Assembly: GCF_964186625.1 (NCBI RefSeq)
Contig: NZ_OZ075108.1
Coordinates: 3,051,001 to 3,115,000, forward strand
Reading direction: 5' to 3'
DNA: 64,000 nt
DNA from: Asticcacaulis sp. MM231
GTDB taxonomy: Bacteria > Pseudomonadota > Alphaproteobacteria > Caulobacterales > Caulobacteraceae
Part shown: piece after piece, positions 1 to 64,000 of the stretch
Numbering within the stretch: position 1 is the first letter of the stretch
Layout: every line of letters starts with the position of its first letter
The notes under the pieces: generated by a model
What the model was told of the DNA's origin: nothing
The model's input: the letters and a program-made list of their open reading frames with translations, nothing else
Database searches by the model: none
Translations under genes and position numbers: made by a program

Positions 1-1545
1 TCCGACCTGCTCGCCTTCCAGATCGCCAATGAAATCGGCCAGCCCGGTTCGGTGATGTGTGCCTATAACCGCGTCAATGGCTTCTATGCCTGCGAAAACG
101 ACTGGCTGCTCAATCAGGTTCTGAAGACCGACTGGGGCTTCAAGGGCTATGTCATGTCGGACTGGGGCGCCACCCACTCGACCATCCCCGCCGCCAATCA
201 CGGTCTTGACCAGCAATCGGGCTGGGCCTTCGACCGCTCCAACTATTTCGAAGGGGCGCTGCGCGAAGCCGTCAACGGCGGCTACGTCTCCGAAGCGCGC
301 GCCAACGATATGGCGAAGCGCATCCTGTGGGCCATGTTCGAGGTCGGCCTGTTCGACAACCCGGTCAAGGGCGACCAGTCGGGCACGATCGACTTCGTCA
401 AGAACGGCAAGATCAGCCAGACCGACGCCGAGGAAGCGATCGTCCTGCTGAAAAACACGCCGGGCCTGTTGCCGCTCAGCAAGACGGCCAAATCGATTCT
501 GATCGTCGGCGCCCATGCCGATGTCGGCGTCCTGTCGGGCGGCGGTTCCTCGCAGGTCTATCCGGTCGGCGGTTCGCCGGTGGCCGATGAATTTGGCAAG
601 GGTTTCCCCGGTCCGAAGGTCTGGTATCCGTCGTCGCCGATGAAGGGCCTTCAGGCCCACACCGCCGCCACCGTCAGCTATCTCGACGGCAAGGACGTGA
701 AAGCCGCCGCCGCCGCCGCGAAGAAGGCCGATGTCGTCATCGTCTTTGGTGAGCAATGGACGGGCGAATCGATCGACGCCCCCGATCTTAACCTGCCCAA
801 CAATCAGGACGCCCTGATCGCGGCCGTCGCCAAGGCCAACAAAAAGACCGTCGTGGTGTTGCAAACCGGCGGCCCGGTGGTCATGCCCTGGCTGGCCAAG
901 GTCGGCGCCGTGGTCGAGGCCTGGTATCCCGGCACGTCCGGCGGCGAGGCCATCGCCCGCGTCCTGACCGGCGAGGTCAATCCGTCCGGCCACCTGCCGG
1001 CCACCTTCCCGGCCTCGCTCGACCAGACCCCGCGCCCGGTTCTGGAAGGCGATCCCAAGCTCGATCAGGATTCGCATCCGATGGGCAATTACAACATCGA
1101 AGGCGCCGCCATCGGGTACAAGTGGTTCGACAAGAAGGGCTATAAGCCGCTCTTCGCCTTCGGCCACGGCCTTTCCTATACCACCTTCGCCCTGTCGGGT
1201 CTAACCGCAGCCCCCGAAGGCAAAGGCCTGAAAGCCAGCTTCTCGGTGAAGAACACCGGCACGACCGCTGGCAAGGAAGTGGCGCAGGTCTATGTGTCCG
1301 GCAACGGCTGGGAGGCGCCCAAGCGTCTTGGCGCCTTCAAGAAGGTCGAGGTCGCGCCTGGCCAAAGCCAGTCGGTTTCGGTCACGGTCGATCCGCGCCT
1401 GCTGGCGACCTACGACTCCGCCAGCAAGACCTGGACGGTTGCCGCCGGCGACTACAAGGTGATGCTGGCGACCTCCGCCACCGAGATTGTCCAGACCGTT
1501 ACCGTGCGCCTCGACGCGCAAACGCTGAACGTCAAAGGCGAATAG
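1..1545 (+). CDS. GH3 beta-glucosidase, 3' part (cut by window edge)
   Basis: Glycoside hydrolase family 3 enzyme that removes terminal beta-linked glucose, or a related sugar, from oligosaccharides; probably periplasmic. The frame is open from base 1, so the signal peptide and the first part of the TIM barrel lie outside the window and about 514 residues remain. The nucleophile motif MSDWGATHS is present, with its Asp codon at 160-162. The alpha/beta sandwich domain follows (GGGSSQVYPVGG, VIVFGEQWTGE) and then a C-terminal fibronectin-III-like domain. It closely resembles the two complete GH3 proteins at 40208-42511 and 45186-47405. Its stop overlaps the next gene by one base, so the three leftmost genes look like one transcription unit. 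Exact sugar specificity cannot be read from sequence. Confidence 0.93.
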   Translation, partial: SDLLAFQIANEIGQPGSVMCAYNRVNGFYACENDWLLNQVLKTDWGFKGYVMSDWGATHSTIPAANHGLDQQSGWAFDRSNYFEGALREAVNGGYVSEARANDMAKRILWAMFEVGLFDNPVKGDQSGTIDFVKNGKISQTDAEEAIVLLKNTPGLLPLSKTAKSILIVGAHADVGVLSGGGSSQVYPVGGSPVADEFGKGFPGPKVWYPSSPMKGLQAHTAATVSYLDGKDVKAAAAAAKKADVVIVFGEQWTGESIDAPDLNLPNNQDALIAAVAKANKKTVVVLQTGGPVVMPWLAKVGAVVEAWYPGTSGGEAIARVLTGEVNPSGHLPATFPASLDQTPRPVLEGDPKLDQDSHPMGNYNIEGAAIGYKWFDKKGYKPLFAFGHGLSYTTFALSGLTAAPEGKGLKASFSVKNTGTTAGKEVAQVYVSGNGWEAPKRLGAFKKVEVAPGQSQSVSVTVDPRLLATYDSASKTWTVAAGDYKVMLATSATEIVQTVTVRLDAQTLNVKGE

Positions 1546-1973
1546 TGCTCAGGTTTGAGGTCACGACAGACAAGGCGCGGATCGATTTCGACGCGGTCTA
1601 TCGTTTCCTCAACGGAGAGTCCAATTGGGCCGAGGGCATTCCGCGCGACCTGTTCGACAGGGCGATGCGGAATGCCCTTTGCTTTGCCGGCCATCTCGAA
1701 GGCGAGCAGATCGCCTTTGCCCGCGTCATCACCGATTACGCCACCTTCGCCAATCTGGTCGATGTCTTCGTGGTGCCGGAGTATCGCGGTAACGGCTACG
1801 CCACGCGTCTGCTGGAAGCGGTGTTCGCGCATTCGGACCTGCAGGGCCTGCGCCGTTTCACGCTGGCGACGCGTGACAAACATGCGCTCTATGTTAAGTT
1901 CGGTTTCCACGCCCCGCTGATGCCGGAAACCCTGATGGAACGCTACTTTCCGGATATGTACAAGGCGACCTGA
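1545..1973 (+). CDS. GNAT family N-acetyltransferase
   Basis: A 142-residue single-domain GNAT protein, expected to move an acetyl group from acetyl-CoA to an amine; the substrate is unknown. The acetyl-CoA pyrophosphate loop (motif A) is seen as VVPEYRGNGYATRLL with RGNGYA at residues 81-86, followed by the usual Y-x-K-F-G-F segment (YVKFGF) near the C-terminus. The start is a GTG that overlaps the stop of the GH3 gene by one base, and the stop overlaps the ATG of the esterase downstream, so translation is probably coupled across all three genes. Acetyltransferases of this short type are common and their presence in a sugar operon does not by itself define a role. Confidence 0.85.
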   Translation: MLRFEVTTDKARIDFDAVYRFLNGESNWAEGIPRDLFDRAMRNALCFAGHLEGEQIAFARVITDYATFANLVDVFVVPEYRGNGYATRLLEAVFAHSDLQGLRRFTLATRDKHALYVKFGFHAPLMPETLMERYFPDMYKAT

Positions 1974-2752
1974 TGCGCTACCTGATCGTGATTTTGGCCC
2001 TCTTTTTCGCGCCGGCCGCTCTGGCGGAAGACTACCAGAGTTCGCCGCCGCGCCAGCCAGCAGCGGAAAAAGACTGGGGTCCGTGGCTTGGGCCTTATCG
2101 CGCGGGCATCGTCGCCAAGATGGGGGAGGATTTCGGCGAGCAATATATCTATGCGGCACAAAACGCAGCCCTGCCGCCGCCGGCACCTTCTGAAAAGCGC
2201 GTGGTTTTCATCGGCGATTCGATCACCGACCGCTGGAATCTGGCGAGGTTCTTTCCCGGCAGGCCCTACGTCAATCGCGGCATCGGCGGACAGGTCAGCC
2301 CGCAGATGCTGGTGCGTTTCCACGCCGATGTGGTGGCGCTCAAACCGAAGGCCGTGGTGATCCTGGCCGGCATCAACGATATCCACGGCGCCTTGCAGGT
2401 CGAGACCGAGGCGCAGATCGCCGCCAATTACCGCGCCATGGCCGAGATCGCCGAGGCCAACGGCATCAAGCCGATCTTCACCCTGCTGATTCCGGTCAAT
2501 AACTATACGCCCAACGCCGCCACCATGCTGGAGGAGCGCAGACCGGAACGCGTCGCCTGGCTCAATGCGTGGCTGTCGGGCTTCTGCGCCGATCATGGCT
2601 ATAGCCTGATCGATTACGGTCCGTTGCTGCGCGACGACAAGGGGCTGCTGAAGGCGGAATACACCTCCGACGGCATCCATCCGAACGACGCGGCCTACGC
2701 CGTCATGGCGCCACTGGCCGAGGCCGCGATTGAGAGAGCGCTGAAGCAATGA
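1973..2752 (+). CDS. Secreted GDSL/SGNH-family esterase
   Basis: A 259-residue SGNH hydrolase with an N-terminal signal peptide (cleavage expected after ALA, about residue 18), so it acts in the periplasm or outside the cell. The four SGNH blocks are visible: GDS with the nucleophile Ser83 (block I), Gly105 in NRGIGGQ (block II), GxND as Gly133 and Asn135 (block III), and the Asp233/His236 pair in DGIHPND (block V). Such enzymes often deacetylate sugars or lipids. Lying directly behind a beta-glucosidase in a TGATG-overlapping unit, a carbohydrate-esterase role (removing acetyl groups from plant oligosaccharides) is the likeliest inference. The extended shape with block V near the end resembles the platelet-activating-factor acetylhydrolase-like branch. 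Confidence 0.87.
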   Translation: MRYLIVILALFFAPAALAEDYQSSPPRQPAAEKDWGPWLGPYRAGIVAKMGEDFGEQYIYAAQNAALPPPAPSEKRVVFIGDSITDRWNLARFFPGRPYVNRGIGGQVSPQMLVRFHADVVALKPKAVVILAGINDIHGALQVETEAQIAANYRAMAEIAEANGIKPIFTLLIPVNNYTPNAATMLEERRPERVAWLNAWLSGFCADHGYSLIDYGPLLRDDKGLLKAEYTSDGIHPNDAAYAVMAPLAEAAIERALKQ

Positions 2753-2760
2753 ACCTTATA

Positions 2761-2815
2761 CCTCCCCGCTTGCCGGGGAGGGGGACCATTCAGCCCTTGC
2801 TGAATGGTGGTGGGG
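2761..2815. repeat. Left palindromic end of DUF559 element
   Basis: Two adjacent hairpins: 2761-2781 (8-bp stem, 5-nt loop, core CCTCCCCG/CGGGGAGG) and 2785-2808 (10-bp stem ACCATTCAGC/GCTGAATGGT, 4-nt loop), followed by GGTGGTGGGG at 2806-2815. The outermost 18 bases recur in inverted orientation at 3246-3263 and the GGTGGTGGGG block recurs inverted at 3181-3190. The hairpin is partly coding: it supplies the last residues and the stop codon of the DUF559 gene. Confidence 0.8.
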
Positions 2816-3170
2816 TATCTTGCTGGCTTCTTTCCAGAGCCAGAAGCCAAACTCCATCGGCCACAGCATCCGGATTTTGAAGAACTTCCGCGGCTGAAAC
2901 ACGATAGGTTTCAATGCCTTCGTTACGAAACCTAATATCGCGAATTTCATCGCGCATTCTATGCGCATCGTAGCCATGATGACCGCCATCAACTTCGACA
3001 GCCAGGCGCGCCTTGCGGCAATAAAAGTCAAGGATGTAAGGTCCGATCGCTTGTTGGCGTTTGAAAACCAAACCCGATGAGCGATCCTTGAGTCGCTCCC
3101 ACAGCAAGAACTCAGGTGGCGTCAACTTGCGGCGCATTTGACGCGCCAGAGCGATCTTGCGTTCCGTCAT
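2790..3170 (-). CDS. DUF559 endonuclease-like protein
   Basis: A 126-residue DUF559 protein, a family related to very-short-patch-repair (Vsr-like) and PD-(D/E)XK endonucleases. The nuclease core is visible as Asp48 in YILDFYC and Glu59-x-Asp61 in LAVEVDGGHH, with the N-terminal block LTPPEFLLWERL typical of the family. Substrate and biological role are not established for the family. Oddly, the C-terminal residues DTPPPFSKG and the stop codon are encoded by the palindromic repeat that bounds the gene, and matching repeats in inverted orientation lie just upstream of its start. This makes the gene plus repeats look like one unit of about 500 bp, set between the GDSL gene and zapA. Confidence 0.85.
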   Translation of the reverse strand: MTERKIALARQMRRKLTPPEFLLWERLKDRSSGLVFKRQQAIGPYILDFYCRKARLAVEVDGGHHGYDAHRMRDEIRDIRFRNEGIETYRVSAAEVLQNPDAVADGVWLLALERSQQDTPPPFSKG

Positions 3171-3180
3171 AAGTCAGAAA

Positions 3181-3263
3181 CCCCACCACCACGCCTTCGG
3201 CGCGGTCCCATGGCTTGCGAAAGCTATACTTTCGCTGACGCCAAACCCCGGCAAGCGGGGAGG
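3181..3263. repeat. Right palindromic end of DUF559 element
   Basis: Mirror image of the left end. CCCCACCACC (3181-3190) and CCCCGGCAAGCGGGGAGG (3246-3263) are exact inverted copies of blocks at 2806-2815 and 2761-2778. Between them is a further hairpin at 3211-3243 (outer TGGC/GCCA, inner GCGAAAG/CTTTCGC). The arrangement resembles a REP-type bounded element. Confidence 0.78.
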
Positions 3264-3272
3264 TATTAGAAA

Positions 3273-3599
3273 CTAAGCCCCCATAAGCCTTTCAAGGCGG
3301 GCGGCGGCATCGGCAATGGCAAAGGCCGCCTTGCGTTCCATTTCATGCGCGCCGGCGTTCATGCGGGCATTGACCGAGTTGGCCTCATCCAGTTGCGCGC
3401 GCAGATCCTGCATTTCGTCGATCATCAGTAGCGCCGCCATCAGGAACAAACGCACCTCGCCAATGGCGCCGACATCCGACACCACCATCTCGACATGCTC
3501 GTCGAACTTGCGCGCCAGTTCCTGCACGCGGCCTTCCTGACCGTCGGCGCAGCCGACCGTATAGGGCTTCTGGTTGACCCTGACCGTAACCTCACCCAT
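3273..3599 (-). CDS. zapA: Cell division protein ZapA
   Basis: A 108-residue ZapA protein, which binds FtsZ in the cytoplasm and promotes bundling of the Z-ring. The N-terminal beta-strand segment (VTVRVNQKPYTVGC) and the following helices with a C-terminal coiled coil (from about residue 55) match the family in order and length. It is the second gene of a two-gene unit: the stop of the upstream coiled-coil gene overlaps its ATG by one base. This pairing is the ZapA-ZauP arrangement described in Caulobacter crescentus, where the two proteins act together to focus the Z-ring. The unit is divergent from tkt. In many proteobacteria 6S RNA lies behind zapA; here the DUF559 element follows and no 6S-like structure was recognised by eye. 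Confidence 0.9.
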   Translation of the reverse strand: MGEVTVRVNQKPYTVGCADGQEGRVQELARKFDEHVEMVVSDVGAIGEVRLFLMAALLMIDEMQDLRAQLDEANSVNARMNAGAHEMERKAAFAIADAAARLERLMGA

Positions 3600-3895
3600 T
3601 ACGCCGCCTCGCTGTTCAGCATCTGGCGGATATTGGCCGCCGCCGCGCCCAGCGCCGCGTGGGCCTCGGTGGCCGCCGCCGCCAGTTCGGCATTGGAGAT
3701 ACGCGCCTCTTCCAGTTCGGCCAGCACGCGGTCGTATTCATCTTTGACGCCGGTCGCTTCGCCGCCATTGAACGCCGGCAGGGGCTCGCCTGATTGCAGG
3801 GCGCGCACGCGGGCTTCTAGCGCTTCGAGGGCGCGATCAAGCCGATCCACCGCCAGGCTCAGGCTGCCACCGGGATGATTGGGCGTATGTTCCAT
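3599..3895 (-). CDS. zauP: ZapA partner coiled-coil protein (ZauP-like)
   Basis: A 98-residue cytoplasmic protein that is almost wholly helical, with two heptad-rich stretches (SLAVDRLDRALEALEARV and ILAELEEARISNAELAAAA-type repeats) separated by a Gly/Pro-rich hinge near residue 40. It has no catalytic motif. The name rests on position and architecture: in Caulobacter a coiled-coil gene immediately upstream of zapA encodes ZauP, which binds ZapA and helps to condense the FtsZ ring. The one-base stop/start overlap with zapA implies coupled translation and roughly equal production. Sequence identity to characterised ZauP was not tested here. Confidence 0.75.
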   Translation of the reverse strand: MEHTPNHPGGSLSLAVDRLDRALEALEARVRALQSGEPLPAFNGGEATGVKDEYDRVLAELEEARISNAELAAAATEAHAALGAAAANIRQMLNSEAA

Positions 3896-3996
3896 GACCG
3901 ATCTCCTTACGTTTCTGGTCCGCTTTGCCCCGCCAGCCAGATACCTGGCCTATAAATGGGGCAAGAATTGCACCGTGTACGCATTAATTCCTACAC

Positions 3997-4017
3997 TTAA
4001 CCGGCAACATCGGTTAA
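3997..4017. promoter_or_regulatory. Inverted repeat between zauP and tkt
   Basis: Perfect inverted repeat TTAACCG-N7-CGGTTAA in the 172-bp divergent promoter region between zauP (minus) and tkt (plus), about 50 bp ahead of the tkt start. It could be an operator serving either gene; no regulator can be named. TTAA pairs nearby do not have the seven-base spacing of a standard CtrA box. Confidence 0.4.
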
Positions 4018-4067
4018 AGGCACGACAAATCCCCATGCCACGTTAATACTTTAATAGAGACTCACCC

Positions 4068-6062
4068 ATGTCCACAAGCGTTCTTGACAAAATCCCCGGC
4101 GCCAAGCCGTCCGGCGTCCTGATGGCCGATGCGATCCGCGTGCTTTCGATGGAAGCCGTCCACCGCGCCAAGTCGGGCCACCAGGGCATGCCAATGGGTA
4201 TGGCCGATGTCGCCACCGTCTTGTGGACCAAGTTCCTCAAGTACGATCCGTCGCGCCCCGACTGGGCCGACCGCGACCGTTTCGTGCTCTCCGCCGGCCA
4301 CGGCTCGATGCTGATCTATTCGCTGCTCCACCTGACCGGCTACAAGTCGGTGTCGATGGAAGACATCAAGAACTTCCGCCAGTGGGGCTCCACCACCGCA
4401 GGTCACCCGGAATACGGCCACACCGCCGGTGTCGAATGCACCACCGGCCCGCTCGGTCAGGGCCTGGCCACCGCGGTCGGCATGGCCATGGCCGAACGCC
4501 ACCTCAACGCCCGCTTCGGTGATGATCTCGTCAACCACAAGACCTGGGTCATCGCCGGTGACGGCTGCCTGATGGAAGGCGTGTCGCATGAAGCCATCTC
4601 GCTGGCCGGCCGCCTCAAGCTCAACAACCTGATCGTGCTGTTCGACGACAACAATGTCACCATCGACGGTTACGCCACCGTGGCCGAAACCGGCGACCAG
4701 CTCGCCCGCTTCAAGGCCGCCGGCTGGGCGGTCAAGGCCGTCGACGGCCATGACCACAAGAAGATCGCCGCCGCCATGCGCTGGGCGCTGGAGCGCAAGA
4801 AGCCGGTCATGATCGCCTGCAAGACCGCCGTGTCGCGTCGCGCCGGTGACAAGGAAGGCGACAAGCACGGCCACGGCTACAATCTGATGGATGATGAAAT
4901 CGCCGCTGCCCGCCATCATATGGACTGGCTGCACGAGCCCTTCACCCTGCCGGACAACGTAAAGAAGGCCTGGCTGTCCGCCGGCCGCAAGGGCACCAAG
5001 GTGCGCAAGGACTGGGAAGCCAAGGCGAAAGCCAATCCGAAGTTCACCGAGTTGACCGCCGCCATGTCTGGCGAACTCCCGGCCGACGCCTTCAAGGCGC
5101 TCGATGCCCACATTGCTGACGCCATCGCCACCCAGCCTGCCGACGCCACCCGCTCCTGCTCCGGCAAGGCGCTGGCGGCCCTGACCCCGACCCTGGAGTC
5201 CATGATCGGCGGCTCGGCCGACCTCACCGGCTCGGTCAATACACTGGTCAAGGGCATGACGGCCTTTGATATCGACAACTATGCCGGCCGCTACGTCCAT
5301 TACGGCGTGCGCGAATTCGGCATGGCCGCGGCGATGAACGGCATGGCCCTGCATGGCGGCGTCCTGCCCTATGCCGGCACCTTCTTCGTCTTCTCCGATT
5401 ACTGCCGTCCGGCCATCCGCCTGGGCGCGCTGATGGGCGCCAAGGTCGTCCACGTCATGACGCACGATTCGATCGGCGTCGGCGAAGACGGCCCGACGCA
5501 CCAGCCGGTCGAGCATCTTGCGTCCTACCGCTCCATGCCCGGCCTGCACGTCTTCCGTCCGGCCGATATGGTCGAGGCCGCCGAATGCTGGAAGGCCGCC
5601 ATCGCGGCCAAGGGCCCGTCGATGCTGGTCCTGTCGCGCCAGAAGGTGCCCGCCGTGCGCAACAGCGCCGGCGACCTGTCGGCCAAGGGCGCTTACGAGC
5701 TGAGCGCCGCCTCGGCTGAGGCTAAGGTGACGATCTTCTCGTCCGGCACCGAGGTCTCCATCGCCATCGCCGCGCAAAAACAACTGGAAGCCGACGGCAT
5801 CCCGACCCGCGTCGTCTCGACGCCGTCGTGGGATCTGTTTGAGGCCCAACCGGACGCCTACAAGGCCTCGGTCATCGGCACCGCGCCGGTGCGTGTGGCG
5901 GTCGAAGCCGCCGCCAAGTTCGGCTGGGAACGCTTCATCGGTGAGAACGGCGTGTTCGTCGGCATGTCGAGCTTCGGCGCTTCGGCCCCTGCCGATCGCC
6001 TCTACAAGGAGTTCGGCATCACCGCCGAGGCCGTCGTCGCCAAGGCCAAGGCCGCGCTTTAA
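4068..6062 (+). CDS. tkt: Transketolase
   Basis: A 664-residue full-length transketolase, the cytoplasmic thiamine-diphosphate enzyme that moves two-carbon ketol units between sugar phosphates in the pentose phosphate pathway. Seen in order: the N-terminal TPP-binding domain with His38 (SGHQGMPMG) and the GDG motif at residues 164-166 followed by the Asn-Asn Mg2+ site (DDNNVTIDG); the pyrimidine-binding domain (HYGVREFGMAAAMNGMALHGG, DSIGVGEDGPTHQPVEHL); and the C-terminal domain. It heads a run of central carbon genes (gap, pgk, fba lie 4-8 kb downstream), a linkage known from Caulobacter and other alphaproteobacteria. A strong terminator follows the stop codon, so it is probably transcribed alone. 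Confidence 0.98.
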   Translation: MSTSVLDKIPGAKPSGVLMADAIRVLSMEAVHRAKSGHQGMPMGMADVATVLWTKFLKYDPSRPDWADRDRFVLSAGHGSMLIYSLLHLTGYKSVSMEDIKNFRQWGSTTAGHPEYGHTAGVECTTGPLGQGLATAVGMAMAERHLNARFGDDLVNHKTWVIAGDGCLMEGVSHEAISLAGRLKLNNLIVLFDDNNVTIDGYATVAETGDQLARFKAAGWAVKAVDGHDHKKIAAAMRWALERKKPVMIACKTAVSRRAGDKEGDKHGHGYNLMDDEIAAARHHMDWLHEPFTLPDNVKKAWLSAGRKGTKVRKDWEAKAKANPKFTELTAAMSGELPADAFKALDAHIADAIATQPADATRSCSGKALAALTPTLESMIGGSADLTGSVNTLVKGMTAFDIDNYAGRYVHYGVREFGMAAAMNGMALHGGVLPYAGTFFVFSDYCRPAIRLGALMGAKVVHVMTHDSIGVGEDGPTHQPVEHLASYRSMPGLHVFRPADMVEAAECWKAAIAAKGPSMLVLSRQKVPAVRNSAGDLSAKGAYELSAASAEAKVTIFSSGTEVSIAIAAQKQLEADGIPTRVVSTPSWDLFEAQPDAYKASVIGTAPVRVAVEAAAKFGWERFIGENGVFVGMSSFGASAPADRLYKEFGITAEAVVAKAKAAL

Positions 6063-6084
6063 GGCAAGACATGACAAAAAAATT

Positions 6085-6117
6085 AAATCCCCGTCCGATT
6101 TCGGGCGGGGATTTTTT
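6085..6117 (+). terminator. Rho-independent terminator of tkt
   Basis: A 12-bp stem (6087-6098 with 6101-6112, GC-rich, two-base loop) followed by a run of T at 6112-6117, 23 bases behind the tkt stop. Confidence 0.9.
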
Positions 6118-6362
6118 CATGCCTGAAATATTAGCTTGAAGCATAATTCCGAAACGTGACGACTAGTCGCGTTTCGTCAAGGGCGACCGGATAACCGGCA
6201 TAGCGCCCGCCGCGCATGCCTTAGAAGCGTGCTAACGCTTCGCTTCTTGAGCACAGTGCGCGCATCTTCGCTCTTTCGAAAGAAAGAGCTGTGACGGCGG
6301 CGGCCGTCACAGCTCCAATCTGTCATGTCCGCTCCGGGGAGATACGAATATGACAGAAGCCC
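6118..6362. other. Gene-free, hairpin-rich intergenic region
   Basis: No open frame with a ribosome site was seen. The stretch holds a perfect 12-bp hairpin at 6287-6314 (AGCTGTGACGGC, loop GGCG, then its complement), an inverted CTCTTTC/GAAAGAG-like structure just before it (6271-6288), and GAAGCG/CGCTTC at about 6224-6242. It lies at the 3' end of both tkt and the minus-strand EF-hand gene. It may be an intergenic palindromic repeat or a small RNA; neither can be shown from one copy. Confidence 0.5.
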
Positions 6363-6827
6363 TCAGCGCCCTTGCCGGGGCGCCGTATCCTTGCGGTGAT
6401 GACGCCAGCCCTTGTGGCCCTTCGCCATTTCCACCGCATCAAGGACGCCGTCCTTGTTGACGTCAGCCTTGTCGAAACGCGCCCTCGCGGCGGCTTCGGC
6501 TTCAGCCCAGGACAGCTTGCCGTCCTTATCGGTATCGAGGCGGGCGAGACGATCGGCCTGCTTTACAGTGCGACGCGCCTGCCAGCCGGCCTTGATCTCG
6601 TCCTTCGTCAACTTGCCATCCTTGTTCGGGTCGATCTCGTCGAAGGCCTTGGCAAGGCGTCCTTTGGCTTCGGTCTTGTCGATCGCGCCATCGTGGTTTG
6701 TGTCCATGGCGTCGAAGTGCTGGCCATGGCCCTGCGGAGTTGCAGGGGCAGAGGTCTGGGCAACAGCGCCGCTAGCAAGGGCAGCACCGAGCACCAGCAG
6801 AGAAACAAACGTCAGTTTGCGTGACAT
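6363..6827 (-). CDS. Secreted EF-hand protein, four loops
   Basis: A 154-residue periplasmic calcium-binding protein of the calmodulin-like type. A signal peptide spans about residues 1-23 (cleavage after AVA). Four canonical 12-residue EF-hand loops are seen at 42-53, 66-77, 98-109 and 122-133, each beginning with Asp, with Gly at position 6 and Glu at position 12, so all four should bind Ca2+. The C-terminus is basic and His-rich (GHKGWRHHRKD). The start is fixed by AAGGA nine bases ahead of the ATG. A second EF-hand gene lies 175 bp upstream on the same strand, and beyond that a divergent two-component system, suggesting a calcium-linked envelope module. No enzymatic domain is present, so it is likely a buffer or sensor. 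Confidence 0.88.
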   Translation of the reverse strand: MSRKLTFVSLLVLGAALASGAVAQTSAPATPQGHGQHFDAMDTNHDGAIDKTEAKGRLAKAFDEIDPNKDGKLTKDEIKAGWQARRTVKQADRLARLDTDKDGKLSWAEAEAAARARFDKADVNKDGVLDAVEMAKGHKGWRHHRKDTAPRQGR

Positions 6828-6923
6828 GGATTGCGTTCCTTAAGGTATGAAAGAACAGTCCCCATTCGTGCCGTTATCCAATCTAACGACGGCTGCGAAA
6901 CTTTCCGTCGCCGCTTTTTGCAT

Positions 6924-6952
6924 AAAAAAAGACCGGAGCTTGCGCCCCGGCC
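6924..6952 (-). terminator. Terminator behind the EF-hand gene at 7003-7536
   Basis: On the minus strand an 8-bp stem with two G-U pairs (6945-6952 with 6931-6938, loop 6939-6944) is followed by seven T residues (6924-6930 on the plus strand as A). It separates the two EF-hand genes. Confidence 0.7.
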
Positions 6953-7002
6953 AGGTTATGCCATCCACGGCATCTCTTTTCAGCGTAAACACCTGATCTG
7001 AA

Positions 7003-7536
7003 TTACTTTTCCGGCGTAGGTGGCGGCGGGCCATCCTCGCCGCCCAAGCCACGCGGCGGCGGCGCCTTCAACTCGGCCTCGCTCAACGCGCTGTCATGAT
7101 CGGTATCGATCTTATCGAACAGCGCCTTTGCGCGCGCCGAGAATTCAGCAAAGCTGACCTTGCCGTCGCCATTGCTATCGAGCGTCTTCAGATCGGGCGG
7201 CCCCATGCGGTGTGGTCCGCCAGGCCCGCCAGGACCACCGGGACCACCGGGACCATCGTGTCCACGCGGCCCTCCGGGCCCCTCACCGCGCCCTTCAGGC
7301 GGAGGCGGCGGACCGTCACGGCCTTCCGGGCCTTTGGGCTTAAAGGCCTCGAACTCAGCCTGGCTGATCGTGCCATCCTTATTGGTGTCGATATCGCTGA
7401 ACACCGGACGCTTGGGCCCGTCAAGTTCAGTTCCGGCTGTGCCTTTGGTTTTGGCGTTGGGCGCCTCAGCCGAAGCCGGCAATGCGCAGAGGGCGGCGGC
7501 CAGACCGAGGCCCATCCAGGAGGCAGTTTTCATCAT
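7003..7536 (-). CDS. Secreted EF-hand protein with collagen-like Gly-Pro linker
   Basis: A 177-residue periplasmic protein with signal peptide (about residues 1-23, cleavage after ASA). EF-hand loops are at 50-61, 120-131 and 144-155, all with the acidic ligands and the final Glu. Loops 1 and 2 are separated by a low-complexity Gly/Pro stretch (about residues 69-114) with GPP and GGP repeats, which gives a stiff extended linker; the C-terminus is again Pro-rich. The start chosen is the first of two adjacent ATG codons, preceded by GAGGA with seven bases between; the frame stays open further upstream without a ribosome site. It is divergent from the response regulator gene, with 215 bp between, and is the most likely target or partner of that system. 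Confidence 0.85.
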   Translation of the reverse strand: MMKTASWMGLGLAAALCALPASAEAPNAKTKGTAGTELDGPKRPVFSDIDTNKDGTISQAEFEAFKPKGPEGRDGPPPPPEGRGEGPGGPRGHDGPGGPGGPGGPGGPHRMGPPDLKTLDSNGDGKVSFAEFSARAKALFDKIDTDHDSALSEAELKAPPPRGLGGEDGPPPPTPEK

Positions 7537-7751
7537 GCTGTTGTCCTCATTTTGAGCAGGCAGACCCGGTCGAACATGACAGGGCTTGCTGGTCGTCAGG
7601 ATGCGCGCGCCATGTTGCCCGGCGATGTCACGCTGGCGCATAATGGGGCGAAACTAAGATTTAATATTACTGTGTTGACATTCGAAAGCCGCAAGCGTGC
7701 GTCATTCAGGACACACACCGAACAGCCCCTCCCCTCCCCCCAGAGTGTTCC

Positions 7752-8492
7752 ATGTCCTCAGCCCCCCTGCCCCAAACCAACGAACCGCAACTCGCCGCGC
7801 CCCTCCGCATCCTCGTGGTCGATGACGACCAGGACCTGCGCGAACTGATCAGCAATTTCCTCGGTCAGAACGGCTTTGAGATTCTGACCGCCGCCAATGG
7901 CCGCGATATGGAAAAAGCGATGACGCGCGGCGATATCGCGCTCGTCGTGCTCGATTACATGATGCCGGGTGAAGACGGCCTCAGCATCTGCAAGCGCATC
8001 AACGAGCAGGGCGGACCACCGGTGATCATGCTGTCCGCGCGCGGCGAGGAAATCGACCGCATCGTCGGCTTGGAGCTCGGCGCCGACGACTACATGGCCA
8101 AGCCTTTCCATCCGCGCGAACTTCTGGCCCGCATCCGCGCCGTGCTACGCCGCCGTGAAAACAGCGCCTCGCGCGGCGAAAAGTCGCCGATTTCGCACTT
8201 CTTCAACTGGCAGCTCGACAACATCAAGCGCACCCTCGTCCGCCCGGATGGCGTTCAGGTGGCGCTCTCCAACGCCGAGTTCGAACTGCTGCGCGTCTTC
8301 CTCGATCGTCCCGGCCGCGCCCTGTCGCGTGACCAGATTCTCGATTACCTGCACGGCCCCAATGCCGACAGCTTCGATCGCGCCATCGATGTGCAGATCT
8401 CACGCCTGCGCCGCAAGCTGAGCGACGACACCAGCGAAGATATCATCCGTACGATCCGCGGCATCGGCTATATGTTCAAACCTCTCAAGTAG
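7752..8492 (+). CDS. OmpR-family response regulator
   Basis: A 246-residue DNA-binding response regulator. The receiver domain (about residues 18-130) has the acidic pocket DDD at 24-26, phosphoacceptor Asp68 in VLDYMMPGEDG, and Lys117 in YMAKPF. A winged-helix OmpR/PhoB-type domain follows (about 145-246, ending IRTIRGIGYMFKP). The partner kinase gene starts eight bases behind its stop, so the two form an operon. Divergent to it is a calcium-binding EF-hand gene, which suggests but does not prove that the system responds to Ca2+ or another cation. Other possibilities are acid or osmotic signals typical of OmpR/EnvZ relatives. Confidence 0.93.
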   Translation: MSSAPLPQTNEPQLAAPLRILVVDDDQDLRELISNFLGQNGFEILTAANGRDMEKAMTRGDIALVVLDYMMPGEDGLSICKRINEQGGPPVIMLSARGEEIDRIVGLELGADDYMAKPFHPRELLARIRAVLRRRENSASRGEKSPISHFFNWQLDNIKRTLVRPDGVQVALSNAEFELLRVFLDRPGRALSRDQILDYLHGPNADSFDRAIDVQISRLRRKLSDDTSEDIIRTIRGIGYMFKPLK

Positions 8493-8499
8493 TCTCCGC

Positions 8500-10044
8500 T
8501 TGTCCGAAAAGCCCAAACCGCACCCTGGCCGTCCGCGCCTCATCTCCCTGCCGATTTTCTGGCAGGTGATGGGCTTAAGCCTCGCCGTGCTTGTTCTCGC
8601 CATCGTCATCCCAGCGCTGGTGGTGCTGAAAGCGCCTGAGCCGCTGCCGTCAGGCTATTCGCTGAACGAGGTGGTCACCGCGCTGCGCACCGGCGAGGTC
8701 AGGCTGCAGAACGGCCACCGGCTCACCGCCCAGACCGTGACGAGCGAACCGGCTTTCATCAAGGCTGAAGACACGCGGGGCCAACGTCCGTTGGGTTTCC
8801 AGACCCTCATCGCCCAGCGCCTGGCCGCCGAACTCAAGGTGCCCGCCGATACCATCATCGTCCGTTTCCCGCAGCGCAAACGGTTCAACGGGCCGATGCG
8901 TGATTATAATTCGGTTCGTATGATGGGTGATGGCAATTTCGGCGGTCCACCCGATAATGGCGGCCCGCGCCCTTACAATCAGCGCGATGGCGGCCCCTTC
9001 GGCGACCAGCCGCTGCCGGCGGACATGCCCGCAGATGTAAATGCCGGCGCCATACCCCGGGTCTCCTTTGGCGTCGAACGCACCGACACCTTCTACCCCG
9101 CCTTCAACGCCGCCTGGAAGCTGAAGGACGGCACCTGGCGCGTTATCACCCCGCCGAAGGTGCTGATCGAGCCGTGGCAGGCGCGTCTTCTGCTCGGTTT
9201 CGGCCTGACCGCCCTGCTCATCCTGCCTCTGGCCTGGTGGTTGTCACAGCGCCTCTCGCGCCCCATCATCGCCTTCTCCGAAGCCGCCGCCAAGCTCAGC
9301 GTCGAGGAGAACGCCCCGCCGGTGCTCTCGGTCGGTCCGCGCGAGGTGCGCGCCGCCGCCGATGTGCTCAATGAGATGCAGACGCGTATCCGCAAGCAGG
9401 TCGAGAGCCGCACCGCTCTGATGGCCGCCATCGCCCACGATCTGAAAACGCCGCTGGCGCGCATGCGGCTGCGTATCGAAGACCTGCCCGGCCCGATGCG
9501 TGAAAAGCTGGGCGGCGATATTGCCCACATGGACGGCCTGATCCGTTCGGCCATGAGCTTCACCAGCGCGCACAAGATGAACGAGACCCTGCGGCCGCTC
9601 GACCTGTCGTCACTGGTCGAGAGCCTGTCCGAGGACCTGTGCGCCGTCTGCACGATGGAGCCGCCCCTGATCGAAGACAATATCATGGTCAAGGGCGACG
9701 GTGTGGCGCTGAAACGCATCATCACCAATCTGGTGGAAAACGCCGCCCGCTACGCCGGCGGCTGCCGCATCGATTTGTCGTCACGCGGAGACAAGGCCGA
9801 ACTGCGCATCATCGATGATGGCCCCGGCCTTCCGCTGGAAGCCTTAGAGACAGTGTTCGAGCCCTTCTACCGGCTGGAATCGTCACGCAATCGCGATACC
9901 GGCGGCACCGGCCTTGGCCTTTCGGTGGCGCGCGCCCTGACCGAGGCGCAAGGCGGCACCCTGACCGCGACCAACCGCTACGCCGGCAGGCAGGTGATCG
10001 GCCTCGAACTGCTGCTGGTCATGCCGACGCTCAGCCTGAAATAA
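8500..10044 (+). CDS. EnvZ-type sensor histidine kinase
   Basis: A 514-residue inner-membrane kinase. TM1 is at about 21-43, the periplasmic sensor region at 44-225, TM2 at about 227-249, HAMP at 250-302, the dimerisation helix with His313 in AIAHDLKTPLARMR, and the ATPase domain with N box (NLVENAARYAGG), DDGPGLP and TGLGLS. The sensor region carries a Gly/Pro/Asn-rich segment (about 143-175), an unusual low-complexity insert that echoes the Gly/Pro linker of the neighbouring EF-hand protein. The start is a TTG eight bases behind the regulator stop with no clear ribosome site, so translation is probably coupled; an internal GTG or ATG near 8564-8568 would cut into TM1 and is less likely. Confidence 0.92.
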   Translation: MSEKPKPHPGRPRLISLPIFWQVMGLSLAVLVLAIVIPALVVLKAPEPLPSGYSLNEVVTALRTGEVRLQNGHRLTAQTVTSEPAFIKAEDTRGQRPLGFQTLIAQRLAAELKVPADTIIVRFPQRKRFNGPMRDYNSVRMMGDGNFGGPPDNGGPRPYNQRDGGPFGDQPLPADMPADVNAGAIPRVSFGVERTDTFYPAFNAAWKLKDGTWRVITPPKVLIEPWQARLLLGFGLTALLILPLAWWLSQRLSRPIIAFSEAAAKLSVEENAPPVLSVGPREVRAAADVLNEMQTRIRKQVESRTALMAAIAHDLKTPLARMRLRIEDLPGPMREKLGGDIAHMDGLIRSAMSFTSAHKMNETLRPLDLSSLVESLSEDLCAVCTMEPPLIEDNIMVKGDGVALKRIITNLVENAARYAGGCRIDLSSRGDKAELRIIDDGPGLPLEALETVFEPFYRLESSRNRDTGGTGLGLSVARALTEAQGGTLTATNRYAGRQVIGLELLLVMPTLSLK

Positions 10045-10124
10045 GCCCCGCGATCTCGTTGCATTTTCGACCATCCGACAGAGGTTTTTTGCAGGCCTTG
10101 TAAGGATCGGGACTGGAATTGAGT

Positions 10125-10138
10125 TGATAGCGCTATCA
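10125..10138. promoter_or_regulatory. LacI-type palindromic operator ahead of gap
   Basis: Perfect 14-bp palindrome TGATAGCGCTATCA, 104 bp ahead of the gap start codon. Its form (TGnTAnCGnTAnCA with a central CG) is the shape of LacI-family operators, including the Caulobacter xylose-type operator. A related, less perfect site (TGATACCGCTAACA) lies at 50055-50068 between the GH43 and GH31 genes, hinting that a sugar-responsive regulator links the two regions. The regulator is not identified. Confidence 0.6.
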
Positions 10139-10241
10139 TATAGGTGGGTGCGCGAATTAAGGCTTGACTTCAAAGCCTTAAGGCGAAAAAACCACGGCGC
10201 AATGCGTCCGGGACGCTGCTCTTTCAGAAAAGGATTTCCCC

Positions 10242-11264
10242 ATGGCTTTACGTGTCGCCATCAACGGTTTTGGCCGCATCGGTCGTCTTGTCCTGCGTTC
10301 GATCATCGAACATGGCCGTACGGATATCGAGGTCGTCGCGATCAACGATCTGGGCCCGGTGGAAACCAATGCGCACCTGCTGCGCTATGACTCGGTGCAC
10401 GGCCGCTTCCCGGCAGAGGTCAAGGTCGAAGGCGACAGCCTGATCATCATCGCCAATGGCAAGACCTACGGCCCGATCAAGGTGACGGCGATCAAGAACC
10501 CGGCCGAGTTGCCGCACAAGGATCTCAAGGTCGATATCGCCCTGGAATGCACCGGCATCTTCACCAGCAAGGAAAAGGCCCTGGCGCACATCGAAGCCGG
10601 CGCCAAGAAGGTCATCATCTCGGCCCCCGGCGACAATGCCGACAAGACCATCGTCTATGGCGTCAACCACGACACCCTGTCGGCTGACGATGTCGTCATC
10701 TCCAACGCTTCGTGCACCACCAACTGCCTGGCGCCGGTCGCCAAGGTGCTGTCGGACCTGTGCGGCATCGAGCGCGGCTACATGACGACGATCCACTCCT
10801 ACACCGGCGACCAGCCGACGCTGGACACCATGCACAAGGACCTGTATCGCGCCCGCGCCGCCGCCCTCAGCATGATCCCGACCTCGACCGGCGCTGCCAA
10901 GGCCGTCGGCCTGGTCCTGCCGCACCTGAAGGGCAAGCTCGACGGTTCATCGATCCGCGTGCCGACCCCGAACGTCTCGGTCGTCGATCTGGTCATCACG
11001 CCGTCGCGCGCCGTCACCAAGGAAGAGATCAACGCCGCCATCATCGCCGCCGCCGACGGCCCGATGAAGGGGGTGCTCGACTACAGCGACGCGCCGCTGG
11101 TCTCCTCGGACTATAACCACAATCCGGCGTCCTCCACCTTCGCCTTGCCGCAAACCCAGGTCATCGAGGGCCAACTGGTCCGCGTCCTGTCGTGGTACGA
11201 CAACGAGTGGGGCTTCTCCTCGCGCATGGCCGACACGGCCGTGGCGTTCGGCAAGTTCCTCTGA
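10242..11264 (+). CDS. gap: Glyceraldehyde-3-phosphate dehydrogenase
   Basis: A 340-residue NAD-dependent GAPDH (type I), the cytoplasmic enzyme that oxidises glyceraldehyde 3-phosphate to 1,3-bisphosphoglycerate. The Rossmann motif NGFGRIGR is at residues 8-15 and the active-site Cys158 is in SNASCTTNC. The C-terminal [15 protein letters not shown] signature is intact. The start is set by AAGGA eight bases before ATG. It is followed, with TGATG overlap, by a small membrane-protein gene and then pgk, so it heads a glycolysis operon. A perfect LacI-type palindrome in its promoter points to sugar-dependent control. Confidence 0.98.
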
Positions 11265-11593
11265 TGAAGATATCGGCGACGCCTTGGCTAATTATCCAAG
11301 GGGTCGCCCTTATTGTTACAGGATTCCTAGCCGCCATTGGCATGACCTTCGTGTGCGTAGTTCGAAACTACATTTACACAGGTACGTATAAAATTTTAGG
11401 CGTCGACCCTGGTATACCTGTTTATGCGACATTCTTCGCTTTGATGGTGGCTTGGGTGGCAATTGCCTGCGTATTTGCCTGGCGCAACCGAACGCGCCTT
11501 GGCTTGGCCTTATTAGTGATCGCATTTCTCGTTTTCGCTTTAAGCGCCCAAAACATCTATCGTTTTGCCTATCCAGTTTGCAACGCTTTTTGA
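11264..11593 (+). CDS. Small membrane protein of unknown function between gap and pgk
   Basis: A 109-residue protein with three hydrophobic segments (about residues 7-32, 48-70 and 77-97) and a short C-terminal tail; it should sit in the inner membrane. I do not recognise a family. Its ATG overlaps the gap stop as TGATG, and pgk begins ten bases behind its stop, so it is placed inside the gap-pgk operon and is likely translated by coupling. The base composition is clearly more AT-rich than both neighbours, and codon choice is less biased, which suggests late insertion into the operon or weak expression selection. Possible roles (metabolite or lipid handling) cannot be inferred. Confidence 0.75.
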   Translation: MKISATPWLIIQGVALIVTGFLAAIGMTFVCVVRNYIYTGTYKILGVDPGIPVYATFFALMVAWVAIACVFAWRNRTRLGLALLVIAFLVFALSAQNIYRFAYPVCNAF

Positions 11594-11602
11594 GGCACCA
11601 TA

Positions 11603-12775
11603 ATGTTCAAAACCCTCGACGATGTTTCCGATCTCAATGGCAAGACCGCGCTGGTGCGCGTCGATTTCAACGTGCCGGTCGAGGATGGCCGCATCACCGA
11701 CGACACCCGTCTGCGCGTCGCCCTGCCGACCATAAAGAAGCTGCTCGACAAGGGCGCCAAGGTCGCCCTGCTGGCCCACTTCGACCGCCCCAAGGGCAAG
11801 GTCGTGCCGGCCATGTCGCTCGCCTTCGTGGCGCCTGCCCTTTCAGCCCTGCTGGGCGAAGAGGTCGCCTTCGCGGAGAGCTTCGATCAGCGCTATGCCG
11901 GCGCCGCCCGCGTCGTGCTCTATGAAAACGTCCGCTTCCATCCCGGCGAAGAAGCTAACGACGCCGGCTTTGCCAAACAACTGGCCGCGCTTGGCGATAT
12001 CTATGTCAACGACGCCTTTTCCGCCGCCCACCGCGCCCATGCCTCGACCGAGGGCGTTGCCCACCTGATCCCCGCCTATGCCGGTGAATCGATGCGCCGC
12101 GAACTGACCGCGCTGGACAAGGCTCTGGGCAACCCCGAGCGCCCGACGCTCGGCATTGTCGGCGGCTCCAAGGTCTCGACCAAGCTCGACCTGCTGAAAA
12201 ATCTCGTAGGCAAGCTCGATGCGCTGGCGATCGGCGGCGGCATGGCCAACACCTTCCTCTACGCGCAGGGCCACGATGTCGGCGGCTCCTTGTGCGAAAA
12301 GGATCTGAAGGATACCGCGCTCGAAATCCTGCGCGAAGCCGAAACGAAAGGCTGCAAGATCATGCTGCCGCTCGATATCGTGGTGGCGCAGGAATTCAAG
12401 GCCAATGCCCCACACCGCACGCAATCGCTGAACGCGCCATTATCCGCCGAGGACAAGATCTTCGACGCAGGCCCCCTGACGGTCGAGGCCCTCACCACCG
12501 TGATGACGGGCTCCAGGACCCTGATCTGGAACGGCCCTCTGGGTGTGTTTGAATTGCCACCCTTCGACGCCGCAACCGTCGCTGCCGCGAAATTTGCTGC
12601 ATCGCAAACCAAATCGGGTAAGCTGGTGGCCGTGGCAGGCGGTGGCGACACCGTGGCTGCGCTGAACCATGCCGGTGTGGCCGACGACATGACGTTCGTC
12701 TCGACCGCCGGCGGCGCTTTCCTGGAGTGGATGGAAGGCAAGGTTCTGCCGGGCGTCGCGGCGCTGGAAGCGTAA
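11603..12775 (+). CDS. pgk: Phosphoglycerate kinase
   Basis: A 390-residue monomeric glycolytic kinase, transferring phosphate between 1,3-bisphosphoglycerate and ADP. The N-terminal substrate-binding signature [19 protein letters not shown], the basic-patch HFDRPKG segment and the nucleotide-binding [24 protein letters not shown] and GGGDTVAAL motifs all appear in order. Length is normal for the family. It follows gap and the small membrane gene on the same strand; fba follows after a 266-bp structured gap. Confidence 0.98.
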
Positions 12776-13041
12776 TTGGAACAATAGTTGCAGGGCTATT
12801 GACCTATTTAAAATTTACATCCGGACGGTTCAAAACAGGTCAAAGACCAAGCCGTCCGAACCACGACCGGCCCCGCCACAGGGCCGGCACCGCTCACCAC
12901 AGGTATTGGCCCCGCTGTGGTGAGTTGAAAATGACTGGCTTCTGAGCCTCGCAGCGGAGCGTACTTCGGTACGTGAGCAGCGAAGCGGAAGAAGACGGGC
13001 GTTTGCAGACCACCACAGAGGGGCCAGAAAAAGGGAAAATA
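12776..13041 (+). promoter_or_regulatory. Structured leader between pgk and fba
   Basis: No gene fits here. Three hairpins are seen: 12867-12887 (7-bp CCGGCCC stem), 12893-12924 (10-bp CTCACCACAG/CTGTGGTGAG stem, 12-nt loop) and 12960-12973 (CGTAC-TTCG-GTACG, a stable UUCG tetraloop). None is followed by a T run, so they are not simple terminators. They may stabilise or process the mRNA ahead of fba or be intergenic repeats. The fba ribosome site AAAGGG lies at the 3' end. Confidence 0.45.
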
Positions 13042-14079
13042 ATGGCTCGCATCAGCCTACGACAACTCCTCGATCACGCCGCCGAACATAGCTACGGCGT
13101 CCCCGGCTTCAATATCAACAATATGGAGCAGGGCATCGCCATCATGGAAGCAGCCCGCAAGACGGCTTCCCCGGTAATCCTGCAAGCCTCGCGCGGCGCC
13201 CGCGCCTATGCCAACGACCTGATGCTGAAGCGCATGATCAATGCGCTGGCCGAAATCTACCCCGAAATTCCGCTCTGCATGCACCAGGACCACGGTAATA
13301 GCTTAGGCACCTGCGCCTCGGCGATCCAGCACGGCTTCACCTCGGTGATGATGGATGGCTCGCTGATGGCCGACGCCAAAACCCCCGCCGATTATGAGTA
13401 TAATGTCGATGTCACGAAGAAGGTGGTCGAGATGGCCCATGCCTGCGGCGTGTCGGTCGAAGGCGAACTGGGCGTGCTCGGCTCGCTGGAAACCGGCATG
13501 GGCGAGGCCGAGGATGGCCACGGCGCCGAGGGCGTGCTGTCGCATGATCAGCTCCTGACCGACCCCGACCAAGCCGTCGATTTCGTCGCCAAAACCGGCG
13601 TCGATGCGCTGGCTATCGCCATGGGCACCAGCCACGGCGCCTACAAGTTTTCACGCAAGCCCGATGGCGGCGTGCTGGCCATGGGCGTGATCGAGGAAAT
13701 CCACAAGCGCCTGCCCAATACCCACCTCGTCATGCACGGCTCCTCGTCGGTGCCGCAGGATCTGCAGGACGAGATCAACGCCTATGGCGGCGCCATCCCG
13801 CAAACCTGGGGTGTGCCGATCGAGGAACTGCAACGCGGCATCCGTTCGGGCGTGCGCAAGATCAATATCGACACCGACCTGCGCCTGGCCATCACCGCCG
13901 GCATCCGCAAGACCATGTCCGAAAACCCCGCCGGCTTCGATCCGCGCGGTTACTTCAAGCCAGCCTACGCCCTGATGCAGAAGGTCTGCGAGGAGCGCTT
14001 CGAACAGTTCGGCACGGCGGGCAATGCCCCCAAGATCAAGCCGGTCGGTCTCAGCGCCATGGCGCAGTTCTACCTGTAA
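13042..14079 (+). CDS. fba: Class II fructose-1,6-bisphosphate aldolase
   Basis: A 345-residue zinc-dependent aldolase of the Calvin-cycle/type B subgroup, cleaving fructose 1,6-bisphosphate to triose phosphates. The metal and catalytic region CMHQDHGNS (Asp83, His84) is intact, as are [15 protein letters not shown] (second Zn ligand region), MHGSSSVP and KINIDTDLR. The ATG chosen is preceded by AAAGGGAAAATA; an in-frame GTG-type extension 69 bases upstream would add residues not present in the family and overlaps a hairpin. Located behind gap-pgk, completing a three-step lower-glycolysis/gluconeogenesis block. Confidence 0.97.
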
Positions 14080-14102
14080 GGATCGCTTGTTTTGAGCGCG
14101 GT

Positions 14103-14131
14103 AAAGGCCACCCGATCGCGGTGGCCTTTTT
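14103..14131 (+). terminator. Rho-independent terminator of fba
   Basis: A 10-bp stem AAAGGCCACC/GGTGGCCTTT (14103-14112 with 14120-14129) and a short T run to 14131. Confidence 0.88.
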
Positions 14132-14217
14132 GCTGGGGTCAGGGAAAGGCGCGATGCCCGCAGCGAAGTAGGCGATGGGTAGTTTTGCGCCCAAGGCGGA
14201 ACTCGTTTACACCTACT

Positions 14218-14715
14218 TTACGACACGCACTGCCCAAGCGTGCCGTTTCGCAACTTAGGCGGCAGTAGGCCAACCACGAGGGCAAAAAGGAATTGGAGCG
14301 GCCCGGGAACCCCAGAGACCAGACATGCTTCGAAGAGTAGATCGCCCATTTCTTGGATGCTTTTCTGGTCGTCGGCTGTGTAATCACCGGCATTGGCCCT
14401 TTGTTCCAGCAGATCCATTTCCTTGCCCATTTCCGTTACGGCCCATATCCCTAGTGCCTGCGGAAGTAAAAGGAATAGAGCAGTCCACCCCGACCATCCG
14501 GCGTCGTGCAGGCGCCGCACGTTGAGCGACAGGTTGGGAACAAGTATTGCAGCTCGCAAGGGCACCAATATCAGACTAGCGCCGGACGCGCCGTGACGCG
14601 ACTCGAGCCAAAACCAAGCAGTGCACAAGCATATCGAAACCGAAAACCAAACCATGCAGCCCATCCAGAAGTCTCGGCGCTGCAGTGTTCCGGCAAAGTC
14701 AAACAGCTTATTCAT
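14218..14715 (-). CDS. DUF805 inner-membrane protein
   Basis: A 165-residue membrane protein with the DUF805 signature RRLHDAGWSGW at residues 67-77, four predicted membrane segments (about 19-37, 46-62, 78-95, 138-155) and a charged loop at about 98-125. The family (E. coli YhaH-like) has no settled function. The start has GAGGG seven bases ahead. Base composition is lower in GC than flanking core genes, consistent with an accessory origin. Confidence 0.82.
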   Translation of the reverse strand: MNKLFDFAGTLQRRDFWMGCMVWFSVSICLCTAWFWLESRHGASGASLILVPLRAAILVPNLSLNVRRLHDAGWSGWTALFLLLPQALGIWAVTEMGKEMDLLEQRANAGDYTADDQKSIQEMGDLLFEACLVSGVPGPLQFLFALVVGLLPPKLRNGTLGQCVS

Positions 14716-15013
14716 GCGTTTCCCTCTAGTAGCTTCATTTCATATGACGGCTCTGCTCGTCTGTCTACGGAATCTGCGCCAATCGCGGGGATTGACTCGC
14801 ATGGGCGCCAGCAGCAAATATGTTGACCAATAGCAGACGTCCGTTTGCTTGAGTTCGCGAAAGTAACTACTTCCGCAAAGGGCAAAGATATGCCTTCTCC
14901 TGGATGTCCCAGCGGGCAATGGCAGCACTTCATTCCAAAGATCATTTTCACCCCTCGCCCGGCTATTAGGCACCGCTTCATCCCCGCACAACGCTCTTGC
15001 ATGTTCTGAACAA
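14716..15013. other. Intergenic region without a supported gene
   Basis: The stretch between the DUF805 gene and the ArsR operator has short open frames on the minus strand, but none has a ribosome site, a recognisable family, or the strong third-position GC of real genes here. It should carry the promoter of the DUF805 gene. Confidence 0.5.
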
Positions 15014-15055
15014 GCGGGCTATATACTGAACCAAATGGTTCAGTATATAGCCCGC
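15014..15055. promoter_or_regulatory. Large perfect palindrome over the arsR-type start codon
   Basis: Two 20-bp arms (15014-15033 and 15036-15055) are exact inverted copies with only two bases between; the centre reads ACTGAACCAAATGGTTCAGT. The ATG at 15035-15037 of the ArsR-family gene lies in the centre, so the right arm also codes its first residues (MVQYIAR). It is very probably the self-repression operator, blocking both promoter and start; the mRNA could also fold over the start codon. Confidence 0.85.
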
Positions 15056-15394
15056 CTCGATACGGCGTTCGCCGCGCTCTCAGACCCCACCCGCCGCGGC
15101 GTTCTGGAGCAGCTCGGACACGCCGATGCGTCGATCACCGACCTGGCCGACCGGTTCCACATGACCCTTACCGGCATGAAGAAGCACGTCGGCCTTCTGG
15201 AGCAGGCGGGTCTGGTCACCACCGAAAAGGTCGGGCGCGTGCGCACCTGCAGGCTCGGCCGGCGCAGGCTGGAAGAAGAGGCGGCATGGATCGAGCGGCA
15301 TCGTCAGCTATGGGCCGCGCGCTTTGATGCCCTGGATACACTTGTCGATGAATTAAAACAGAAGGAGGCAGCCGATGGGCCAAGGTCAGGATAA
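15035..15394 (+). CDS. ArsR-family transcriptional regulator
   Basis: A 119-residue winged-helix repressor of the ArsR/SmtB superfamily, in the metal-independent branch that starts MVQY...LDxxFAALSDPTRRxxLEQL. The HTH is ITDLADRFHMTLTGMKKHVGLLEQAGLV (about residues 38-65). No Cys-rich metal site (ELCVCDL type) is present. The next gene, an SRPBCC protein, overlaps its 3' end by 20 bases. This regulator-AHSA1 gene pair recurs widely in bacteria; the regulator usually controls its own operon, which fits the palindrome over the start codon. Confidence 0.9.
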   Translation: MVQYIARLDTAFAALSDPTRRGVLEQLGHADASITDLADRFHMTLTGMKKHVGLLEQAGLVTTEKVGRVRTCRLGRRRLEEEAAWIERHRQLWAARFDALDTLVDELKQKEAADGPRSG

Positions 15395-15875
15395 CCGCAC
15401 GACGGCAGAGCGCACATCCGAGCGCGAATTCGTTGTGACGCGGACGGTCAACGGGCCGGCGCGCATTGTGTTCGAGGCCTGGAGTCAGCCGGAACTGTTC
15501 AGGCGTTGGTGGACGCCAAAGTCGTTCGGCATGACCATCGTGTCATGCGAAATGGACGTCCGCACCGGCGGCACTTACCGCCTGATGATAAGCCACCCGT
15601 CGGTCGAACAGCCGATGGCGTTCTTCGGCCGTTACCTCGACGTCGTACCAAACGCCCGCATCGTCTGGACCAATGAGGAAGGTGACGATGCGGGTGCCAT
15701 CACCACGGTGACCTTCGAAGAGCGCGGCGGCACGACCCTGGTCACGTGGCACGACCTCTATCCGTCAAAGGCAGCGCTCGATGAGGCCATGGAGACGGGG
15801 GCAACCAGCGGGTTCGACGAGCAATTCGACCAGTTGGAGAACATCCTCAGCGAGCCGGGTACAGGCCCCGCGTGA
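15375..15875 (+). CDS. SRPBCC (AHSA1-like) domain protein
   Basis: A 166-residue START-like protein of the AHSA1 branch. The family core runs from about residue 18 (VTRTVNGPARIVFEAWSQPE) through RWWTPKSFGM, GGTYRLMI and the C-terminal helix (SGFDEQFDQLENIL). The fold has a deep hydrophobic cavity and binds small lipophilic ligands; the ligand is unknown here. It is encoded in a 20-base overlap with the ArsR-type repressor, so the two are co-expressed, and the likely role is to bind, carry or alter the compound sensed by the pair. Confidence 0.88.
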   Translation: MGQGQDNRTTAERTSEREFVVTRTVNGPARIVFEAWSQPELFRRWWTPKSFGMTIVSCEMDVRTGGTYRLMISHPSVEQPMAFFGRYLDVVPNARIVWTNEEGDDAGAITTVTFEERGGTTLVTWHDLYPSKAALDEAMETGATSGFDEQFDQLENILSEPGTGPA

Positions 15876-16022
15876 CAGTGTTGCCGGATAAACAGCGCTG
15901 CACCCGCAACCCGCTCAATCTTAAGCTTTTCTTAACCAAAAATCACCTGACGGGTGATTCGGAATGTGCTATGTCCTGAGCGCGCGTTTTCATTAGGGGC
16001 AACGCGCTTCCCGGATCTCATC

Positions 16023-18140
16023 ATGAAACGCTCGCTCATTCTGCTGAGCCTGAACCTGTGCGCGGGTATGCCCGCTCTTGCGCAGGAAACGGCTAAACCT
16101 GCCGACAAAAAAGACGACACCACGGTGGTCACCGTCACGGCCAAAAAGCCGGACGTGGTGCGCAAGATCGACAGCACCATCTATAATCAGGGCGACAGCG
16201 CCGCCACCCAGAGCGGCACCGCGGCCGATGTGCTCAATACCGTGCCCTCGGTCAATGTCAGCCCCGATGGCGACGTATCCTTGCGCGGCAATGGCAATGT
16301 CCAGATCTATATCAACGGCAAGCCCTCGGCCATGATGAAGGGCGAGAACCGCGCCGCCACCCTGCAATCCATGTCCGGCGGCGATATCGCCAGCGTCGAG
16401 GTTATCACCAACCCCTCGGCCAAATATGACACCAATGGCGGCGCCATCGTCAATCTGGTGCTGAAATCGGACCGCAAGCCCGGCGCCAACGGCATGCTTA
16501 TCGCCAATATCGGCAATGACGATCGCCGCAACGCCACGCTTTCGGGCAACTATAATAACGGCAAGCTCAATCTCAGCGGCCGCATCGGCATGCGCGACGA
16601 TGTGCGCCAGACGATCAACCGCGACGACCGCACCTGGCGCAATCTGGCCGACGGCACCTCCGGCCGCAACACCGTCTCTTCCGCGTTTTTCGGCCGCCGC
16701 CAGTCCACCCGCGTGCAGGGCGAGATCGAATATACGCTGAACGACACCGACACGCTGAACTTCCAGACCTCGGCCAGCCACCGCTATTCCAACAACCACA
16801 CGCAGGAATTCCGTCAGGATTTCGACAGCGCCGGCAAGCTGATCCGCGACTATGTCCGCCCCAAGACGGGCCCCAACCAGCAGGACGATATCGAGGCCGA
16901 GGCGTCCTTCACGCGCAACGCGGCCAATGGTGACAAGCTCACCCTCAGCGCCAACCATTCGCTGACCAGCAACCGCAACGACCGCACCATCCGCAATATC
17001 TACAGCCTGCCCGTCCAGCCCGACCGGATCGAGCATTTCTTCGGCAAAACGGTTACCGCCAGCGACGACCTGAAGGGCGATTACAACCATCCTTTCGGTG
17101 CGACGCAGGAGATCGCCACTGGCTTCGATATCCAGCGCGAAAACAACCGCTTCGACACCCTGAAAGGCGATATCGACCCCACCACCGGCGCCGAGACGAT
17201 CGAAACCGGCCTGACCAATCGCTTTGTCGTCACTGAACGCCTCTATGCCGGTTACGTGACGTGGCAGGGGCGCTTCGGCAAGTGGCAGTTCCAGCCCGGC
17301 GCGCGCGTAGAAGGCGTGGTGACGCGCGGCAACCAGATCACCAGCGTCATGCAAACCCGCTCCGAATTCGGTAACCTGTCGCCCACCCTGCATGCCGCCT
17401 ATATCCTCAGCGACGAAAACCGCTGGAAACTGAGCTATACCCGCAGCCTCCAGCGCCCCGATGCCCGCGACCGCAACCCCTTCCTCGCCTACACCGATCC
17501 GCAGAACCTGCGCTCCGGCAACCCTTACCTGAAGCCGCAAACGGTCAGCGCGCTGGAGGGCGGTTACGAGCACAGCCGCGGTGATAATAGCTGGTCGGCC
17601 ACCGCCTATTACCGCGAGAGCGAGCGCACCATCACCGACTACAGTTATTTTCTGTCGGCCGATGTGCTCCTGACCACCAAGCGCAACGCCGGCAATGGCC
17701 GCTCGGGCGGGGTGTCGGCTAAATCCTCCGGCAAGTGGGGCGAAAAGTGGAAATACAGCCTGTCAGGCAATGTGTTTTGCGCCGAACTCCAGGCCGACGA
17801 TATGTCCGGCACCCTGCGCCATTCGGCAGTGTCCGGCACGGCGCAGGTCTCGCTCGATTACAAGCCGACCACGACCGACAGCCTGCATCTGGACGGCAAT
17901 CTGTCCGGCGACACCATCACCGCGCAGGGCACGCGCTCCGGCATCAGCGCCGTCAACCTGTCGTGGAAGCGCAAGCTGAAACCGCGCCTCAGCCTGACAG
18001 TGAGCGCCAGCGATATCTATAATGGCGGACTGGTGCGCACCACGATGCAGACGGCGTCGGTGTCGTCGGTCGGCGCCAATCTGAGCGGCGGGCGGGTGTT
18101 TTTCGTCGGGCTGAGCTACTGGATGGGCGGGGCGAAGTAA
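16023..18140 (+). CDS. TonB-dependent outer-membrane receptor
   Basis: A 705-residue outer-membrane beta-barrel receptor. A signal peptide covers about residues 1-21 (cleavage after ALA). The plug domain follows, with VLNTVPSVNVSPDGDVSLRG, IYINGKP and SVEVITNPSAKYD, then a barrel of the 'outer membrane beta-barrel family' type with many alternating aromatic strands. The start is the ATG at 16023 because the 23 residues encoded further upstream precede the signal peptide. The substrate is unknown; it stands alone without an obvious transport or enzyme partner. A short hairpin (AATCACC/GGGTGATT, about 15941-15958) lies in the upstream region. Confidence 0.9.
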   Translation: MKRSLILLSLNLCAGMPALAQETAKPADKKDDTTVVTVTAKKPDVVRKIDSTIYNQGDSAATQSGTAADVLNTVPSVNVSPDGDVSLRGNGNVQIYINGKPSAMMKGENRAATLQSMSGGDIASVEVITNPSAKYDTNGGAIVNLVLKSDRKPGANGMLIANIGNDDRRNATLSGNYNNGKLNLSGRIGMRDDVRQTINRDDRTWRNLADGTSGRNTVSSAFFGRRQSTRVQGEIEYTLNDTDTLNFQTSASHRYSNNHTQEFRQDFDSAGKLIRDYVRPKTGPNQQDDIEAEASFTRNAANGDKLTLSANHSLTSNRNDRTIRNIYSLPVQPDRIEHFFGKTVTASDDLKGDYNHPFGATQEIATGFDIQRENNRFDTLKGDIDPTTGAETIETGLTNRFVVTERLYAGYVTWQGRFGKWQFQPGARVEGVVTRGNQITSVMQTRSEFGNLSPTLHAAYILSDENRWKLSYTRSLQRPDARDRNPFLAYTDPQNLRSGNPYLKPQTVSALEGGYEHSRGDNSWSATAYYRESERTITDYSYFLSADVLLTTKRNAGNGRSGGVSAKSSGKWGEKWKYSLSGNVFCAELQADDMSGTLRHSAVSGTAQVSLDYKPTTTDSLHLDGNLSGDTITAQGTRSGISAVNLSWKRKLKPRLSLTVSASDIYNGGLVRTTMQTASVSSVGANLSGGRVFFVGLSYWMGGAK

Positions 18141-18375
18141 CGGCCACCCCGCCGCATCACACCGAATGAAATTCAGTATTAATTAGACTATATTTCAATA
18201 TTTACTTTAAATACTTAAATATCATATTATTTATTTCAAAATAAACAACATTATTTCAGTTGTGACACAACATTTATAAGTCATATACTGCAAAATTAAC
18301 CATTAATTTGCATTTATTTATAATGGTGAATTTTACACTGCACATTATACACACATTTTAGGCCGATCCGTAGTC
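18141..18375. promoter_or_regulatory. Very AT-rich region ahead of flgE
   Basis: About 200 bp (18170-18365) of unusually AT-rich DNA in a GC-rich genome, full of TTAA and AATATT words. No clear sigma-54 promoter (GG-N10-GC) was found by eye, although Caulobacter hook genes use one. The composition could mark a silenced promoter or transferred DNA. No gene fits. Confidence 0.5.
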
Positions 18376-19794
18376 ATGAGTATTAACAGCGCCATGCAAT
18401 CGGGCGTTACAGCCCTGGCGGCAAATGCGACGGCCCTGGCCAGCATTTCCAGCAATATCGCCAACGCCAACACCACGGGCTACAAGGAAATGACGACCAG
18501 CTTCACTGATCTGGTCAGCGGTTCTGCCAGCTCAAACAGCTACAGTTCGGGCGGCGTCGTGGCGGTCAACCGCCAGAGCGTGACGACACAGGGCGACCTG
18601 AACAGCGACACCTCAGGCTACAGCCTTGGCATCGACGGGCAGGGCTTTTTCGTCGTCTCGGACTCGTCGTCGGATGTCACCAGCGGCAGTTCGCTGCTGT
18701 TTACGCGTGACGGCTCCTTCTCTACCGATACCGACGGCAATCTGGTCAATTCGGGCGGCTATTACCTGCTCGGCTGGGCTGCGGACGCCAATGGCGACAT
18801 CACCAGTTCCGCCACCGACGCCAACCTGCTGGTGCCGATCAATGTCAGCGACCTCGCCAACACGCCCTCGGCGACGACCGCCGTCAGCTTCTCGGCCAAT
18901 CTGAACTCGACCACCACGACCTCCGAGGCCGTGACGTCGAACACCTACGATCCGACCTCCGCCGCCTTATCGGTTTATGATTTCAACGACCGGCGAAGGC
19001 ACCAAGCCCGACGCCACCATCTCGACCAGCGTGTCGGATTCTCTGGGCCAGGAGCACACCCTCACCATCTCCCTGCTGAAGGGCAGCATCGATACCAATT
19101 CCTCAAGCACCACCTATGGCGAAACGCAATGGTACTACGAGGTATCATCGGACGACGTCACCTCCGACAATGGCCTAAACCAGATCACCACGGGGTCCAT
19201 CTGGTTCGATTCCAGCGGCAATCTCGACAGCGAAAATTCGACCGGCGACCTGTTCTCGGCAACCGGCCTGACCATCGGCGCTTCGTCGGAGACTTCCGGC
19301 GTGCGCTGGGACGAGTTCGGTCGGGGCCACCGCGCAAAGCATCACCATGGGTTTCGGCACGGACGGCACAAGCAGCCTGACGCAGCAGGCGACCGACACC
19401 ACCACCTCAACGATTACGGCCAACGGCACCGAGTTCGGCACCCTGGCCAGCATCGATATCGACACCGATGGCATGGTCACCGCCACTTACAACAACGGCC
19501 ATACCCGCACCCTGGCTCAGGTCGCCGTAGCCACCTTCCTGAATTCCAACGGCCTGACGGCGGTCAGCGGCAATGCCTACGCGGTTTCGACCGAGTTCGG
19601 GCACCTATTCGCTGAAAGCACCGGGGCAAGGCGGCGCCGGCACGATCGAGGCCGATACGCTGGAGGCATCCACGGTCGATCTGTCGCAGGAGTTCACCAG
19701 CCTGATCACCGTGCAGCGCGCCTATTCGGCGGCCTCGAAGGTGGTGACCACGGCCGACGAGATGCTCCAGGAATTGCTCAGCATCAAGCGCTAG
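18376..19794 (+). pseudogene. flgE: Flagellar hook protein FlgE, three frameshifts
   Basis: Hook protein of the flagellum. The N-terminal flagellar rod/hook signature is clear (SAMQSGVTALAANATALASISSNIANANTTGYKEM), as is the C-terminal one (DLSQEFTSLITVQRAYSAASKVVTTADEMLQELLSIKR). Between them the coding frame moves by one base three times: near 18990 (CC), near 19323-19326 (GGGG) and near 19596 (TT). Removing one base at each point restores a continuous protein of about 471 residues, e.g. ...VYDFNDGEGTKPD..., ...WDEFGRATAQSITMG... and ...VSTESGTYSLKAPG. All three are +1 events and together restore frame. Residual sequencing insertions are the simplest cause; true decay is possible. No other flagellar gene is adjacent. 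Confidence 0.82.
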
Positions 19795-19829
19795 GTTTGC
19801 CGCGGAGGGATAGGCGGGGCGAAGTAAGC

Positions 19830-20939
19830 CTAATTCGGCGCCCGCAAGGAATAGCTGGTACTACGTCCGCCGCTGGCATCGCGGACCAGCAGTCCGCGCT
19901 GTACGAGATCGGTCATATCACGCAACGCCGTGTCCTGTGACGATTTGGTGAGGAGGGCCCATTTTGACGAGGTAAGTTTGCCCTCAAACCCATCAAGCAG
20001 CCGGTTGATCATGGCGCTCTGCCGTTCATTAAGGGTCTGCGACTTGGCGGCCTCCCAGAAGCGCGCCTTGATAAGCACCTTTCCAAGGGTCACGTCCGCG
20101 CTGTCTATGGCGCGTCCCAAACAGGCCAGAAACCATTCAAGCCAGCGGGTGATATCGAGATCGCCCTTCTGCGTGGCTTCCAGAATATCATAGTAGCCCT
20201 TGCGCTCAGCACGGATTTGCGCCGACATGCTGTAGAAGCGCTGCGGACTGCCTTCCGAGCGCGCCAGCGCTATATCGGCAATCGCGCGGGCAATCCGCCC
20301 ATTGCCATCCTCAAAGGGGTGGAGGGTTACAAACCAGAGATGCGCCACCGCGGCCTTGATAACGGGATCTGTCGGCTCCCCCTGCTCGAAGCCCTGAAGA
20401 AAGGCCCTCATGCCGCCATCGAGTAGATGCGCAGGCGGCGCCTCGTAATGAACCCGTTCCTTGCCAAGCGGGCCTGAAACCACCTGCATCGGACCAGAGG
20501 CTTCGCCGCGCCACGCGCCAACCACGATCTTCGTCATCCCGCTGCGCCCTGTCGGAAAAAGGGCGGCGTGCCAGTCGAACAGCCGCTCTTCGGTCAGGGG
20601 GGCGCGAAAATTCTGCGTGGCGTCGAGCATCATTTCCACCACGCCATCGACATGACGATCCGCCGCTATCAGCCCGCCCACATCCATGCCGAGCCGGCGC
20701 GCGATGGAGGAACGCACCTGTTCCCGATCCAGCGCCTCCCCCTCGATCTCGGAGGATTTCATGACGTCCTCTGTGAGGGTCGCCAGCACGGCCTCGGCGC
20801 GCAGGTTGAAGCCAAGCGCTTCCATGCGGCCGATCAATCGGCCCTGCCGGTGACGCACATCGGCAAGCTGGCGGGCCAGCGCCCCCTCGTGCCAACGGAA
20901 AACGGGCCAGGTATCGCGCTGATGGATATATATTGGCAC
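19830..20939 (-). CDS. Fic family protein with DUF4172 and C-terminal HTH
   Basis: A 369-residue Fic-domain protein, expected to transfer AMP (or another phosphate-containing group) to target proteins. Order seen: N-terminal DUF4172 domain (about 1-85), the inhibitory-helix motif S62-x3-E66-G67, the Fic core with the full active-site motif HPFEDGNGRIAR at 207-218, and a C-terminal winged-helix-like domain (about 310-369). The inhibitory motif before the core makes it a class II Fic, normally self-inhibited. The GTG start at 20939 is chosen because DUF4172 proteins begin at PIYIHQ; the frame stays open upstream but crosses a palindrome. The target protein is unknown and no antitoxin gene is adjacent. 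Confidence 0.88.
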   Translation of the reverse strand: MPIYIHQRDTWPVFRWHEGALARQLADVRHRQGRLIGRMEALGFNLRAEAVLATLTEDVMKSSEIEGEALDREQVRSSIARRLGMDVGGLIAADRHVDGVVEMMLDATQNFRAPLTEERLFDWHAALFPTGRSGMTKIVVGAWRGEASGPMQVVSGPLGKERVHYEAPPAHLLDGGMRAFLQGFEQGEPTDPVIKAAVAHLWFVTLHPFEDGNGRIARAIADIALARSEGSPQRFYSMSAQIRAERKGYYDILEATQKGDLDITRWLEWFLACLGRAIDSADVTLGKVLIKARFWEAAKSQTLNERQSAMINRLLDGFEGKLTSSKWALLTKSSQDTALRDMTDLVQRGLLVRDASGGRSTSYSLRAPN

Positions 20940-20940
20940 C

Positions 20941-21017
20941 GCATATTCTCCGCACGTAGTGCGGAGAATATGCCATCTAATCACCGCAAAAGCTAGACAA
21001 TCGCCGCATAATATGCG
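20941..21017. promoter_or_regulatory. Palindromes ahead of the Fic gene
   Basis: A perfect inverted repeat with 15-bp arms (20941-20955 and 20959-20973, spacer GTA; core TCTCCGCAC/GTGCGGAGA) begins one base upstream of the Fic GTG codon. A second related palindrome, CCGCATA-A-TATGCGG, is at 21003-21017, and a further half-site (TATGCGGAGA) overlaps it. The repeated TCTCCGCA word suggests a multi-site operator; the Fic protein's own C-terminal HTH is a candidate binder. Confidence 0.7.
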
Positions 21018-21072
21018 GAGATTGTCCCGATATTCGCCGAATAGTCGATTCTCGTTAGCAAAATGAGGCCAT

Positions 21073-21552
21073 TTGCGCGCCTTCGCCGACCGGATGCTGC
21101 TGAAAATCACCGCCATGGACGATCCAGAAGACATGCCGGGCGTCGAGCGTGCCGTGCGCGTGGCTGCCGTGATCGAGCGCATCTATAGCCGCTGCGACCG
21201 CGCCGAGCGCCACGCCCCCGATCCCTTTCAACAACAAGCCGAGCGCGCCCGCCAGGAAAGCGAAGCCATCAAGGCGCGCGTCGCTCTGGCCAACACCCTG
21301 GAATGGGGCGAAAAACGCCGCCGCGATCTCGGTCCCTGGTGGGACGCCGCCCAAAACGCGACCCAAAACGCGGCGGCACTGCCAACACCCCAGCCGGCCA
21401 GCGCCGGAACCCCCGCCCCTGCGGGCGCGGGCGCGCTTAAGCGCTCAGGCGCCGAGGTCGACACTATCGACTATACCGGCGCCATCCTGAAAGCGCAGGC
21501 CGATCTCGGATTGACAGCGCCCTCTGCGAAGAAGCCCCCGCCGCCCGCCTGA
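21073..21552 (+). CDS. Conserved hypothetical protein, start uncertain
   Basis: About 159 residues, cytoplasmic by appearance. The N-terminal half is helical and charged (RAVRVAAVIERIYSRCDRAERH, QQAERARQESEAIKARVALANTLEWGEKRRRDLG); the C-terminal half is Pro/Ala-rich and disordered. No family is recognised. The frame is closed by a TGA at 21064, so only a TTG (21073) or an ATG (21094) is available; however an ATG at 21063 would join this frame if one T of the TTT at 21072-21074 were extra, giving MRPLRAFADRM. The gene is divergent from fic, and the palindromes lie between them. Confidence 0.6.
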   Translation: MRAFADRMLLKITAMDDPEDMPGVERAVRVAAVIERIYSRCDRAERHAPDPFQQQAERARQESEAIKARVALANTLEWGEKRRRDLGPWWDAAQNATQNAAALPTPQPASAGTPAPAGAGALKRSGAEVDTIDYTGAILKAQADLGLTAPSAKKPPPPA

Positions 21553-21642
21553 CGCGGCACCGCCCAGGTCACGCGCATTGACTTTGCCCGCATTGACTTT
21601 GGCGCCGCTTTGCTGTTTGAACGCCCTCAAAGGTTTTCAGGC

Positions 21643-22200
21643 ATGCAGCTCCAGTTCAAACGCCGCTTTTCCATGGCCCATCGTCTGCGCTTCGATCACA
21701 ATTCGAAGTGCATGACGCCGCATGGCCATAACGAATTCGTCGTGGTGAACCTGCAAAGCAAGGGCGGCCGCCAGATCGACTGGGGCAACGCCAACTACGC
21801 CGCCAGCTTCGCCGATCTCAAGCGCCACTGGCACGGCTTCGTCGATGACAGTCTCGACCACGCCTTTCAGCTCGGCCACAATGACCCGATGCTCGGCTAT
21901 TTCCAGCAGCATGAGCCCGAACTGCTGACGCGCCTGCTGGTGATCGCGGGCGACCCTACCACCGAGGCCGTCGCCACCGCGCTCTATATGAAGCTGAACG
22001 CCATTCTGGCCGCGCACCTGCCCGATTTCGAATGCGTGCGCTTCGAGATCGAGGAAACCCCGACCAACAGCGTGGTGCTGGGGCCGGCCGATATCGCCGC
22101 CTGCCCGATCCGGCTGGGCGACTGGTGCCACCGCGCCGATATGAGCCTCAACGACCTGTTGCCGCCCTCAAGCTGGCCCCAAATCGGGAGTGCGTCATGA
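21643..22200 (+). CDS. 6-carboxytetrahydropterin synthase (QueD/PTPS family)
   Basis: A 185-residue cytoplasmic protein of the QueD/6-pyruvoyl-tetrahydropterin synthase family. The zinc ligands His13, His27 and His29 and the catalytic Cys23 are present in AHRL and CMTPHGHNE, the Cys-x3-HGH form of QueD rather than the Glu form of PTPS-III; a late Glu region (FEIEETPTNS) closes the active site. It is longer than E. coli QueD (about 120 residues) owing to an insert in the middle. Its stop overlaps the folB start (ATGA), so the pair is one operon acting on dihydroneopterin compounds. A role in queuosine or in another pterin route is possible; no other queuosine gene is in view. The ATG is chosen over an upstream TTG-type start because family similarity begins there. 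Confidence 0.85.
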   Translation: MQLQFKRRFSMAHRLRFDHNSKCMTPHGHNEFVVVNLQSKGGRQIDWGNANYAASFADLKRHWHGFVDDSLDHAFQLGHNDPMLGYFQQHEPELLTRLLVIAGDPTTEAVATALYMKLNAILAAHLPDFECVRFEIEETPTNSVVLGPADIAACPIRLGDWCHRADMSLNDLLPPSSWPQIGSAS

Positions 22201-22553
22201 GCCTGATAGCGCGCCGCGTCTTCGTCAAAGGGCTTCGGGTCGAGGCCGCCATCGGCATCTATGACCATGAGCATGGCCGCACCCAGCCGCTGATCATCGA
22301 CGCCGTGTTCGATCTCGAACGCCACGAGATCCACGGCCTGAACGACACGCTCAACTACGAACTGGTGGGGCAGATCGCGCGGGATTTCATCGCGCGCGGC
22401 CATATCAAGCTGGTCGAGACCCTGGCCGAGGACATGGCGCGGACGCTCGTCGCCCTGCCGCATGTGCTGCGCGTCGAGGTGTCGGTGATCAAGCCGGAAG
22501 CCCTGTCGGATGCCGATCAGGCCGGGGTGTGCGTGGTGTACGAAAATGACTGA
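22197..22553 (+). CDS. folB: Dihydroneopterin aldolase
   Basis: A 118-residue cytoplasmic enzyme of folate synthesis, converting 7,8-dihydroneopterin to 6-hydroxymethyl-dihydropterin plus glycolaldehyde. Family landmarks are the N-terminal strand ending in GIYDHE, Glu74 in VETLAED and Lys99 in VSVIKPEA, which are the pterin anchor and catalytic lysine. It overlaps both neighbours: the queD-like stop upstream (4 bases) and the DinB-like start downstream (8 bases). Other folate genes are not adjacent. Confidence 0.9.
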   Translation: MSLIARRVFVKGLRVEAAIGIYDHEHGRTQPLIIDAVFDLERHEIHGLNDTLNYELVGQIARDFIARGHIKLVETLAEDMARTLVALPHVLRVEVSVIKPEALSDADQAGVCVVYEND

Positions 22554-23094
22554 ACTGGCCTATAAAGACCACCTGCGCCTGATGGCGACCTATAACAGCG
22601 TGATGAACGCGCGGCTGATCGCGGTGCTCACGCCGCTCTCCGACGCGGCTCTGCTGGAATCGCGCGGTGCTTTTTTCGGTTCGGTGCTCGGCACGCTCAA
22701 CCATCTGGTCGTCGCTGACCTGATGTGGCTCAACCGCTTCCGCCCACAGCCCTATGGTCAGGTGCTGATGGCACTCGACGCCCTGCCGAAGCCGGCGGCG
22801 CTGGCCGATCTGCTCTACCCGACGATGGCCGAACTAACACCGGTGCGCGAAGAGCTGGACGGGCTGATCCTGCGCTTTATCGAGCAGTTGAGCGATGCCG
22901 ATATCGCTTCGCCGCTCAGCTACAAGAACGCAGGCGGCGTGCCCTTCACCAAGACGCTTGGTCTGGTGCTGAGCCACGTCTTCAACCACCAGACCCACCA
23001 CCGCGGTCAGGTGACCACCCTGCTCAGCCAGATGGGGCTCGATATCGGCGTCACCGACCTGGCGCCGCTGGTGCCCGATCTGACGGCGCCATAA
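22546..23094 (+). CDS. DinB-family protein
   Basis: A 182-residue four-helix protein of the DinB/YfiT superfamily. The putative metal ligands are His53 (LNHLVVADLMWL) and His148/His152 (HVFNHQTHHRGQ). Members range from thiol transferases and isomerases to proteins of unknown role; despite the name, most have no proven link to DNA damage. Its start lies inside folB, so it is co-translated with the pterin genes, though no functional link is known. Confidence 0.87.
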   Translation: MTELAYKDHLRLMATYNSVMNARLIAVLTPLSDAALLESRGAFFGSVLGTLNHLVVADLMWLNRFRPQPYGQVLMALDALPKPAALADLLYPTMAELTPVREELDGLILRFIEQLSDADIASPLSYKNAGGVPFTKTLGLVLSHVFNHQTHHRGQVTTLLSQMGLDIGVTDLAPLVPDLTAP

Positions 23095-23157
23095 ATACCG
23101 CTATGCAGCATTGGTAAGCTGGGGTAGGCTTTTGATGCCTTCAAATGGATACTGCCC

Positions 23158-23592
23158 ATGCCCGCTAAACCGCCTCAGAAGCCCGCCACACCAGCAAAAG
23201 GCGCTAGTGCCGACCTCAAGGCCTTTGTCGCGGACCCGCGCCTGTTACCCTTTGCCACCTATCTGCTGCTGTTCTTCACCACCATGACCTTTGGCCTCAG
23301 CGCCCTGATCGTCATGCTGATCGCCAATTTTGCCGAGGACAAGACGCCGGACTGGCTCAAGAGCCACTATGAGTTCCAGAAGCGCACCTTCTGGTACAGC
23401 ATCCTGCCGGTGCTGCTGACCGCCATCATCTATACCTTCGCCCAGCGTCATGCCGTCAGTGGCCCGGTCACCGCCATCTTGATGGGACTTGTCCTGCTGT
23501 GTCTGGCCTATACGGTTGGCCGCGCCATCGTCGGCTTCAACCACCTGCTCTACAGCCGGCCGATCCCGAACAGCAAGGACTGGCTGGTTTAA
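23158..23592 (+). CDS. DUF4870-like membrane protein
   Basis: A 144-residue inner-membrane protein with a Pro/Lys-rich cytoplasmic N-terminus (about 1-20) and three to four membrane segments (about 26-52, 78-95, 103-125). The HYEFQKRTFWYSI segment and the C-terminal GRAIVGFNHLLYSRPIPN resemble DUF4870 proteins, whose role is unknown. It stands alone behind the dinB-like gene by 63 bases, convergent with the lipoprotein gene at 23596, which begins only three bases beyond its stop. Confidence 0.7.
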   Translation: MPAKPPQKPATPAKGASADLKAFVADPRLLPFATYLLLFFTTMTFGLSALIVMLIANFAEDKTPDWLKSHYEFQKRTFWYSILPVLLTAIIYTFAQRHAVSGPVTAILMGLVLLCLAYTVGRAIVGFNHLLYSRPIPNSKDWLV

Positions 23593-23595
23593 ACT

Positions 23596-24237
23596 CTAGT
23601 CAACCACATCGGCCGGTTCGGCCATATCGGAGGCGGCCGTGGCCGAGGCGGCGCCGTCACGCCGGATGCCGGACATGTCAAACAGGTTCATCTTGACGCC
23701 GTCATTGATGATATCGCCCGGCTTCTGTTCCTTGGTGCAGGCGCCGATGCGCTTTGATGTCACCACATAGTTGGTGACCCGGTTCATCTGCGGCAGGTTG
23801 CCACCCGTGGTCTGCGAACGCACGCGCATCTCGTAGGACCGGCTGTAATCGCCGGTGATCGAGCCGGAATATTCGGTCACGACGCCCGAGCCCATGGCGC
23901 ATTCGGCCAGCAAGCCCCAGGTGTTATCGCCTTGCGGACTGTAGGTCTTGTTCGAGCAACTGCCGCCGGACAGATCGGTGCCCAGGATGCCCAGATGCTG
24001 ATCGGTCAGGGCGTCGATGCAGATTTTCAGCACCTGCGCCGCATCGGGACTGCCCTCTTCGCTCAGGCGGGTTTCCCAAAGACCCGGCTTGCGGGCCGGC
24101 AGCGGCTGGCTGGGTTTGGCAACAACGACCGGGGCGGGCGCCACAGGTGCCGGCGGTTCGGGCTTTTTCTGACAGCCGGCCACTGTCGCGGCTAGGCCAG
24201 CGATCAAGGCGATACGGCTAAGGCTGGCCTGCAACAT
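23596..24237 (-). CDS. DUF3617 lipoprotein
   Basis: A 213-residue predicted lipoprotein. The chosen ATG at 24237 has GGGGAAG seven bases ahead and gives a short signal ending in the lipobox VAGC (Cys about residue 20); the longer open frame upstream lacks a ribosome site. A Pro-rich linker follows, and then the DUF3617 domain, which starts with the typical RKPGLWE and contains conserved cysteines (KICID, GGSCSN, AECAMG, IGACTK). The domain is common in periplasmic proteins of proteobacteria and its function is unknown. Confidence 0.85.
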   Translation of the reverse strand: MLQASLSRIALIAGLAATVAGCQKKPEPPAPVAPAPVVVAKPSQPLPARKPGLWETRLSEEGSPDAAQVLKICIDALTDQHLGILGTDLSGGSCSNKTYSPQGDNTWGLLAECAMGSGVVTEYSGSITGDYSRSYEMRVRSQTTGGNLPQMNRVTNYVVTSKRIGACTKEQKPGDIINDGVKMNLFDMSGIRRDGAASATAASDMAEPADVVD

Positions 24238-24400
24238 GACACTTCCCCAGTATCCCCATGCCGGTGAGCGGCCGTATAATGGCTTCGCCGGCAAGGCTTG
24301 CAAAGCACATCATCCACAGGAGGTAACGACAGGATAAGGGAAAAGGCAGGCCTGTGCCAGCGTATAGTCCTGACGCAGAAAAGTTTTTAGTTAATGCCGC

Positions 24401-24802
24401 TTAACGCTTTTTAGAGATAACCTGGAGGGTTTGCAGGGTGCGCGGCAACTCATCGGCCAGACGACGGCAGATTTCGCGCGCGCCGATCGAATAGACCTCG
24501 CCGCCGTCAGCGATTTCCATGGCGGCCTTGGCCGTGGCGTCGAGCAGCACTTCAAATTCAGCGATCTGTTCGCGGGCCAGCGCACGGGCTTCTTCCTGCA
24601 GGCGGCGGACGCGCTGGGTGCGGCTTTCACGCACAGAGGTTGTGGCGGGTACATCGTCGATATAGGCCGGCGCATGGGCAACCGTGGTCGGCAGGCTCAT
24701 CACCTTGTCGCCATCGATCACCTGGCCAAGCGCCAGTTCCTTCTTGCCAAGCGCTATCTCTTTAGAGACAGGCGGCACTACATTTAATCTTGTTCGACGC
24801 AT
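24401..24802 (-). CDS. Conserved hypothetical helical protein
   Basis: About 133 residues, cytoplasmic. The N-terminal third is extended; from about residue 60 a long amphipathic helix (QRVRRLQEEARALAREQIAEFEVLLDATAKAAMEIADGG) suggests a coiled-coil or four-helix fold, with a compact C-terminus (GAREICRRLADELPRTLQTLQVI). I do not recognise the family. The ATG at 24802 is chosen over a TTG nine bases upstream. It is monocistronic by appearance, upstream of nothing on its strand until the DUF3617 gene. Confidence 0.65.
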   Translation of the reverse strand: MRRTRLNVVPPVSKEIALGKKELALGQVIDGDKVMSLPTTVAHAPAYIDDVPATTSVRESRTQRVRRLQEEARALAREQIAEFEVLLDATAKAAMEIADGGEVYSIGAREICRRLADELPRTLQTLQVISKKR

Positions 24803-25168
24803 CTCGATCAACCCCGGTGTGACATATGCAACACGTACACTAGATTAGGCATTCAGCTCAGGCACATAGTCAGGCATAGTTCGGGCAGCATCGTAGGTTC
24901 CGGTTAATAAGCTGTTTAAATCAACAACCTGAACCTGTTCCCGACTGCGCATGTGCCCCCTGCGCCCTTAGGGCAAGGGTCACCCGAAACCGTATAAAAA
25001 TCCAGTATGAATATGTTTCAGAGACGTCAAACGCCGCTGATTTATCCACAGTGTGTGATCCATATAACGCGCTTTGGTTAATATCAGCCCTGAGAATGGC
25101 TGACAGGCGAAAACAGGCAAGGTGCCGGTCGCGTGATTGGGATGAGTTGCGCGATCCGTCGCCCAAAC
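24803..25168. other. Intergenic region between uvrB and a hypothetical gene
   Basis: 366 bp with no supported gene. It must hold the uvrB 3' end signals and the promoter of the gene at 24401-24802. It is moderately AT-rich at 24980-25090. No strong terminator hairpin with a T run was noticed on the minus strand. Confidence 0.5.
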
Positions 25169-27379
25169 TTAATCGCTCAGCATATCCTTGGCGAATTCGA
25201 GATCAAGTGTCTTGAGTCGCTTGATCTCGTCACGCATACGCGCCGCCGTCTCGAATTCGAGATTGCCCGCCGCCTCGCGCATCCGCGTTTCGAGATCGCG
25301 CAGGGTGGCCTGGAAGTTGGAACCGAGGAACGGCTTGGTGTCCTTCTCCGCCACGCCCATGGGGATATCGACACGGCCGCTCTTTTCAAACGGCGAGTCG
25401 AGGATATCCGAAATGCCGCGCTTGACCAATTCCGGCGTGATGCCATGCTCGGCATTATAGGCCATCTGCTTGTCACGGCGGCGCGAGGTTTCGGCCAGCG
25501 CCCGCTCCATCGAGCCGGTCATCTTGTCGGCATAGAGGATGACGCGGCCATCGACGTTACGCGCGGCGCGGCCGATCGTCTGGATCAGCGAGGTTTCCGA
25601 GCGCAGGAAGCCTTCCTTGTCGGCGTCCAGAATCGCGACGAAGGCGCATTCCGGAATATCGAGGCCCTCGCGCAAAAGGTTGATACCGATGAGCACATCG
25701 AAAGCGCCCAGCCGCAGGTCACGGATGATCTCGATCCGCTCCAGGGTTTCGACATCACTGTGCATATAGCGGACACGAATGCCTTGCTCATGCATATAGT
25801 CGGTCAGGTTCTCGGCCATCTTCTTGGTCAGCACCGTCACCAGCGAGCGATAGCCCTGTTTGGCGACCTCACGCACCTCGGCGATGACGTCATCGACCTG
25901 GCTGAAATTGTCCTTGTGTACCGGACGGATCTCGACCGGCGGATCGATCAGGCCGGTCGGGCGAATAACCTGCTCGGCGAAGACGCCCTGAGTGCGCTCC
26001 ATCTCCCATTTGCCGGGCGTGGCCGAGACATAGATCGACTGCGGACGCATCGCGTCCCATTCCTCGAACTTGAGCGGACGGTTATCCATGCAGGACGGCA
26101 GGCGGAAGCCATATTCGGCCAGCACCGATTTGCGCGCAAAGTCTCCGCGATACATGCCGCCGATCTGCGACACCGAGACGTGACTTTCATCGACGAACAG
26201 GAGGGCGTTATCCGGCATATATTCAAAGAAGGTCGGCGGCGGCTCGCCCGGCCCGCGGCCGGTCAGGTAGCGGCTGTAGTTTTCGATGCCGGCGCAGGCG
26301 CCCGTCGCCTCGATCATCTCAATATCAAAGGTGGTGCGCTGCTCAAGGCGCTGGGCTTCCAGCAGCTTGCCTTCACCATGGAGTTGCTCAAGGCGCATCT
26401 TCAGTTCGGCCTTGATGCGGCTGACCGCCTGATTGAGCGTCGGGCGCGGCGTCACATAGTGGCTGGCGGCGTAGACCTTGACGTCTTTCAGGTCCTGCAT
26501 CTTCTTGCCGGTCAGGGGATCGAATTCCTGGATCAACTCGATCTCGTCGCCGAACATATTGATGCGCCAGGCGCGGTCCTCATAGTGGGCGGGGTAGATT
26601 TCGATGACATCGCCGCGCCGGCGGAAGGTGCCGCGCTCAAACGCCTGATCATTGCGCTTATATTGCAGGGCCACCAGATCGGCGCGCAACTGGCCTTCAT
26701 CGATCGACTGGCCGACCTTCAGTTCAAAGGTCATGGCGGTGTAGGTCTCGACCGAGCCGATACCGTAGATACAGGACACAGAGGCGACGATGATGACGTC
26801 ATCGCGTTCCAGAATGGCGCGGGTGGCCGAGTGACGCATCCGGTCGATCTGCTCGTTGATCGACGAATCCTTCTCGATGAAGGTGTCGGTGCGCGGCACA
26901 TAGGCTTCCGGCTGGTAATAGTCATAGTAGGAGACGAAATACTCGACCGCGTTATCCGGGAAAAAGGCCTTGAATTCGCTGTAAAGCTGGGCGGCCAGGG
27001 TCTTGTTATGCGCCATGATCAGGGCCGGACGCTGGGTCTGCTCGATGATCTTGGCCATGGTGAAGGTCTTGCCCGAGCCGGTGACGCCCAGCAGCACCTG
27101 ATCGTGCTCGTGTTCGGCAATGCCTTCCAGCAGGGTGGCGATGGCGGTCGGCTGGTCGCCGGCGGGCTCATAGGGCGCGGCAAGCCGGAACTTGCGACCG
27201 CCTTCCGACTTTTCCGGTCGCTCAGGCTTATGCGGCACCCATGTCGCCGGCATGTTCGTTGCGCCACCGCTATGCTGCTTGAGCGCCGCCGAGTCAAAAT
27301 CTGCCACAAACGCACCGGAGTTATCCGAAAAGCCGGGATTTTGGGGGGCCAAGCCTTGATTTTTGGGGGAACGTGCCAT
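25169..27379 (-). CDS. uvrB: UvrABC excinuclease subunit UvrB
   Basis: A 736-residue UvrB, the damage-verifying helicase-like subunit of nucleotide excision repair in the cytoplasm. Visible are Walker A GVTGSGKT, the beta-hairpin region with the tyrosine cluster [10 protein letters not shown], the DEAD-type FVDESH motif, helicase motifs V and VI ([18 protein letters not shown]) and the C-terminal UVR domain (about the last 40 residues). An N-terminal extension of about 60 residues (before [16 protein letters not shown]) is longer than in E. coli, as is common in alphaproteobacteria. The ATG at 27379 is chosen; an in-frame GTG two codons upstream is possible. Confidence 0.97.
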
Positions 27380-27992
27380 GAACACAACATAAGCCGGGGT
27401 AAAAAAAATGAAAGAGGCGCATTAAAAAGAATGTGAACCACCGACCGTTTTGTCCACACCGCGGATTTAACGCCTCAAGCCGTCAGAACTTGTCAGCTGG
27501 GTTGTCATACGGGTTGGATTTCCGCTTGGATTCCAGCCGGTTATTTTGACCGCCCAACCTTACGCTCACGGAAAGACGTTCTAAAAACTGATGAAGGCGC
27601 CCCTTAAAGCTTCGTTAAGTTAAGCTTTTCTGAATAAGATTTTGACTATAAAGCATTGGCAAATAATAAAGATCGGATGGCGCGTATAATCGATCGGTCG
27701 ATTACTTCGTTCATCCTGTCAATATAAAGATTCTAACCTGCACGTCATTACCCCTATTTGCTTAGCCATCCCCCACAAGATCGTCAGCGTAACTATCGAT
27801 CTAAAAGCATCAAAGGCAAATGAACACATTTTAGCCATAATTGCCGCCTAGACAGCGGCTCGCCCAGCGGGTCCTATCTGGCCTGCTGGCGTCAGTCTCT
27901 GGTCTGTAATTTGCATAGAACTGTGCTGGAATTACGAACCGAAGGCTACTCGGGGGGCACATAACGCCCTTGTCACAGAGGACCAGATAGTT
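27380..27992. other. Long divergent intergenic region, uvrB / sleB
   Basis: 613 bp without a supported gene, between the divergent uvrB and cell-wall hydrolase genes. It includes an AT-rich part (27600-27850) and an inverted repeat TAATCGA-TCGG-TCGATTA at 27687-27704, which may be an operator. No LexA-type site was recognised by eye. The length could leave room for a small RNA, but no terminator-like hairpin was seen. Confidence 0.5.
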
Positions 27993-29144
27993 TTGACGTC
28001 AACACTTTTAGCGCGCTATCGCATGCGCGCCCTCATGGCAGCGAGTTCTGTAGGTCTCCTGGTCGGCGCGTCGGTTGGCGCAGCCTGTCTGGGTAGCCAC
28101 ATGGCCCGCGAGAGCGGCCAGCGGCAAGACGCCGCCCGCCTCATGATGGCCAGCAAGGATGGTACCGTAGATATGGCGGCGCTCGATGCTTCGGGCACCG
28201 GCCGAGTTGATACCAGCGCGCTGAACATCGCCATGCGCTTTTCGCGTTTTGCCGATTCCGGCACCGAAAACACCCTGCTCGCCCAAAACCTGACCACCAT
28301 TCGCACGTCGAGCGATATGCGCAGCCAGCGCTACCTGCCCGGCTCTATGTCAGACGCCAACTCAGGCGCGGCTGTGGTCCGCACGAGCCTCGACACCAGC
28401 GCACCTGTCAACACCCTCTCAACGCCGGCTGTTCGCGCTGCTGCGGCCATGAACTTCAAGGCCGCCACCCGCAGCGACAGCGACTGCCTGACACAGGCCG
28501 TCTATTACGAAGCGCGCGGCGAAGGCACCGACGGCATGCGCGCCGTCGCTCAGGTGATCCTCAACCGCGTCCGCCACCCCGCCTATCCGAAGTCGATCTG
28601 CGGCGTCGTTTATCAGGGTGCTGCGCAACGCATTTCCTGCCAGTTCAGCTTTGTCTGTAATGGCGCCATGGGCGCACCGGTCGAAACCTCCGCCTGGCGT
28701 CGCGCCAAGAAGGTCTCGGAAGCCGCTTTGGCTGGCTACGTGATGCCGTCGGTCGGCACCTCGACCAGTTTCCACACCACCGGCGTGACACCCGGCTGGT
28801 CGGGCACCATGGAACGGGTCGCCCAGATCGGCACTCATATCTTCTATCAGTTCCGCGGTCGCGGTGCGCGTATCTCAGGCACAGCGGATGGCGTGAGGCC
28901 TTCGGACTCCATGCCGCAAGTGACGCCCCCGGCCGCTACGGCTATTATTGCCGAGGCCCAAACACCGGCCCAGACGACAGCCCTGCTCACTACCCTGTCG
29001 AAAATGCAGGGCGCATCGGTCAAGCCGGTTCAGACCACTGCTCACGTACATGGCAAGACGGCGCAGGACATCGTCGCCGAGGTCGCCCTGCCGACCAAGG
29101 CCGTACCTGTGCCTACTTCGGCCGCTAAGGGCGCTCCTCAATAA
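27993..29144 (+). CDS. SleB-type cell wall hydrolase
   Basis: A 383-residue membrane-anchored hydrolase of the Hydrolase_2 (SleB/CwlJ) family, lytic-transglycosylase-like enzymes that cut peptidoglycan. A single N-terminal membrane segment (about 14-34) anchors it; the catalytic domain covers about 162-300, with the family block LTQAVYYEARGEGTDGMRAVAQVILNRV (putative catalytic Glu in YEARGE) and CQFSFVCNG. The C-terminal 80 residues are Thr/Pro/Ala-rich and probably disordered. The start is a TTG preceded by GAGGA ten bases ahead; an ATG at 28023 lacks a ribosome site. It lies alone with its own terminator. Confidence 0.88.
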   Translation: MTSTLLARYRMRALMAASSVGLLVGASVGAACLGSHMARESGQRQDAARLMMASKDGTVDMAALDASGTGRVDTSALNIAMRFSRFADSGTENTLLAQNLTTIRTSSDMRSQRYLPGSMSDANSGAAVVRTSLDTSAPVNTLSTPAVRAAAAMNFKAATRSDSDCLTQAVYYEARGEGTDGMRAVAQVILNRVRHPAYPKSICGVVYQGAAQRISCQFSFVCNGAMGAPVETSAWRRAKKVSEAALAGYVMPSVGTSTSFHTTGVTPGWSGTMERVAQIGTHIFYQFRGRGARISGTADGVRPSDSMPQVTPPAATAIIAEAQTPAQTTALLTTLSKMQGASVKPVQTTAHVHGKTAQDIVAEVALPTKAVPVPTSAAKGAPQ

Positions 29145-29163
29145 CACCCGCCATTTTGAAATC

Positions 29164-29212
29164 AGAGCCTGTGCCGGTCTGAAAGAATCAGATCTCTACA
29201 GGCTCTTTTTTT
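29164..29212 (+). terminator. Terminator of the cell wall hydrolase gene
   Basis: Outer stem AGAGCCTGT/ACAGGCTCT (29164-29172 with 29198-29206), inner TCTGA/TCAGA pairing, followed by seven T residues to 29212. Confidence 0.85.
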
Positions 29213-29546
29213 GAGTAGGAAAGCGCGCCTGCCTTCGAGCGCAGTCTGATGCGGCATCCGCAGCAGCACACTTATCGCCATGACGCGAAGCAAACACTTA
29301 CCGCAGGTTGAAAGCGGCAAAAACCCGATAGTCCTTTTTATACACGCCTTTTAATTGTCATATTTTACGCTTTTGGCATCCGTCGTTAGGATTTCAACAA
29401 CCTTAATCTGACAGGTTGGCGCAAAGGCGCGTCTTTACCAGGAGTCGCAACGGGCTCGATCATGCCTGTTTGCATTCCGAAAACTGGCAAAGCCTCTCAT
29501 GGATCAACATCTTCTTAGTCATACGAAAGTTTGTCAGGGGCCAATA
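29213..29546. other. Promoter region of the chemoreceptor gene
   Basis: 334 bp without a supported gene. The second half is AT-rich (29330-29410) and should hold the promoter. AGGGG-type Shine-Dalgarno bases (CAGGGG, 29535-29540) precede the chemoreceptor ATG. Confidence 0.5.
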
Positions 29547-31271
29547 ATGACGAAACTCAGTGCAGCCGGCACCTCCGGCGGGTTCAAGATATCGAACTGG
29601 TCTTTTACCGTAAAATTCATGGCGCCCGCTGCGGTCGCCACCGCCCTGATCGCCGTTCTGGCATTCGGCGCCGTCACCATCATGAACGGCCAGGGTAAGA
29701 CCATCGACGACATCAATATGAACGCCCTGCCTCAGGTCGTTGAACTCGGCGACATCAAGGCTTCCATCAAGGAAGCCAATGGCCAGCTCTATAACGCCCT
29801 GACCAAGAAGGCCACCGACCCGACGGCCAACGCCTCGGCCCAGGTCACCAAGGTGACCGAAGATCTCGGCACCATCGAAGCCCGCGTCAAGGCGGACGGC
29901 AGCAAGGCTACCGATCCGGCCCAGAAGAAGCTGCTGACCGATCTGGCCAAAGAAGTGAAGACCTACAAGGAAGCCGTAGAATTCGCCGGTCAGGTGATGG
30001 ACGTCGATTTCCCGTCGGTCGGGCCGATGATGTCGCAGTTCGACGACGGCTATAAGAAGATGTCTGATCTCAGCGACCAGTTGATCAATGCCAACGTCGC
30101 TGCCGCCAAGAAGGCCGCCGCCGACGCCAAGACGGCGCAAACCGCCGGCATCAGCATGCTGACACTCTTCGCTGTCATCGTGGCGGTCATCTCGGGCAGC
30201 ATCGCCTACATCTTCTCGCGCGTCACCGTGACCGGCATCAATCGCATCGCGAAGACGACCGAAGAGCTGGCCAACGGCAACCTGTCGGTTGACATTTCGG
30301 CCCTCGCCCGCCGCGACGAACTGAAATCGGTCGTCGACAGCCTCAACGTCTTCAAGTCGAACGCCGAAGAAAAGCAGCGCCTGTCCGACATGGAAGCCGC
30401 CACCAGCGCCACCCGCGAGCAACGCGCCCGTCAGATGGCCGAACTGGCTGACCGCTTCCGTCATGAAGCTCAGGACATGCTGGATGCGCTCGGCAACGCT
30501 GCCTCGGATCTCGACGCCAACGGCCGCACCCTTTTGACTATCGCCCAGGAAAACGAGCGCCGTTCGCAATCGGCAGTGTCCTCGATCCGCAACTCGGCCG
30601 ACAACGTCCAGAACGTTGCCTCAGCCACGACCGAGCTTTCCGCCTCGATCGGCGTCATTGGCGACCAGGCCGTCCGCTCGGTTGAAATCGCCGCTGAAGC
30701 CGTGTCGGAAGCCGACCGCACCAACGCCTCGATGGCCGAACTCAGCCGCGCCGCCGACCAGATCGGTGAAGTGGTTGACCTGATCAACGCCATCGCCCAG
30801 CAAACCAACCTGTTGGCCCTCAACGCCACCATCGAATCGGCACGCGCTGGTGAAGCCGGCAAGGGCTTCGCGGTCGTCGCCTCTGAAGTGAAGTCGCTGG
30901 CCCAGCAAACCGCCAAGGCGACCGACGAAATCCGCGAACGCATCAAGGACATCCAGTCGGCTGCTTCCAATGGCGTCAGCGCCATCAAGGGCATCGGCGA
31001 AACGATCAAGCACATGAACGAGATCGCCTCGTCCATCGCCAACTCGGTTCATCAGCAGGGCGACGCCACAAACGAGATTGCCCGCAACGTCAACGAGGCC
31101 TCTGACGGCACCTCGATGGCCTCCAGCTCGGTGGCACAGCTCTCCGCGTCTGCCGCCGATACGGAAAAGGCCTCGACTGAAATGCTCGGCGCCGCCAACC
31201 AGCTCACGCAACGCACGGAAGCCATGGGCGAAAATATCCGCCGCTTCCTGTCGGAACTGACGGCCGCTTAA
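29547..31271 (+). CDS. Methyl-accepting chemotaxis protein
   Basis: A 574-residue transmembrane chemoreceptor. TM1 is at about 24-44, a periplasmic four-helix-type sensor domain at about 45-195, TM2 at about 196-218, HAMP at 219-275, and the long cytoplasmic coiled coil with the signalling tip [45 protein letters not shown] in separate blocks. It lacks a C-terminal CheR-binding pentapeptide. It signals to CheA/CheW, but no che gene is adjacent, so it is an orphan receptor. The ligand is unknown; the sensor domain is rich in Lys, Ala and Asp. Followed by two small secreted proteins with their own signals. An upstream GTG/ATG extension of 16 residues is rejected for lack of a ribosome site. Confidence 0.95.
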
Positions 31272-31299
31272 AAGCTGAACGCCTGATGCTGAAAAGAAG

Positions 31300-31331
31300 A
31301 CGGAGACACCTCGATGTGTCTCCGTTTTTTT
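31300..31331 (+). terminator. Terminator of the chemoreceptor gene
   Basis: A 10-bp stem ACGGAGACAC/GTGTCTCCGT (31300-31309 with 31316-31325) followed by eight T residues. Confidence 0.93.
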
Positions 31332-31486
31332 ATGCCCAATTATCCGAGCTCATAATATTTGACGCAGCGCAATATTGATTCATACGAAATTAAACCTTCG
31401 GATGTACATCAGCGCTTGCGGGCCTATCTTACCTTGCATGGCCCTTCAGAAACCAAGAACATAGTTCCAGCGTGAAAGTTTGCAAA

Positions 31487-31864
31487 ATGCATAGCTCGAT
31501 TTCCAAGACCCTTCTGGCCGGCGCTCTCGCCCTGTCCTTCGCCTCCACCGCCGCCTTCGCGGATTGTGATGAAGTTCAGGAAACTCAGGTCGGCAAGGCC
31601 ATCGCCGCCGCCGCCAGCGCCAAGATCGCCACTGTGGTGCCAACCCAGTCGAAGCAAATGATCAACCTGGAAACCTGCGACGCCGTGGGTGGCGGCCTGG
31701 CCGCTGAATTCAAGTTCAATGTCATCGGCGCGGATGGCCTGTACTGGGTCACCGGTTCGGCCAAGGTTGCCGGCGGCAAGGTCGCGGACATGAAGATCGG
31801 TGGCATGAGCCCCAACCTGGCGGCGGCATCGGCCAAGGCTGGCGTGAAGCTCGCCTCCAACTAA
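31487..31864 (+). CDS. Small secreted protein, paralogue A
   Basis: A 125-residue protein with a signal peptide (about 1-25, cleavage after AFA) and a mature part of about 100 residues. I do not recognise the family. It is clearly a paralogue of the next gene: both have a Cys near the mature N-terminus, KQM(I/V)N(L/I)ETC, (A/L)ADGLYWV and SPN(L/M)AAA-AKAGVKLA-N at the C-terminus. The two conserved cysteines could form a disulfide. The ATG at 31487 is preferred to a GTG 15 bases upstream because it gives a signal peptide of normal size, matching the paralogue. It has its own terminator. No membrane segment or enzyme motif is seen. Confidence 0.8.
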   Translation: MHSSISKTLLAGALALSFASTAAFADCDEVQETQVGKAIAAAASAKIATVVPTQSKQMINLETCDAVGGGLAAEFKFNVIGADGLYWVTGSAKVAGGKVADMKIGGMSPNLAAASAKAGVKLASN

Positions 31865-31907
31865 GATGGGTTGGGCGCCTGACGCCCAGAATACTGTTTT
31901 GCAAATG

Positions 31908-31938
31908 AGGTGCGGGCTATAGGCCTGCACCTTTTTTT
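31908..31938 (+). terminator. Terminator of paralogue A
   Basis: A stem of about 10 bp with one or two wobbles (31908-31917 with 31922-31931) followed by a T run (31931-31938). Confidence 0.85.
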
Positions 31939-32111
31939 GCATTTTAATGCAGCGATATTGCCGCCGTTAACCTTTACGTCGTTACCCGGCAAGGGATGTT
32001 GAGACGACCCGTTAAGCCATATAAATAGAACATAATTCTCTGATTTAACCGAATATTTTCCTATCTTTTGTACAGTGATCCTCATCCTGAAGAACCTCAA
32101 GGAGAGAACAG

Positions 32112-32486
32112 ATGATCAAGAAAACCCTTATTGCCGCCGCCGCCATCATGGCCATGTCCACAGTCGCCGCCGTCGCCGCCCCCTGCTCGGACGAACAGGA
32201 ATCCGCTGCCGGCATGCTCGCCGCCGGTGTTGGCAAGGCCGCGGTTTCCAAAGTCGTTGCCGTCACCGGCAAACAGATGGTCAACATCGAAACCTGCGAA
32301 TTTCGCGCCGGTGCCTATCAGGTCGACTACAAGTACAACTTCCTCGCCGCTGACGGCCTCTACTGGGTCGAACTGTCGGCCAAGTTCGGCGCCGATGGCT
32401 CCGGCGCCACCAGCAAGGTGACCAAGGCCAGCCCTAACATGGCCGCTGCGGAAGCCAAGGCCGGCGTCAAGCTTGCCGCCAACTAA
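32112..32486 (+). CDS. Small secreted protein, paralogue B
   Basis: A 124-residue protein with a clear signal peptide (about 1-22, cleavage after VAA) and AAGGAG ahead of the ATG. The mature domain aligns along its whole length with paralogue A, including both Cys residues (PCSDEQES and IETCEF), the aromatic block ADGLYWVELSAKF and the C-terminal SPNMAAAEAKAGVKLAAN. Function unknown. Gene A and gene B have separate terminators and 250 bp between them, so they may be regulated separately. They follow a chemoreceptor gene; a ligand-binding partnership is only a guess. Confidence 0.82.
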   Translation: MIKKTLIAAAAIMAMSTVAAVAAPCSDEQESAAGMLAAGVGKAAVSKVVAVTGKQMVNIETCEFRAGAYQVDYKYNFLAADGLYWVELSAKFGADGSGATSKVTKASPNMAAAEAKAGVKLAAN

Positions 32487-32516
32487 GACCTGATCTTGTG
32501 ACCTCAGGGTCAAACG

Positions 32517-32547
32517 AAACCCCTCATGACCGCGTCATGAGGGGTTT
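32517..32547. terminator. Bidirectional terminator
   Basis: A perfect 14-bp stem (32517-32530 with 32534-32547, three-base loop) flanked by A residues on the left and T residues on the right, so it can end transcription from both sides: paralogue B on the plus strand and the 46-residue gene on the minus strand. Confidence 0.9.
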
Positions 32548-32572
32548 TGCTTTTTAGCGATGAAGGATGGAC

Positions 32573-32713
32573 CTACTTCCGGTGAATCGGTTTGAAATCC
32601 TGCGGGCGACTGACCACGCGCGGCTCCTTGCTGCGTGGACTGGCGAACAGCCCTCCGAACAGCGCGAAGGATGTCATGGCGTGTTGTTTCTTGTCTTGAT
32701 CTTGGTCATGCAT
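32573..32713 (-). CDS. Predicted 46-residue protein
   Basis: A short gene too small for routine calling. It starts at the ATG whose complement is at 32711-32713, preceded by GGAG with nine bases between, and reads MHDQDQDKKQHAM then TSFALFGGLFASPRSKEPR and a basic tail ending PIHRK before TAG. The product has a charged N-terminus, a short hydrophobic middle (about residues 13-24) and a basic C-terminus; it could be a small membrane-associated or nucleic-acid-binding protein. No family is recognised. The strong bidirectional terminator immediately downstream supports a real transcription unit on this strand. Confidence 0.6.
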   Translation of the reverse strand: MHDQDQDKKQHAMTSFALFGGLFASPRSKEPRVVSRPQDFKPIHRK

Positions 32714-33072
32714 GGGTTGCGTCTCCTTTTCCAAATGCGTTTGATGGACCAGAAGACGCGGCGCAGCTCGCAGGGGTTTTCACCCTCTCAGTCGTCGTCG
32801 CGTCGTAGGCATACTATGACAGAAATTTTCCGACGCGCAATAATTAATCCGAACCCGGATCATATTATTTCGTTTTAAATTTATATTCATTTGTTTTTAT
32901 TGATATTAATATTAGTTAATTTGAGGAAAAAGTTCATCTTTCGCAAAAATTTCCACATAAAATTCTCCAACCCAATTCATTCTAAAGCAACCCTCTTGGG
33001 TTAATTTGGGTCCGTCTCAAAAGGAGGCCGCCGGCACATGTCCTGACCGGTGATCCGCGGAGCGTTAGCGTT
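32714..33072. other. AT-rich divergent intergenic region
   Basis: 359 bp between the 46-residue gene (minus) and the retropepsin-like gene (plus). The part 32820-33000 is strongly AT-rich. No gene, tRNA or convincing palindrome was found. AAGGAGG at 33020-33026 is too far from the next ATG (33073) to serve it. Confidence 0.5.
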
Positions 33073-33597
33073 ATGATCAAATCAGCTATTGTTTTAGGCA
33101 GCGCCGTCTTCTGCGCCGTGCTGGCCGGAACTGGCATCCTGTCACTCGGCGAGCACGCCGATAAGGCCGATAGCGTCCAGATCGCATCCTATAGCGCGCC
33201 CGAGACCGTGCCGGTCAGCACCACCGCCAGCCAGGGCCATATCACCGCCATTCCGAAATCGGCCAATGGCCATTTTTACGCAACCGCGGTCGTCAACACC
33301 AAGGCCGTGCGCTTTCTGGTCGATACCGGCGCCAGCATGATAGCCCTCACCCCCGCTGACGCCCGCCGCCTCGGCTTCACCGATCTGGCCTACGATGCCG
33401 AGGTCAGCACCGCCAACGGCAAGACCGCCGTTGCGCGCATTACCTTAAGCTCCGTCACCGTGGGCCAGAGCACGGTGCGCAATGTCGAGGGCGTGGTGGT
33501 CAAGGAAGGCTTGTCGGACTCCCTGCTTGGCATGAGCTATCTCGGCAAGCTGAGCCGCATGGAAGTCACGCAGTCGAGCCTTATTCTGCACCCTTGA
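33073..33597 (+). CDS. Retropepsin-like aspartic protease (TIGR02281-type)
   Basis: A 174-residue single-pass membrane protein with an N-terminal signal anchor (about 3-25) and a periplasmic retropepsin-like domain (about 60-172). The active-site motif is FLVDTGAS with Asp84, followed by the second conserved block SLLGMSYLGKL near the C-terminus. Proteins of this clan AA family are common in alphaproteobacteria, probably work as dimers, and have unknown substrates. Its last 17 bases overlap, tail to tail, the end of dusA on the other strand. Confidence 0.87.
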   Translation: MIKSAIVLGSAVFCAVLAGTGILSLGEHADKADSVQIASYSAPETVPVSTTASQGHITAIPKSANGHFYATAVVNTKAVRFLVDTGASMIALTPADARRLGFTDLAYDAEVSTANGKTAVARITLSSVTVGQSTVRNVEGVVVKEGLSDSLLGMSYLGKLSRMEVTQSSLILHP

Positions 33598-34607
33598 GTT
33601 CATAGGCTTCACGGCGCGCTTCCGAAGCCGCCAGAGCCTCGCGCACCGCCGCAACCGCCCGATCCATCACCTCAAGGCCTGCGCCCGGCGCGATAGAATC
33701 GACCGTCATGATGCGGCGGAAGGCCCGCGCGCCCGGCAGACCATGCATGATGCCGAGCATATGCCGCGTCATGTGGGTCAGCGGCACTCCGGCCGCCAGC
33801 TGACCGGCCATATAGGGGCGACAGGCCTCCAGCGCCGCGAACGGCCCGACATCCTCACCTTCGCCAAAGAACAGACGATCGACCTGCCCCAGCAGCGCCG
33901 GTTCGTGATAGGCAACCCGCCCCAGCATAACGCCATCGACGTGTTGCAAATGGCCTTGCGCCGCCTCCAGCGAACAGATCCCGCCATTAATCGCGATGGT
34001 CAGTTCCGGATAGCTGCGCTTCAGTGCATAGACCAGGTCGTAATCGAGCGATGGCACATCGCGGTTTTCCTTGGGCGACAGTCCCTTTAGCCAGGCCTTG
34101 CGCGCATGGACGGCGAATGATGTCACGCCAGCTGTCTTGCAGGCCTCGACCAGGGCGAACAGGCTGTCGCGCGCCTCCTGATCGTCAACGCCGATGCGGC
34201 ATTTGACGGTCGCCGGCAGATGCGTGGCCTCGATCATGGCCTGCATGCAATCCGCCACCAGTTGCGGTTCACGCATCAGGCAGGCGCCAAAACTGCCCGA
34301 CTGAACGCGATCGGACGGACAGCCGCAGTTGAGATTGACCTCGTCATAGCCCCAGTCCTCGGCGATCTTGGCGCACTGCGCCAGTTCCGCAGGCTCAGAG
34401 CCACCCAGTTGCAGCGCCACGGGATGCTCGACCTCGGAATACCCAAGCAGGCGCTCTCGGTCGCCATGGATCACCGCCTTGGTGGTCACCATCTCGGTAT
34501 AGAGCAGGGCATGGCGCGTCAGAGTGCGATGGAAGGCGCGGCAGTGCCGGTCCGTCCAATCCATCATGGGTGCAACGCTGAAATCTATGCGCTTGGTTTT
34601 TATTCAT
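33581..34607 (-). CDS. dusA: tRNA-dihydrouridine(20/20a) synthase DusA, apparent frameshift near start
   Basis: FMN-dependent enzyme that reduces uridine 20/20a in the tRNA D-loop. The main frame (33581-34567) holds PMMDWTDRHCR, the catalytic-Cys region NLNCGCPSDRVQSGSFGACLM, the AVHARKAWLKGLSPKENR loop, INGGI and GVMLGRVAYHEP, all typical of DusA. The usual N-terminus, MNKNQAHRF-SVAPMMDW, is split: MNKNQAHRF is in another frame starting at 34607, and dropping one base at about 34580 joins it to SVAPMMDW. The gene is therefore either carrying a sequencing insertion or starts at the internal ATG at 34567, which has no good ribosome site. Confidence 0.88.
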
Positions 34608-34953
34608 TTTCAATACTATCAAAGACTAAAAGGCAATGCTGGCCGGCGCCAAAGAAGGCTGCAATCATCAAGACATTTAACGGCCTTATAGACCGTCACG
34701 TCACAGATATGAAGGCAGTGAGCAAATAAATGGGACGTTTCCCCCCGCGGTGAGACGCGCCTTAAAAGCATAAAACGCTGAGCCTGTTCGATATTGGCAG
34801 AAGATGAGCCGGTCTGTTGCCTGGAAAGAGCAAGACTGTTTCGCTGACAGGTCCTGAAGGCCATCTTTTGGCACGCGCAAAAATTATCATTGTCATAGAT
34901 GGGGAAGCAACTATGATGATAGTTAAAGTAAATAACAATCAGGGGGAAATTTC
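34608..34953. other. Intergenic region, dusA / S9-like gene
   Basis: 346 bp, divergent, without a supported gene. A small palindrome AACTAT-GATG-ATAGTT (34909-34924) and AGGGGGAAA (ribosome site) lie directly ahead of the S9-like gene. Confidence 0.5.
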
Positions 34954-37209
34954 ATGCTTAGGTGTCTTACCGCGTTAAGTGTCATATTTTTGCTGGCCGG
35001 GTCACAGGCGGGTGCCCAGACGACACCGCCCGATGCCACCGAGGTTGTTGTCAAGGGCGCCGTCCGCCCCAAACTGGCCGAAGAGGCGTCGCCTCCGCCG
35101 CTGGAGGTCTATGTCAAATCCCCGCGCGTTGAACAGATTGCCCTGTCCTCAGATGGCAGCCGCTTCGCCTTCATCACCCGCAAGGCCGGTCTGCGCCTGC
35201 TGACGACCTACACTGTGACCGACGGCAGCAACCAAACCATACGCCTCAGCGAAGATCCTTTGTCGGCAATTACCTGGCTCGACAATGATCATATCCTGCT
35301 GTCGGAGACCCAGACCGGCCTGCGCGGTACCTGTCCTTCTGGCGCGGGGCAGGCCTTTAAAGCGGCGCAAACGGGTGATGATTATATCGCGGCTATGACT
35401 GTCGGCGGGTTCCAAGGTGGAGGCAGCACGGGCAAGGGTCTTGCGCCTGACCCTATCCTCGCCCTGATACTTGCAAGCAGCCTGACACCGCCGAAATGTG
35501 CTGAATATGGTGTTCGGTCTCACGACGCGGGAACGATCGTTGATTTACGCAACAATCAGTCAGTGACGCTCGGTAAAAGGATGAGCGGCGATTATAACGG
35601 CATGGTGCTGGGTCTGCCCAAGCCGGTGATGATTGACGGTAAGATGCAGCTCGTTGGTGCTTTTCTCGAACTGCGCGACAAATCGATCGCCGGCCAGGTG
35701 GCGCAGCGTGCCTATCTGTGGCGGGTCGATCCCGAGACCGGCCGGGGCCGCATCATCGATGATCACGGCGGTGATCTCGATCGCATTGGCAGGTATGTCG
35801 ATGACTGGCTGACCGATGAGACCGGACAGCCCACCGTCAGAGCGCTCTACACCTATCTCGATGAGACCTTCAGCATCGAGATGAAAAAGTCCGGCAAGTG
35901 GACGCCGATTCTCAAGCGCAAGATCGACGCCAAGGCGCATACCTTTGCGCCGTTTCTGGCAGGGTTAGGCCGCGACGGCCAGTCCCTGCTGATCCTCGAT
36001 GTGGCCATTGGTGCCGATGGCCAGCGCCGCTTCCACTATTACGAGCTGTCGGCCGATGGCAAGCTGTCCGAAGCGCTCGATAGCGGCGACGCCACCCGCG
36101 ACCGGCCTTTGTTCGATCCGCAGACCGGTGCCCTGTCGGGCTTCGCCCACGATGGCGAAATCACCACCTACACCTTCTTCGATCCTGATCTCGCCGAGGT
36201 CTACAAGCACGCCGTCGACACCGCGCCGGGTCAGGCCGTGCGCGTCGTCGCCACCGCGCGCGATCCGCATCAGATGATCCTGTTCAATCAGGGCGGTGAT
36301 GATCCGGGTTCGTGGCACTATTACGATTTTGCCACCGGCAAGCGCGTCGATATCGGCAGCCAGTATCCCTCGGTGCCGGCGGAATGGGTGGCGTCGCAGC
36401 GATCGGTTCGTTACACGGCGGCCGATGGCGTGGAGATCCGCGCCCTGATCACCCTGCCGCCGCAGGGCGAGGCGAAGAACCGGCCTCTGGTCGTGCTGCC
36501 GCATGACGGACCGCTTGGCCACGATGCACGTGGCTTTGACGGGCTGGCACAGGCCCTGGCGTCACGCGGCTATGTCGTGCTGCAACCCAACTACCGCGGT
36601 TCCGATGGCTATGGCGCCGCCCTGACCGAAGCCGGCAAGGGCGAATGGTCGGGCCGAATCTTGAGCGACATGGCCGATGGCGTGCGCTATCTCGCCGGTC
36701 AGGGGATTGTCGATGCCAAGCGCGTCTGCATCGCCGGCGAGGGCTATGGCGGCTACGCGGCGCTGGCCGGTGCGCAATCCGGCAGTCCCTATCGCTGCGC
36801 CATCGCCATCAACGGCATTGCCGATCCTGATGACTATCTGAAGAGCGCGAAGCAAAACGCCGTGGCCGACGAGATCGCCGCGCTCAAGGCCAATTCGACG
36901 CAACCGCGCGCCTTCCGCGCCAATTCCAACTCGCCGGCCCTGGCTCAGCGCTACTTCGGCAGCCAGACGCCGGCGGCCATCACGGCGGCGGCGGTCCGCA
37001 CGCCGGTGCTGCTGGTGCACAGCCAATACGACAAGACCGTACCGGCCAGCCAGAGCCGCACTTTGCGCGATGCCCTGCAGAAGGCCGGCAAGCCGGTCAC
37101 CTATGTCGAACTGGCTGATTGCGGCCATGACCTCGCCACCGAGGCCTGCCGCCTTGGCACAGCCCAAGCCGTGGTCGATTTCCTCAAAGTCAATAATCCC
37201 GCGAAGTAG
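34954..37209 (+). CDS. S9-family prolyl oligopeptidase-like protein lacking the catalytic serine
   Basis: A 751-residue secreted protein (signal peptide about 1-22) with a beta-propeller-like N-terminal part (about 50-480) and an alpha/beta-hydrolase domain (about 485-750). The S9 nucleophile elbow is normally G-x-S-Y-G-G-Y; here it reads GEGYGGY, with Gly597 (codon GGC, 36742-36744) where the serine should be. The Asp (Asp693 in HSQYDKTVP) and His (His725 in DCGHDL) of the triad are still in place. Known S9C peptidases cleave acyl- or dipeptides from peptides; this one should be inactive by the standard mechanism and may act as a binding protein. The frame is intact over the full length, so it is not simply decaying. 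It stands alone next to the sugar region. Confidence 0.88.
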   Translation: MLRCLTALSVIFLLAGSQAGAQTTPPDATEVVVKGAVRPKLAEEASPPPLEVYVKSPRVEQIALSSDGSRFAFITRKAGLRLLTTYTVTDGSNQTIRLSEDPLSAITWLDNDHILLSETQTGLRGTCPSGAGQAFKAAQTGDDYIAAMTVGGFQGGGSTGKGLAPDPILALILASSLTPPKCAEYGVRSHDAGTIVDLRNNQSVTLGKRMSGDYNGMVLGLPKPVMIDGKMQLVGAFLELRDKSIAGQVAQRAYLWRVDPETGRGRIIDDHGGDLDRIGRYVDDWLTDETGQPTVRALYTYLDETFSIEMKKSGKWTPILKRKIDAKAHTFAPFLAGLGRDGQSLLILDVAIGADGQRRFHYYELSADGKLSEALDSGDATRDRPLFDPQTGALSGFAHDGEITTYTFFDPDLAEVYKHAVDTAPGQAVRVVATARDPHQMILFNQGGDDPGSWHYYDFATGKRVDIGSQYPSVPAEWVASQRSVRYTAADGVEIRALITLPPQGEAKNRPLVVLPHDGPLGHDARGFDGLAQALASRGYVVLQPNYRGSDGYGAALTEAGKGEWSGRILSDMADGVRYLAGQGIVDAKRVCIAGEGYGGYAALAGAQSGSPYRCAIAINGIADPDDYLKSAKQNAVADEIAALKANSTQPRAFRANSNSPALAQRYFGSQTPAAITAAAVRTPVLLVHSQYDKTVPASQSRTLRDALQKAGKPVTYVELADCGHDLATEACRLGTAQAVVDFLKVNNPAK

Positions 37210-37230
37210 CAAAGGGGACGTGTCAGGCCA

Positions 37231-38241
37231 TCAAAACGTAGCTATCGCCTTCAGAACCGAGCCCTGATTGGCGATCAGCTCCTTGATCCGCGTCGGCGTC
37301 TCCATCAGATCGAAGTTATGGGTCTGGAGCATGTCGCTGGGGATGGCGCCGGACCGCAGCTTGCTGATGACATATTCAAAATCTTCGCGGGTCGCGTTAC
37401 GGCTGCCCAGCAGCGTCGTTTCACGCTTATGGAATTCCGGATCGGAGAAAGAAATGGTGTCCTTGACCACGCTCACAAGAACATAGCGTCCGCCGTGCGC
37501 GACATAGCCGAACCCTTTTTCAATGGCCTTGCCATTGCCGGTGGCGTCAAACACAACGTCAAAATATTCCCCGTTGGAGCGCTCGGTGAGGAAGGCGTCG
37601 AGATCTTCCCCGACCTGCTGCACATGCTCCAGGCCCACCTTATCGCGCGCATAGGCCAGACGCTCGGCGCTGGTGTCGATCAGGCTGACCTCGGCGCCGG
37701 TAAATTTGCAAAACAAGGCGACGCCCACACCAATCGGCCCGGCCCCCACAACAAGCGCTCTGTCGGCTTTGCTCACCTGCCCGCGACGCACGGCATGAGC
37801 CCCCACCGACAGAAATTCCACCATAGCGGCCTGATCCGGAGACAGGCCCTCCACCGGGATCACCGCGTCGGCCGGCACGCAGATGAATTCGGTCATGCCG
37901 CCGTCAATGTGAACGCCGAGCACCTTTATGTTGACGCAGCAGTTCGGCATTTCTTTGCGGCAGGCCACGCAGACGCCGCACGGCAGGTAAGGATTGATCG
38001 TGACCAGTTGCCCGATACGCAGCGACGAGCCCTCATCGACTTCGGCAACCTCACCGGCCAACTCATGCCCCATGATGCGCGGATAGGCGAGAAAGGGCTG
38101 GTTGCCGGAAAAAATATGATAGTCCGTGCCGCAGAGCCCGACGCGGCGGATACGGATCATGGCCTCTCCGGCCTTGCGTACAGGTGCTAGCCTGTCTTCG
38201 ATGCCAAGAGAAAAAGGTTTGTCGCACACAATGGCTTTCAT
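37231..38241 (-). CDS. Zinc-dependent alcohol/sugar-acid dehydrogenase (LgoD-like)
   Basis: A 336-residue cytoplasmic MDR-family dehydrogenase. Catalytic zinc ligands Cys37 and His59 (CGTDYH, GHE), the structural-zinc cysteines 88, 91, 94 and 102, and the NAD-binding VVGAGPIGVG are intact. The sequence resembles E. coli L-galactonate dehydrogenase LgoD (YjjN), especially GNQPFLAYPRIMGHEL and DPEFHKRETTLLGSRNAT. L-galactose and L-fucose have the same ring configuration, and the gene is divergent from an alpha-L-fucosidase, so oxidation of a fucose-derived acid is a reasonable inference. The ATG at 38241 is chosen because family similarity begins with MKAIVCDKP. Confidence 0.87.
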   Translation of the reverse strand: MKAIVCDKPFSLGIEDRLAPVRKAGEAMIRIRRVGLCGTDYHIFSGNQPFLAYPRIMGHELAGEVAEVDEGSSLRIGQLVTINPYLPCGVCVACRKEMPNCCVNIKVLGVHIDGGMTEFICVPADAVIPVEGLSPDQAAMVEFLSVGAHAVRRGQVSKADRALVVGAGPIGVGVALFCKFTGAEVSLIDTSAERLAYARDKVGLEHVQQVGEDLDAFLTERSNGEYFDVVFDATGNGKAIEKGFGYVAHGGRYVLVSVVKDTISFSDPEFHKRETTLLGSRNATREDFEYVISKLRSGAIPSDMLQTHNFDLMETPTRIKELIANQGSVLKAIATF

Positions 38242-38566
38242 AGGGTATAACTTTACTTTTTGTACAAATATCTTATTTAATAGCAACTACCATATATAAC
38301 AATGAAACCACAAGCCCTGTGACATCTGCCGGCCGCATACGGGCGAACTTTTCTGGTTTCATGGCGCACCGGCCAATTGAGTTTAAATTGAACGGTATAC
38401 GCCATACGGGCGCGGTTTACCCAACCCGCAGGTTTTGAATCACCGAGCCCATTTGTGAATTTACAAGCAAATATAATTGCCATATATAAAATGTCCGACA
38501 ATAGACTTCACGTGAAAGCGGCGCATCAAGACCTTAGCCGCTCATGCCAGACAGGGAACAGGATAC
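38242..38566. promoter_or_regulatory. Divergent promoter region of dehydrogenase and fucosidase genes
   Basis: 325 bp without a gene. It carries two pairs of direct repeats: CCATATATAA at 38290-38299 and 38480-38489, and CATACGGGCG at 38336-38345 and 38403-38412. They could be activator or repressor sites controlling both genes; no perfect palindrome was seen. Confidence 0.5.
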
Positions 38567-40201
38567 ATGATTACCAGACGGGATTTTGCCGCCATAACGG
38601 CGGGCGTTGGCGGTGCATGCCTCTCCGGTCGGCCAGCGGAAGCGGCCAGGTCATTCTCCGAAATGGCTCAGGGGCCATTCAGGCCAGACTGGGAGTCCCT
38701 GAAAGCCGGCTACAAGGCGCCGGATTGGTTCCGCGACGCCAAGTTCGGGCTGTGGGCGCACTGGTCCGCACAATGCGTACCCGAAGCGGGTGATTGGTAT
38801 GCGCGCAACATGTATATGCAGGGTGAGCGCCAATATGATCACCATGCCAAGACCTATGGCCATCCGGCGGATACCGGTTTCATGGAAATCGAGAATCTGT
38901 GGAAAGCCGAAAACTGGAATCCCGACGCTCTGCTCGACCTCTACAAGGCCGCCGGCGCACGATACTTTGTCGCCCTCGCCAATCACCACGATAATTTTGA
39001 CGCCTATGACTCCAAATTCCATGACTGGAATTCGCTGCGCGTGGGGCCCAGAAAGGATATTATCGGCATCTGGGCAAAAGCGGCACGGGCGCGCGGCCTG
39101 AAGTTCGGGGTGTCAAACCATTCGGCCCATGCCTGGCATTGGTTCCAGACCGCCTACGGTTACGATCCTGAAGGCCCGCGCGTCGGTGAGCGTTATGACG
39201 CCTGGAACCTGACCAAATACGACGGCAAAGGCAAATGGTGGGAAGGCCTGGATCCACAGGAACTGTATGCCGGCGCCGTGATGCCCATACCGGAAGGGCT
39301 TAAATCAACGTCAGAAGCGATGGCCTGGCACGAAGCCCATGACCGGGTCTGGAACGAAAGCCCGCCCCTGGCCAATCCGGCGTTTGTCCGGCAATGGTAT
39401 CTCCGCTGCAAGGACCTGATTGATTCCTACAAGCCTGACCTGTTGTATTTTGACAATTTCGACCTTCCCCTCGGTCAGGCGGGACTGGACATCGCCGCCC
39501 ACTATTACAATGCCTCACTGGCCTGGCACGGCAAACTGGATGTGGTGATCAATACGAAAAACCTGCCGGAAGATCGTCGGGCGGCCGTTATCGAAGACGT
39601 TGAACGTGGCTTCCGCTCGGATATTGTGCCCCATCCCTGGCAGACGGACACCTGCATCGGCGACTGGCACTATAATCGCGAAAAATTTGACAACAAATCC
39701 TATATGAGCGCGCAGGCGGTCATACACCGGCTGTGCGATGTCGTTGCCAAGAACGGCAACCTTCTGCTGAGCATACCGGTGCGCGGCGACGGCACAATCG
39801 ACTCAGAAGAACAACGCATCGTCGAAGACATCGCGACATGGACAAGCCGGTTTGGCGAGGCCATTTTCGGCACGCGGCCTTGGCGGATTGCCGGCGAAGG
39901 CCCCACCCAAGTCGCGTCAGGACAGTTCGGCGAAGGCGCCGCGAAACCCTTCACCTCCGAGGACATTCGCTTCACCCAGGGCCACGACGCACTGTACGCC
40001 ATGACACTCGGCCGCCCGGCCAAGCCGGTCGTCACGCTTATGACTCTGGCCAGGCTCAAGGTTGAGCGCGTCGAGATTGTCGGGAGCAACGCCCCCCTCA
40101 GCTTCCGGCAGGATAAGCAGGGCCTTCACGTCACCTTACCGGAAAACTCAAGTCACGCCTTCGGTACGGCTTTGAAGATTCGCGGCCGAGGCTTAATCTG
40201 A
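38567..40201 (+). CDS. GH29 alpha-L-fucosidase, Tat-exported
   Basis: A 544-residue alpha-L-fucosidase of family GH29, releasing terminal L-fucose from plant or other glycans by a retaining mechanism. The N-terminus MITRRDFAAITAG is a twin-arginine signal, so it is exported folded to the periplasm. Visible landmarks are the substrate region RYFVALANHHDNFDAYDS, the HSAHAWHW segment, and the strand DLLYFDNFDLPLG in which Asp296 is the probable nucleophile. The C-terminal part (from about 400) is the beta-sandwich. It is divergent from the LgoD-like dehydrogenase and convergent with the GH3-esterase genes. Fucose occurs on xyloglucan side chains, fitting the GH31 and GH3 neighbours. Confidence 0.93.
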   Translation: MITRRDFAAITAGVGGACLSGRPAEAARSFSEMAQGPFRPDWESLKAGYKAPDWFRDAKFGLWAHWSAQCVPEAGDWYARNMYMQGERQYDHHAKTYGHPADTGFMEIENLWKAENWNPDALLDLYKAAGARYFVALANHHDNFDAYDSKFHDWNSLRVGPRKDIIGIWAKAARARGLKFGVSNHSAHAWHWFQTAYGYDPEGPRVGERYDAWNLTKYDGKGKWWEGLDPQELYAGAVMPIPEGLKSTSEAMAWHEAHDRVWNESPPLANPAFVRQWYLRCKDLIDSYKPDLLYFDNFDLPLGQAGLDIAAHYYNASLAWHGKLDVVINTKNLPEDRRAAVIEDVERGFRSDIVPHPWQTDTCIGDWHYNREKFDNKSYMSAQAVIHRLCDVVAKNGNLLLSIPVRGDGTIDSEEQRIVEDIATWTSRFGEAIFGTRPWRIAGEGPTQVASGQFGEGAAKPFTSEDIRFTQGHDALYAMTLGRPAKPVVTLMTLARLKVERVEIVGSNAPLSFRQDKQGLHVTLPENSSHAFGTALKIRGRGLI

Positions 40202-40207
40202 GAAGGT

Positions 40208-42511
<2,304 letters not shown>

Positions 42512-42632
42512 GTGAATTCCCTGCAGGATATGGTTGGGCGGTTCATTCCGGGCCACGGTTGCGGCCAGACTCCGCCGTGCTCTGGCTCTGGCAATGACAA
42601 GGGCCGGCCGCATGACAATAGGGTTTGGGTGC

Positions 42633-42668
42633 AAAGCCCCTCCGCCGCCAAGACGACGGCGGGGCTTT
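42633..42668 (-). terminator. Hairpin between carboxylesterase and GH3 genes
   Basis: An 8-bp outer stem AAAGCCCC/GGGGCTTT (42633-42640 with 42661-42668) plus an inner GCCG/CGGC pairing, four bases behind the esterase stop. There is no long T run after it on the minus strand, so it may only weaken read-through into the GH3 gene. Confidence 0.6.
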
Positions 42669-42671
42669 GGC

Positions 42672-44549
42672 CTACTTCTTCGCGGGCAAGGCCGCCAGAT
42701 CCGCATCGATCTTGCCCAGCACCTCGTCGGTGAGCGCCGGAATATATTGCTGAAGCGCCACAAGCGTCATGCCGCGCCCCATACCGATCTGCGGACTGTT
42801 GATCACATCCGGAATATACTTGCCGAGTACGGCCTTGGCGGCCGGATCGTCAATCATGTCGCCCAGAGGCGTCATCTTGGTCGCGTAGTGACCATCGGCG
42901 GTTTTGGTGGCCGGTGGCGGCGGGGGCGGCAGATCAGCCACGGCCGCCGTTACCTCCATACGCGCCCGCCACGGGTCCGGTTGCGAGACCGGCACACCTT
43001 CGGGCGTAAACACCATAAGAACGTCGGCCTTCGGATCGTATTGCGGCCACTGGGGCAACCCCTCCCCGTTCGGATTGCCGGTCTTGGCGAAATTGGCCCA
43101 GTAGCTGTTGGTCTGGTCGGCGATTTTGGCATCCGTAGCGGTCAGCTTGTCGCCGTACTTGGTCTGAACCGTATTCATCACATAGGGTATTTCGGTGGCG
43201 TGCGGCGTCCCCGTCTTCCATTCGCTCTCCATCGAATCCGCGACATAGCCGAAGCGGAACTCATAGGACGGAAGGCCTTGTTTGGCGATGGTGGCCGCCA
43301 CAAAGCGCGATGGCTCGACCATCGTTTTGTCCATGGCGATCTCGCTGTTGATCTGCTGCAGCGATTTGGTGCCATCGGGGTCGTAGGCGGCCTTGGCCTG
43401 ATCGGCATGCGGGCCAAAGGCGGCGAAGGCGGCCTCCTTGCTCGCGGCAAAGCCAAAACCGATATCCGCCGTATCGGCGCCAATCATGAATGGCACCTTG
43501 GCCTGACGGCCGGCCTCATAAACGGACTGTGGCGTTTCCGCGACAATCACTCCATCCAGCATCGGACCGCCATAGGTCTGACCGGCCTGGCCCATCGTCA
43601 TCATGCCCAGACCATCATTGATCTGCTCGGCCGAGAGCTTGCGCAAGGCGGCAAGGGCGTCCGGCCCGGTGCCCGCGATGCCGTTCTTTTTGGCGAAGTT
43701 GACGCCGAGGGTCTCCGACGACGGCAGATTGGGCTTATCCTTGCTCAGTTCGCGATTGCCCATCAGATTGCCGCGGCCACCGCCCGACTGGACGATTGCC
43801 TTGGCGAACAACCCCTTGGCCTGCGACGTCGTCATCAGGGTGTGAACCGATCCGCCACCGGCCGACTCACCAAAGATGGTTACATTGGCCGGATCGCCAC
43901 CAAAGGCGGCAATATTGGCCTGAACCCATTTGAGCGCGGCGATCTGGTCCATGTAACCATAGTTGCCCAAAAGACCCTTATCCTTGTTTTCCTGCGTCAA
44001 GGCCGGAAAGCCGAAGAAACCGAACCGGCCCAGGCGATAATTGGCGCTGACCATGATCACGCCCTTCTTGGCGAAGGACGAACCGTCATAGACCGGCGGG
44101 GATGAGCCACCATTGACGAAACCGCCACCATAGATCCAGAAAATGACCGGCAGTTTGGCATCCTTCGGCACCCCGGCCGGACGCCAGACATTAAGCACCA
44201 GGCAATCTTCGCCCGGCGTTGCGCCCAGAGGCGCGGCATCGCCGCCAAAGGGGGTCTGCATACAGTCATGGCCGTAGGCATCGGCCATTTTCACGGCGGA
44301 CCACTTGGGGGCCGGTTGCGGGGCGCGCCATCGCAGGTCACCGACGGGCGGGGCGGCAAAGGGAAGCCCTTTGAAGGACTCGACGCCGTCGACCGTGACG
44401 CCCTGGATCGGGCCGCTAAGCGTTTTGACCGTCTGTGGCGCGGCGTAAGCCGGCAAGGCGGCCGTCATCGGGCCGGCCGCAGCAAAGATCGCGGCGGCGA
44501 CAGCCGTCATGGTCCGGCGACGGGCGCACGAAAAGGGGGATAAGCGCAT
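42672..44549 (-). CDS. Secreted type B carboxylesterase
   Basis: A 625-residue alpha/beta-hydrolase of the carboxylesterase type B family with a signal peptide (about 1-34, cleavage after AYA). The oxyanion-hole segment IYGGGFVNGG, the GEDCLVLNVWRP signature and the nucleophile elbow FGESAGGGS (Ser229) are intact. The substrate is unknown; in this setting it may remove acetyl or feruloyl-type groups from plant oligosaccharides. The ATG at 44549 has AGGAGAGG nine bases ahead. A LacI-type operator (44660-44671) lies about 111 bp upstream, matching one ahead of the divergent GH3 gene. Confidence 0.9.
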   Translation of the reverse strand: MRLSPFSCARRRTMTAVAAAIFAAAGPMTAALPAYAAPQTVKTLSGPIQGVTVDGVESFKGLPFAAPPVGDLRWRAPQPAPKWSAVKMADAYGHDCMQTPFGGDAAPLGATPGEDCLVLNVWRPAGVPKDAKLPVIFWIYGGGFVNGGSSPPVYDGSSFAKKGVIMVSANYRLGRFGFFGFPALTQENKDKGLLGNYGYMDQIAALKWVQANIAAFGGDPANVTIFGESAGGGSVHTLMTTSQAKGLFAKAIVQSGGGRGNLMGNRELSKDKPNLPSSETLGVNFAKKNGIAGTGPDALAALRKLSAEQINDGLGMMTMGQAGQTYGGPMLDGVIVAETPQSVYEAGRQAKVPFMIGADTADIGFGFAASKEAAFAAFGPHADQAKAAYDPDGTKSLQQINSEIAMDKTMVEPSRFVAATIAKQGLPSYEFRFGYVADSMESEWKTGTPHATEIPYVMNTVQTKYGDKLTATDAKIADQTNSYWANFAKTGNPNGEGLPQWPQYDPKADVLMVFTPEGVPVSQPDPWRARMEVTAAVADLPPPPPPATKTADGHYATKMTPLGDMIDDPAAKAVLGKYIPDVINSPQIGMGRGMTLVALQQYIPALTDEVLGKIDADLAALPAKK

Positions 44550-44659
44550 GGTTTCCTCTCCTGATCCGGCTTTGCGGATCTTATTATTTGCAACAGGGGG
44601 CATCAGCCGCGAGTTCTGGGTTCGGGCAGCAGTCTGGCGACTTGAACGTGGCGAATTGG

Positions 44660-44671
44660 GATAACGTTGTC
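44660..44671. promoter_or_regulatory. LacI-type operator O1 (GATAACGTTGTC)
   Basis: Near-perfect palindrome around a central CG, one base different from the perfect site at 45016-45029. It lies about 111 bp upstream of the carboxylesterase start. The likely regulator is the LacI-family gene at 47481-48513. Confidence 0.65.
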
Positions 44672-45015
44672 AACGGATTTTACACGCCTCCGCACCGCAC
44701 CTTCCGGAAGAAAGGCGCATTCCCCAGGATTCAGCCCAGCATAATCGCGCCGCCAATCCGTCCGGCACGGCATAGGAAATACCCGCGAGAACAAACTTAT
44801 TTCATGTAATCAAGGCCAGGAGCAACCTCAAGGCCCCCTGACTGTGCCCGCATCGAGCGGCTTCAAGGCGGTTTATTAATTTTTATTCATCATACCCCGC
44901 TTGAAAAGCCCTTCGTCCCCTTCTGCGTGCCACCGCGCCCCAGACGGTAGACGGCCGCAGAATGTCCAGGACATCGGAATTTGACCTTGACTCGTCTGAA
45001 AAATGGATAATATTG

Positions 45016-45029
45016 AGACAACGTTGTCT
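45016..45029. promoter_or_regulatory. LacI-type operator O2 (AGACAACGTTGTCT)
   Basis: Perfect 14-bp palindrome with central CG, about 157 bp upstream of the GH3 start at 45186. Shares GAnAACGTTGTC with O1, 345 bp away. Two such sites in one divergent region allow repression by looping or independent control. Confidence 0.75.
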
Positions 45030-45185
45030 GACGCTATGCCTACCCGCCCGCTACAACTGTGCGGCGCCACTACGCTATGTCCACCGCCTTACGACCTTCG
45101 CCCCTCAACCGGCGCACCTTTAAAATCAATAAAAGCCGGCCCGCACACATCATGCGAGGCACGGCATATCGCTCAGGGATAAGTT

Positions 45186-47405
45186 ATGAAGCCACAGCCT
45201 CACATCACCGTAATTCTCAAAAATATCGTTTCCGCCACCGCCCTCACCTTGGCGCTGGGCCTGTCAACACCGGGTTATGCGGCTGACGCCCGCCCGTGGC
45301 TTGACAAGAGCCTGAACGCGGATCAGCGCGCCAGCCTGCTGGAAAAAGAACTGACGCTCGACGAACGCATCAGCCTTGTCCACGGCCCGATGGCGATGAT
45401 CTTTATGCCCGGCATGAAGCTGCCCGAGGGCGCCATCGGTTCAGCCGGTTTTATTCCAGGCATCGCGCGCCTCGGCATTCCCGCCCAGCAGGAGAGCGAT
45501 GCGTCCCTGGGCGTCACCAATCCCGGCAATGCGCGACCGGGCGATACAGCGACGGCCCTGCCCTCCAGCCTGTCGCTGGCCGCCACCTTCAACCCTGATC
45601 TTGCCTTCAAGGGCGGTGCGGTCGTGGGCGCAGAGGCGCGGTCGCGAGGCATAAATGTGCAACTGGCCGGCGGCGTCAATCTGGCGCGCGATCCGCGCGG
45701 CGGCCGCAATTTCGAGTATGCCGGTGAAGATCCCTGGCTGGCCGGCAACATCGCCGGCGCGGCCATAAAGGGCATTGAAAGCCAGAATGTCATCTCCACC
45801 GTCAAGCATTTTGCCATAAACGATCAGGAGACCGGCCGAAACTTCGCCAACAGCGTCATCTCCGAATCCGCTATGCGCGAGTCAGACCTGCTGGCCTTCC
45901 AGATCGCCATCGAAAAAGGGCAGCCCGGCTCGGTGATGTGTTCTTACAATCTGGTCAATGGCGCCTATGCCTGCGGCAACGACCACCTGCTCAACAAGGT
46001 GCTGAAAGGTGACTGGGGCTATAAGGGCTACGTCATGTCCGATTGGGGCGCGGTCAAATCCACCGATTTCGCCGTAAAGGGCCTCGACCAGCAATCCGGC
46101 GAACAACTCGACAAACAGATCTGGTTCGGCGAACCGCTGAAAGCCGCCGTGCAAAACGGCGCCATAGCTCCGGCGCGCCTCTCCGATATGACGCACCGCA
46201 TCCTGCGCTCGATGTTTGCCGCCGGCCTGTTTGATTCCCCGGCAGCGGTGACGGTCGACAAGACAGCCAACGCCGAGGTGTCGCGCCAGGCGGCCGCCGA
46301 AGGCATCGTCCTGCTCAAGAACGACGGCAACCTGCTGCCTCTCGCCGCCAGCGCCAAGTCGATCCTGATCGTCGGCGGTCATGCCGATGCCGGCGTCCTG
46401 TCGGGCGGCGGCTCGTCGCAGGTCACAGCCGATACCCATCAACTCGCCCTTCCGGTGGGCGGCGAAGGCATGATGGCGGCGTTTAACCGCATGAACTTCC
46501 ATATGTCATCGCCGGTCAAGGCCTTGAAGGATCGCCTGCCCAACGCCACCATCCGCTTCGATACCGGCCGCTATCCGGCGGAAGCGGCGCGCAAGGCGAA
46601 GGATGCCGATCTGGTGATCGTCTTCGGCAATCAGTGGATGGCAGAAGGCGATGATGCGCCTGACCTCAATCTGCCCGATGGCCAGGATGCCCTGATCAGC
46701 GCGATCGCCGACGCCAATCCTCGCACTGTCGTGGTCCTGCAAACCGGCGGCGCCGTCAGCATGCCTTGGCTGAAAAAGACGCCGGCCGTGGTCGAGGCCT
46801 GGTATGCCGGCCAGAAGGGCGGCGAGGCCATCGCTGACGTCCTGACCGGCGCGGTCAATCCGTCCGGCCATCTGCCCGTCACCTTCCCGGTTACCATCGA
46901 CCAGTATCCGCGCGCCACCATGCCCGGTCTGGGCCTGCCCGAAGGACAGGTGTTCGACGTGCATTACGACGAGGGCGCCGACATAGGCTACCGCCGCTTC
47001 GCCGCCCTGAACCAGAAAGCGCTTTTCCCCTTCGGTTACGGCCTGTCCTATACCAAATTCAGCTATAGCGACGTCAAGGTGACCGGTGGCGACAAGCTGA
47101 CGGTCAGCTTCAAGGTCACCAATACTGGCTCTGTGCGTGGCAAGGATGCGCCTCAGGTATATCTCGAACAAACGCCGGCGGGGCCCGCCAAGCGTCTGAT
47201 CGCTTTCTCTAAGGTGGATCTGGCGCCCGGCGAAAGCACCACCGTCTCCGTCACCGCAGATTCGCGCCTGCTCTCGCGCTTTGATGACAAGGCCAACGCC
47301 TGGTCACAATCCGCCGGTCGCTACGCTGTTTCCGTCGCTCACGATGCCGAAGATGCCGGCCTCAAAGGCGCGGCCACACTACCTGCGGCCACGCGCAAGC
47401 CCTAG
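45186..47405 (+). CDS. GH3 beta-glucosidase, secreted
   Basis: A 739-residue GH3 enzyme with signal peptide (about 1-32, cleavage after GYA). The nucleophile is Asp286 in VMSDWGAVKS. The sandwich domain carries GGHADAGVLSGGGSSQV and the fibronectin-III-like domain ends the protein. It is the third GH3 paralogue in the window, with the same plan as those at 1-1545 and 40208-42511, but it lacks their THST loop after the nucleophile (AVKST instead), so substrate choice may differ. The lacI gene follows 75 bp downstream on the same strand, and a perfect LacI-type operator lies ahead, suggesting that enzyme and regulator form a self-controlled unit. Confidence 0.95.
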   Translation: MKPQPHITVILKNIVSATALTLALGLSTPGYAADARPWLDKSLNADQRASLLEKELTLDERISLVHGPMAMIFMPGMKLPEGAIGSAGFIPGIARLGIPAQQESDASLGVTNPGNARPGDTATALPSSLSLAATFNPDLAFKGGAVVGAEARSRGINVQLAGGVNLARDPRGGRNFEYAGEDPWLAGNIAGAAIKGIESQNVISTVKHFAINDQETGRNFANSVISESAMRESDLLAFQIAIEKGQPGSVMCSYNLVNGAYACGNDHLLNKVLKGDWGYKGYVMSDWGAVKSTDFAVKGLDQQSGEQLDKQIWFGEPLKAAVQNGAIAPARLSDMTHRILRSMFAAGLFDSPAAVTVDKTANAEVSRQAAAEGIVLLKNDGNLLPLAASAKSILIVGGHADAGVLSGGGSSQVTADTHQLALPVGGEGMMAAFNRMNFHMSSPVKALKDRLPNATIRFDTGRYPAEAARKAKDADLVIVFGNQWMAEGDDAPDLNLPDGQDALISAIADANPRTVVVLQTGGAVSMPWLKKTPAVVEAWYAGQKGGEAIADVLTGAVNPSGHLPVTFPVTIDQYPRATMPGLGLPEGQVFDVHYDEGADIGYRRFAALNQKALFPFGYGLSYTKFSYSDVKVTGGDKLTVSFKVTNTGSVRGKDAPQVYLEQTPAGPAKRLIAFSKVDLAPGESTTVSVTADSRLLSRFDDKANAWSQSAGRYAVSVAHDAEDAGLKGAATLPAATRKP

Positions 47406-47480
47406 AAGCGGGGAAAAGCGTTTACTCTCGCCACGAATGGATTAAGTCTCGGGAGACTGTTTCCGAACAACTCCGAAATA

Positions 47481-48513
47481 ATGAAAAACCTGACGATTAT
47501 TGATATTGCGCGCGAAGCCGAAGTCTCCATAAAAACGGTTTCGCGCGTTCTCAACCACGAAAACGGCGTGGGCGCCGATACGCGCGCGCGGGTTCAGGCA
47601 ATTATCGAGTTCGCATGGCTTCAAGCCGAATGCGGCGGCGCGCTCCTTGCCTGGCTCGCGCAGCTATCTGGTCGGGCTGATGATCTTCAGTGAAGACATT
47701 CATTACTATTACAGCGCCTTACAGGCAGGCGTCATGCGCGCCGCCCGGCGTCATGGCTACCATATGATCATGGAGTTGATGAAGGGCTACGAATCCGAGG
47801 ACCGGCACGCCGTGCTCAGGCGTCTCGGCTCATCCCGGTTTGACGCCATGGTCGTGCCGCCGCCCATGTGCGACGATCCGGTTATTCTCGACATGCTGGA
47901 GACCTTGCGCATACCCTATATCCGGATTGCGCCGCGCTTGCAGCTGGAGCGATCCTCCTACATTTACATGAACGACAGCCAGGCCGCCTATGAGGTGATG
48001 GAACACCTGTGGAACCTCGGCCATCGGCAGATCCTTTATGTCGGCTTCCGGGAAACCGGCGCCAGCCTTGATCGCTATGACGGTTACACACGCTTTTTCC
48101 GTGATAAGGGGCAAGTGCCCCCCTTCCCCCTGATTGAGGTCGGCAATGCGACGCCCAAGGGTGCGATCGCGACGGGCGAAACGATCATGATGTCCGATAA
48201 CCGGCCGACGGCGATTTTCGCCGGCAGCGATATGATCGCTTTTGGCCTGATGACGGCCGCGGCAAAGAGCGGATTATCGGTGCCTGGCGACATATCCGTG
48301 GTCGGTTTCGACGACAGTCCGGGCGCGGAAAGCGTCTGGCCGCCGCTCACAACCATTCAGCAGCCCATCGTTGACATGGGGGAAAGCGCGGTCGACAACA
48401 TCGTCAAAGCGCTCGGTGGCGATCTCGCCGTCAAGGCCAAGGCGGCCCATATACTGGACTTCAGCCTGATCATCCGGGGCTCGACCGCGCCGCCGCGCCA
48501 GCCCGACGCTTAA
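47481..48513 (+). pseudogene. LacI-family transcriptional regulator, one apparent frameshift
   Basis: A sugar-responsive repressor or activator. The N-terminal HTH is intact (LTIIDIAREAEVSIKTVSRVLN, hinge region RARVQAII), and so is the periplasmic-binding-protein-like ligand domain from YLVGLMIFSEDIHYYYSALQAG to the dimer region. Between them the frame shifts by one base at about 47611-47617: dropping one base gives IIEFAGFKPNAAARSLPGSRSYLVG, the normal LacI hinge. The restored protein is about 343 residues. Like the flgE and dusA breaks, this is a +1 event. It follows the GH3 gene on the same strand and is the natural candidate to bind the two GAnAACGTTGTC operators at 44660 and 45016. Confidence 0.85.
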
Positions 48514-48528
48514 GGCTTTCCTCCGCCT

Positions 48529-49923
48529 TTACGGCTTCGAAAAGCGCCAAGAGTTGAGATTGAACAGCGGCGCGTCACCTTCGCCTTTGAAGACAAGGAA
48601 CAGGTCATGCGTGCCAATGGCATTGGATACGGGTGTTGTCTGGGTTTGCCAGTCATCCCAGCCGGCGGTCGGCTTGACGGTCAAGCGACCGATCTGCGGG
48701 CCATCGACCGAATCCAGACGCAGTTCGATCACCCCGCCCTTGCCACCGCTGGCCAGATTGGCCGTGAACGTCGAGGCGCCCGCCTGTCCGAAGTCAACGC
48801 CATTGACCTTGGTATAGGTCAGGTCGGTGATACGCGTGAGATACATGCCCACCTTGCTGCTTTTGGCGGTTTTGACGCCCGGCGCCCAGTCGATCGGACG
48901 ATCCCTGTCTCTTTTGACCTTTGACGTCCAGGCGATCGTTTCGGCTTCCACCCGCTCATAAGGGGATAGCGTATGCAGTTGTTTGGCGCCAACACCATCC
49001 CACCACGGCAGGAGCTGAATCGTGCCATCGGGGTTGTAGGTGAGTTCCGTCACGGTAACCGATCGCCGCTCGTGGTGGATCGGCGTTTCGGCAAAATTCA
49101 GGCGATAATTGAAGCCGAACACATAGGATTTGTCCTTGTAATCGATGATGCCGGGATGGTTGCCGGTCGCGCCCGGGTTGCCGGCCATGATGTCGCCATT
49201 GTAGATCCATGGCCCGGTGGGCTTGTCGCTCATGACGTAGCCGATGCCTTCGGGGCAGCAGGTCGAGGCATAGGCCAGATAATATTTCGATTTGTGCTTA
49301 TAAAACCACGGGCCTTCCTGGTAGTTGGCCGGCTTGGAAGCGACTTTCTCGATCTTTCCGGAATAGGAGACCATGTCCTTGTTCAGCTTGACGTACCAGA
49401 GATTCGGATTGCCCCAGTACATATAGGCCTGGCCGTCTTCATCGACCCAGACGGTAGGGTCAATATAGCCCTCCGCCTTATCGATCAAAGGCTTGCCAAG
49501 CGCATCACGGAAGGGCCCTTCCGGCTTATCGGCGACCGCCACAGCGATCACATTCTTGGGCCATCCGGCAACGCTGATGGGGACGTACATGTAAAACTTG
49601 CCGTCACGCTCCACCACCTGCGGTGCCCAGGCGTCATTGTCCTGTACGGCCCAGGGGAAGGTCTTCAGCGACGCCACAACGCCTTTGTCGGTCCAGTTGA
49701 CCATATCCGTGGAGGCATAAAGCCGCCAGTCCAGCATCTTGAAGCCGTTGGCGTCATCTTCATCGTGGCTGGTGTAGAGATAGACCACGCCATCGTGCAC
49801 CAGAGGCGCCGGGTCGGCGGTGAAATGCGTTTGGATGATCGGGTTTTCCGCGAAGGACGAGGGCGCAGCGCATAAGGCGACCGCAGCGAATAAACCCGTA
49901 TACATTAAGCTGCGAACAGACAT
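48529..49923 (-). CDS. GH43 glycoside hydrolase with C-terminal CBM6-like domain
   Basis: A 464-residue secreted enzyme (signal peptide about 1-25). The five-bladed propeller of GH43 covers about 30-320, with the three acidic catalytic residues in FTADPAPLV (general base Asp), YIDPTVWVDEDG (pKa modulator Asp) and YQEGPWFY (general acid Glu). The last 130 residues (RVEAETIAW ... FNLNSWRF) are a CBM6-like beta-sandwich that binds xylan or related chains. GH43 enzymes of this plan are alpha-L-arabinofuranosidases or beta-xylosidases; which one cannot be told. It is convergent with lacI and divergent from the GH31 gene. Confidence 0.92.
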   Translation of the reverse strand: MSVRSLMYTGLFAAVALCAAPSSFAENPIIQTHFTADPAPLVHDGVVYLYTSHDEDDANGFKMLDWRLYASTDMVNWTDKGVVASLKTFPWAVQDNDAWAPQVVERDGKFYMYVPISVAGWPKNVIAVAVADKPEGPFRDALGKPLIDKAEGYIDPTVWVDEDGQAYMYWGNPNLWYVKLNKDMVSYSGKIEKVASKPANYQEGPWFYKHKSKYYLAYASTCCPEGIGYVMSDKPTGPWIYNGDIMAGNPGATGNHPGIIDYKDKSYVFGFNYRLNFAETPIHHERRSVTVTELTYNPDGTIQLLPWWDGVGAKQLHTLSPYERVEAETIAWTSKVKRDRDRPIDWAPGVKTAKSSKVGMYLTRITDLTYTKVNGVDFGQAGASTFTANLASGGKGGVIELRLDSVDGPQIGRLTVKPTAGWDDWQTQTTPVSNAIGTHDLFLVFKGEGDAPLFNLNSWRFSKP

Positions 49924-50314
49924 TGGAAGCTCCCTGATAAAGCGCCGAGTCTTGCGCCGGCTACCTCTAATAAAAACTATTTTTAAATATAAGGCAATTC
50001 TTACGTGTCTTTCACGGCCATAAGCGATTGACTTATTTCAACCCGTCGATAAATTGATACCGCTAACACCTTACGGAGTTTTATGTCGGTTGAGCGCACT
50101 CGGCGCCAATATGAGTGCGGCAAATCGGTAAAGTGAAGGCAGTCTCAGGCGCGCTAAAAAGACGCTGGCTACAGGAAACAAACAGGACTTCGCCTTAATC
50201 AACAGGCAGCCATGGTATGCGTGCGGGGGATACTCTGCACATCTTCCAAGGCTGCATTTGTCAGCAGCGTGAACGCGCTGGCTGAAGGTGAACCGCGAAA
50301 AAGGGTAATGCCAA
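49924..50314. other. Divergent control region, GH43 / GH31
   Basis: 391 bp without a supported gene. It carries one LacI-type operator-like site (50055-50068) nearer to the GH43 side. The GH31 ribosome site is AAGGGTAA, ahead of the ATG at 50315. Confidence 0.55.
50055..50068. promoter_or_regulatory. LacI-type operator-like site (TGATACCGCTAACA)
   Basis: Imperfect palindrome of the TGnTAnCGnTAnCA form, sharing 12 of 14 positions with the perfect site ahead of gap (10125-10138). It lies about 130 bp from the GH43 start and 250 bp from the GH31 start. It resembles the xylose-type operator known from Caulobacter, which would suit an alpha-xylosidase gene. Confidence 0.5.
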
Positions 50315-53248
50315 ATGAAATATCTGCCGACAAAGACGCTTCTCCTAACAACATGCGTGTCGTTTCTGGCGCTTATGCCCGCCATGGCTGGCGCTGCTGC
50401 CCCGACCGGCCTCGATGCGAATGGCCACCTTTTGAAGGTGGAAGCGCCCGTTAAGGCCGGCCTGTCCTTTACGCGACTCGCAGACGGCTTGCAGATCACC
50501 CATGACGGCATCACCAAGAACATCATCTTCTATGGCCCGCAGACCGTGCGCATCAATGCGAACCTGGGCAAAAACTACTGGACCGCGCCGAGCATCGTCG
50601 TCGTCGACAAGCCGACAGCCGTGGCCTTTGACATCAGGGAAACGCCGACCGATCTCAGTATCGTTTCGGAAAAACTGACCATCGTCGTCGATAAATCTTC
50701 GGGCGCCCTCACCTTCAAGGATGCCATCGGCAAGGTCTATACCCGCGAACGCGCCAGAGCCCCGGAGAGCCTCAAGCCGGTCGAGATCTCCGGCGCGCCG
50801 ACCTATGAGGCGCAAAATACCTTCACCCTCAAACCCGATGAGGGCATATTCGGCTTTGGCTTCATCGACGAGGGTGAGCTCAACCGTCGCAACAAGGATA
50901 TCCTGCTGGTCCAGACCAATACCGGAATCGTCATTCCGGTCATGGTGTCGTCCGAAAAATACGGCATCCTCTGGGATACCTATTCCAAGATGATCTTCAA
51001 GGATAATGCCGAAGGCGCGACGCTGTGGGCCGAGAGCGCGCCGGGCGGCGTCGATTACTACTTCATGGGTGGCGACAGCATTGACAACGTGGTCAAGTCA
51101 TATCGTCACCTGACGGGGGAGGCGCCGATGTATCCCAAGCAGGCGTTTGGCCTGTTCATGAGCAAGGAGCGCTACAAGACGCAGGACCGCCTGCTGGAGG
51201 TGGCCCGCACCTTCCGCGAAAAGCAGTTCCCGCTCGATTACATCGTTCAGGACTGGCAATACTGGGGCAGCGACACCGATGGCACCTGGAGCGGCATGAT
51301 CTGGAACAAGGCGCGCTATCCCGATCCGGAAGGCATGATCAGGACGCTGCACGAAGAACATCTGAAGCTGATGATTTCGATCTGGCCGTCGGTCGGCAAC
51401 GACACCGAACTCGGCAAGGAACTGGATTCTCACGGCCTGCGTTTCGAGCCGCTGCACTGGATCTCGAAACACGCGCGCGTCTATGACGCCTATAGCCCGC
51501 TCGGCCGGCAGATCTATTTCAAGTACATAAAGCAGGGCCTGCTCGACAAGGGCGTCGACGCGCTGTGGATGGACGGCACCGAGGTGGAGGTCGGCACGGC
51601 GGCATGGGATCCGGACGATAACATCCGCGATATCAAGAGCCTGGGTAAGAATGCGCTCGGTGATTTCTCGCGCTATCTCAATCCCTATACCCTGATGACG
51701 ACGCAAGGCACCTATGACGGCCAGCGCGCCACCAGCGACAAGCGCGTTTTCACCCTGACACGCTCGGCATGGGCTGGGGCGCAACGCACCGGCGCGGCCT
51801 CGTGGTCGGGCGATATTTTCGCCAACTGGAAGACCTTCGGCGAGCAGATCAATGGCGGCGCCAATGTCACCATTACCGGCAATCCCTACTGGTCGCAGGA
51901 TACCGGCGGCTTCTTCGTCACCGAGTTTGCCGGCGGCGAACAGAACCCCGCCTATCGTGAGCTTTTCGCACGCTGGTTCCAGTTCGGCGCCTTCAACCCG
52001 ATCTTCCGGGTTCATGGCACCAGCATAGAGCGCGAACCCTATATCTTCAAGGATCTTGATCCGGAGATGTACGGCTCGCTTCTCAAGAGTGTCAACCTGC
52101 GCTACCGCCTGCTGCCCTATATCTACAGCCTGAGTTGGAAGGTGACCTCCGACGGCTATACCCTGATGCGGGCCATGCCGATGGATTTCCCCGCAGACAA
52201 GACGACCTATGCCATCAATGACGCCTTCATGTTTGGCGGGACACTGCTCGTTCATCCGGTCACGCGCCCGATGTATCACATCCAGAATCCGCCCGCGGAG
52301 ACCATCCCTTCGAGCGCCCTGCGCACCAAAGCGGGTCAAGCAGGACTGGAAGGGCAGTATTTTGCCGGTGAGACCTTTGAAACCCCCAAGGGCAAGACGG
52401 TGGATGCGACGCTTGACCTGAAATGGCCGGGGCCGCCTCTGGCGCAACCGCCTGCAGGCCTCGATGGGCTCGACCACTTCTCCGCGCGCTGGGAAGGCGA
52501 ACTCGTAGCGCCTGAAGCCGGTGACTATGAAATCGGGGTGGAAGGCGATGACGGCTTCCGCCTGTTCCTGAAGGGGGAGAAGGTCATCGATGACTGGAAC
52601 AATGGCCCCAAACGCTACAAGAGCGCAAAGGTGACGCTCAAGGCAGGCGAGAGGGTTCCCCTCAGGATCGAGTATTATCAGGGCGCCTCGGATCGCAGCC
52701 TGCGACTCGCCTGGCGCACGCCAAGCCAGATCAAGGCGCTGGCTTCCGCTTACAAGGGCCTAGATCTCAAGGTTGCCACCTATCTGCCGCAGGGGACCGG
52801 CTGGTATGACTTCTATACCAATGCCCGTCTCGACGGCGGCCAGACCGTCACGCGCGAGGCGCCGCTGGATATCATCCCGCTTTATGTCAAGGCAGGCTCG
52901 ATTGTTCCGATGGGGCCGGTTCAGCAATACGCCACCGAGAAGCCCGACGCGCCTTATGAAATCCGCGTTTACCCCGGCGCGGACGCGTCCTTCACCCTCT
53001 ACGAAGACGACAACGAAACGTACAACTATGAAAAGGGCCAGTACGCGACCTATGATCTGACGTGGAATGACAAGGCGCAGACCCTCTCGATCGGCGCGCG
53101 CAAGGGCACCTATCCGGGGCTGGTCACCTCGCGCACCCTGAACATCGTCATCGCCGCCCCTGGCAACGCGACCGGCGGCGAACCGGCGGCCCCTTCAAAA
53201 ACGATTGTCTATAGCGGCAAGGCGGAAACCCTCTCCTTCAGGCCATAG
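50315..53248 (+). CDS. GH31 alpha-xylosidase with inserted PA14 domain
   Basis: A 977-residue secreted GH31 enzyme (signal peptide about 1-27), expected to remove alpha-xylose from the non-reducing end of xyloglucan oligosaccharides. The catalytic nucleophile is Asp420 in ALWMDGTEVEV and the acid/base Asp500 in WSGDIFANW. A PA14 domain (about residues 676-808, with LEGQYFAGETF, GDDGFRLFLKGEKVIDDW and LRLAWRTPSQ) interrupts the region between the barrel and the C-terminal beta domain. PA14 also occurs in the xyloglucan-acting Cellvibrio Xyl31A, where it aids binding of longer chains; that comparison supports the substrate. Divergent from GH43 and followed by the GntR gene on the other strand. 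Confidence 0.94.
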   Translation: MKYLPTKTLLLTTCVSFLALMPAMAGAAAPTGLDANGHLLKVEAPVKAGLSFTRLADGLQITHDGITKNIIFYGPQTVRINANLGKNYWTAPSIVVVDKPTAVAFDIRETPTDLSIVSEKLTIVVDKSSGALTFKDAIGKVYTRERARAPESLKPVEISGAPTYEAQNTFTLKPDEGIFGFGFIDEGELNRRNKDILLVQTNTGIVIPVMVSSEKYGILWDTYSKMIFKDNAEGATLWAESAPGGVDYYFMGGDSIDNVVKSYRHLTGEAPMYPKQAFGLFMSKERYKTQDRLLEVARTFREKQFPLDYIVQDWQYWGSDTDGTWSGMIWNKARYPDPEGMIRTLHEEHLKLMISIWPSVGNDTELGKELDSHGLRFEPLHWISKHARVYDAYSPLGRQIYFKYIKQGLLDKGVDALWMDGTEVEVGTAAWDPDDNIRDIKSLGKNALGDFSRYLNPYTLMTTQGTYDGQRATSDKRVFTLTRSAWAGAQRTGAASWSGDIFANWKTFGEQINGGANVTITGNPYWSQDTGGFFVTEFAGGEQNPAYRELFARWFQFGAFNPIFRVHGTSIEREPYIFKDLDPEMYGSLLKSVNLRYRLLPYIYSLSWKVTSDGYTLMRAMPMDFPADKTTYAINDAFMFGGTLLVHPVTRPMYHIQNPPAETIPSSALRTKAGQAGLEGQYFAGETFETPKGKTVDATLDLKWPGPPLAQPPAGLDGLDHFSARWEGELVAPEAGDYEIGVEGDDGFRLFLKGEKVIDDWNNGPKRYKSAKVTLKAGERVPLRIEYYQGASDRSLRLAWRTPSQIKALASAYKGLDLKVATYLPQGTGWYDFYTNARLDGGQTVTREAPLDIIPLYVKAGSIVPMGPVQQYATEKPDAPYEIRVYPGADASFTLYEDDNETYNYEKGQYATYDLTWNDKAQTLSIGARKGTYPGLVTSRTLNIVIAAPGNATGGEPAAPSKTIVYSGKAETLSFRP

Positions 53249-53372
53249 CGCCTGGGGGTTGGACTGGTCGTTCAAAAGATTATCGTCAATGGCGCGAGAC
53301 TACCCGACAGTTACTTCGGCCCGCCAGACAACAGACGGGTTTCATAGAGTACTCGGAGGCAAAATGCCCGGG

Positions 53373-54164
53373 CTAGGGTACAATGCTCTTGGTCCGGCTC
53401 AGGACCGTCTGCCTTTTTTGCTTGAGCTGCCTTTTGAGCGCTTCTATTTCCGCCGTCTCTGTCGCATCGAGCAGGTACTCGCGCACCCCCTCCAGATGCT
53501 CGCGCATGGCCTGACGGGCAGCGGATGGATTGCGCGCCTTGAGCGCGCTGATGATGTTTTTGTGTTCAAGAATGCGGGCGCCAAGCCCTCCCCCGCGCGC
53601 CCGCGACATGATCTGGGTGGCAAGGGGGGATTTTTTGCGCAAATCCCACAACAACTCTATGGCCGCGATCAGCGCGCCATTGTGCGTCATGGAGGCGATA
53701 TGGATATGGAAATTCCGATCCGCCGTTTCGCAAACGTCAGGGTCGGTCAATTCCATGTGAAGCACATAGTCGTTCAGAGTGTCGATATCATCGGCAGAAG
53801 CCGCTTCCGCCGCAAGACCGGCGGCATCGCCTTCAATAAGGATACGGGCCTCAACCAGCTCAAAAGCGCCCACGCTCAGGTCGTCGGTCGGCAGATCCAT
53901 GCCCTCGGACAGTTTGCCCTCACGGGCCTGTCCCTGAACGACGTAGATGCCTGAACGATCACGGATTTCGACGATGTTGAGAATTTCAAGGGCGATCATG
54001 GCCTCTCGAATGGTGGGCCGGCTCACACCCAGGGAGTTTGCCAGATCGCGCTCCGGCGGAAGCTTCCCCGTCGCGGAAAACGTGCCGTCCTTAATCATGG
54101 CGACAATCTGATCGGCAACATTTCGGTAAAGTCTGTTAGGGGCCTGGCCTGCCGACACGTTCAT
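53373..54164 (-). CDS. FadR-type GntR-family regulator
   Basis: A 263-residue transcription factor with an N-terminal winged HTH (LYRNVADQIVAMIKDGTF ... LPPERDLANSLGVSRPTIREAM) and a C-terminal FCD ligand domain (about 100-245) that normally binds an organic or sugar acid, often with a metal held by Asp and His residues (DRNFHIHIA). It sits between the GH31 and the large TonB receptor genes, so it may sense a sugar acid made during hemicellulose breakdown. The ATG at 54164 directly follows GGAGGAAG; a start 33 bases upstream has no ribosome site. A likely target is the palindrome at 57422-57448 ahead of the receptor gene, or its own promoter. Confidence 0.9.
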   Translation of the reverse strand: MNVSAGQAPNRLYRNVADQIVAMIKDGTFSATGKLPPERDLANSLGVSRPTIREAMIALEILNIVEIRDRSGIYVVQGQAREGKLSEGMDLPTDDLSVGAFELVEARILIEGDAAGLAAEAASADDIDTLNDYVLHMELTDPDVCETADRNFHIHIASMTHNGALIAAIELLWDLRKKSPLATQIMSRARGGGLGARILEHKNIISALKARNPSAARQAMREHLEGVREYLLDATETAEIEALKRQLKQKRQTVLSRTKSIVP

Positions 54165-54332
54165 CTTCCTCCGTCCGGCGAAGCCAGATACGGTCATCAG
54201 TGTAGAATAGTTCTGTTGCGGGTTTCAAGCCATATCGAGCCGGCGCCAATTTGCGACGCCCTGAGGCGCGACAAGACGCCGGACCTGCCCCTTGAGATAG
54301 GGGGAAGGCCCGGCGCAAGCGTTTAGAGCGTT

Positions 54333-57290
54333 CTAGTATTGAGCGCGCCAGCCAATCAGGATGGTTTGCCCCGGGCTTTGGAAGCCCGTCGTCATATTGG
54401 TATAGGTATAGTAGCTCTTGAAGCCCTGATTATCGAGGTTGGTCGCGTCGAGCGTAATGCTCTGCTCGATGCCAAAAGCCTTGAATTTATAGGAAGCCGA
54501 CATATCGATCTGGTGACGGGCTTCACTATTGGCGGCCAGGATAATGTTATTGGCCTGCAACGGCGCTCCTGTAACGACCTCGCTGACCTTCACATAGCTG
54601 AGGTGCGCCGAGAAGCCGCCATGCTCATAGTAGCCGGTCAGATTATAGGTGTAGTCCGGGATACCGAAAGCATATTTGGCCGGTGTAACGCTGAAGTGCG
54701 TGTAGTTGGTGGTAAAGCCAAGCCCTTCAACCAGGTTATCCAGGGGCTGAACCCAAATCATTTCCTGACCTGTCAGTTTCATAATCTCTGTCAGGTTGGT
54801 CGGTTGCGTCATGTTAACGTTCGCGCCAGACACCAGAGACGGATTGGCCAGAGCATCTGCCCAGGTTACGCCGGCATTGAGGGCAAGTCCCTGCTGCTGA
54901 TTTTCATTCAGGGTTGAATAATCAACACCTAAAGAGGAAAAGGCCACAGAGTTCACCTGATTGAAGGTGAAGTTCTGAATGTCCTTCTTAAAGAAGGTCA
55001 GGCCGATATAGCCCGTTTTGCCGGTGTAATACTCACCCCCGATATCGAAATTGTTCGAGTAGAACGGCTTCAGGTTCGGATTGCCCGTATTTCCGGAAGA
55101 CGCGGAGGTATCAAGGCTGAGCGAAGAGGTCAGCAGCGCAGGGTTCGCCCGGGTCATGGTTTTGGAAGCGGCGAAGCGCAGGTTGACGCTGTCCGTTACA
55201 TTGGTGACAAAGTTGAACGAAGGCAGGACGTCTTCATAACTGGCTTTGGTGGTCAGATAAACAATATTGCCGCCAATGACCGAAGGCGCCGTGACCTTCT
55301 GATCCGTAGACACAAAGCGTGCGCCGAAATTGGACCTGACCGGATAGGAGAAGAGATGGCCGTTATAGGCCGTCATGGCATAGGCGCCCGTGATCGTTTC
55401 CTGGATCGTAGCAGCGCCGGCGCCATTATAAGAGCCGCCTGTGGAGGTGTTGCCCTTTCCTTGGATCAAAGAGTCATAGCCAACGGCTTTTGAAATCTTG
55501 TCGAAATCTGGGACGACCCACATATTGAAGCCACCACCGGATACATCGCCCGAATATATGGAGCGCGTCATCGGCGTCAGATACTGCGACACCTCCGATT
55601 CCGGTATGGCCGCCGCATAGGCGTCCTTCAAGGCCTGCGACAAATCTATAATATTGATATTACGGTGGTAATTATCATAGGCATAGCCACCCTTGAACGT
55701 CCAGTCGCCCATCTCCTTGCTGAGATCCAGATGCAGTGCCTTGGTGAAGGCATTGCGCTTGTCACGCTGCATGATCGTCTGCCCGACAAAGGTGCGCCAG
55801 CCAATATCCGGGTCATTCAGATCGACATTGGACGTGATGGTCGGGACGTCGTTACCTTCAACATTTTCATAGGTAGCGGTAACATTAGATTGAAAAGGCG
55901 TGCGGTATTTCAAGAAGGTCACATCACGTTCGTAGGTCGAACGCATGAACGCCACTTCACCATTCAGCTTCCAGCTATTGCCAAACAGCCATTCAAAGCT
56001 ACCGTTGGCGCTCCAATAGGCGTTTTTGTCGCGGTAGAAGTTGGATTCCAGGAAGAAGGTCGAATTGGCAAGCGTGGCCGATGTCACAACATCATTCTCG
56101 TCGACCTTCATGTTCAGAGGGATCATGCCGCCGTTATAATCATCGCCTGCGCCTGTGCTGCGTAAGGCCAGCATCATATTGGTGCGTTCCGCGTCACGGT
56201 CACCGCCGCCACCGAGGATATCGAGGTTGAATTTCAGCGTCTCACTTGGCCGATACTCCAGGGCGATGAGGCCGACCTTGGTTTTCGACGTGCCGTCAAG
56301 CAGGGAGGCGCGGCCGAGGCGCGGCATCTTGGCGCCCTTCATAGTGGCTTCCGTCATGCCCGGATTTAAAGCGAGCAGGTCCGCTTCCGTCAAAGTGCCC
56401 GGCGTCAGGCCGTTGCCGGTGTAAGCATAGACCGTCTTGCTCCAAGCCCACTGGTTAGAGCCTTCCGGATTGATGAAATTGCCGGACGCATCCTTGGTCA
56501 CGGCTGGGTCGCAGGCGCCGCAATAGTTGTTGAAGTTGGGATCGCCGAAACCAAGCGTTTCATAGCCGGATGTGTACAGCTTCTTTTCGCTCATCGAAAT
56601 GCCGGCCAGCACACCGAACTTATCCCACGTCTTGGACCACACGCCCGTTATACGCGGCGAGAACTTTTCCGAATTGACACCATAGCTTTCCTGGATCGCC
56701 AGCGCGCCATGTTCGCCTTTACGGTCGAATGGCCGCACGTTCTGCAGGTTCACGGTTCCGGCCACGCCGCCCTCAAGCTCATTGGCGCTGGGCGTCTTGG
56801 AGACGTCAACCCGGTTGAAAAGGCCTGTCGGGAAGGAGTCGAGATCGACCTGACGATTGGTCGAACTCGAACCCGATATGCCGTTATCGGTCGCCATGGC
56901 GATCCGGTTGCCGTTCATGGTCACCTGGGTAAAATTGGAAGGCAGGGCGCGCACAACGATTTGGGTGCCATCACCGGTAAAGGCGTCGCGCTGCACGATC
57001 ATGCCCGGCACACGTTGCAGGGCTTCAGCCATGTTCAGGTCAGGGAACTTGCCAATGTCTTCCGAAAAGATCGTTTCCGTAAAATTGGTGGCGTTTTTCT
57101 TGGCCTTGGTGGCGTTTTGCAGCGAGCCGCGATAGCCGGTGATGACCACTACGGTATTGTCGTCCGCCGGCGCAGCCTCTTGCCCCGACGACTGGGCGCA
57201 GGCCGGCCATACGGCCAGACCGGCCAGAAAGGTCGCCCCTGTCAAAAACGCACGAAAACGCGCGCCACGATGTGTTGGTGAATAGTCCAT
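54333..57290 (-). CDS. TonB-dependent receptor, TIGR01782 type
   Basis: A 985-residue outer-membrane transporter of the TonB-Xanth-Caul group, which imports plant-derived oligosaccharides in Caulobacter and Xanthomonas. A signal peptide (about 1-32) is followed by the TonB box region (DNTVVVITGYRGSLQNA), the plug (IGKFPDLNMAEALQRVPGM, TQIVVRALPSNFTQVTMNGNR, ELEGGVAGTVNLQNVRPFD) and a 22-strand barrel to the aromatic C-terminus (ILIGWRAQY). Position beside GH31, GH43, GH3 and GH29 genes makes it the probable importer of the hemicellulose oligosaccharides. Its 130-bp-distant upstream palindrome suggests specific control. No SusD-like lipoprotein is present, as expected outside Bacteroidetes. 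Confidence 0.95.
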   Translation of the reverse strand: MDYSPTHRGARFRAFLTGATFLAGLAVWPACAQSSGQEAAPADDNTVVVITGYRGSLQNATKAKKNATNFTETIFSEDIGKFPDLNMAEALQRVPGMIVQRDAFTGDGTQIVVRALPSNFTQVTMNGNRIAMATDNGISGSSSTNRQVDLDSFPTGLFNRVDVSKTPSANELEGGVAGTVNLQNVRPFDRKGEHGALAIQESYGVNSEKFSPRITGVWSKTWDKFGVLAGISMSEKKLYTSGYETLGFGDPNFNNYCGACDPAVTKDASGNFINPEGSNQWAWSKTVYAYTGNGLTPGTLTEADLLALNPGMTEATMKGAKMPRLGRASLLDGTSKTKVGLIALEYRPSETLKFNLDILGGGGDRDAERTNMMLALRSTGAGDDYNGGMIPLNMKVDENDVVTSATLANSTFFLESNFYRDKNAYWSANGSFEWLFGNSWKLNGEVAFMRSTYERDVTFLKYRTPFQSNVTATYENVEGNDVPTITSNVDLNDPDIGWRTFVGQTIMQRDKRNAFTKALHLDLSKEMGDWTFKGGYAYDNYHRNINIIDLSQALKDAYAAAIPESEVSQYLTPMTRSIYSGDVSGGGFNMWVVPDFDKISKAVGYDSLIQGKGNTSTGGSYNGAGAATIQETITGAYAMTAYNGHLFSYPVRSNFGARFVSTDQKVTAPSVIGGNIVYLTTKASYEDVLPSFNFVTNVTDSVNLRFAASKTMTRANPALLTSSLSLDTSASSGNTGNPNLKPFYSNNFDIGGEYYTGKTGYIGLTFFKKDIQNFTFNQVNSVAFSSLGVDYSTLNENQQQGLALNAGVTWADALANPSLVSGANVNMTQPTNLTEIMKLTGQEMIWVQPLDNLVEGLGFTTNYTHFSVTPAKYAFGIPDYTYNLTGYYEHGGFSAHLSYVKVSEVVTGAPLQANNIILAANSEARHQIDMSASYKFKAFGIEQSITLDATNLDNQGFKSYYTYTNMTTGFQSPGQTILIGWRAQY

Positions 57291-57869
57291 GATGTTCCCT
57301 CTTTTTTTATGTATTTAAACCTGCAGCGCAGACACAAAGGCCGCCGGTCTCATCCGGCCTCAGAGTCGCGTGCCGCCTCTCCCCGAGAAACTGTCGGATA
57401 ACGGGCCGCCAAAAGCACAGGCATATACGCAAGTCTGTTGCGTATATGGACATAACTAGAAGGTGAATTGGCGCTACGTCAAGTTGGCCTTACCAATTGA
57501 CGGCGCTAGCTACATTTATGCAACACTGAAACATTGCAACGAGCGCACCAAAGAGCAATGAAAACAATTTCACAGCTGGGAAAATGCTTAAATGCTGATT
57601 ATATTGGATAAAATATTACAAATTTCCAATAGGCATGTGCACGCCTCCTTGGATCAAGCCTCCGATATTGGTAAGACCTAAACGGAAAACCATATCATTG
57701 TAATACTTTTTATGTTTTGGTCTGGCCAAGATAGCGCGAAATTTCCCCCATAGATTGTCAGAACTCACGGCCTACTGACAACGGCCCTGGCCGCCCTGGA
57801 GGTTGCAAACGTTGCGTGACACGGCCATCGTGAGAGCCGCCCTTGACCCGCAGAAGGCCGCTCTCAGGC
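57291..57869. other. Long upstream region of the TonB receptor gene
   Basis: 579 bp with no supported gene between the receptor (start 57290) and the TorF-like gene on the same strand. It holds the large palindrome 57422-57448, an AT-rich stretch (57590-57720) and a short repeat TGCAA/TTGCA at about 57519-57538. The receptor promoter must lie here. Confidence 0.55.
57422..57448. promoter_or_regulatory. Large palindrome ahead of the TonB receptor
   Basis: Perfect inverted repeat with 11-bp arms, CATATACGCAA-N5-TTGCGTATATG, 132-158 bp upstream of the receptor start. Its length and symmetry fit an operator for a dimeric regulator; the GntR protein at 53373-54164 is the nearest candidate. It differs from the LacI-type sites elsewhere in the block. 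Confidence 0.75.
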
Positions 57870-58577
57870 TCAGTACTTTTGCGACAGCGTCACGAACAGG
57901 CTGTCACCATATTTGTCGCCCAGCTCAGCCCGATCGGTGTGCGTATAGGTCAGGGACAGGCTTTGCTTGTGCTTGGTCGTGTAGGTCGCGCCCAGCAGCG
58001 CCGTGCTGTAATCGACGCTGCCGGCATTGTGGCGGAAGCCGGTGCCGGCCTGAACGCTGAAGTTCGGGCGGATCTTTTGTTCGAGTACGATCTCGGAATA
58101 GGTGGCTTCCTTCGCCTTGCCGTAATTATCAGGGCTGTAGGCCAGGGTCAGGCGCGCCGTGGTCATGGCCGCCAGCTTGCGAGATACATTGACTTCGTAT
58201 TCCATGAAGTCGTTATCGACGCCCGCTTTGGTGCCGTTATACTGCTTATAGATGGCGCGGGCCGTGACATCGTAGCCCTTGATAGCCGTCTTGTAACCGA
58301 TCAGCGCCTGAACCTGATTATCGACGCCGGTGGACGGATCGCGCATGGACTTGAACAGGGTGCCAACGAAGACCTTGCCATAGGCGAGTTGCGCGCCAGC
58401 GATATATTGCGCCTGACCGTCGGTCTGGCTGACGCCACGATAGATCCCGTCCGACAGAAGGGTGATCTGGCCAGAGAGCTTGGGCTGCAGCGCTTCGGCA
58501 TGGGCCGGCGCGGTGGTTACAGCAAGGAGGGTGACGGCCATAAGAGCGGGCAGGCGAAAGGCTTCGGTGTACGACAT
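57870..58577 (-). CDS. TorF-family putative porin
   Basis: A 235-residue outer-membrane protein with signal peptide (about 1-27, cleavage after AHA) and a beta-barrel-like sequence of alternating residues ending in the aromatic C-terminus LFVTLSQKY. The N-terminal mature block GQITLLSDGIYRGVSQTD is the mark of the TorF/gcw_chp family, thought to form small porins. It lies 99 bp behind dctA on the same strand, so it may supply outer-membrane passage for C4-dicarboxylates. Function in the family is weakly established. Confidence 0.85.
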   Translation of the reverse strand: MSYTEAFRLPALMAVTLLAVTTAPAHAEALQPKLSGQITLLSDGIYRGVSQTDGQAQYIAGAQLAYGKVFVGTLFKSMRDPSTGVDNQVQALIGYKTAIKGYDVTARAIYKQYNGTKAGVDNDFMEYEVNVSRKLAAMTTARLTLAYSPDNYGKAKEATYSEIVLEQKIRPNFSVQAGTGFRHNAGSVDYSTALLGATYTTKHKQSLSLTYTHTDRAELGDKYGDSLFVTLSQKY

Positions 58578-58676
58578 GTCGTCTCCGTGGGGTGTAAGTT
58601 TATGTTTTTAAGGAAAGAAGCCCCGCCGGAAATGTGGCGAAATCGGCGGGGCTTTAAGTTTCAGAGGCGGGCCGGA

Positions 58677-60047
58677 CTAGTCCGCGCTCTGCTCACCGGC
58701 CTGAAGGCCCGGCGTGAGGGTGATGACCTGGGTAACCGGGGCAATGGCGCGCGGCTTGCCATTGAGCGCCGCCTTGAAGACGTCCATATCAATGGCCTTC
58801 TCCCAGCGGCTGACGACAACCGTGGCGACGGCGTTGCCGATGAAGTTGGTGATCGAGCGACATTCCGACATGAAGCGGTCAACGCCCAGGATGATCGCCA
58901 TGCCGGCCACCGGCACGGTGGGGACGACTGACAATGTGGCGGCCAGGGTGATGAAGCCGGCGCCGGTGACGCCCGCCGCGCCCTTGGACGACAACATCGC
59001 CACCGAAAGCAGCAGCAACTGTTGCTCAAGTGTCAGGTGGATGTTGGTGGCCTGGGCGATGAAGAGGGCCGCCAGGGTCATATAGATATTGGTGCCGTCG
59101 AGATTGAAGGAGTAACCGGTCGGCACGACCAGACCCACGACCGGACGGGCGCAGCCGGCCTTTTCCATTTTTTCCATCAGGCTGGGCAGGGCCAATTCCG
59201 ACGACGAGGTGCCGAGCACCAGCAGCAGTTCGGCCTTGAGATAGGCGATCAGCTTGAAGATCGAGAAACCATTGAAGGCGGCGACGGCGCCCAGAACCAC
59301 GACCACGAACAGGGCCGAGGTGAAGTAAAACGTGCCGACAAGCGCCGCCAGGTTCACGACCGAGGCGATGCCATATTTACCGATGGTAAAGGCGAAGGCG
59401 CCAAAGGCACCGATGGGGGCGACCTTCATCAGGATATTCACCATGCGAAAGATCGCCTGGCTGACCAATTCGAGCAGGCTGACGATCGGCTTGGCCTTCT
59501 CGCCGATCAGGATCAGCGAGATGCCGAAGAGGATGGCGATGAAAAGCACCTGAAGGATATTGCCCTGGGTAAAGGCCGAGACGAAGGTGTCCGGAATAAT
59601 CCCCATCAGAAAGCCGGTGATCGTGCTCTCATGCGCCTTGGCGGCATATTCGGCCACCTTCTCGTTGTGCAGGGTGGCAGGGTCGATATTCATGCCATGG
59701 CCCGGCTGCACCACATTGGCGACGATGAGGCCGATGATCAGGGCCAGGGTCGAGAAGGTGAAGAAATAGGCGAAGGCTTTCCAGGTGACATTGCCGACGC
59801 CTTTCAAGCTGCCCATGCCGGCTATGCCGGTCACGATGGTCAGGAAGATCACCGGCGAGATGATCATCTTCACCAGCTTGATGAAGCCATCGCCAAGCGG
59901 TTTCAGCGCCTCGCCGGTCTGCGGATAAAAATGCCCGATCAGGGCGCCGGCCGTGATGGCGATGATCACCTGAAGATAGAGGTGGCTGTACCACTTGCCC
60001 TTCTTGGTCGCCTCTTCGGGCGCCGGTACGGATGAACTGTAGGCCAT
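58677..60047 (-). CDS. dctA: C4-dicarboxylate:cation symporter DctA
   Basis: A 456-residue inner-membrane carrier of the DAACS family, importing succinate, fumarate and malate with protons or sodium. About eight membrane helices are visible, with the family signatures [19 protein letters not shown], the reentrant-loop serine-rich LGTSSSE and the substrate motif [14 protein letters not shown]. The ribosome site is AGGAG, seven bases ahead of the ATG. It is divergent from dctB-dctD, the usual dct arrangement, so DctD probably controls it. A TorF-like porin gene follows on the same strand. Confidence 0.96.
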
Positions 60048-60309
60048 GCCTGTCTCCTGTTGCTGAGCGGCAAGCCCTTAAAAGGATGATGCCGCGCTTC
60101 CTCGCCCTGGCGCTTTTCTGATGACGCCTCTGACCTTCGATATTCGCGGCAACACCCACCTCAAACAATGGAAAATTTCGCCACACGTAGGCATTTGTTT
60201 TTATTTGATAAACTGCGAAACCAGCCAATAGCTTGCAAAAATTTGTATTGATATCCACACACAGACATGGCTTATTTGTGTGGATTTTCACACAGCGGAG
60301 ATCGCGATC
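60048..60309. promoter_or_regulatory. Divergent dctA / dctB promoter region with repeated CACACA elements
   Basis: TCCACACA (60254-60261) is repeated inverted as TGTGTGGA (60277-60284), and TGTGTG-N6-CACACA (60277-60294) forms a further inverted repeat, just ahead of dctB. They are candidate DctD sites. A standard sigma-54 promoter (GG-N10-GC) was not found by eye ahead of dctA on the minus strand. Confidence 0.55.
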
Positions 60310-62010
60310 TTGGAACCGCCGACTCTCGTCAAGGCCTTGCTGCGTTTGTCACGCCGCAAGCTTGCGCTCTTGAGCCTTAGCGTCCTCATTGGGCTCGCTC
60401 TGGTCGTCGCGGCCTATCATATCGCCTACGATCGCGCACTTGATGGCCTGACCCAGGACGTCCGGACATCGGCGCAACTGCGCGTCTCGGCGCTGCAAAG
60501 CGAGATTGACAAACAACGCGCTGTCCCGGCGGTCCTGGCCTCTGACAGTGACGTGAAAGCAGCCCTACAACAGCCGACACGCTCGGGCCTTGATCTTATC
60601 TCGGCCAAGCTGGAGAGCCTGCGTCACGAAACCCATGGCGCCGTCATCTATCTGCTCGACCGGCACGGCGTCGCCGTCGCCGCCAGCAACTGGAACCGGC
60701 CCGAAAGCTTTGTCGGCTCGGCCTACGGCTTTCGCCGCTATTTCAGCGATGCCGTCCGCAAGACCGAAGCGGCCGAATTCGCCCTGGGCACGGTCAGCCA
60801 CCGTCCCGGCCTGTTCCTGTCGCACAGCGTCGTGACGGAGGGCCGACTGATCGGCGTCGTCGTGGTCAAGCTGGAGTTCGATAGCCTTGAATCCGACTGG
60901 GCCCGCCTCAAGGATACGGCCTTCGTGACCGATAACCGCCATCTGGTCATCATCACGGCGCGGGACAACTGGCGGTTCAAAAGCCCACCGGCCGCGCCTC
61001 CTGATCAGATCAGCCTCGCGCTCGACGTCAAGGGCATGACCGGCTGGCAGCTTCACCTCTATCGCTCTGCCGCAGCGGCCCGCCAAGCCGGTCTGGCCGC
61101 TGCGGCGATTCTGCTGCTCATTGAAGTCTTGCTGGCGGGCACGATTCTGTGGGCGTGGCGGCGACGCGAAAATCTGCGCCTCAAGGCTCAGTCCGATCAG
61201 GCCTATCTGACGCGTCTGGAGCGCGATGTCGGCGATCGCACCCACGCGCTGCGCTATGCCAATGACAAGCTCTCCGAAGAGATCGAGGAACGGCGCAACG
61301 CCCAGACACGGCTTAACGAACTGCAGGCCGATCTGGTTCAGGCCAACAAGCTGGCGCAGCTCGGCCAGATCACCGCCGGCGTGGCGCACGAAATCAACCA
61401 GCCGCTGGCGACCATCCGGGTTCTGGCCGATAACGCCCTGAGCGGTCTGAAACCGGCCGCCATCCAGACGAATCTGGAGACGATCGTGCGCATGAGCGAG
61501 CGCATCGGTCATATCACCGGCGAGTTGCGCGCCTTCTCGCGCAAGGCCACGGGCGAAAGCGAACCCACCTCGGTCAGCGAGGCGGTCGAGGGCTCGATCC
61601 TGCTCACGCACAGCCGGCTTAAATCGCACAAGGTCCGCTTTCAGCGCCCCAAAATCGACGCGGGTCTTAAGGTCTGGGGCGAACGCGTGCGGCTGGAGCA
61701 GGTGCTCGTCAACCTGTTGCAGAACGCCTTTGAAGCGGTCGAGAGCGTTGCCAGTCCAACCGTTACCCTGCGCCTTGAGGATCAGGGCGACACCCTGCGC
61801 CTGATCATCGAGGACAATGGCCCCGGCCTGCCGGAAACCATCCGGAAGGCGCTGTTCATCCCCTTCAAGACCACCAAACCGAAGGGGCTGGGCCTGGGCC
61901 TCGTCATCGCCCGCGACATCGTCTCCGATTTCGGCGGCGAGCTGATGGCCGATAGCGACGTGGCGCACGGCGCGCGCTTTATAGTTTCGCTGCGCAAGGT
62001 TTCGCCATGA
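60310..62010 (+). CDS. dctB: C4-dicarboxylate sensor kinase DctB
   Basis: A 566-residue inner-membrane histidine kinase of the DctB type. TM1 is at about 18-38, the large periplasmic PDC/Cache-type sensor domain at 39-260 (with YGFRRYFSDAV and FLSHSVV, typical of DctB), TM2 at about 262-284, a coiled coil, and the transmitter with His360 in AGVAHEINQPLATIR plus ATPase motifs (NLLQNAFEA, EDNGPGLP, KGLGLGLVI). The start is a TTG with GGAG nine bases ahead; a GTG 30 bases upstream falls inside a repeat. The stop overlaps the dctD start by four bases (ATGA). Confidence 0.93.
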   Translation: MEPPTLVKALLRLSRRKLALLSLSVLIGLALVVAAYHIAYDRALDGLTQDVRTSAQLRVSALQSEIDKQRAVPAVLASDSDVKAALQQPTRSGLDLISAKLESLRHETHGAVIYLLDRHGVAVAASNWNRPESFVGSAYGFRRYFSDAVRKTEAAEFALGTVSHRPGLFLSHSVVTEGRLIGVVVVKLEFDSLESDWARLKDTAFVTDNRHLVIITARDNWRFKSPPAAPPDQISLALDVKGMTGWQLHLYRSAAAARQAGLAAAAILLLIEVLLAGTILWAWRRRENLRLKAQSDQAYLTRLERDVGDRTHALRYANDKLSEEIEERRNAQTRLNELQADLVQANKLAQLGQITAGVAHEINQPLATIRVLADNALSGLKPAAIQTNLETIVRMSERIGHITGELRAFSRKATGESEPTSVSEAVEGSILLTHSRLKSHKVRFQRPKIDAGLKVWGERVRLEQVLVNLLQNAFEAVESVASPTVTLRLEDQGDTLRLIIEDNGPGLPETIRKALFIPFKTTKPKGLGLGLVIARDIVSDFGGELMADSDVAHGARFIVSLRKVSP

Positions 62011-63356
62011 CCGCCGCCACGATCCTGTTTATCGACGATGATGACGATCTGCGCGCCGCACACGTGCAGGGGCTCGAACTGGCCGGCTTCACCCTCCGGT
62101 CTTTCGCCGGCGGACACGACGCGCTGAAAGGCCTCACGCCTGACTTCGCCGGCGTCGTGGTGACCGATGTGCGGATGCCCGGCATGGACGGTTTCGAGGT
62201 CTTCAAACGTATTCAGGCCATCGACGACACCATTCCGGTCGTGCTGATCACCGGGCATGGCGATGTGCCGATGGCCGTCAGGGCGTTGAAAGACGGCGCC
62301 TACGACTTCCTCACCAAGCCCTTCGCCATGGATACGCTGAGCGCGGCCCTGCGCCGCGCGCTTGAAGCGCGCCGTCTGATCCTGGAAAACCGCCAGCTTC
62401 GCGCGCTCTATACCGCCGCCGGAGACGACGAGGACCGCCTCTTGGGTGAGAGCTCCGTCATGCAGCACCTGCGCCAGACGATCGCGCAGATCGCCGCGGC
62501 CGATGTCGATATCCTGATCGCGGGCGAAACCGGGGTCGGCAAGGAACGGGTGGCGCGCACCATCCACCGCCAGAGCGATCGCCGGCACAAGCCCTTCATT
62601 CAGGTCAATTGCGCGGTGATGCCGGATTCGATCTTCGCTGCCGAGCTCTTCGGCGTCGACTCGGGCGCACGGCTCGAAGCCGGCGCGCCCTTGTCACGCC
62701 GCAGTGTGGGCAAGATTGAAAAGGCCCAGAAGGGCACGCTCTTTCTCGATGATATCGAAGGCCTGAGCCTGCCGCTCCAAGCCAAGTTGCTGCGCGTCGT
62801 CGAAGCGCGCGAACTGTGGGTTCTGGGCGCCGATGAACCGAGGCCGGTTGAGTTGCGCATCATCGCCTCAAGCCGCAGCGATCTCAGTCAGGCGATGGAG
62901 GCCGGCGCCTTCCGGGCCGACCTCTATTACCGCCTGAGCGGGGTGACCCTCAAAGTGCCACCGCTCAGAAACCGCAAGGACGACATTCTCTTGCTGTTCC
63001 AGCACTGTCTTGTCGCTGCGTCCGCCCGCCTCAAACGCTCCGCTCCGCCCCTAACCGCCGAGCTCAGCCGACATCTGCAGGCGCACGACTGGCCGGGCAA
63101 TGTGCGCGAACTTGAACAATATGCCGAACGCTACGCCCTGGGGCTTGAGGTGGCCACAGCGGCCGAGTTGGATTCCTTCGATGGCGATCAGGGCTTGTCA
63201 GCGCGTGTCGCCGCCTTCGAAGCCGCGCTGCTGCGCGAAACGCTTTCTGGCTGTCAGGGCAGCGCTGCCGAAGCCATGAAGCGCCTCAAGCTGCCGCGCA
63301 AAACCTTTTACGACAAGCTCAACCGCTACAGGATTGATATCCGGGCGTTCCGGTAA
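62007..63356 (+). CDS. dctD: DctD-type response regulator with degenerate GAFTGA loop
   Basis: A 449-residue NtrC-family regulator partnered with DctB. The receiver domain (about 1-120) has Asp54 in TDVRMPGMDG. The AAA+ domain has Walker A GETGVGKE (173-180) and Walker B GTLFLDDIEG, and the C-terminus has a Fis-type HTH (about 400-449). The GAFTGA loop that contacts sigma-54 is replaced: after ELFGVDS the sequence reads GARLEAG (from Gly220). Proteins of this family without GAFTGA, such as Rhodobacter capsulatus NtrC and TyrR, do not work through sigma-54. It may therefore control dctA with sigma-70 or by repression. Otherwise the gene looks normal. Confidence 0.92.
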   Translation: MTAATILFIDDDDDLRAAHVQGLELAGFTLRSFAGGHDALKGLTPDFAGVVVTDVRMPGMDGFEVFKRIQAIDDTIPVVLITGHGDVPMAVRALKDGAYDFLTKPFAMDTLSAALRRALEARRLILENRQLRALYTAAGDDEDRLLGESSVMQHLRQTIAQIAAADVDILIAGETGVGKERVARTIHRQSDRRHKPFIQVNCAVMPDSIFAAELFGVDSGARLEAGAPLSRRSVGKIEKAQKGTLFLDDIEGLSLPLQAKLLRVVEARELWVLGADEPRPVELRIIASSRSDLSQAMEAGAFRADLYYRLSGVTLKVPPLRNRKDDILLLFQHCLVAASARLKRSAPPLTAELSRHLQAHDWPGNVRELEQYAERYALGLEVATAAELDSFDGDQGLSARVAAFEAALLRETLSGCQGSAAEAMKRLKLPRKTFYDKLNRYRIDIRAFR

Positions 63357-63466
63357 GGAAACAAAGCTGCCGAAACAGCCGCCGCATTGTTATTTTACAA
63401 GCCGGCAGCGCATGACTGAAACGGCGTCGTGCCTGGCACGGCCGATCAAAGTTTCAGGAGACGATC

Positions 63467-63724
63467 ATGGTAGATGCAGCAGATATTCATGAACATGCGG
63501 ACGTTATCGGCGCCGATGGCGTTCATGTCGGCACGGTGGACCGCGTTGAAGGCCATCGCATCAAGCTTAAAAAGCTTGAGGTGGAAAGCAATGCGCGCAA
63601 GGGCCATCACCACTTCATCGACCTTGGGCTTGTCGCCGACATAGAAGGCGATCAGGTGCGGCTGTCGGCCAATGCCGATGTCGCTGTGACGCTTGAGGAA
63701 GAAGAAGACGGCGATGGTGTCTGA
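63467..63724 (+). CDS. DUF2171 domain protein
   Basis: An 85-residue cytoplasmic protein, nearly all DUF2171 (about 4-75): HEHADVIGADGVHVGTVDRVEG and FIDLGLVADIEGDQVRLSANA, with an acidic tail (EEEEDGDG). The fold is PRC-barrel-like. Role unknown; such proteins are common in alphaproteobacteria and often stress-induced. AGGAG lies seven bases ahead of the ATG. It is monocistronic by appearance. Confidence 0.87.
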   Translation: MVDAADIHEHADVIGADGVHVGTVDRVEGHRIKLKKLEVESNARKGHHHFIDLGLVADIEGDQVRLSANADVAVTLEEEEDGDGV

Positions 63725-63753
63725 CGTGCGGCGTCAAACGGCATTCTGATGCC

Positions 63754-63859
63754 TTAGAGCGTGTTCCGATCTGATTGAATCTGATCGGTGCTCTAATTTT
63801 TTGTTTTGACGCGCTTTTTTATCCGAAAAGTGCGTCACACTTTTCGGAAAGCGCTCTAG
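63754..63859. repeat. Intergenic palindromic repeat (RIME-like)
   Basis: About 105 bp bounded by AGAGCG (63756-63761) and CGCTCT (63852-63857), with a perfect inner hairpin CCGAAAAGTG-N5-CACTTTTCGG (63823-63847) and a second imperfect one around CCGATC/GATCGG (63765-63787). Between them lie T-rich tracts and the TTTTGACGCGC word. The form matches dispersed intergenic repeats seen in many alphaproteobacteria, especially rhizobia. It follows the DUF2171 gene and may also end transcription. Confidence 0.75.
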
Positions 63860-63892
63860 CGCACGTCATGAGCCGGTGCCGTGAAAACGCCT

Positions 63893-64000
63893 TTAGTGGC
63901 GCTCACGCACCGGTGCATCGTCTGCGTCAAGGCTCATAGCCCGCACCAGTTCGAGGATCTTGCGGCGGCGCAGAGCGCCCTTGATGCGCGGAAAGGCCTC
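63893..64000 (-). CDS. 3' end of a probable HTH regulator (cut by window edge)
   Basis: The last 35 residues of a minus-strand gene whose start is beyond the window. The sequence EAFPRIKGALRRRKILELVRAM then SLDADDAPVRERH resembles the C-terminal helix of XRE-type regulators (a recurring I-K-x-x-x-x-R-R-x-I-L-E-L-V-R-A segment). Identification rests only on this tail. Confidence 0.5.
   Translation of the reverse strand, partial: EAFPRIKGALRRRKILELVRAMSLDADDAPVRERH

Follow-up and report, generated by a model that had tools for sequence, protein, structure and literature searches.

We found that the DUF559 gene in the window, the 64,000-nt stretch of Asticcacaulis sp. MM231 DNA analysed here, lies inside a 515-bp unit (window positions 2755-3269) in which two-hairpin repeats are inverted around the intact gene, each repeat being composed of an outer hairpin, hp1, and an inner hairpin, hp2. 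This unit is probably a minimal mobile repeat element, whose DUF559 protein would be a hairpin- or junction-directed endonuclease working on its own flanking repeats. The argument is built on the anatomy of the unit, the dispersal of its repeats, its presence or absence at orthologous sites, the fit between repeat type and nuclease clade, the purifying selection on the protein and its predicted fold; from these observations we infer three things: DUF559 drives the dispersal, the nuclease cuts the repeats, and repair of the breaks copies the element in. The first-pass annotation had compared the locus to RAYT/REP-like single-gene units that spread repeats. The dispersed units and the polymorphism of the sites support this comparison, while mobility driven by DUF559 stays a conditional part of it.

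The left repeat unit occupies positions 2755-2822 of the plus strand and follows the order hp1-GGGACC-hp2-GGTGGGG, with hp1 at 2761-2781, hp2 at 2785-2808 and a tail running from hp2 to about 2822; 41 distinct units of this pattern (type A) were present among the loci collected at that stage. The DUF559 gene (2790-3170, minus strand) encodes a PD-(D/E)XK/Vsr-like endonuclease of 126 aa. Beyond it stands the inverted right unit (3174-3269, minus strand), which was defined by the inverted-arm match and the DNA fold and comprises an inner arm (3176-3191), hp2′ (3188-3206), an extra hairpin (3212-3242), hp1′ (3246-3260) and an outer arm reaching to 3269. The right hp1 is shortened, reading CCCCGGCAAGCGGGG with TTTGG inward. 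Pairing between the outer arms (2755-2778 with 3246-3269) extends over 24 nt at 96%, and that between the inner arms (2805-2820 with 3176-3191) over 16 nt at 94%, while the left hp2 is a perfect 10-bp hairpin (2785-2794 with 2799-2808, 100%). The DNA fold gave z = −5.15 for the left unit, which forms two adjacent hairpins, and −3.30 for the right one. The element is located at 3.05 Mb of the 4.65-Mb genome, between a GDSL lipase gene (1973-2752, plus strand) and zapA (3273-3599, minus strand), both with their 3′ ends towards it.

The mirror-image blocks described at first pass are thus borne out by the pairing of their arms and by the flank inverted-repeat score of 21, compared with a maximum of 14 at the 402 positions of the same flank geometry in the rest of the 64-kb window. 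When flanks were shuffled between DUF559 loci, a control which itself contains shared repeats, the score of 21 exceeded the 95th percentile (18) and stayed below the 99th (29). The proposed size of about 500 bp also held, with the limits moved from 2761-3263 to 2755-3269. As had been noticed, the left hairpin encodes the end of the protein: the stop codon (2790-2792) and the last codons lie inside the left hp2. The accompanying suggestion that gene and repeat evolved together draws little from this overlap, which is no rule because the ORF ends inside the repeat in only 16 of 65 elements (before the 3′ arm in 37, beyond it in 12); it draws more from the fit of the repeat type to the DUF559 clade.

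The MM231 genome bears seven DUF559 genes, and palindromic repeats of several sequence types were seen by eye on both sides of all seven. The flank scores stood out for four of them (L026, 53; L022, 42; L027, 34; the window element, 21) and were at the control level for three (L023, 13; L025, 12; L021, 11). A further locus of 207 bp, L005, carries no gene and joins window-like left and right ends around a short spacer. A genome search with the 18-bp outer block of the first-pass annotation gave 49 matches at up to three mismatches versus 2 for the reversed control; the block is dispersed, and the repeats are not confined to this gene.

At L021 (G000:C1:803024-803335), as at L223 of G019, the DUF559 gene lies upstream of a ribD-like gene, so named by eye. 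The L021 frame is open through the 3′ repeat, giving 361 aa from stop to stop, and long frames were also seen at several other DUF559 places of the genus. G017 and G022 are without an insert at the L021 site.

Among 41 genomes (25 of Asticcacaulis and 16 of the same order), DUF559 was found in 35, with 0-10 genes per genome and 140 places in all. The flank test covered 106 loci (99 in relatives and seven in MM231), which gave 113 domain matches; 112 were tested, L090 being left out for a short flank. The results showed an inverted similarity between the two flanks, with a median of 26.25 versus 10 for shuffled pairing and with 49 of the 112 domains above the 99th control percentile. Direct comparison of the flanks also gave raised scores (median 13, with 20 of the 112 domains above the same percentile), because palindromes match both ways. 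A common plan recurs in the stronger cases: the outer hairpin has a CTCCCC-like arm, the linker reads GGGACC, TGGC or similar, the inner hairpin varies in sequence, the tail is rich in G, and the whole arrangement is inverted around the DUF559 gene. The median outer length of the elements was 509 bp (n = 65).

The same arrangement extends beyond the genus. The 60 loci that remained of 80 after removal of 20 Asticcacaulis loci, mostly from Sphingomonadales and Caulobacterales, had a median flank score of 24 versus 11, with 17 above the 99th percentile and 31 above the 95th. A class-wide sample contained DUF559 in 80 of 241 genomes, and the 30 best-scoring loci gave a flank median of 15 versus 10, with 8 above the 99th and 14 above the 95th percentile. 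In two genomes, clusters of 2-3 DUF559 copies with repeats between them were observed (L102, G010:C29; L150, G024:C12), which suggests local multiplication.

Comparison of orthologous zapA loci, which bears directly on the mobility suggested at first pass, showed that the gene does not occupy the same locus in all relatives. The nearest genome, G017, whose ZapA is 99% identical, is without DUF559 at all seven sites where MM231 has it. At the window site, both flanks can be aligned with G017 (416/450 and 508/527 identical positions), and the 34-bp gap between them holds a single 27-bp hp1 palindrome. A lone hp1 was likewise found at the orthologous sites of L026 and L005 in G017 and of L109. 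No clear hairpin was seen at the empty G017 sites of L021 and L022, and the L027 site is clean: a 14-bp sequence that G017 has once stands in MM231 as a duplication on either side of the element. At the L023 site, G017 has a gene-less inverted pair. Elsewhere, the DUF559 domains of L080 (G007, with a stop) and L104 (G010) are 97% identical, and the homology of their flanks stops near the element ends. Within single genomes, copies of the same clade lie in different flanks (L071/L073 of G003, 88% identical; L096/L097 of G009, 83%). Taken together with the dispersed units, these comparisons make the dispersal of the repeat elements well supported.

The L025 site (G000:C1:2701209) was seen to differ in another way: at L213 of G017 the same flanks enclose a different sequence, 438 bp long and with an open frame of 112 aa, and the site in G024 (L225) measures 426 bp.

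The mechanism we propose is as follows. The nuclease would recognise the hairpin unit and cut at or near it, and repair of the break would copy gene-bearing or gene-less units to new places. The protein would act in cis on the gene-bearing unit of roughly 500 bp, and gene-less inverted pairs or lone units would be its substrates in trans; in this way DUF559 would maintain and disperse its cognate family of two-hairpin repeats, as is thought for RAYTs and REPINs. The preferred route resembles homing: an element elsewhere would supply the sequence for repairing a break within or next to a lone hp1, such that the lone hp1 copies at the sites of relatives would be the homing targets. Because the outward-facing arm is the same at the two ends of an element, any element could serve to fill a broken hp1. 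Conversely, the lone hp1 copies may be deletion scars, left when an element was lost between its hairpin arms, and not targets at all.

A second route is that DUF559 acts like a transposase: the unit would be excised or copied by way of a hairpin intermediate and inserted at a staggered target cut that leaves duplications. This is a variant of the mechanism just proposed, so that the odds of the two overlap; by itself we hold it possible but rather unlikely. The 14-bp duplication at L027 suits such a step. Clear end duplications were found in only 2 of 65 elements, however (14 and 24 bp), and a clean empty site is available only for the 14-bp one; in the other case, L109, the right flank is not syntenic. 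Over the 65 elements, there was no general excess of end duplications (mean 5.7 versus 5.1 in the control), and several of the "empty" sites hold a lone hp1, which is better suited to homing or deletion. The 14-bp duplication and the lone-hp1 sites thus point in different directions as to the route.

The repeats are also abundant without the gene. The strict type-A pattern occurs in all 25 genomes of the genus (3-124 copies, 30 of them in MM231), whereas the reversed control gave 0. In G018, seven gene-less convergent pairs were found with 110-141 bp from start to start (133-141 bp in six of them), and several have similar spacers by eye. In G017, another recurrent arrangement was noticed as well, in which the two repeats of a pair diverge and their starts lie about 43-55 bp apart (L323-L326). 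The hp1 stems covary: among the 11 distinct 28-nt units listed from the type-A search, the three inner pairs not fixed by the pattern had 12 double-change cells versus 4.1 after shuffling, and 99.1% of the cells are paired. Two other measures on these 11 units, the number of double-change pairs and further pair types, were not above the shuffles.

This abundance bears on a reading in which DUF559 is a passenger: the repeats would be mobile alone, through another enzyme or through replication slippage at hairpins, and the gene would have been trapped among them because it repairs hairpins or helps the cell to tolerate them. The repeats do outnumber the DUF559 genes, gene-less pairs exist, and genomes of the genus with more DUF559 genes do not visibly have more type-A copies. 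Moreover, G005 has 25 type-A copies and no DUF559 gene at all, which is a possible case of repeats outliving their own nuclease. Against the passenger reading, at least 11 convergent pairs 390-560 bp apart were seen by eye among the matches listed, each of them over a DUF559 place. All 11 of these gene-sized pairs, which come from G002, G003, G004, G007, G008, G009, G010 and G018, have DUF559 inside, although in two it is broken by stops. A search limited to Y1 transposases gave no Y1_Tnp match in MM231 and matches in only four of the 25 genomes of the genus, leaving 21 without one. Finally, the repeat type follows the nuclease tree, as described below, and we therefore consider the passenger reading improbable.

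With a quick tree built from 112 DUF559 domains (103 columns), the repeat type required 8 changes where the minimum is 7 and the shuffled mean 29.9, with none of 200 shuffles as low, a fit to which near-copies contribute. Type labels were restricted to the 48 of the 112 rows in which strict patterns gave the same type left and right of the gene; the C-type alone needs 7 changes. Counts of dispersed copies differ between types. The G-type repeat has 14-37 copies in the five genomes with a G-clade DUF559 and 0-2 in the other 20, but these five carriers may form one clade, so that the test would amount to one event. The E-type has 82 copies in G003, which holds two intact genes and one broken gene of this type, 27 in G008, 13 in G007 and 3 in G010, compared with one match in one genome for the reversed control. 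There are exceptions: MM231 has the E-type gene but a single pattern match, G019 has 7 copies and G023 has 6, and G015 has 24 with a gene that is only a clade neighbour. The H-type repeats lie almost exclusively beside their own gene (17 matches in five genomes). Judged by these sequence patterns, some types show a clear link between nuclease and repeat, and others a weak one.

The window protein matches PF04480 in a profile search (E = 2e-22), and its predicted fold is of the Vsr/EDxHD type within PD-(D/E)XK. In 50 aligned rows, R13, W24, D48, E59, H65 and D74 are invariant. We chose 18 pairs for dN/dS; three were saturated, and the remaining 15 gave ratios of 0.04-0.30 (L080/L104 yielded none). 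By this codon-based estimate, purifying selection keeps the DUF559 protein. That it is an ordinary Vsr-type mismatch-repair endonuclease, with the repeats serving as bidirectional terminators, is very improbable in view of the 0-10 copies per genome, the absence of the gene at 7/7 sites in the nearest genome, the inverted-repeat flanks far above background and, at the window locus, neighbours (the lipase gene and zapA) that include no cytosine methyltransferase.

We then compared the element with known systems. REP-type repeats are common in bacterial chromosomes. In the available portions of three papers (PMC3116915, PMC8266576, PMC3733652), REP palindromes and REPINs are described as occurring alone, in inverted pairs and on either side of an enzyme gene; a genome has several such families, and each family goes with an enzyme lineage of its own. 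Their spread is attributed to the RAYTs. The DUF559 repeats behave alike: they, too, occur singly, as inverted doublets (the seven gene-less pairs of G018) and around the gene, and their families are tied to the nuclease lineage (8 changes against the minimum of 7). There are also differences. The enzyme is a PD-(D/E)XK DUF559 nuclease and not an HUH tyrosine transposase, and the DUF559 unit has two hairpins where a REP has one. In addition, the type-A units have no GTAG tag at the hairpin foot: neither the hp1 foot nor the linker of any of the 41 units contains GTAG or CTAC, CTAC occurs in the 3′ tail of one, and GTAG lies elsewhere in nine. The portion of PMC3116915 available presents RAYTs as single-copy genes without mobility of their own, whereas related DUF559 copies are present at several sites per genome. 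We conclude that the DUF559 element is organised like the REP/REPIN-RAYT systems but is not a member of them.

Other likenesses are partial. Known EDxHD/Vsr-like homing endonucleases are located in introns or inteins, or are free-standing in phages. The DUF559 protein resembles this group, exemplified by I-Bth0305I, in its predicted fold, but it sits between hairpin repeats that also multiply without the gene. With MITEs and insertion sequences the element shares terminal inverted repeats, gene-less miniature copies and site polymorphism; it differs in that DUF559 is the only gene inside, in the lack of a known transposase and in the rarity of clear duplications (2/65). The CGTC-tagged REPs are likewise alphaproteobacterial palindromic repeats, for which, according to the accessible part of PMC3733652, a dedicated transposase was not found in a 2013 survey; they are described there as having a stem of 8-9 bp that begins with AT, and a tail of CCA. 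When a pattern was derived from that partial description and applied without a positive control, it matched 0 of the DUF559 loci scanned, and the DUF559-flanking repeats are built differently.

If the proposed mechanism is true, DUF559, a widespread family still annotated as a "protein of unknown function", gains a role as the mobiliser of a class of alphaproteobacterial repeats, and a very small nuclease-plus-hairpin system becomes available for direct testing. It would also suggest that REPIN-like systems evolved more than once. A wider reading, which we put forward tentatively and rate at somewhat below even chances, is that the alphaproteobacterial DUF559 proteins are the enzymes of a large, undescribed class of repeat-propagating elements, in which a stand-alone PD-(D/E)XK nuclease would recognise a two-hairpin unit and spread both this unit and its own gene by cutting palindromes and copying into them, and that they thereby form a second, independently evolved REPIN-like system without an HUH or DDE transposase.

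In the literature searched, which included few subscription papers and no bioRxiv preprints, there was no report of DUF559 between dispersed hairpin repeats, and there the type of enzyme found in these scattered gene-plus-repeat units had not previously been linked to such repeats. The available portions of PMC12907096, PMC9403480 and PMC12308824 contain no mention of this arrangement. In its accessible part, PMC12308824 describes segments with transposase and DUF559 genes as recombination hotspots, and that of PMC12907096 ties a Caulobacter DUF559 protein, VsrA ("Vsr-like"), to DNA damage in cells that have lost a cytosine methyltransferase. The proposed mechanism, if true, also bears on this protein: three Caulobacter DUF559 loci, L264, L284 and L294, were seen by eye to have hairpin units in their flanks, and their flank scores are 49, 18 and 26, respectively.
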